IMG/VR virus record: IMGVR_UViG_3300036985_004708
Location: 1 to 20,381 of that record
DNA: 20,381 bases
Origin: a virus
Strand: one strand, 5' to 3'
Below are positions 1-20,381 of the stretch, piece by piece. Position numbers and translations under genes: made by a program. Each line of letters opens with the position of its first letter. Within the stretch, counting starts at the first letter, position 1. Below the pieces are notes generated by a model. It made no database searches. It had not been told where the DNA came from and worked only from the letters and a program-made list of their open reading frames with translations.

Positions 1-25
1 AACAACATTTAGGTGAGGATTAATC

Positions 26-1639
26 ATGGGTTTGCAATACAGATCTAAAATCGATTTTGGAGCTATTCTTAATAGTGACAAAGAGGGTTTCAACCTTGGT
101 GTTGATAGCTCTATTTTTCTAAGAGAAGAAGTTTCAAGAGGAACTTTCGCAGCTCCTAGAATTGGATTAGCAGGAAGAAGTTTGAGTTCTGCTTTGGCTT
201 CTGAGGATATCAGTGCAGAGACAGATACATCTTTCAACATTTCAGTTGATGGATATGCTCCTGTAGCCGTAACTCTTGTTCCTGTAGGTAAAACTACTGG
301 TCTTTTGATTGCTGCTCACTTAGAGGCACAAATCAATACTGCTCTTATTGCTGCTGGCTTTGATTGCAGAGTTTGGGTTATTTGGAACGCATTAGCTACA
401 CGTTATGAGATTTATTCTCAATCTACTGGGTTAACTAGTGCTGTAATAGTTACCGATGCACTTCTTTTGAACATTGCTGATTCTCTTGGTTTGGGAGTAG
501 CTAACGGCGGTACACAGTTTCTTGGTACAAACGATCAAGACTTTTTGCTCTATACGACTGGCGGCGCTAAGTTTGAACAACCAATCGAAACTAGCCCACA
601 CAGAACAGAGCGTTTTCATTCTGGGTTCATCAAGAAAAAGACAATGAGTGATTTTGACTTGACCACGATGATAAACATGGATGGTCTTGCTGGCGATTCT
701 CTTGATACTCCTATCAAGCTTCTTTTGAAGTCGGTATTTGGACAAGAGACAGTAGTTCCGGGTGTATCGATTAGTTATGAACAATCGATACCTAACACAT
801 ATTTCACATTAGTAAGGGCTTCTACAATATTTGCTGAGTATTATACTGGCGCTTATTGCAAAGATTTTACTCTTACTGTACCGGGCGATGCGCCGGGAAC
901 AATGCAATTTACAGGCCGATGCGCTAACTCATCGATTGCTGGTATTGGCTTAGTTGATGGCGCTATTGTTGCTAACCCAGTTGTTCGTCTTTCTAACGCT
1001 GGATATAAGCATGTTGAGCGATTTTCTGCTGGCGCTAGAGTAATGATGGTAGCTGTAGACGGCAGAACAATTACTGCTGGAGCTGACGGTTCTCTCTATA
1101 TCGTTTCTGAGAGCCAATTGACTGACGAAGTTCTTCTTTCTCAGCCAGTAGATGCTGCTGACTTATCGTACCTGACATTCTGGCATCCGGGAGCAATCCA
1201 AGCTACTGCTAGAGACAATATTTACACAGATCTTTACGGTGGATTTAAGTTTAAGCCTACTGGTTTCCCAGTTTGCGCTACTAACCTCTCTCTGAATTGC
1301 GTCAACGACCATTTTGATAGAGATAACTGCTTTGGTAGCCAAGGCAACGAAGGTTTTATTGCTGCTAACAAAATGACCATGACTTTGGAGTGTACACTTG
1401 ACCTTGCTGGCGACAACTTGGGTGACCTTGTTCAGGCTAGAAAGTTTGGTGGGTTTTCTCCTGAGATCTTGATCGGTGATGGAATAGGTAGATCCTTACT
1501 TCTTAGAGCTCCTAGATGGGTAACTAACGTACCTGCTGTCGAGCTACCTGAAACTGGAACAACCAGCTACACATATTCTGGGGTTCTTTATCAGTCAGTA
1601 CCGGGAGCAAGAGATCCACTTCTTATGAGTTTTGTTTAA
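26..1639 (+). CDS. Putative major tail tube protein with an inserted domain
   Basis: 537 residues. Shine-Dalgarno-like AGGTGAGGA lies just before ATG 26. The position directly ahead of a frameshifted chaperone pair and the tape measure gene is that of the major tail tube protein, which polymerises into the tail tube. In the sequence, residues about 195-310 and 400-480 read like the two beta-rich halves of the long siphovirus tube family (DFDLTTMINMDGL; GTMQFTGRCANSSIAGIG; NKMTMTLECTLDLAGDN). Residues about 55-170 look like a separate inserted beta-alpha module (FNISVDG, then a helix with AAHLEAQINTAL, then IADSLGLGVANGG), similar in style to flagellin/hook IN-type modules. The protein is much longer than minimal tube proteins of about 150-250 residues. 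Codon use is regular, and a strong terminator follows, both fitting a highly expressed virion protein. The tube role is inferred from context plus these motifs; a sheath or other tail protein is less likely. Confidence 0.72.
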   Translation: MGLQYRSKIDFGAILNSDKEGFNLGVDSSIFLREEVSRGTFAAPRIGLAGRSLSSALASEDISAETDTSFNISVDGYAPVAVTLVPVGKTTGLLIAAHLEAQINTALIAAGFDCRVWVIWNALATRYEIYSQSTGLTSAVIVTDALLLNIADSLGLGVANGGTQFLGTNDQDFLLYTTGGAKFEQPIETSPHRTERFHSGFIKKKTMSDFDLTTMINMDGLAGDSLDTPIKLLLKSVFGQETVVPGVSISYEQSIPNTYFTLVRASTIFAEYYTGAYCKDFTLTVPGDAPGTMQFTGRCANSSIAGIGLVDGAIVANPVVRLSNAGYKHVERFSAGARVMMVAVDGRTITAGADGSLYIVSESQLTDEVLLSQPVDAADLSYLTFWHPGAIQATARDNIYTDLYGGFKFKPTGFPVCATNLSLNCVNDHFDRDNCFGSQGNEGFIAANKMTMTLECTLDLAGDNLGDLVQARKFGGFSPEILIGDGIGRSLLLRAPRWVTNVPAVELPETGTTSYTYSGVLYQSVPGARDPLLMSFV

Positions 1640-1658
1640 ATCATAGCCTAAAAGTTAA

Positions 1659-1697
1659 AAGCCAATATATACTAGCTGTATATTGGCTTATTTTTTT
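1659..1697 (+). terminator. Rho-independent terminator after the tail tube gene
   Basis: An 11-bp perfect stem (AAGCCAATATA at 1659-1669 pairing with 1679-1689), a 9-base loop, then A and seven T residues at 1691-1697. It lies 20 bases after the tail tube stop. It probably limits read-through from the heavily expressed tube gene into the chaperone and tape measure genes. Confidence 0.85.
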
Positions 1698-1715
1698 ATA
1701 TGGAGTTTAATTAAA

Positions 1716-2192
1716 ATGGCTTTTAAAACTACACTTACTAAGAAGTTAAATGCGGTACGTTTCATTTCAAAATCTGATTCAGCATTAGATCTAGAAAATT
1801 GTAATTATGATGAATATATGGAAGATCCTAACGCTAAAGAAGCGACATTAAAGTTTCTTGAGGGTCAGGCTCCTACAATATTCATCCTTAATTTTGAATT
1901 GTCTGGCAAAGAACATGCCATGCTTCAGGACAATATGTTTGGCGGTGTTGACGAAGATAAGCAGCCTAAAATCACTATGGGTAAATGGGGATATAACGCA
2001 GTCAAAGCATGTTTAAAAGACATACAAAACCCACCTAATGAGACTCAAGTTATAAGATTAAAGAAAGATTCTAAAGGTTATGTATCAGACGAAACCATGA
2101 CAGAACTTCAGAAGTTTGGTTTGGTAAACGAACTATTTAACCTATATTTTTCTTTAACCCAAACGGACATAAGATCTAACTCAAAAAACTGA
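1716..2192 (+). CDS. Tail assembly chaperone, gpG-like frame
   Basis: 158 residues from ATG 1716, preceded by GGAG at 1702-1705. An upstream in-frame start at 1683 lies inside the terminator region and has no ribosome site, so it was not used. The protein is small, acidic and largely helical (EATLKFLEGQ; ELQKFGLVNELFNLYF). It sits between the tube and tape measure genes and ends in an A_AAA_AAC slippery heptamer immediately before its TGA. These are the hallmarks of the gpG half of a tail assembly chaperone, which holds the tape measure protein while the tube polymerises and is absent from the finished virion. The family assignment rests on context and the frameshift rather than on a motif I recognise in the protein. 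Confidence 0.75.
   Translation: MAFKTTLTKKLNAVRFISKSDSALDLENCNYDEYMEDPNAKEATLKFLEGQAPTIFILNFELSGKEHAMLQDNMFGGVDEDKQPKITMGKWGYNAVKACLKDIQNPPNETQVIRLKKDSKGYVSDETMTELQKFGLVNELFNLYFSLTQTDIRSNSKN
2183..2189 (+). promoter_or_regulatory. Programmed -1 ribosomal frameshift site (A_AAA_AAC)
   Basis: The bases AAAAAAC are phased as A AAA AAC in the gpG-like frame, exactly the X_XXY_YYZ rule for -1 slippage. The zero frame stops at TGA 2190-2192, and the -1 frame is closed upstream by TAA 2177-2179, so the heptamer falls inside a 13-base window where switching is possible. The -1 frame then runs open to 2617. Slippage gives a 300-residue gpG-T product (1716-2189 joined to 2189-2617). I saw no convincing downstream hairpin or upstream stimulatory Shine-Dalgarno. 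Confidence 0.85.
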
Positions 2193-2617
2193 TAGGGGCA
2201 TTGATCGATTTACGTTTTGCTGATTCAGATTCAACCAAGACGATGGATTGCTCAAAATGCCCTAGTTCTTTAAGGAAACAGAGAAAATGTGAACAGGATG
2301 GTTTGAATAATTTAGATCGTCCGATTTCTGTAGATTCATATGGGCTCAAGTTGACCTTTTGTCCAGCAAAGGCGACATGGTATCATGAATTTACAGAACT
2401 ATTCTCTCAGCTACTCGTTGCGTTAGAGACAGGTATTTTGCCGAAGGGTGGTAATCTCGAAGATCAAGATCAATTGTTTGTAGAGTTATTTCCTTATTTT
2501 GTAGATAGATACCGAGCTCGTCAATACAGTAGATCATGGGCTGATGTAATAACATTTGCTCCTAAAGTTTTAGAGGCAATAGGTAAGATGATTTCCCGGA
2601 TGTTTGGGGGTAAATAA
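2189..2617 (+). CDS. Tail assembly chaperone, gpT-like frameshift extension
   Basis: About 142 residues, probably made only as the C-terminal part of the frameshifted gpG-T protein. The only possible independent start is TTG 2201, with AGGGG just two or three bases upstream, which is a poor arrangement. Counting from that TTG, cysteines 17, 20, 30 and 54 (CSKC, KC, FCP) make a plausible metal-binding cluster, followed by a helical region (TELFSQLLVALETGIL; ELFPYFVDRYRARQ). In known systems the T part recruits the tape measure protein. It ends by overlapping the tape measure ATG by one base (TAATG), implying translational coupling. The gpT role is inferred from location and recoding, not from a recognised domain. 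Confidence 0.72.
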   Translation: MIGALIDLRFADSDSTKTMDCSKCPSSLRKQRKCEQDGLNNLDRPISVDSYGLKLTFCPAKATWYHEFTELFSQLLVALETGILPKGGNLEDQDQLFVELFPYFVDRYRARQYSRSWADVITFAPKVLEAIGKMISRMFGGK

Positions 2618-5600
2618 TGGCAGTTAAGACGACCGATGAGTTTGTAATTCCGCTTAGTGTAAAAGATGAGGTAACCAGCAAACTCAAGGAAATTGAGAAA
2701 GCGGTTAAATCTTTTATGTCAGCCTTAGATCAAGGCGGCGTGAACAAGATGAGTACATCTCTTGGTCAGGCTGGTAGCACAGCAGCTAAGGTATCTAAGG
2801 GGATGAAAGATAGTGGTGATGCGGCTAAAGCTGCTAGTTCATCGATTAGTATTTATGGGCTAACTCTAGGCAAGGTTAGTGCTGCCATATTTACTGCCAA
2901 TGCTTACCTAGACTTTTTCAATAGAACTATGAGAACTTTTACATCGACGATTGGAGCTGCTGTTGCTCCAGCGATTGCCTTGGAATCTGGTCTTGCTAAA
3001 ATCAATACTGTTTTACCTGAGGGAACTAAAAGCATTGAGAGTTTTAAGAATGAGATTTTAGCTTTTCAATCAAACTTTGGAGCGAAACAAGAGGATGTGA
3101 TTAGAGGCTACTACGACATGCTTCAGTCGGGAGCTGTAGATGCTGCTGATTCTACTAATCTTATGACAGTAGCCCAGAAGATGGCTGTAGCTGGATTTTC
3201 TACCTCCGATAAGATGATCCAAGGTTTAATCTCAGTGCTTGCTAACTATAATATGGAAGCAAAAGATGCTGCTAGAATTGCTGACTTAATGGCAATTGCT
3301 AACATGAACGGTAGAGTATCGATTGAAGGTTTGGCTGATAATATTGGTCAGGTAGCTGGTCTTGCCAACATGATGAATATTAGCCTTGAAGAAACGATGT
3401 CTGCGATGTCAACCATATCCATGGCAACATCTAACTCTGCTGAGGCTATGACTTCCTTTAGAGCTATCATCACTGGTATGTCAACACAAACAGGTGAATT
3501 CTCTGCTGTCATGCAAAGACTGGGCTATAACAGTATTCAGGCAATGATAGCCCAGAAGGGTTTTATCGGAACTATTCAGGCTCTTATTGCTGAGTCTGGT
3601 AATTCAGCAGAAGCACTATCTTCGATCTTCGGTAGGGTAGAAGCGAAGGTTGGTCTAGCAGCTCTTACTGCTGAAAAGACAGCTAAGATCTACGGTAAGA
3701 ACATGGACGATATGAAAGCTTCTGTAAACGATGCTGGATCGGTTATAGAGAAGCAATTCGGCATGGTAATGGATACGACAAGCAAGAAGCTAGAAATCCT
3801 CTCAGGATCGCTTACTACCCTTCTTGCGAATATTACATTTGGATCAGTTGATTCAATGAAAGATTCCCTTGATGGGCTTATTGAAAAGGTTCAAAAAGTA
3901 AACGATAACTTCAAATCATTGCTAGATACCTATGCTCTTTTAAATCAAGGAAACAATATTATAATCGATTCTTTTAAGTCTCTGGGTGAAATTCTTGTTA
4001 TTGCAGGATTATCATTTATAGCACTTAAGATTTCAGCAGTCGGTTCTTTCTCTGCTGTTCTCATTGCAGCAGCTCCAGTTGTATTAACGGTTTTAGCCAT
4101 GACAGCAGCCGTGGAGGGAGCGACTTGGGTCTTTAGAAACTGGGATACAATTTCATATGAACTAGGTCTTCGATTTAAACAAATGAGATATCACTTCAAT
4201 GAGTTCATACAGGATGGGATGAAGGGTATTTATGCCTATCTTGATGGTCTAAATAAGCTTGGTCTTGTTAGTGATAAGTTCTTGCATGACTATAGACTTA
4301 GTATTCTAAAGGGTGCTGATGCACAGAAGGAATTAAACAAGGAAATAGAAAACAGCAAGGCTACTTACAATGAAATGGCAAAAGACATGAAGGGATCTTT
4401 CCTTTATGACTATTTTACTAGTGCATCTAAATCTGTAGAGATCTATGGAAATAAATTAAATGAAGTAGAAAACAATGCCAGATTGGTAGCTGAAGCCCTT
4501 GCTGATGTTGCTGCAAATAATAAGAAAGTTTTTCTCCCAGAGACTAAAACACGAAGTCTTAACGGTGGAATTGATCCAAGTAATTTCGGACAATTTGAAC
4601 CACAGATTGATGATGAGACAAAGAAATATAAAACTCTCTATAATGATATGAATACTACCTATAAGGATTTTCTTGATACCAGAAGAAGATTGAATGCAGA
4701 ATTTCAAAAGCAAGAAAACATATCAAAGAAAGATGAGTATGAAAAAAGCATAGCCGAAGCTGAGAAGAAGTATAGAAATGCTGTTCAATCCTTTCAGCAA
4801 TTTATGGCCGATGAAGCATCAGCATCAGCTCAAGATCGTAGAGCAAAGCAAATTGAAGAAGTAGGTAAAAACCTTCCTATAGCTGCACAGTCCATGGGAT
4901 TAGATGATGATATTGATAAATGGGATAAGGTAACAGACGCAAAACATGAAGCACTGGCTATTCAAACCGATATAGTTTCCTCTTTTGAAAGAGAATTAGA
5001 CGTACATAAAAAAATTCTAGATATGGCTCGTGAGGGTAAACAAGGCCAGCGATTTGGTGGATATGAAGTTCCCGATGTAGAAAAAGCGAAACAAATAGTT
5101 GATATTTCACAGCGACTCTATGATAAATCTGCTTTGATTAGAGACAATGCAATTGATGAGGCTGGAGCCAGAGAAGATATTCAATATGCTATGGAAAATG
5201 AGAATGATCTACTCCAGAAAAAGATTAAATTAGAAAAAATGTATGCTGGCATTAAAGAAAAAGGCGGTTTAGCTGCTTTTGATATGGGTCAGATAGAGAC
5301 AGTAGGTAAAAACTTTGGCGCTCCTATGGCTAACGCTCTAGGTAATTTTACAGGGTTCATGGCTGGTCCTTTGGGTATGGTTTCTGCTGCTGGCATGATT
5401 CTAGATGGGCTAACTTCTATTGTTAATATGGTCGCAGAACTTCCCGGTAAGGCTGTTGGGCTAATAAAAGCAGTCAATGATATGCCAGTTAAAATTCTTA
5501 AATCTCTAGATGAACTTCCAAAAGAGATCATAAGATCAATAGCTGAACTTCCTAAAATGTTAGTGAAAATGATAAATAGATTTGCCGATCTCGGTCAGAT

Positions 5601-7212
5601 TATAACCGATGCGATTACAGAGGGTGTTGATAAGCTTTTTAATGATCCAGAGATGTTCAATAATCTGGGTCAAAACTTTGCGAAAATGTTAGTAAGCGGA
5701 TTAAGAGCAGCACTTTCTGGAATCAATTTATTTAAGGTTTTTTTCTCCCAGCTTGGCGACAATGCAGCAATGATGGGTTCTGAGATTAGCAAAGGGTTTG
5801 TCCTTGAGTTTAAAAGATTGGCAAATGATTTCGCTAAATTTCTAGATATGAAGCCATTCTTTGATATAGATGAGGGTGTTAAGAAAATTAACGCTGCCTC
5901 TGAGAAGCTAAATAATAATGCTATGCAGATGTTTTCGGTAACTGATCTCGGTCCTAGTAAACAAAATGTTGATATGGCAGATAGAATAAATAAAGCTACT
6001 GAAAACAGTAATAAGAAAACAGAATCAACATGGTCAAAAGCTATATCAAATATGCTTAAAACTATGTTTTTTTGGGAAAACCTAACTTACGAACTTGGCC
6101 TATGGACATGGAACAATATCATGCTCCCTATTATTGGTCTTTTAAAGGAGGCATGGTTATGGGTTTGGGAGAAGGTTCTTAGCCCAATAGTAACTGCTAT
6201 TAAGGGTGTTTGGCTCTGGGTATGGGAAAAGGTTATTTCACCAATCATAACTGGTATTACAGCCGTATTTCAATGGGCATGGGATAAAATATTCTCACCA
6301 ATAATCGATGGGATGACAGCGTTATTTCAATGGGTCTGGGATAAGATTTTCATGCCAATAATAGATGGAATCAAGGCGGTTTGGGATGGCGTCATTAAGC
6401 AGATAGAAACCCAATGGGAAAACATTAAAACCACATTTGCCATTTTGAAAGCTATCTGGGATGAAGTTTGGAAATTCTTTGATGAAAAGATAATAAAACC
6501 TCTTGGAAAATTATTTGATTGGATTGGTGAAGTATTTAGTAAAGCCGCCAGTGCTTTTGAGGGTGTTTTTAATTTCTTCATGAAGGGCATTGGATTTGTC
6601 GTTGGAATATTTAAATCTGTAGCTGAAGTATTTGAGCCAGTAGCTAAAGTATTTGCTGATATCTTTAAAGGAATAGGATCTATTTTTGATGGGATAGATT
6701 GGTCTGGAATAGGAGATAAAATCGGTGAAGCTTTTAGCAAAGCATTTGATGGAATAAAATCTTTCTTTTCTAAATTTTATAACACTCTTGCTGATCTAAT
6801 AAACGCAATGAAAATTCCAGCGTTTGAATATGGAATAAGCATATTAGGTAAAAAATATTCTGGTAAACTCTGGGATGAGATTGACCTTGTTCCCGGTGAT
6901 ATAGCCCATCTCGCAGAAGGTGGATTTGTTCCGAGGGGTACGGATACTGTACCAGCCATGTTAACTCCGGGTGAGTTTGTCGTTAATCGTCAATCTGCGA
7001 TGGCTAACATGGACTTGCTTAGAGCTATCAATTCAGGTTCTAGTTCTGTTTCTGCTGGAGGAGCGCCAATATTTAACATTACAATTAATGCCAGTACGCT
7101 TTTAACTCCTGATTCGATAAAAAGAGATATACTTCCTGCTGTAGAGAGAGAGCTAAAGAGAAAAAGCTTAGATGGATCATTCGTTATCGCTGCATCTGGA
7201 ATAAGGAAATAA
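2617..7212 (+). CDS. Tail tape measure protein
   Basis: 1531 residues; ATG 2617 overlaps the previous stop and follows a G-rich ribosome site (GGGGG near 2606-2610). It sets tail length and passes into the host envelope during DNA entry. Residues about 105-370 match the TP901-type core (AIALESGLAKINTV; SFRAIITGMSTQTGEFS; SSIFGRVEAKVGLAAL). Hydrophobic stretches lie at about 455-505 and 900-950, suited to membrane insertion, with charged helical or coiled-coil parts between them. Residues about 955-990 repeat an ELPKxI motif. Residues 1162-1256 form five 19-residue Trp repeats (separate entry). Near the C-terminus is the common tape measure signature GGFVPRGTDTVPAMLTPGEF (about residues 1433-1452). 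If roughly 1.5 angstrom per residue holds, the tail would be about 230 nm long. Assignment is very secure. Confidence 0.96.
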   Translation: MAVKTTDEFVIPLSVKDEVTSKLKEIEKAVKSFMSALDQGGVNKMSTSLGQAGSTAAKVSKGMKDSGDAAKAASSSISIYGLTLGKVSAAIFTANAYLDFFNRTMRTFTSTIGAAVAPAIALESGLAKINTVLPEGTKSIESFKNEILAFQSNFGAKQEDVIRGYYDMLQSGAVDAADSTNLMTVAQKMAVAGFSTSDKMIQGLISVLANYNMEAKDAARIADLMAIANMNGRVSIEGLADNIGQVAGLANMMNISLEETMSAMSTISMATSNSAEAMTSFRAIITGMSTQTGEFSAVMQRLGYNSIQAMIAQKGFIGTIQALIAESGNSAEALSSIFGRVEAKVGLAALTAEKTAKIYGKNMDDMKASVNDAGSVIEKQFGMVMDTTSKKLEILSGSLTTLLANITFGSVDSMKDSLDGLIEKVQKVNDNFKSLLDTYALLNQGNNIIIDSFKSLGEILVIAGLSFIALKISAVGSFSAVLIAAAPVVLTVLAMTAAVEGATWVFRNWDTISYELGLRFKQMRYHFNEFIQDGMKGIYAYLDGLNKLGLVSDKFLHDYRLSILKGADAQKELNKEIENSKATYNEMAKDMKGSFLYDYFTSASKSVEIYGNKLNEVENNARLVAEALADVAANNKKVFLPETKTRSLNGGIDPSNFGQFEPQIDDETKKYKTLYNDMNTTYKDFLDTRRRLNAEFQKQENISKKDEYEKSIAEAEKKYRNAVQSFQQFMADEASASAQDRRAKQIEEVGKNLPIAAQSMGLDDDIDKWDKVTDAKHEALAIQTDIVSSFERELDVHKKILDMAREGKQGQRFGGYEVPDVEKAKQIVDISQRLYDKSALIRDNAIDEAGAREDIQYAMENENDLLQKKIKLEKMYAGIKEKGGLAAFDMGQIETVGKNFGAPMANALGNFTGFMAGPLGMVSAAGMILDGLTSIVNMVAELPGKAVGLIKAVNDMPVKILKSLDELPKEIIRSIAELPKMLVKMINRFADLGQIITDAITEGVDKLFNDPEMFNNLGQNFAKMLVSGLRAALSGINLFKVFFSQLGDNAAMMGSEISKGFVLEFKRLANDFAKFLDMKPFFDIDEGVKKINAASEKLNNNAMQMFSVTDLGPSKQNVDMADRINKATENSNKKTESTWSKAISNMLKTMFFWENLTYELGLWTWNNIMLPIIGLLKEAWLWVWEKVLSPIVTAIKGVWLWVWEKVISPIITGITAVFQWAWDKIFSPIIDGMTALFQWVWDKIFMPIIDGIKAVWDGVIKQIETQWENIKTTFAILKAIWDEVWKFFDEKIIKPLGKLFDWIGEVFSKAASAFEGVFNFFMKGIGFVVGIFKSVAEVFEPVAKVFADIFKGIGSIFDGIDWSGIGDKIGEAFSKAFDGIKSFFSKFYNTLADLINAMKIPAFEYGISILGKKYSGKLWDEIDLVPGDIAHLAEGGFVPRGTDTVPAMLTPGEFVVNRQSAMANMDLLRAINSGSSSVSAGGAPIFNITINASTLLTPDSIKRDILPAVERELKRKSLDGSFVIAASGIRK
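6100..6384 (+). repeat. Five tandem 57-bp units encoding 19-residue Trp repeats
   Basis: Within the tape measure gene, residues 1162-1256 divide into five units of exactly 19 residues with no gaps. The consensus is (L/Q)WxWxKIxSPIIxGIxAx(F/W). Units begin at 6100, 6157, 6214, 6271 and 6328. The first is the most diverged (LWTWNNIMLPIIG). Degenerate Trp-rich sequence continues afterwards (IWDEVWKFF). The DNA copies differ at many synonymous sites, so the repeat is old and held by selection on the protein. Confidence 0.85.
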
Positions 7213-7216
7213 ACAA

Positions 7217-9052
7217 ATGGCCGATGTTCATAATGGATATTTAGAACTTAACTATCATCAATACCCTTATTTGACTGATCTACTTCTTCATTCAAGAGCT
7301 GTTCAGGTTGAGAAGGTTATTACCAAGTATGTTGATAATAATGTTCAGACTGAAAAGGTGTTAGATAAGACTGTTAATGTTGGATCTCAGCTAGAACGAT
7401 TCATCGATGCTACAGATTCTCTGGGTGTTCAAGCTAGGTTGTTAATTATCGATCCTCCTGACGATATAAACATGGGCTCACAAGTCCAATTAGTTCTTAG
7501 CAAAACTCTTTCGGTTGGCGCTCAGATTAGAAAATTGATGATTGATCCTCCTGATGATGCAAATATCGGATCTCAGGTTGAGAGACTGATTATCGATCCA
7601 CCTAACGACATAAATGTAAATGTTCAGGTTGATAAGAAATTGAGCCCAACGGGAGAAAACAATACTCAGGTTGAGCGTGTTTTAGATAAGCTAAGTAATA
7701 TCGGTACTCAGATTGAAAAACATATCGATGATTACAGAGTAAATAACTCTTCTCAGATATTAAAATATATCGAAACGACTGATGATTACGGTGTTCAGAT
7801 TTACAGAACAAGTCTTGAACATCATGTCTGTCAATACTACCTAAATTCATATCCGTATTTGACGACTTCTTATCATGCTGGATGCATAACAGCTAGGATG
7901 GCTACTCAGATTGAAAAAAGAGTAACCTTCAATATGAATAACGTAGGTACTCAGGTTAACAGGTACATCATTGATCCTCCTGACGATATGCGACTGGGCT
8001 CACAGATTGATAAAAGAGTTTATGCAGCTACCAGTTTTGCTTCTCAGATTGAGAAATTCCTTTATTATGTTGTTCCTCAAGGCGGTCAGGTCGAAAGGTT
8101 TATATCACTTGGGTTTGTTTACGGAGCTCAAGTTGAAAGCTTTCTATTTAAGCTAAGATCATTTGGAGTTCAGGTTAATAGGGTTTCAGCTAGTACGGTA
8201 GCTGTTCAGGTTAACAGACGACTATACAACATTACCCAGCTAAGAATTCTGGATATGTTTCTAAGCAGAGGAACTATAGCCCAGCAGGGTAACACTTGGA
8301 CAAATGAAATAGTCGGTGGTATAGCTCCCGGCGATTACAATGTCAATAACTTGAATACTGACTTAGTTGAGCAAATTACTAAAACATCTCCTGCTGAGAG
8401 AAGATTTAAGATTTACTGTAATACTGGGATACCTAATACCTTTGTCGATACCATAGCGATCATGAATCATAACTTTACTCCTAGTGCTGTAGTTGAGATT
8501 GTTGGATTCAAGGATCTTGCTGATTTTAACGCTGGTATTCCTACGATTGTAATTAGGCCAGTCCTTGAGCAATACAACATTTACTGGATTAGCCAAGATC
8601 TTCCTCTGAATCCTGCTCAGTATTGGAGATTTGATATTCAGGACGTAGGTAACCCATACCAGCTTCAGATGGGTACGATTGTATTTGGAACATCTAGGAT
8701 CATGACTGTAGCCGAGGGTTTTGATAACCCAGTATCATTTGGGTTTAAACACTATAAAGATTCGGTTGAGACTGAGGGTTTCAGTAACTTTTCTCTGGAT
8801 AGAGCACTAAGAAGAAATCTTGGTTTAACATTTAGTAAGCTTAAATATTACAGCGGTAATTATTTAATGATTAAAGATTTCTTTTTGAGTGTTAAAACCG
8901 ATTTGAAAGCACTGATTATTCCTAGACCTACTAAGCCTAGTGCTCTTGCTGTTTTTGCCAAGTTAAACGAGTTACCGACTGAATCACACGAGGCAATAAA
9001 TGATAATGAGCATTACATTTCATTTAATCTAGACTGGGATGAGGGGAATTAA
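7217..9052 (+). CDS. Putative tail tip protein with Gln-centred tandem repeats (Dit position)
   Basis: 611 residues; AGGA at 7203-7206 precedes ATG 7217, four bases after the tape measure stop. Residues 30-200 and 231-345 are made of about nineteen short beta-like units of 12-17 residues with an invariant Gln (Q-V/I-E/D/N-R/K-x-hydrophobic, often ending GT/GS before the next Q). Several units carry the loop IIDPPDD. Each block opens with a similar segment (LNYHQYPYL; LNSYPYLTT). Residues about 346-611 form a different globular domain (RILDMFLSRG; DTIAIMNHNFTPSAV; YWRFDIQDVGNP; GTIVFGTSRIM) that reads like a discoidin-style beta-sandwich seen in other phage tail proteins. The slot after the tape measure gene is usually the distal tail protein. 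The role is inferred; a fibre-attachment or side-tail protein is possible. Confidence 0.6.
   Translation: MADVHNGYLELNYHQYPYLTDLLLHSRAVQVEKVITKYVDNNVQTEKVLDKTVNVGSQLERFIDATDSLGVQARLLIIDPPDDINMGSQVQLVLSKTLSVGAQIRKLMIDPPDDANIGSQVERLIIDPPNDINVNVQVDKKLSPTGENNTQVERVLDKLSNIGTQIEKHIDDYRVNNSSQILKYIETTDDYGVQIYRTSLEHHVCQYYLNSYPYLTTSYHAGCITARMATQIEKRVTFNMNNVGTQVNRYIIDPPDDMRLGSQIDKRVYAATSFASQIEKFLYYVVPQGGQVERFISLGFVYGAQVESFLFKLRSFGVQVNRVSASTVAVQVNRRLYNITQLRILDMFLSRGTIAQQGNTWTNEIVGGIAPGDYNVNNLNTDLVEQITKTSPAERRFKIYCNTGIPNTFVDTIAIMNHNFTPSAVVEIVGFKDLADFNAGIPTIVIRPVLEQYNIYWISQDLPLNPAQYWRFDIQDVGNPYQLQMGTIVFGTSRIMTVAEGFDNPVSFGFKHYKDSVETEGFSNFSLDRALRRNLGLTFSKLKYYSGNYLMIKDFFLSVKTDLKALIIPRPTKPSALAVFAKLNELPTESHEAINDNEHYISFNLDWDEGN
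7304..8250 (+). repeat. Degenerate tandem repeat region (Q-V-E-R units, DPPDD loops)
   Basis: Two blocks (7304-7813 and 7907-8250) of 12-17-residue coding units inside the tail-tip gene. DNA-level identity is strongest around the DPPDD loops, where GATCCTCCTGA recurs near 7450, 7544 and 7973 and a variant lies near 7595. Unit length varies, so this is a protein-level solenoid or beta-meander rather than a recent microsatellite. Confidence 0.7.
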
Positions 9053-9279
9053 TGGCTAAATTTATAACCAAAACTGGAGTTAAAATTGAGGCTAATCAAT
9101 TCCTTATGTATAGCCAATGTGAGGGTGTTACCAAGTATTGCAATAATTATATTGTTAAGTCAAAGGTAGGACTTCAGACTATCAAACAATATGATTATGT
9201 AATGAAAACTCCTAGCGGTGGATATTTTGCCATTCCCAAAGAAGTCTTTGAATTATTGATGGAGCTAGACAATGGGTAG
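9052..9279 (+). CDS. Small hypothetical protein in the tail-tip operon
   Basis: 75 residues. ATG 9052 overlaps the previous TAA (TAATG), with GAGGGG at 9041-9046 as ribosome site, and its end overlaps the next gene by 8 bases. This tight packing argues that it is real and co-translated with the tail-tip genes. The sequence is mixed alpha/beta with two cysteines (SQCEGVTKYC) and an aromatic-rich centre (KQYDYVMKTPSGGYFAIP). No signal peptide or membrane segment is visible. I do not recognise a family. The position between the Dit-slot and hub-slot genes suggests a small tail-tip component or assembly factor. Confidence 0.7.
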   Translation: MAKFITKTGVKIEANQFLMYSQCEGVTKYCNNYIVKSKVGLQTIKQYDYVMKTPSGGYFAIPKEVFELLMELDNG

Positions 9280-11062
9280 TTCAGATAGAAGACCATACGA
9301 TCAAGCTGGAAGATCTCTTAGTCAGGCGCTTTTAGATGAGTGTGCTGGTAATTTATCTGCAAAGCTTGAGATGATCTGCACGATAGTGGATGTAGGATCT
9401 GACGAAGTTAGTTTTTACTTATCTGACAGGGCTAAATATGTTTACTTTTCAAGTATTGATGCATCTATTTTCTATCAGCCTAGAGTTACATTTCCTCAGA
9501 TAAATAGAACGCTAGGTGATTTTTTATCGAGCACACTTGAGTTAAGTAGTTTGCAGGTTACGATAAATAACTCAGATCAATATTTTAATACAGTCCTTCC
9601 CGGCGGTGATTTATACAATGGGTTCATAAACAAGGTCATGATTGTCGAGGTTGGAATTGGCGAGGATGCAGCTAATTACCATACAATATTTGCTGGACAC
9701 ATTACTAAGGTTGGTGGTTTTTCTAGAGATTATAAATCATTTAAACTAACAGCTAAGAACAAGTTTGAAGTATTAAATACAACCTTTCCAGACAAGTATT
9801 TATCAATAGATGCGTTTGAGTTTTTAGATGATGATCTTGTCGGTGTAGCTGTGCCAGTTATCCTTGGTGATTGGACAGTTAATTTGGCCAGATCTCATCC
9901 ATCTGTTCCGGGTCTAGTTGTTAACGGAAAGAATCCACTAGTTAATAAATCTATAGTTGATATCAATGGAGATCCAGATCCAAATGTTGGGTCAGCTAGG
10001 GTTCAGGCAGTCATTTCGATTAACCCATTATCATTTTTAGATACATCTAAAGTTTATTTAAAGCGATCAGATGTAGCTTATATTTTTGACAGTGCTGATA
10101 TAGAAATTTTGGCTGGTTTGGATAATAGATTTGTTTACATAACCCAAGGTAATTTACAAGTTAATGAGCCATTAGAGCCATGGATCTATGAGGATGGAGA
10201 TGAGTTTTTCTTTGAGGTAAAAGGAACAACATTTGATTCACCGATAAATATTGGCAATCCTCTCATGCAAGCCAAGAAGTTACTGATGGTTTATGCTGGC
10301 AGACTAGAGGCCGATTTTGATTCAAGTTGGGCTACATATATTACACGACTCGGCACAAAAGGCTGGCTATCGAGATGCTGGGTTCAAGATCAACAACCAT
10401 TATTTGAATATATCTTATCGCTTTTAGAACAGGTAAGGCTGGAAGTTTATATCAATAATGATAATAAATTAGCGGTTACATCTCTTTGGATGGAAGATTT
10501 TATTCCAGCTCCAAGTTTTAGGATAAATAATTTTGATATAATAAGAGGAACACTTAAGCCCATACTTGAGGACAGGAATGTATTCAATTCAGCTAAAGCA
10601 GAGTACAGTTTTGATCCATCTATTACTCAAAATAGATTCTCTACTGCTCAGTATAGCAACGAACTTGCTGTTACACAGATGGGCTCTAAAATAGCAAAAT
10701 TGATTGTTTTCCCGAATTTATATATCGAATCTCATGTTTTAGATAATTTAACTGAGATTTTGCGTTTAATTCCTTATATTGAATTTCTAGAATGTAGCGT
10801 AACTCCGAGATCACTTCTTTTAGAATTGGGTCAACAAATTGGTCTAAATATCAATGTCGGAGGTTTTAATTTAGTAGATAAGTTTGGCGTGTTATATAAT
10901 GATATGGTTACAGGAATAGTGAGAAGTCTTGGGTTTGATCCTAAAGGTATGTCAATTCCGATTAAGGTTTGGATGCTTCAGATGGTGGCGTTTCCAAACA
11001 GCTTAAAAATTGATGTTGCCGGGAAAATTGCAGGATACAATATAGCAATAACTAAAGATTAA
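9272..11062 (+). CDS. Putative tail hub / baseplate protein
   Basis: 596 residues. ATG 9272 lies inside the end of the preceding gene. The N-terminal half is beta-rich, with a segment typical of tail hub proteins: SSLQVTINNSDQYFNTVLPG, then KVMIVEVGIGED, then FAGHITKVGGFSRDYKSFKL (about residues 91-168). This resembles the layout 'small change to ring, surface spec, path definition' found in gp27/Tal-type hubs and in baseplate proteins of flagellotropic and T5-like siphoviruses. A later segment (VYINNDNKLAVTSLW) and a C-terminal domain rich in hydrophobic strands follow. No lysozyme or peptidase motif is visible. It occupies the hub position after the Dit-slot gene and probably closes the tube and anchors the receptor-binding parts. 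The specific fold is inferred. Confidence 0.6.
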   Translation: MGSSDRRPYDQAGRSLSQALLDECAGNLSAKLEMICTIVDVGSDEVSFYLSDRAKYVYFSSIDASIFYQPRVTFPQINRTLGDFLSSTLELSSLQVTINNSDQYFNTVLPGGDLYNGFINKVMIVEVGIGEDAANYHTIFAGHITKVGGFSRDYKSFKLTAKNKFEVLNTTFPDKYLSIDAFEFLDDDLVGVAVPVILGDWTVNLARSHPSVPGLVVNGKNPLVNKSIVDINGDPDPNVGSARVQAVISINPLSFLDTSKVYLKRSDVAYIFDSADIEILAGLDNRFVYITQGNLQVNEPLEPWIYEDGDEFFFEVKGTTFDSPINIGNPLMQAKKLLMVYAGRLEADFDSSWATYITRLGTKGWLSRCWVQDQQPLFEYILSLLEQVRLEVYINNDNKLAVTSLWMEDFIPAPSFRINNFDIIRGTLKPILEDRNVFNSAKAEYSFDPSITQNRFSTAQYSNELAVTQMGSKIAKLIVFPNLYIESHVLDNLTEILRLIPYIEFLECSVTPRSLLLELGQQIGLNINVGGFNLVDKFGVLYNDMVTGIVRSLGFDPKGMSIPIKVWMLQMVAFPNSLKIDVAGKIAGYNIAITKD

Positions 11063-11073
11063 GGAGATTTTCT

Positions 11074-11754
11074 ATGGCAGTTACTTTAACTATCGCAAAG
11101 ACGATCAACGGTGCTCAGATTGCCGATTCTTTGGCTGGTGGTAGCACTGGTTGGGATATTGGTCAGGTATCTAACACTCTTGGTTACGCTCCTTATGTCG
11201 ATAGAGATTTGAACACTGGTCATCAAAACATTTTCGCTTACCATAACGCAGTAGTTGATCCAATTACTGATGTTGCTACATATATCGGTGTTTATCCCGG
11301 TGTGTACGGTGGAGCTAATCCCGGAGGCGCAGCAGCAGACTATACAGATTTGGCTGCAATGGGAGCTGCCGATCCAGTTAACGATAAGAATAACGCAGCA
11401 GGTCTTTCTCAGGGTTTGAGGGTCGATCATAGTGGTATCACCATTGGCGGTAACCCAGACCGATTTGATCCTACCGTAGCTAGAGTGAGAGTTTATGGAC
11501 ATGATTATGGTGTTGGCGCAGTCGGTGTTGACCTTGCTAGTGCGATACCTATGCATGTTGACGCCATGGTTTTCAATAATGCTGGAACTGGCGTGGATGC
11601 TACAGCTCCTAGTTTGGGAGTTATCGGTGTAACTGGCGATACAGCACTTGGCGATACAGCTTGGATCGGTATGAGATACTACCTGAACAATCTCGCTACT
11701 GAGGGTGGTATCATGCAATTTGGTTGGATCTGGAGTTACTCTTATACGGCGTAA
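11074..11754 (+). CDS. Unknown, probably abundant virion protein
   Basis: 226 residues with an excellent ribosome site (AAGGAG at 11061-11066, 7 bases before ATG 11074), overlapping the previous stop. It is rich in Gly, Ala, Asp and Tyr with almost no Lys, and has no cysteine (VYPGVYGGANPGGAAADYTD; FDPTVARVRVYGHDYGVGAV), giving a soluble beta-rich protein without a signal peptide or membrane segment. Codon use is even and favours a small set, as in the tail tube gene, which suggests high expression. It sits between the hub gene and the fibre genes, so a tip, fibre or decoration protein is likely. I recognise no family. Confidence 0.75.
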   Translation: MAVTLTIAKTINGAQIADSLAGGSTGWDIGQVSNTLGYAPYVDRDLNTGHQNIFAYHNAVVDPITDVATYIGVYPGVYGGANPGGAAADYTDLAAMGAADPVNDKNNAAGLSQGLRVDHSGITIGGNPDRFDPTVARVRVYGHDYGVGAVGVDLASAIPMHVDAMVFNNAGTGVDATAPSLGVIGVTGDTALGDTAWIGMRYYLNNLATEGGIMQFGWIWSYSYTA

Positions 11755-11760
11755 ATAATT

Positions 11761-12204
11761 ATGAATGAACTTACTAAAATGAATTTCGGTTTTCAGCCTT
11801 TATACAGACTTAGATGGAGATTTGACTTTGTCGATAAACCATCTAAGTTTGGCGTCTGGAATGGAGCAAGCAATCTTCAATCAGACAGTGCGATGATGGT
11901 CAATAAAACTGGGCTACTTAGAGCATGTATCGAAGGTGAAAAGATCGGAGAATGGGTAGTTAAGGTCTTGTTTGAGATGGAAGGACATAACTACGTTACG
12001 GCTCAATGGATCAGACTAGCCAATGCTGGCATCATGGTTAATAAGGATGTTCAAACAGCATCCTTGCCAAGTAGCCTCATTGGTCTTTCTTTATTAAGTT
12101 CTGACAAGAAATACATTGTTTATGTCGATGGAACTGGAGCGATAGTTCACTTACCTAAAACTAGGATGGACATAAAACTTTTAGAACATTCAGCAGGAGT
12201 TTGA
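11761..12204 (+). CDS. Hypothetical protein of the tail-fibre region
   Basis: 147 residues, starting 6 bases after the preceding stop. No good Shine-Dalgarno sequence precedes ATG 11761 or the alternative ATG 11779, so translation probably depends on coupling to the highly expressed upstream gene. The protein is basic and strand-rich (LYRLRWRFDFVDKPS; GEWVVKVLFEMEGHNY), with no cysteine other than the one in LLRACIEGE, no signal peptide and no membrane segment. Its stop sits one base before the start of the next gene. I do not recognise it; a small tail-tip or fibre-connector protein would fit the context. Confidence 0.68.
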   Translation: MNELTKMNFGFQPLYRLRWRFDFVDKPSKFGVWNGASNLQSDSAMMVNKTGLLRACIEGEKIGEWVVKVLFEMEGHNYVTAQWIRLANAGIMVNKDVQTASLPSSLIGLSLLSSDKKYIVYVDGTGAIVHLPKTRMDIKLLEHSAGV

Positions 12205-12205
12205 A

Positions 12206-13360
12206 ATGGGAACATCTACTACTACGATTAGCAGGTTAAAAGTAGTCCATCCTGACTTTGGTTATGATGGTGGAACTGATCTGCATACATATGTTCGGAC
12301 AATTTATAATCAGTTTGGCGATAACATTAGCAGCAGAGTATTTTTCATCGATGATTTTCCAATCGGTGGAACTGTTAATTTAGCCCATAACTTGGGTACG
12401 AGAATGAGCCACAATAGGTTCATGCTCTATAGTGGTTCTTATGCTGCGATGACTCCCCTGACAGCAGCTACAACACCAACACTAGATAATTTTACAATTA
12501 TTGACAGGGTTGGATTTGAAGATAACCAAATAGCGATAACAAATAATAGCGGCGCTCTGAGAGACTTGATTGTTGTTATCTATCAGGATTCGATTAGTCC
12601 TAACGCTATGCTTGCTAAGGTTCAGACTACTCCTCCAGCAGCTCCTACTGGCTATTATCAAATATATCCAAAGGCTGATGGTAAAATATATCGCAAGGGA
12701 TCTGACGGCATAGAAACAGTCGTTGGCGGTGGATTAACTCCGCAGAAGATTGTATTTGCAGATAGCCCAGTAACCGTAAAAGACGGAACTAACTACCTTG
12801 TTGATACAGTGGGTGGCATAGTTACTTTTACAGTAGCTTCTGGAAGTTCTGCACTTTTACAGTTTGGTGTAAAGAACGATGGTTCTGATTTTACAGTTAA
12901 TAAGGCCAGAGTAACTTGCCCTACAGCATCCATATATATTCCAGATCTTGGAGTAGTAGGAGCTGGAGAATATTTTGAGATAGATGCGCCTGTAGAAGCG
13001 ATCCTTTTTGATTGGGATGGCACGAGATGGGTAGCTTCGATGAGTGGGCTAAAAGACTTATCTTCCCTTATTGGTAGCAGGTCTATTATTTCTGCGAGTG
13101 TTACAGCAGCAAATAAAGACATTCTCCATGCTAACACTACAGCAGCAGCAATAACTGTAACTTTGCCACTGGCTCCTATTGCTGGTTATGTGGTTACGGT
13201 AGCTGATGCTAAGGGTACATTTTCTGTAAACAATTGTACGCTTGATCGTAACGGACAGAACATAAGAGGCGCTGCATCTAATTTTGATCTCGATGTAGAT
13301 TTTAAATCATATACAGCAGTTTATATCGACGCAGCATATGGCTGGGAAATTTACTTTTAA
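12206..13360 (+). CDS. Tail fibre-like protein
   Basis: 384 residues, ATG 12206 preceded by AGGAG at 12195-12199. Residues about 1-130 form an N-terminal, probably virion-attaching, domain (VNLAHNLGTRMSHNRF). Residues about 144-172 contain a stretch typical of phage fibres (PPAAPTGYYQIYPKADGKIY, then KGSDGIETVVGGG), which usually precedes the trimeric shaft or tip. Two strand-rich modules follow: about 185-280, and about 300-384 ending TLPLAPIAGYVVTVADAKG ... YGWEIYF, a common fibre-tip repeat in which strands end in a Trp-containing motif. A related tip module closes the gene at 14017. The gene is followed at once by the collar-domain cluster. Fibre assignment is by family style; receptor specificity cannot be told. 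Confidence 0.7.
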   Translation: MGTSTTTISRLKVVHPDFGYDGGTDLHTYVRTIYNQFGDNISSRVFFIDDFPIGGTVNLAHNLGTRMSHNRFMLYSGSYAAMTPLTAATTPTLDNFTIIDRVGFEDNQIAITNNSGALRDLIVVIYQDSISPNAMLAKVQTTPPAAPTGYYQIYPKADGKIYRKGSDGIETVVGGGLTPQKIVFADSPVTVKDGTNYLVDTVGGIVTFTVASGSSALLQFGVKNDGSDFTVNKARVTCPTASIYIPDLGVVGAGEYFEIDAPVEAILFDWDGTRWVASMSGLKDLSSLIGSRSIISASVTAANKDILHANTTAAAITVTLPLAPIAGYVVTVADAKGTFSVNNCTLDRNGQNIRGAASNFDLDVDFKSYTAVYIDAAYGWEIYF

Positions 13361-13373
13361 TAAGGGGTTTAAA

Positions 13374-13802
13374 ATGTTTAGATTAATACTTCTGGGCTTC
13401 ATAATATCTATCTTCGGTAATCATTTTGCGTTTGGTCAAAACCAGAAATCATCTACTTCTGGGTTTGTAATTCCTGTCGGTACACTTATGCCATATGCAG
13501 GAACTACAGCTCCTAGCGGATGGGTACTTGCGGGTGGTCAGGAATATAGCACTACTGGAACATACGCTAAACTTTATGCTGTTATTGGCTTAACTTATTG
13601 TACTAACGATCATGGCGGCGGCGGCGCTTGTGCAGGTAGTATTTTTAGACTTCCTGATTTAAGAGGTAGAGCAATTAGCGGCAAAGACAACATGAACGGC
13701 ATTGCTGCTAATAGAATTACATCAGCTAAAACAATTGATGGAACAGTATTAGGTAAAGCTGGCGGCGGTCAGAATGTTGCTGGTCATTATCAGCGTTTAT
13801 AG
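13374..13802 (+). CDS. Short tail collar-domain protein with an apparent signal peptide
   Basis: 142 residues from ATG 13374, chosen because AAGGGG at 13362-13367 is well placed; an in-frame ATG at 13338 lies inside the fibre gene without a ribosome site. Residues 1-21 look like a Sec signal peptide: Arg at 3, a long hydrophobic core (LILLGFIISIFG), then AFG before Gln22. Residues about 29-105 are a phage tail collar domain (PVGTLMPYAGTTAPSGW; FRLPDLRGRAISG). Collar proteins normally continue through a His-rich loop to a terminal (N)YIIK strand; this one stops soon after DLRGR with GGGQNVAGHYQRL, so it appears truncated. A signal peptide is unexpected on a protein that should assemble on virions in the cytoplasm. 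It may be an exported adhesin-like protein or a recombinant remnant. Confidence 0.7.
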   Translation: MFRLILLGFIISIFGNHFAFGQNQKSSTSGFVIPVGTLMPYAGTTAPSGWVLAGGQEYSTTGTYAKLYAVIGLTYCTNDHGGGGACAGSIFRLPDLRGRAISGKDNMNGIAANRITSAKTIDGTVLGKAGGGQNVAGHYQRL

Positions 13803-14002
13803 TTTCTATTTTATCGGTAGCAATATTCGCATTAGTTACTGGGCTAAAGGAAGATCCTGAGCCCAAAGCGATTGGTGAGTTTGAATTTGAGGGAGCTAAG
13901 ACTAAAGTTTACCAAGCTGGTAGCTGTCAGATCTTTGCTACTAAATGGAAATCAAATGAAAACCCTAATTTCTTTTTTTCATGTAATAACGAACGTAAAT
14001 AA
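13802..14002 (+). pseudogene. Start-less open frame with a membrane segment (possible gene remnant or frameshifted product)
   Basis: A frame open from 13757 to TAA 14000-14002 contains no ATG, GTG or TTG. From 13802 it encodes 66 residues: a hydrophobic stretch (VSILSVAIFALVTGL) and then a polar tail with two cysteines (GSCQIFATKW; FFFSCNNERK), like a small membrane-anchored periplasmic protein. It is in the -1 frame relative to the collar gene, and no slippery heptamer was seen in the overlap. ATG 13774 opens a third frame (MLLVIISVYSFYF) that would need a +1 shift to enter it. Most likely a deletion or indel fused a collar gene to a small membrane-protein gene that lost its start. A sequencing indel would look the same. 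Confidence 0.4.
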
Positions 14003-14016
14003 ACAGAGGTTTAAAT

Positions 14017-14880
14017 ATGTCAGATCTAAAACTATCAAGACAGGCTAACGCAATACTTGCTCCTTACCCATCGAGCCCACAGGTAGCAGGTATGATTATG
14101 CCATTCGCTGGATCTTCAGCTCCTAGTGGTTGGGCTATATGCGATGGATCTGAAGTATCTATTGCATCATACGGTCAGTTATACGGAAGAATAGGTACAA
14201 CATGGAACTTGTGTACTAACCCACTAACAGGCGGTGTTAATGGCGCTCCTGCTGGCGGTAACTTTAGACTACCTGACTTAAGGGGTACGTTTCTAAGGGG
14301 TGTTGGTGACTTTGCAGATAACACTAAAGACACTACGCTAGGTGGGTTTCAGGCAGATCAGTTTCAAATACATGCCCATGATATTGTAACAAATGGTGGT
14401 TCTGGAGGTTCTGCTAAATGGGTTGCTTCTTTAACAAACGGAGGGGCTCCAAACCCAACACCACAAAACGGATTTGTTTCAAGTTCTAATACTGGGAGTT
14501 ATGGTACAGAAACCCGTCCACAAAACGTAGGCATAAACTACCTCATCAAACTATACGACGATGCTGGATCGATAGTCATGGCAGGTAGCCCATTTATTGG
14601 ATCAGAATTTCAGCCTAGTCCACTGACTATTACTGGAAACAATACTCTGTCATTATCTAAGTTTTATACAATTAGCAGTGCAGCTCCAACGACACAGACA
14701 CTACCAGCGGCTACGGGTAGCAACGGTGTTATAACAGTAGAAAATACTGGAACTGCACTAGTAACAGTAGATGGAAATGGATCAGAAACAATTAATGGAA
14801 TAGCTAACCAGATTATTGGTCAGTATGCTTCTCTTAAGTTAAGAGATTATGCTGCTGGTAAATGGATAGTAATGCACTAA
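14017..14880 (+). CDS. Tail collar-domain fibre protein with C-terminal tip module
   Basis: 287 residues; AGAGG at 14005-14009 precedes ATG 14017. The collar domain spans residues about 24-180: AGMIMPFAGSSAPSGWAICDG, FRLPDLRGTFLRGVGD, then FQIHAHDI and the closing strand TETRPQNVGINYLIKLYDD. Residues about 190-287 add a strand-rich module ending TLPAATGSNGVITVEN ... DYAAGKWIVMH, the same kind of tip module as at the end of the fibre gene at 12206. No signal peptide is present, unlike the preceding collar protein. Collar proteins form short fibres or the tips of receptor-binding structures. It is probably a receptor-binding subunit, and an alternative or partner to the collar proteins on either side. 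Confidence 0.85.
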   Translation: MSDLKLSRQANAILAPYPSSPQVAGMIMPFAGSSAPSGWAICDGSEVSIASYGQLYGRIGTTWNLCTNPLTGGVNGAPAGGNFRLPDLRGTFLRGVGDFADNTKDTTLGGFQADQFQIHAHDIVTNGGSGGSAKWVASLTNGGAPNPTPQNGFVSSSNTGSYGTETRPQNVGINYLIKLYDDAGSIVMAGSPFIGSEFQPSPLTITGNNTLSLSKFYTISSAAPTTQTLPAATGSNGVITVENTGTALVTVDGNGSETINGIANQIIGQYASLKLRDYAAGKWIVMH

Positions 14881-14892
14881 AAGGAGAAATGT

Positions 14893-15543
14893 ATGGCTTT
14901 TAATCTTGTACCTTCGGGAACAATTTTACCGTTTGGTGGTCCTAATGCTCCGAGTGGATGGCTTTTGTGTAATGGGCTATCTGTATCTCAAACAGCATAT
15001 CCAGCTTTGTATGATGTTGTTGGTGTTCTCTGGGGTAATCCCGGGGGTGGATCTTTTAATGTTCCTAACTTAGTAGGAGCGTTTGCTAGAGGTATCGGAA
15101 CAAGCGGTGTTCATGTTGGTCCTTCTGGGGTAGGTGTTGTTCAAACTCATGCTACAGCTAAGAACGGTTTAGCTAATGCTGCAAGTTCATTAAGTTCTGG
15201 CTCTGCTACTGGATCAGGCGATCACTCCCATGGAGCTACGACAACCGGAACAGGTAGTCATGACCATGATTTAAACAATGGTGGTGGTGGTGGTGCATTA
15301 ACTGGTGATACTTCTTTTACCGTTGCTTCAGGTGGAAGTGCTACCGTTGCTTCGGGTTTTGGTGGAGTATTAATAAACCTTGATAGAACATCAACATCAG
15401 GAAGTACACACAGTCATGGTATTAGTGCTAGTGGTACTCATACTCATCCGGTAACTGGAACATGTGATGCACAAACATTATCATCAACCGATACTGAGAC
15501 TAGACCAAACTCTAAGGGTGTTAACTACATCATTAAGATTTAA
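14893..15543 (+). CDS. Tail collar-domain protein with HxH metal-binding motifs
   Basis: 216 residues with a strong ribosome site (AAGGAG at 14881-14886, 6 bases before ATG 14893). A collar domain runs from residue about 7 (PSGTILPFGGPNAPSGWLLC; FNVPNLVGAFARGIG) to the terminal strand TETRPNSKGVNYIIKI. Between them is a Gly/Ser/Thr-rich, low-complexity stretch with four HxH motifs: HSH 111-113, HDH 123-125, HSH 173-175 and HTH 183-185. In phage long and short tail fibres such motifs coordinate iron or zinc along the trimer axis. The Gly-rich run (NNGGGGGALTGD) is flexible. Likely a trimeric short fibre or fibre tip that touches the receptor. Confidence 0.87.
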   Translation: MAFNLVPSGTILPFGGPNAPSGWLLCNGLSVSQTAYPALYDVVGVLWGNPGGGSFNVPNLVGAFARGIGTSGVHVGPSGVGVVQTHATAKNGLANAASSLSSGSATGSGDHSHGATTTGTGSHDHDLNNGGGGGALTGDTSFTVASGGSATVASGFGGVLINLDRTSTSGSTHSHGISASGTHTHPVTGTCDAQTLSSTDTETRPNSKGVNYIIKI

Positions 15544-15552
15544 GGAGTAAAT

Positions 15553-15774
15553 ATGCAATTACAGTTAATAGCAGGTGATTACGACTGGACAGAACAAGGC
15601 ACACATGTCTGGGATGCTAACGGTTTTTCTACTATTATTACTGAAGCAAAGACAGTAGAGATGGATCAAGAAATTTATGATGTTACTATTGGATTTGTTG
15701 AGGCAGCTAGAATAGAACGTGGTCTAAATGCTGATGGATCTGTTCCTGAATCTTTAATCCCTGATGAACCATGA
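15553..15774 (+). CDS. Small acidic hypothetical protein at the end of the collar cluster
   Basis: 73 residues; AAGGAG at 15542-15547 overlaps the previous stop and sits 5 bases before ATG 15553. The protein is strongly acidic (MQLQLIAGDYDWTEQGTH; EMDQEIYDVTIGFVEAARIE; PESLIPDEP), with no cysteine, signal peptide or membrane segment. The good ribosome site and tight spacing support a real gene. Small genes directly after fibre genes are often chaperones or connectors for them, but nothing in the sequence proves that here. It is the last plus-strand gene before the reversed island. Confidence 0.68.
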   Translation: MQLQLIAGDYDWTEQGTHVWDANGFSTIITEAKTVEMDQEIYDVTIGFVEAARIERGLNADGSVPESLIPDEP

Positions 15775-15781
15775 CACAAAA

Positions 15782-15843
15782 ATAACGAATAAAAAAGAAT
15801 AACGAATATGTCCTCGCTATCTATAAAGCAGGACATTCGTTAT
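15782..15843. repeat. ATAACGAAT: two direct copies and one inverted copy
   Basis: The 9-mer ATAACGAAT occurs at 15782-15790 and 15799-15807, and its reverse complement ATTCGTTAT at 15835-15843. The second and third copies form the base of the terminator stem. The extra direct copy is not explained by the terminator and could offer an alternative pairing or a protein-binding site. Confidence 0.6.
15791..15843 (-). terminator. Rho-independent terminator of the reversed island
   Basis: The stem ATAACGAAT / ATTCGTTAT continues as GTCCT / AGGAC after a two-base bulge (left arm 15799-15814, right arm 15830-15843, loop 15815-15829). Read on the minus strand, the stem is followed by TC and six T residues (plus-strand AAAAAA 15791-15796). 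On the plus strand no T-run follows the stem, so it is oriented to stop minus-strand transcription about 100 bases after the nuclease gene. It may also slow plus-strand transcripts arriving from the collar genes. Confidence 0.65.
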
Positions 15844-15939
15844 CTTGCATCGATCCTATCAATACATTCTTCCCCCCAAGACCGATGGCTAAACCAGTCC
15901 TGAAGAAAGAAGAAGATAATGTGATTGAGTTTAAAAAGC

Positions 15940-16281
15940 TTAATACTTAGCTTCGACGGCAAGACCTTTTTCCAAAAGAGACTGACCTAGATTTTGATCT
16001 CCTATGACATCGCATACATATCGACCATATGGATCTTTACCATGCTCAATCAAGGTGACGCCCTTATATACGAATTGCTCTAGATACTCTTTGGCTTCTA
16101 TAGCTTTTTGGGCTTTTACTATATCTTTGTCTTTTAGCTCATAAGCATTAACATCTTTAATTCTTACTCTTATGCAGATTGACACATTAAACCCAAGGTC
16201 AATGGAGACATCGAGGGTATCTCCATCAACAACATGGGTTATAACTCCGGTATAAATTCTTTGTGTCTTTTTCTTACTCAT
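15940..16281 (-). CDS. Staphylococcal nuclease-like (thermonuclease family) protein
   Basis: 113 residues. ATG 16281-16279 overlaps the upstream TGA as ATGA, so I prefer it to the in-frame ATG five codons upstream. The whole protein is one SNase fold domain, which cuts DNA or RNA using calcium. Visible motifs: VVDGDT (Asp19, Asp21), RIKDVNAYE (Arg40, Glu48, matching R35 and E43 of staphylococcal nuclease) and DPYGRYVCDV (Arg87 matching R87), then LGQSLLEKGLAV. The residue equivalent to calcium ligand Asp40 is Asn45, and the usual Pro before the catalytic Glu is Tyr. There is no signal peptide, so it should act in the cytoplasm. It may degrade host or competitor nucleic acid. Translation is probably coupled to the peptidase fragment. 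Confidence 0.85.
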   Translation of the reverse strand: MSKKKTQRIYTGVITHVVDGDTLDVSIDLGFNVSICIRVRIKDVNAYELKDKDIVKAQKAIEAKEYLEQFVYKGVTLIEHGKDPYGRYVCDVIGDQNLGQSLLEKGLAVEAKY

Positions 16282-16523
16282 GGCGCATACCAACATCGTG
16301 GTCGGTTGTTACAAGAATAAGACTGAGCAGCAGATCTTGGGATAACTGCATCATTCCAAGAGTTCTTACAAAGCGCAGCAGCTACCATCGTATCTAGTCG
16401 GCACTGAGCAGCAGGATGAGAATCAGAAGTCCTAGAGACAACACTAGTATCCTTCCTATTGATATCTACTCCAGTACCTCCAAGAGCTCCCAATAGTCTT
16501 GCTAACGATAGCCCACCCATCAT
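16278..16523 (-). CDS. C-terminal part of the interrupted metallopeptidase (possible reinitiated 81-residue product)
   Basis: The frame is open from directly after the TAA at 16604-16602 down to TGA 16280-16278 (107 codons) and is in the same frame as the peptidase upstream. From 16601 it starts SVEPKVTADCNGFWQ, has a Cys pair (DCNGFWQ; YICKRG) and continues MMGGLSLARLL, HPAAQCRLDTMVAAALC and YSCNNRPRCWYAP. The HPAAQCRLDT segment recalls the C-terminal region of secreted M48-like proteins from predatory bacteria. An AGAGG one base before ATG 16523 could let this part be made separately, but it would then lack the first cysteines. It ends in an ATGA overlap with the nuclease gene. Confidence 0.6.
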   Translation of the reverse strand: MMGGLSLARLLGALGGTGVDINRKDTSVVSRTSDSHPAAQCRLDTMVAAALCKNSWNDAVIPRSAAQSYSCNNRPRCWYAP

Positions 16524-16601
16524 GCCTCTTTTGCAGATGTATCTGTTCTTAGAGTTTTGCCAGAATCCATTACAATCAGCGGTTACCTTGGGCTCAACAC
16601 T

Positions 16602-16604
16602 TTA
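16602..16604 (-). other. In-frame TAA splitting the metallopeptidase gene
   Basis: The codons read GAT CCC ATA TAA AGT GTT GAG on the minus strand. Frame and protein character continue on both sides without any shift, so a single base change (for example from a TAT or TAC Tyr codon) would restore a 268-residue protein. Other genes here end in TAA, so general reassignment of this codon is excluded. Confidence 0.7.
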
Positions 16605-17078
16605 TATGGGATCTGTTTTAGTATCGATCATTTTTCTAAAGCAAACATGAGGAGCAAAATAATCAGATTGCCCTTCATTTGAAGCCCAATCTCCTTGATA
16701 TACAGGAAAACCGCCAAGGTGATGACCGATTTCATGACAAACTACAAGTCTAAAACCATCTGAAGTCATCTCAGGACGACGTGCCATTCCACCAAACATT
16801 TTTACAAACCAGTTACCGTTTTGCTGATACGCATAGGCATTAACTGTAGAATCATTCCAGTCTCTTTCTATTGCGAATCTAGCTCCAAACTGGGCTACAA
16901 TTGGTTTATAGATTTTCTCTGCATCACCGATAATAGAATTAAACTCCTGTTCGGTCATGTTAGATGCCGCAAACGAGTCATACATATGAAGATCGTTTTC
17001 CGGCATAAATGATTTGGTTTGCCCCATTGCATCTCCGCACGATACCATTAGCATAAAGATCATAAAAATTCTGACCAT
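16602..17078 (-). CDS. Secreted M48-like zinc metallopeptidase, N-terminal catalytic part
   Basis: 158 residues from ATG 17078-17076, with AAGGAG (plus-strand 17085-17090) six bases upstream; TTG 17084 is too close to that site. Residues 1-19 form an export signal (VRIFMIFMLMV, then SCGDAMG), cleaved either after Gly19 or, less typically, as a lipoprotein at Cys14. The catalytic motif is HEIGHH at 115-120 after VVC, with VNAYAY at 79-84 as the usual upstream strand of M48 peptidases. Downstream EGQSD at 135-139 fits the ExxAD pattern that supplies the third zinc ligand (Glu135). All expected catalytic residues lie before the TAA. The enzyme would act in the periplasm or outside the cell. It is the first gene of the reversed island and has its own candidate promoter. 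Confidence 0.8.
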   Translation of the reverse strand: MVRIFMIFMLMVSCGDAMGQTKSFMPENDLHMYDSFAASNMTEQEFNSIIGDAEKIYKPIVAQFGARFAIERDWNDSTVNAYAYQQNGNWFVKMFGGMARRPEMTSDGFRLVVCHEIGHHLGGFPVYQGDWASNEGQSDYFAPHVCFRKMIDTKTDPI

Positions 17079-17110
17079 AGACAACTCCTTTTATTTTTGG
17101 GTCTACTTAA

Positions 17111-17139
17111 AGCATAAATCCAATAGATTGCCCTTGCAA
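17111..17139 (-). promoter_or_regulatory. Candidate sigma-70-type promoter of the reversed island
   Basis: Read on the minus strand, TTGCAA (17139-17134), a 17-base spacer, then TATGCT (17116-17111); each hexamer matches consensus at four of six positions. Transcription would begin near 17103, leaving a short leader before the AAGGAG of the peptidase. The divergent gap 17079-17247 must also drive the plus-strand gene at 17248; an extended -10-like TGTTAATAT at 17187-17195 is a weak candidate without a good -35. Confidence 0.42.
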
Positions 17140-17247
17140 CAAGACTGCTGTAAAAGAAAATTAATGACAAAATAATGGTAGTTGGGTGTTAATATAAATC
17201 GTTAGATAAAAACTAAATAAGTAATCCGGTTTATTCTGGGGTAAAAT

Positions 17248-17601
17248 ATGAACGTAACTTCGATAAGAAACATGCACAAAACTGTTTTGTATAATGGCCC
17301 TATGGCTGGAGATTTTACTTCAGAAATAGGCGATTTCAAGGAAATGGCAGTCGGGTTTATACAGGCTATCTTTACTGGAAATGATACCACAAATGGAATA
17401 TTTAGACTACTTGTTAGTATCGATGATAGGGATGATACTTTCGCACTACTGTCTGGTAGCGAGCAAGCTACCGATGGTGATTGTCCTTCTGTTGGATGGA
17501 ATTTATGTTGCATTGGCTATCGTTTTATTAAAGTGCAATTCATAGCAAACGATAACACTACCGGAGACTGCTTAGTGTTAGCCGTTGGAAAACTGGGGTA
17601 A
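17248..17601 (+). CDS. Hypothetical virion-type protein
   Basis: 117 residues, the first plus-strand gene after the reversed island; a GGGG lies 8 bases before ATG 17248. The sequence reads like a single beta-sandwich: FKEMAVGFIQAIFTG, GIFRLLVSIDDRDDTF, ALLSGSEQ, GYRFIKVQFIAND, TTGDCLVLAVGKLG. Alternating strands with a substitute-for-mean-and-deviation layout like this are common in small phage accessory structural proteins. Four cysteines are present (DCPSVGWNLCC; GDCL). No signal peptide or membrane segment. It ends two bases before the next gene. The structural role is inferred from shape and neighbours; no named family is claimed. Confidence 0.68.
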   Translation: MNVTSIRNMHKTVLYNGPMAGDFTSEIGDFKEMAVGFIQAIFTGNDTTNGIFRLLVSIDDRDDTFALLSGSEQATDGDCPSVGWNLCCIGYRFIKVQFIANDNTTGDCLVLAVGKLG

Positions 17602-17603
17602 AT

Positions 17604-17939
17604 ATGGCTGGAGTTATGAATATACCACAATACCCATCCGAACTTATTAGGTTCGATGATATGGTTATTGATGAGGTTGTAATAGGCCTTATTAATGGAG
17701 TAAATAATCATTTTGATACTATTAGTGTTTTTAAATCTGGTACACTATCCATATACCTAGACGGTCGCAAACTTACCATTTTAGATTACCAAGAATCTCT
17801 TAACTCGCAGGGGTTTGATTTAATCATTAATACTAGTGATTCTCAAAGACTTCAAAGACCGTTAAGGGATACCGAAGAGGTTAGAGTAAGCTATCTTAGG
17901 AATAGATCATCGGGTAAACAGTGCATTAAAAACATGTAA
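17604..17939 (+). CDS. Hypothetical virion protein with DGRKL / TEE module
   Basis: 111 residues; GGGG at 17595-17598 precedes ATG 17604, and a second in-frame ATG at 17616 has a GGAG that is too close. The C-terminal half carries LSIYLDGRKL (about residues 47-56) and LQRPLRDTEEVRVSYL (about residues 83-98). The next gene has the same two motifs (HLYIDGRKLRLG and NKPPRNTEELFIDYRRIL) further apart, so the two proteins share a module and probably a function or partner. No signal peptide or membrane segment. The family is unknown to me. Tight spacing with both neighbours suggests one transcript. Confidence 0.7.
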   Translation: MAGVMNIPQYPSELIRFDDMVIDEVVIGLINGVNNHFDTISVFKSGTLSIYLDGRKLTILDYQESLNSQGFDLIINTSDSQRLQRPLRDTEEVRVSYLRNRSSGKQCIKNM

Positions 17940-17953
17940 AGGAGAGTAGAGAT

Positions 17954-19216
17954 ATGGGTCAAACAAACTTGGAAAGAACTTATTTTGAGCCAAGAGTAGA
18001 GATTACTACTTCTGGAAACCTTGGCAGACAAGAGGTCGGTTTTACCGGATACTTCAGAATCGGTGATACTGTCGAGATTCTTGATGTTGGACCTAATGGA
18101 TGCATAATATCTATCCTTACTACTGCAACGATTGCAGCTATCGAAAAAGATGTTGCGCTTATCTTTACGGCTCCTGTAGATACCTCTTTGGCTACTGGAA
18201 CACCCTATGCACAAGTAAGAAACATTGACGATGGTCAAGAGGCAGTAGATCGTCTTTATCGCACGATTCAACTGGGTCAAGAATGCCAGATAATCGAGCC
18301 CATTCTCGATCAGGCACTTAATACTCCAGCCGGTGGTCAAGGTACTTATGATGTTGGCGATATTGGCTACTTCAGAGTAGGTGACAGTGTTGTCATTCTT
18401 CATGATAACGGCGCAAGTGCAGTCGCTACTGTTCTTTCTACAAGCCGTAACGCTGATGAAGCTAACAATGCAGGAACGATTGTTATTAACTCATCGATTG
18501 ATACATCTACTTGGACTAACCCAAAATTCCAGATGCTTCTACCGATCTGTACTTCGATAGCTCGTCTTAAAGACGATATTGATGCGATCGATCAGCCTAT
18601 CGAGAACGAAGATTTGGATACTCCAGATTGCTCAAACACAGTTTTTGAAACTGATGGGCTATTCAAGGCAGCTACTACTCATCTCTATATTGATGGTAGA
18701 AAGCTTAGACTTGGCACAATGGGAACAAGAGCAGCTAGAACAGTTGGCGCTGGCGATGCGGCTCTGACTTACACTAGTATGATCCTTGGTACTAACGGCA
18801 ATGCTACTGATGTTAAGGTTACTGCTGGCGCTGGATTAACGGTTACTGTAACAGGTGATTTCGTTAACGGTTACTTGGTTGACTGTACAGATAACAGCGG
18901 TGTTGCTACTGCTGCTCAAGTAGCAGCGGCAATCAATGCCAATGCAGCAGCTAAGAGACTTGTTCAGGTTCAATACGGCGGCACTGGAGCTGATCCAGTA
19001 GTAGCTTTTGCTGCTACCTCTCTTACTGGTGGTCTGAATAATGGAACTGGCGATTATGCAGAAGTACCACAAATCTTTGAAAACAAGATTGTAGCTACTG
19101 GTTACAAGTGGGTTTCTCTCTGGATACTTCCTAATGACAGAAACAGACTTAATAAGCCTCCTAGAAACACCGAAGAACTTTTTATCGACTATAGGCGAAT
19201 TCTTTATAACGCCTAA
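17954..19216 (+). CDS. Multi-domain virion structural protein
   Basis: 420 residues with a strong ribosome site (AAAGGAG at 17938-17944). Two N-terminal SH3-like repeats are visible: GYFRIGDTVEILDVGPNG (about residues 32-49) and GYFRVGDSVVILHDNGAS (about residues 138-155), each followed by a strand pair ending in a D-T/S motif. The C-terminal half has the LYIDGRKL ... PPRNTEELFIDYR module of the preceding gene, split by an inserted domain of about 110 residues (GTNGNATDVKVTAGAGLTV; TAAQVAAAINANAAAKRL; ATSLTGGLNNGTGDY) that resembles the insert in the tail tube protein. Codon choice is regular and a strong terminator follows, suggesting an abundant protein. Tail or capsid decoration, or a fibre component, would fit. 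No exact family is recognised. Confidence 0.72.
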   Translation: MGQTNLERTYFEPRVEITTSGNLGRQEVGFTGYFRIGDTVEILDVGPNGCIISILTTATIAAIEKDVALIFTAPVDTSLATGTPYAQVRNIDDGQEAVDRLYRTIQLGQECQIIEPILDQALNTPAGGQGTYDVGDIGYFRVGDSVVILHDNGASAVATVLSTSRNADEANNAGTIVINSSIDTSTWTNPKFQMLLPICTSIARLKDDIDAIDQPIENEDLDTPDCSNTVFETDGLFKAATTHLYIDGRKLRLGTMGTRAARTVGAGDAALTYTSMILGTNGNATDVKVTAGAGLTVTVTGDFVNGYLVDCTDNSGVATAAQVAAAINANAAAKRLVQVQYGGTGADPVVAFAATSLTGGLNNGTGDYAEVPQIFENKIVATGYKWVSLWILPNDRNRLNKPPRNTEELFIDYRRILYNA

Positions 19217-19227
19217 CATTTTGATTA

Positions 19228-19263
19228 AAACCTGCTAGTATTAACGTATTAGCAGGTTTTTTT
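19228..19263 (+). terminator. Rho-independent terminator
   Basis: A perfect 10-bp stem AAACCTGCTA (19228-19237) with TAGCAGGTTT (19250-19259), a 12-base loop, and a seven-T run (19257-19263). It lies 11 bases after the stop of the structural gene and before the ribosome site of the next gene, so it probably reduces expression of the genes downstream. Confidence 0.9.
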
Positions 19264-19279
19264 CATATTTGAGGTGATT

Positions 19280-19657
19280 ATGGGTCAGACAGATGCCACA
19301 AGAGTACAAACTAACGAAGAAAATAACACGACTATCTCTGCTGATTTAGCTTCTGCTCTGAACGAAATAGATAGCAGAATAACTTCAAAAGACATCTATC
19401 CTGTCATAACTAGAACATCAAATTTAATCAGTAAAATCGAATATTATTCAGATTTATCCCATGCTAATAAACTGTATCAAAGAGAATTTACAAGAACTGC
19501 TGGTACTGATTTAGTGCTGTATATTACTGGGATAGTAACTACATTTTATAATGATAATGGTTCGATTGATTCAACCATAACTACGACAATTGCCCGAAGT
19601 AATGACCTTATTTCATCGTGTAATAATGTTTTTTTGACAACGGAGCCACAATGCTAG
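19280..19657 (+). CDS. Hypothetical protein
   Basis: 125 residues. ATG 19280 is preferred over GTG 19274 because the GTG lies inside the GAGGTGA ribosome site (19271-19277). The N-terminus MGQT is shared with the gene at 17954. A helical start (ISADLASALNEIDSRI) is followed by a beta-rich part (LVLYITGIVTTFYNDNGS; TITTTIARSND). This pattern, a short coil then a small sandwich, is common in tail accessory proteins. No membrane segment. Its end overlaps the next gene by 7 bases. Function unknown. Confidence 0.68.
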   Translation: MGQTDATRVQTNEENNTTISADLASALNEIDSRITSKDIYPVITRTSNLISKIEYYSDLSHANKLYQREFTRTAGTDLVLYITGIVTTFYNDNGSIDSTITTTIARSNDLISSCNNVFLTTEPQC

Positions 19658-20067
19658 ATTGTACTGATATAGCAATAATAGAAGAAATGGTCAGACAAAG
19701 AACGGGGATATCAGCCAGTCCGGGTTATATCTGGTCAAGGTCTGGAAATATTCCTGATGGAACATATCTTTCGTCGGAAGGTAACCCAAGTAATTTGGTT
19801 GGGCTCCCTGTTCAATTAAGCACTGGGATAGTAAAGGTTATTTTTTACGATCAGGAAAATCCTACTACTTTTGATCTAGTTCTATTTAAACACCCTAGTC
19901 CATTTACAGTTGTTGCTACCATAAGCATAGTAGCTAGTGCATCTGGAGTAATAATTCTTCCTTCACCTCCTACTGTTAGTATTAATGATCGACTAGGAAT
20001 GAGAGTAATTAATGGATCAGCTAAATCTCTAAACGCAGGATGCTTGTTAATAGGGTCTGTAATATGA
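19651..20067 (+). CDS. Hypothetical virion-type beta-sandwich protein
   Basis: 138 residues; ATG 19651 overlaps the previous stop region by 7 bases with no strong ribosome site, so coupling is likely. A short helix (DIAIIEEMVRQRTG) precedes a beta-rich body: GYIWSRSGNIPDGTYLSSEG, VGLPVQLSTGIVKVIFYDQE, TFDLVLFKHPSPFTVVATI, RLGMRVINGSAKSLNAGCL. This strand pattern is like small receptor-proximal domains of tail fibres. It ends with an ATGA overlap with the next gene. No signal peptide. Family not recognised; fibre accessory protein inferred. Confidence 0.68.
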   Translation: MLDCTDIAIIEEMVRQRTGISASPGYIWSRSGNIPDGTYLSSEGNPSNLVGLPVQLSTGIVKVIFYDQENPTTFDLVLFKHPSPFTVVATISIVASASGVIILPSPPTVSINDRLGMRVINGSAKSLNAGCLLIGSVI

Positions 20068-20381
20068 GTAAAACAATAAAAAACCTAACTGCACTGGCTG
20101 TCATAATTAATGATGCAGGTGTTACTATTCCGGCAAGTGGAAACTATATTATCCCAGAGTTTGATTATTTATTATGGGCTCAATCTGCTGATTTTGAGAC
20201 AGCAGTTAATGCCAATAAAATTATTTTAAATAATGGGCTATTTGATCTTACTAAAACTGAATCTCTTTACTTCATAAAGTATCCAGATTTTGCCATAAAT
20301 CAAATATTTCTCAACGATACATATCGATCAAATGGCTTTACTTCAAGGTTAACCCAAACTGCCATTGAAGAAGCTATGGGT
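20064..20381 (+). CDS. Tail fibre-like protein, N-terminal part (runs off the window)
   Basis: ATG 20064 overlaps the previous TGA as ATGA and the frame is open for 106 codons to the end of the window, so the gene is truncated by the window edge. The start reads MSKTIKNLTALAVIINDAGV, then TIPASGNYIIPEFDYLLWAQ and TAVNANKIILNNGLFDLT. The pattern 'N-L-(x)n-I-x-D-x-G-(x)n-I-P-x-x-G, then a short helix, then I-x-x-N-x-G' is common at the N-termini of phage fibre or attachment proteins that dock to the tail. The C-terminal part is not visible, so domain content and receptor role are unknown. Confidence 0.72.
   Translation, partial: MSKTIKNLTALAVIINDAGVTIPASGNYIIPEFDYLLWAQSADFETAVNANKIILNNGLFDLTKTESLYFIKYPDFAINQIFLNDTYRSNGFTSRLTQTAIEEAMG

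Follow-up and report, generated by a model that had tools for sequence, protein, structure and literature searches.

A two-gene unit on the minus strand of a phage tail module pairs a putative exported zinc metalloprotease with an SNase-like nuclease that is predicted to stay in the cytoplasm, and is best read as a recurrent degradative, probably lysis-accessory unit of phages that infect predatory bacteria. The preferred reading, given a probability of roughly 0.45, is that of a two-gene accessory operon of Bdellovibrionota phages whose products would help to dismantle the host and its prey for virion exit. By comparison with its homologues, the protease of the phage analysed here is a single gene split by one in-frame TAA. 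The DNA under study, referred to as the window, is a whole IMG/VR record of 20,381 bases from a tailed phage and represents its tail module.

Gene content and signals of the reversed cassette

The features used in the analysis are listed below, in window positions.

2617-7212: tape-measure gene
13374, 14017 and 14893: starts of collar-domain fibre ORFs
14017-14880 and 14893-15543, plus strand: two collar-domain tail-fibre genes converging on the cassette (PF07484, 8.7e-16 and 2.7e-16)
15553-15774, plus strand: small gene after the collar genes; its relative in contig L118 is placed between collar genes
15791-15846, minus strand: hairpin and U tract resembling an intrinsic terminator, after the SNase gene (dG -20.6 kcal/mol, z -4.4, 0/200 shuffles)
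15940-16281, minus strand: SNase-like nuclease, 113 aa, no signal peptide (PF00565, 2.3e-8; phrog_452 endonuclease, 2.6e-25)
16278-16281, minus strand: ATGA overlap of the SNase start and the final stop of the protease; no Shine-Dalgarno sequence upstream of the SNase
16278-17078, minus strand: zinc-metalloprotease gene, start ATG at 17078, ancestral frame of 266 codons, the internal TAA included, followed by TGA (16278-16280)
16389-16418, minus strand: HPAAQCRLDT, in the C-terminal half behind the internal stop; its P...CR..T core occurs in remote actinobacterial and rhizobial relatives
16602-16604, minus strand: in-frame TAA, at codon 159, within the variable linker that joins the zinc-motif half to the C-terminal half
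16662-16676, minus strand: EGQSD (residues 135-139), with the likely third zinc ligand Glu; EGxxD in all aligned phage members
16722-16736, minus strand: HEIGH zinc-binding motif (residues 115-119); HExxH in all aligned phage members and nearly invariant in hosts
17085-17090, minus strand: Shine-Dalgarno sequence AAGGAG, 6 nt ahead of the ATG at 17078
17248-19216, plus strand: genes of unknown family on the other flank of the cassette (starts 17248, 17604 and 17954)

A first-pass annotation made from the sequence had described a reversed, self-contained cassette of two or three genes, encoding a secreted protease and a cytoplasmic nuclease, amid plus-strand tail-fibre genes. The cassette is real: a two-gene minus-strand unit (15940-17078) is inserted between plus-strand genes, one ending at 15774 and the other starting at 17248. 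What was retained of that description is an accessory unit in reverse orientation that encodes an exported protease and a cytoplasmic nuclease; neither a dedicated promoter nor a third gene nor an intact protease found support. The frames at 17078-16602 and 16523-16278 are one frame containing a TAA, leaving two genes; a separate gene at 16523-16278 was rejected, as it shares the frame of the protease and is homologous to the C-terminal half of the family. A foreign base composition of the cassette was likewise rejected (G+C 39.8% vs 39.0%). Rfam and tRNA scans returned no matches. Neither an endolysin nor a holin lies beside the cassette within the window.

The nuclease scored 34.9 bits against PF00565 (cut-off 21), and its DGDT, R-x-R-I, A-Y-E and YGR motifs align with those of its relatives; no solved SNase could be aligned. 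Its profile matches, together with the lack of a signal peptide, agree with the earlier call of a cytoplasmic SNase-like nuclease. Because the SNase start overlaps the protease stop and has no Shine-Dalgarno sequence of its own, translation of the SNase is probably coupled to the protease frame. The SNase would thus depend on that frame being translated, and an early stop would therefore be expected to weaken SNase translation.

The terminator had been placed correctly for minus-strand transcription, the predicted hairpin being followed by a U tract on that strand; the plus strand also folds at this site (z -5.7), but without a U tract. The candidate promoter could not be recovered. No site of at least 9/12 was found on the minus strand at 17085-17250, and promoter-like sites in the region numbered 5, no higher than in shuffled sequences (6.8 +/- 2.7), both results being for the sigma-70 pattern alone.

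Upstream of these genes, in the stretch 13374-14008, a collar-domain ORF has an N-terminal signal peptide (MFRLILLGFIISIFGNHFAFGQ...) and ends early at 13802; directly behind this point, in another frame and lacking a start codon, comes an open stretch that would encode a small membrane protein (...AFIVSILSVAIFALVTGLKEDPEPK...). The arrangement looks like a deletion junction, and a collar protein with an apparent signal peptide is odd among tail proteins. Collar relatives were found in 12 of 291 genomes of the Bdellovibrionota. Secreted, phage-fibre-like MAT proteins have been described in Bdellovibrio (PMC10769870).

The protease and its internal stop codon

A hydrophobic, export-type signal is predicted at the N-terminus of the protease. 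The M48-like combination of HExxH and a downstream Glu ligand (HEIGH and EGQSD) predicts zinc binding. This signal and the zinc motif uphold most of the earlier label of secreted M48-like peptidase, in which "M48" is fair in a loose sense and misses the Pfam cut-off for that family. Pfam matches of the window protease to zincins were all below threshold; PF01435 reached 15 bits (E 0.022) against a gathering score of 20.3, and the best PF01435 match among members of the protease family was 0.0013. The read-through protein was modelled at a mean pLDDT of 51 (low confidence), and the top fold matches of this low-confidence model were zincins (ZMPSTE24, MATCAP and Wss1-type), all weak at E >= 0.15. 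Solved structures searched with the protease and the SNase gave no significant match.

That the protease is intact was not borne out. Members of the family were expected to have an uninterrupted frame, and the window copy is interrupted by the TAA at 16602-16604. No stop occurs at this position in any of 40 aligned host homologues, whose linker is not conserved there, and the host family proteins among the matches listed contain no stops. Since the homologues read straight across the stop position, the window sequence is taken as one protease gene and not two. The 158-residue truncated product most likely lacks something essential, because the half carrying HPAAQCRLDT, the core of which is conserved in remote relatives, sits behind the stop. 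The TAA would have arisen recently by mutation, reflect an error in the sequence, or be read through. That the phage recodes TAA throughout was rejected, as 13 of the 20 other called genes end in TAA.

Conservation extends across the stop. Among columns at least 95% conserved in hosts, the window protease keeps 32/37 before the stop and 18/23 after it (50 of the 60 near-invariant host columns); for columns at least 90% conserved in phage members the figures are 19/21 and 21/22 (40/43 overall). Codon usage in the half behind the TAA still favours the protease frame. These observations bear on the possibility that the protease is a pseudogene and the cassette a decaying leftover without present function in the window phage. 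Such decay would fit a stop placed ahead of a motif conserved throughout the superfamily, and the truncated collar ORF with its out-of-frame remnant, about 3 kb away, points to a loss of sequence from the fibre region. Against decay, the SNase is intact, and any break in the protease should be very recent, because 21 of the 22 near-invariant residues, a clean frame and frame-favouring codon usage persist behind the stop; we consider the leftover explanation improbable.

Distribution of the protease family and of the gene pair

A relative found by genome scan in an Oligoflexia genome (G001) was 41% identical, matching residues 69-268. Within the phylum of G001, the Bdellovibrionota, the family is present in 199 of 291 genomes, often in several tandem copies, as against 3 of 299 genomes of Pseudomonadota, in which the core region alone was matched. 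The best host matches were 41-50% identical over nearly the full length (among those listed, E of about 1e-57 to 1e-71, the E-values of relatives searches being relative to the candidates, and coverage of about 20-268 of 268). One near host relative, L021, is found with a clostripain and an M15 peptidase in a chromosomal setting with no obvious phage genes. From this distribution of the family, the window phage probably infects predatory, Bdellovibrio-like bacteria (Bdellovibrionota), a link that had been guessed at and is now strongly supported. Against this link, the structural gene at 7217-9052 had no relative in the Bdellovibrionota genomes. More generally, relatives of the window structural genes were absent from viral contigs, annotated phages and the 291 phylum genomes, save for weak tape-measure matches, and no near relatives of the window phage were found.

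The 50,697 annotated phage records contained no member of the protease family, and scans of viral contigs with the single protease sequence or a two-row alignment found nothing. With a profile of the host family, the protease was found in 30 further IMG/VR contigs; the supposition that it is unique to the window phage was wrong, and absence from the annotated records says little about uncultured phages. Terminase was matched in 19 of the 30 contigs by the one terminase model used, the other 11 being unmatched. All aligned phage members keep HExxH and EGxxD. An earlier report of a phage-borne member of this family was not found in the open-licence literature. Contigs L110-L112, L099 and L124 (56-356 kb), which also carry the protease, possibly belong to jumbo phages with hosts in the same phylum. 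The terminase match of contig L107 (G603:C1:330-1880) runs through about 12 stop codons, which would fit an insertion or intron in the terminase gene, or else a joining artefact.

The protease tree placed the window in a 21-row clade (support 99/99), with 18 rows from phages and 3 from hosts. Because the phage label needs 6 changes overall, at least 3 of them forced by strong branches, several host-phage transfers of the protease are likely.

Protease frames are intact in all 30 contigs except L123 (10001-10848), where the frame is shifted in the same linker that holds the window TAA; its near relatives L110 and L111 are intact. Programmed recoding or readthrough at the linker could in principle set the level of full-length protease, most of the product being the zinc half, and it is to this that the exact placement of the stop in the variable linker and the frameshift there in the only other broken copy would point. 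The frame nevertheless runs on without a break in the 40 host members, in the remaining phage members and in the close relatives of L123, and such recoding is hardly credible.

The IMG/VR contigs were assigned to groups defined by shared genes. The flanking genes are shared in group A (L097, L101, L108, L109, L118 and L120), and in each of the six the protease gene runs opposite to one neighbour or more, in L097, L101, L109 and L118 to both. These four resemble the window in having an antisense protease near collar or other tail genes; collar genes are close to it in L097, L101 and L118, and L118 carries the relative of the small window gene at 15553. The group A protease is also adjoined by a small gene (L097 8629-8991, L101 11321-11719, L118 10770-11111) with a weak DUF1353 match (0.0044 in L118), possibly a lysis-related enzyme.

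Group B comprises L103/L104, L113 and, in part, L106, and its terminase has a relative in just 1 of the 291 phylum genomes. The gene order in L103/L104 and L113 is amidase endolysin (phrog_822, 1.6e-40), papain-type C1 protease (PF00112, 1.5e-51, with an apparent export signal), zinc protease and SNase; that in L106 is C1-like fragment, zinc protease, SNase and second zinc protease. These operons occupy L103 8270-12500, L113 1940-4794 and L106 569-3092. The protease-SNase junction of L113 is an ATGA overlap, as in the window, and the two genes overlap in L103 too. Behind the L103 operon is an antisense GH5 cellulase gene.

In group C (L114-L117 and L119), the protease gene comes immediately after the major head protein gene and is followed by two small genes, and the remaining contigs, some of 164-356 kb, have it in yet other locations; the link to lysis is therefore not general.

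SNase genes are held by 9 of the 30 contigs and adjoin the protease in 6 (L102-L106 and L113), or 5 when the near-copy L104 is dropped, so that the same pair is indeed found in other phages. A rough random-position estimate puts the chance of 5 of 8 SNases being adjacent at about 3e-7. Most of the 30 contigs have no SNase beside the protease. The pair was also looked for in Bdellovibrionota genomes and was not found there: SNase matches occurred in 19 of the 291 genomes, and none of those retrieved had the protease within about 1.5 kb. The SNase next to the protease in L105 (9488-9901) has an apparent signal peptide, unlike that of the window, and the nuclease may therefore be exported in some phages.

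Proposed role and comparison with known systems

The gene context in relatives favours a role in degradation or lysis over a role in the tail. To our knowledge, little is known of the way in which phages of predatory bacteria get out when the host is in turn inside a prey cell. In the exit reading preferred here, the protease and SNase would both be made during infection, presumably late. The protease would move to the periplasm or outside and digest proteins of the envelope and debris; the SNase would stay in the cytoplasm until lysis and then cut the released nucleic acid. Together with an endolysin, they would dismantle the host cell and let the virions out, and where the predator is inside its prey, the surrounding prey remnant would be dismantled too. 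Full-length protease from the window genome would need readthrough, unless the TAA is a recent mutation or sequence error.

Precedents come from the predators themselves: the secreted protease Bd2269 shortens the time to exit from the prey and lyses E. coli cells from the inside (PMC12546842), and nucleases are secreted by predators into prey in sequence (PMC7925074). They make the exit proposal plausible and do not test it. A more elaborate form, a "double-exit" kit in which endolysin, papain-type protease, predator-type zinc protease and SNase would break open the predator together with the dead shell of its prey, with the window as a two-gene version, is tentative and somewhat doubtful.

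The protease might instead, from a prophage or early in infection, improve prey digestion and so benefit the lysogen or phage production, the SNase being a hitch-hiker or a processor of nucleic acid. In keeping with this, the protease belongs to the host's own expanded secreted family, the cassette has a terminator-like hairpin, and the protease gene varies in position among phages and in several opposes the genes on both its sides, features common in accessory genes. The 20 kb tail fragment shows neither an integrase nor another lysogeny gene, though, the promoter scan found none, and the group B protease sits behind an endolysin; this explanation is judged unlikely. A known defence system was rejected, PADLOC models giving no match. 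The same result counts against surface modification, in which the protease would cleave receptors or competitors' targets (superinfection exclusion) and the nuclease degrade incoming DNA. An exported protease and a cytoplasmic SNase would cover both sides of the envelope, and we hold this very unlikely all the same.

On the preferred reading of an exit operon, a digestive protease and a nuclease carried by phages, behind an endolysin in one lineage, provide named genes with which phage exit can be tested. The protease family also offers a marker for Bdellovibrionota phages in metagenomes.

The closest known proteins are the secreted M48-like metalloproteases of Bdellovibrionota (for example L016, L017, L021 and L033), which like the window protease have an N-terminal signal, are 41-50% identical to it over nearly the full length, and share the motifs TVNAYA, HExGHH, EGQ.DY, HP..QCRLDT and P.CW(Y/F). 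Differing from these, most phage copies fall in phage-dominated clades of their own, and the window copy is broken by the TAA. Peptidase M48 (PF01435) shares HExxH and the conserved Glu, with weak profile similarity and weak zincin fold matches from a low-confidence structure model; the window protease is below the Pfam cut-off and has a separate C-terminal motif, HP..QCR.DT. Proteins of Actinobacteria and Rhizobiales (L002 and L005-L011) share the protease core and P...CR..T, but have a long extra N-terminal region, which we take to be Hint-like, and lack the longer Bdellovibrionota C-terminal insert; they are about 460-490 aa long, with the core at the C-terminus.

The SNase shares its family and the DGDT, Arg/Glu and YGR motifs with phage SNase-like endonucleases (phrog_452; SP-15, cyanophages and Staphylococcus phages), from which it differs in its identity of at most about 39% to annotated-phage SNases and in being paired with a protease. 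Bd2269 of B. bacteriovorus (PMC12546842) is a host protein and is likened to the window protease for the idea of an exit protease alone, with no homology claimed. Like phage morons, the cassette is a reversed accessory unit with a predicted terminator among structural genes; it departs from them in that no promoter was found just upstream of it and its G+C is not distinct (39.8% vs 39.0%). The endolysin or holin neighbour of a phage lysis cassette is absent in the window, whereas in L103/L104 and L113 the unit comes after an amidase gene.
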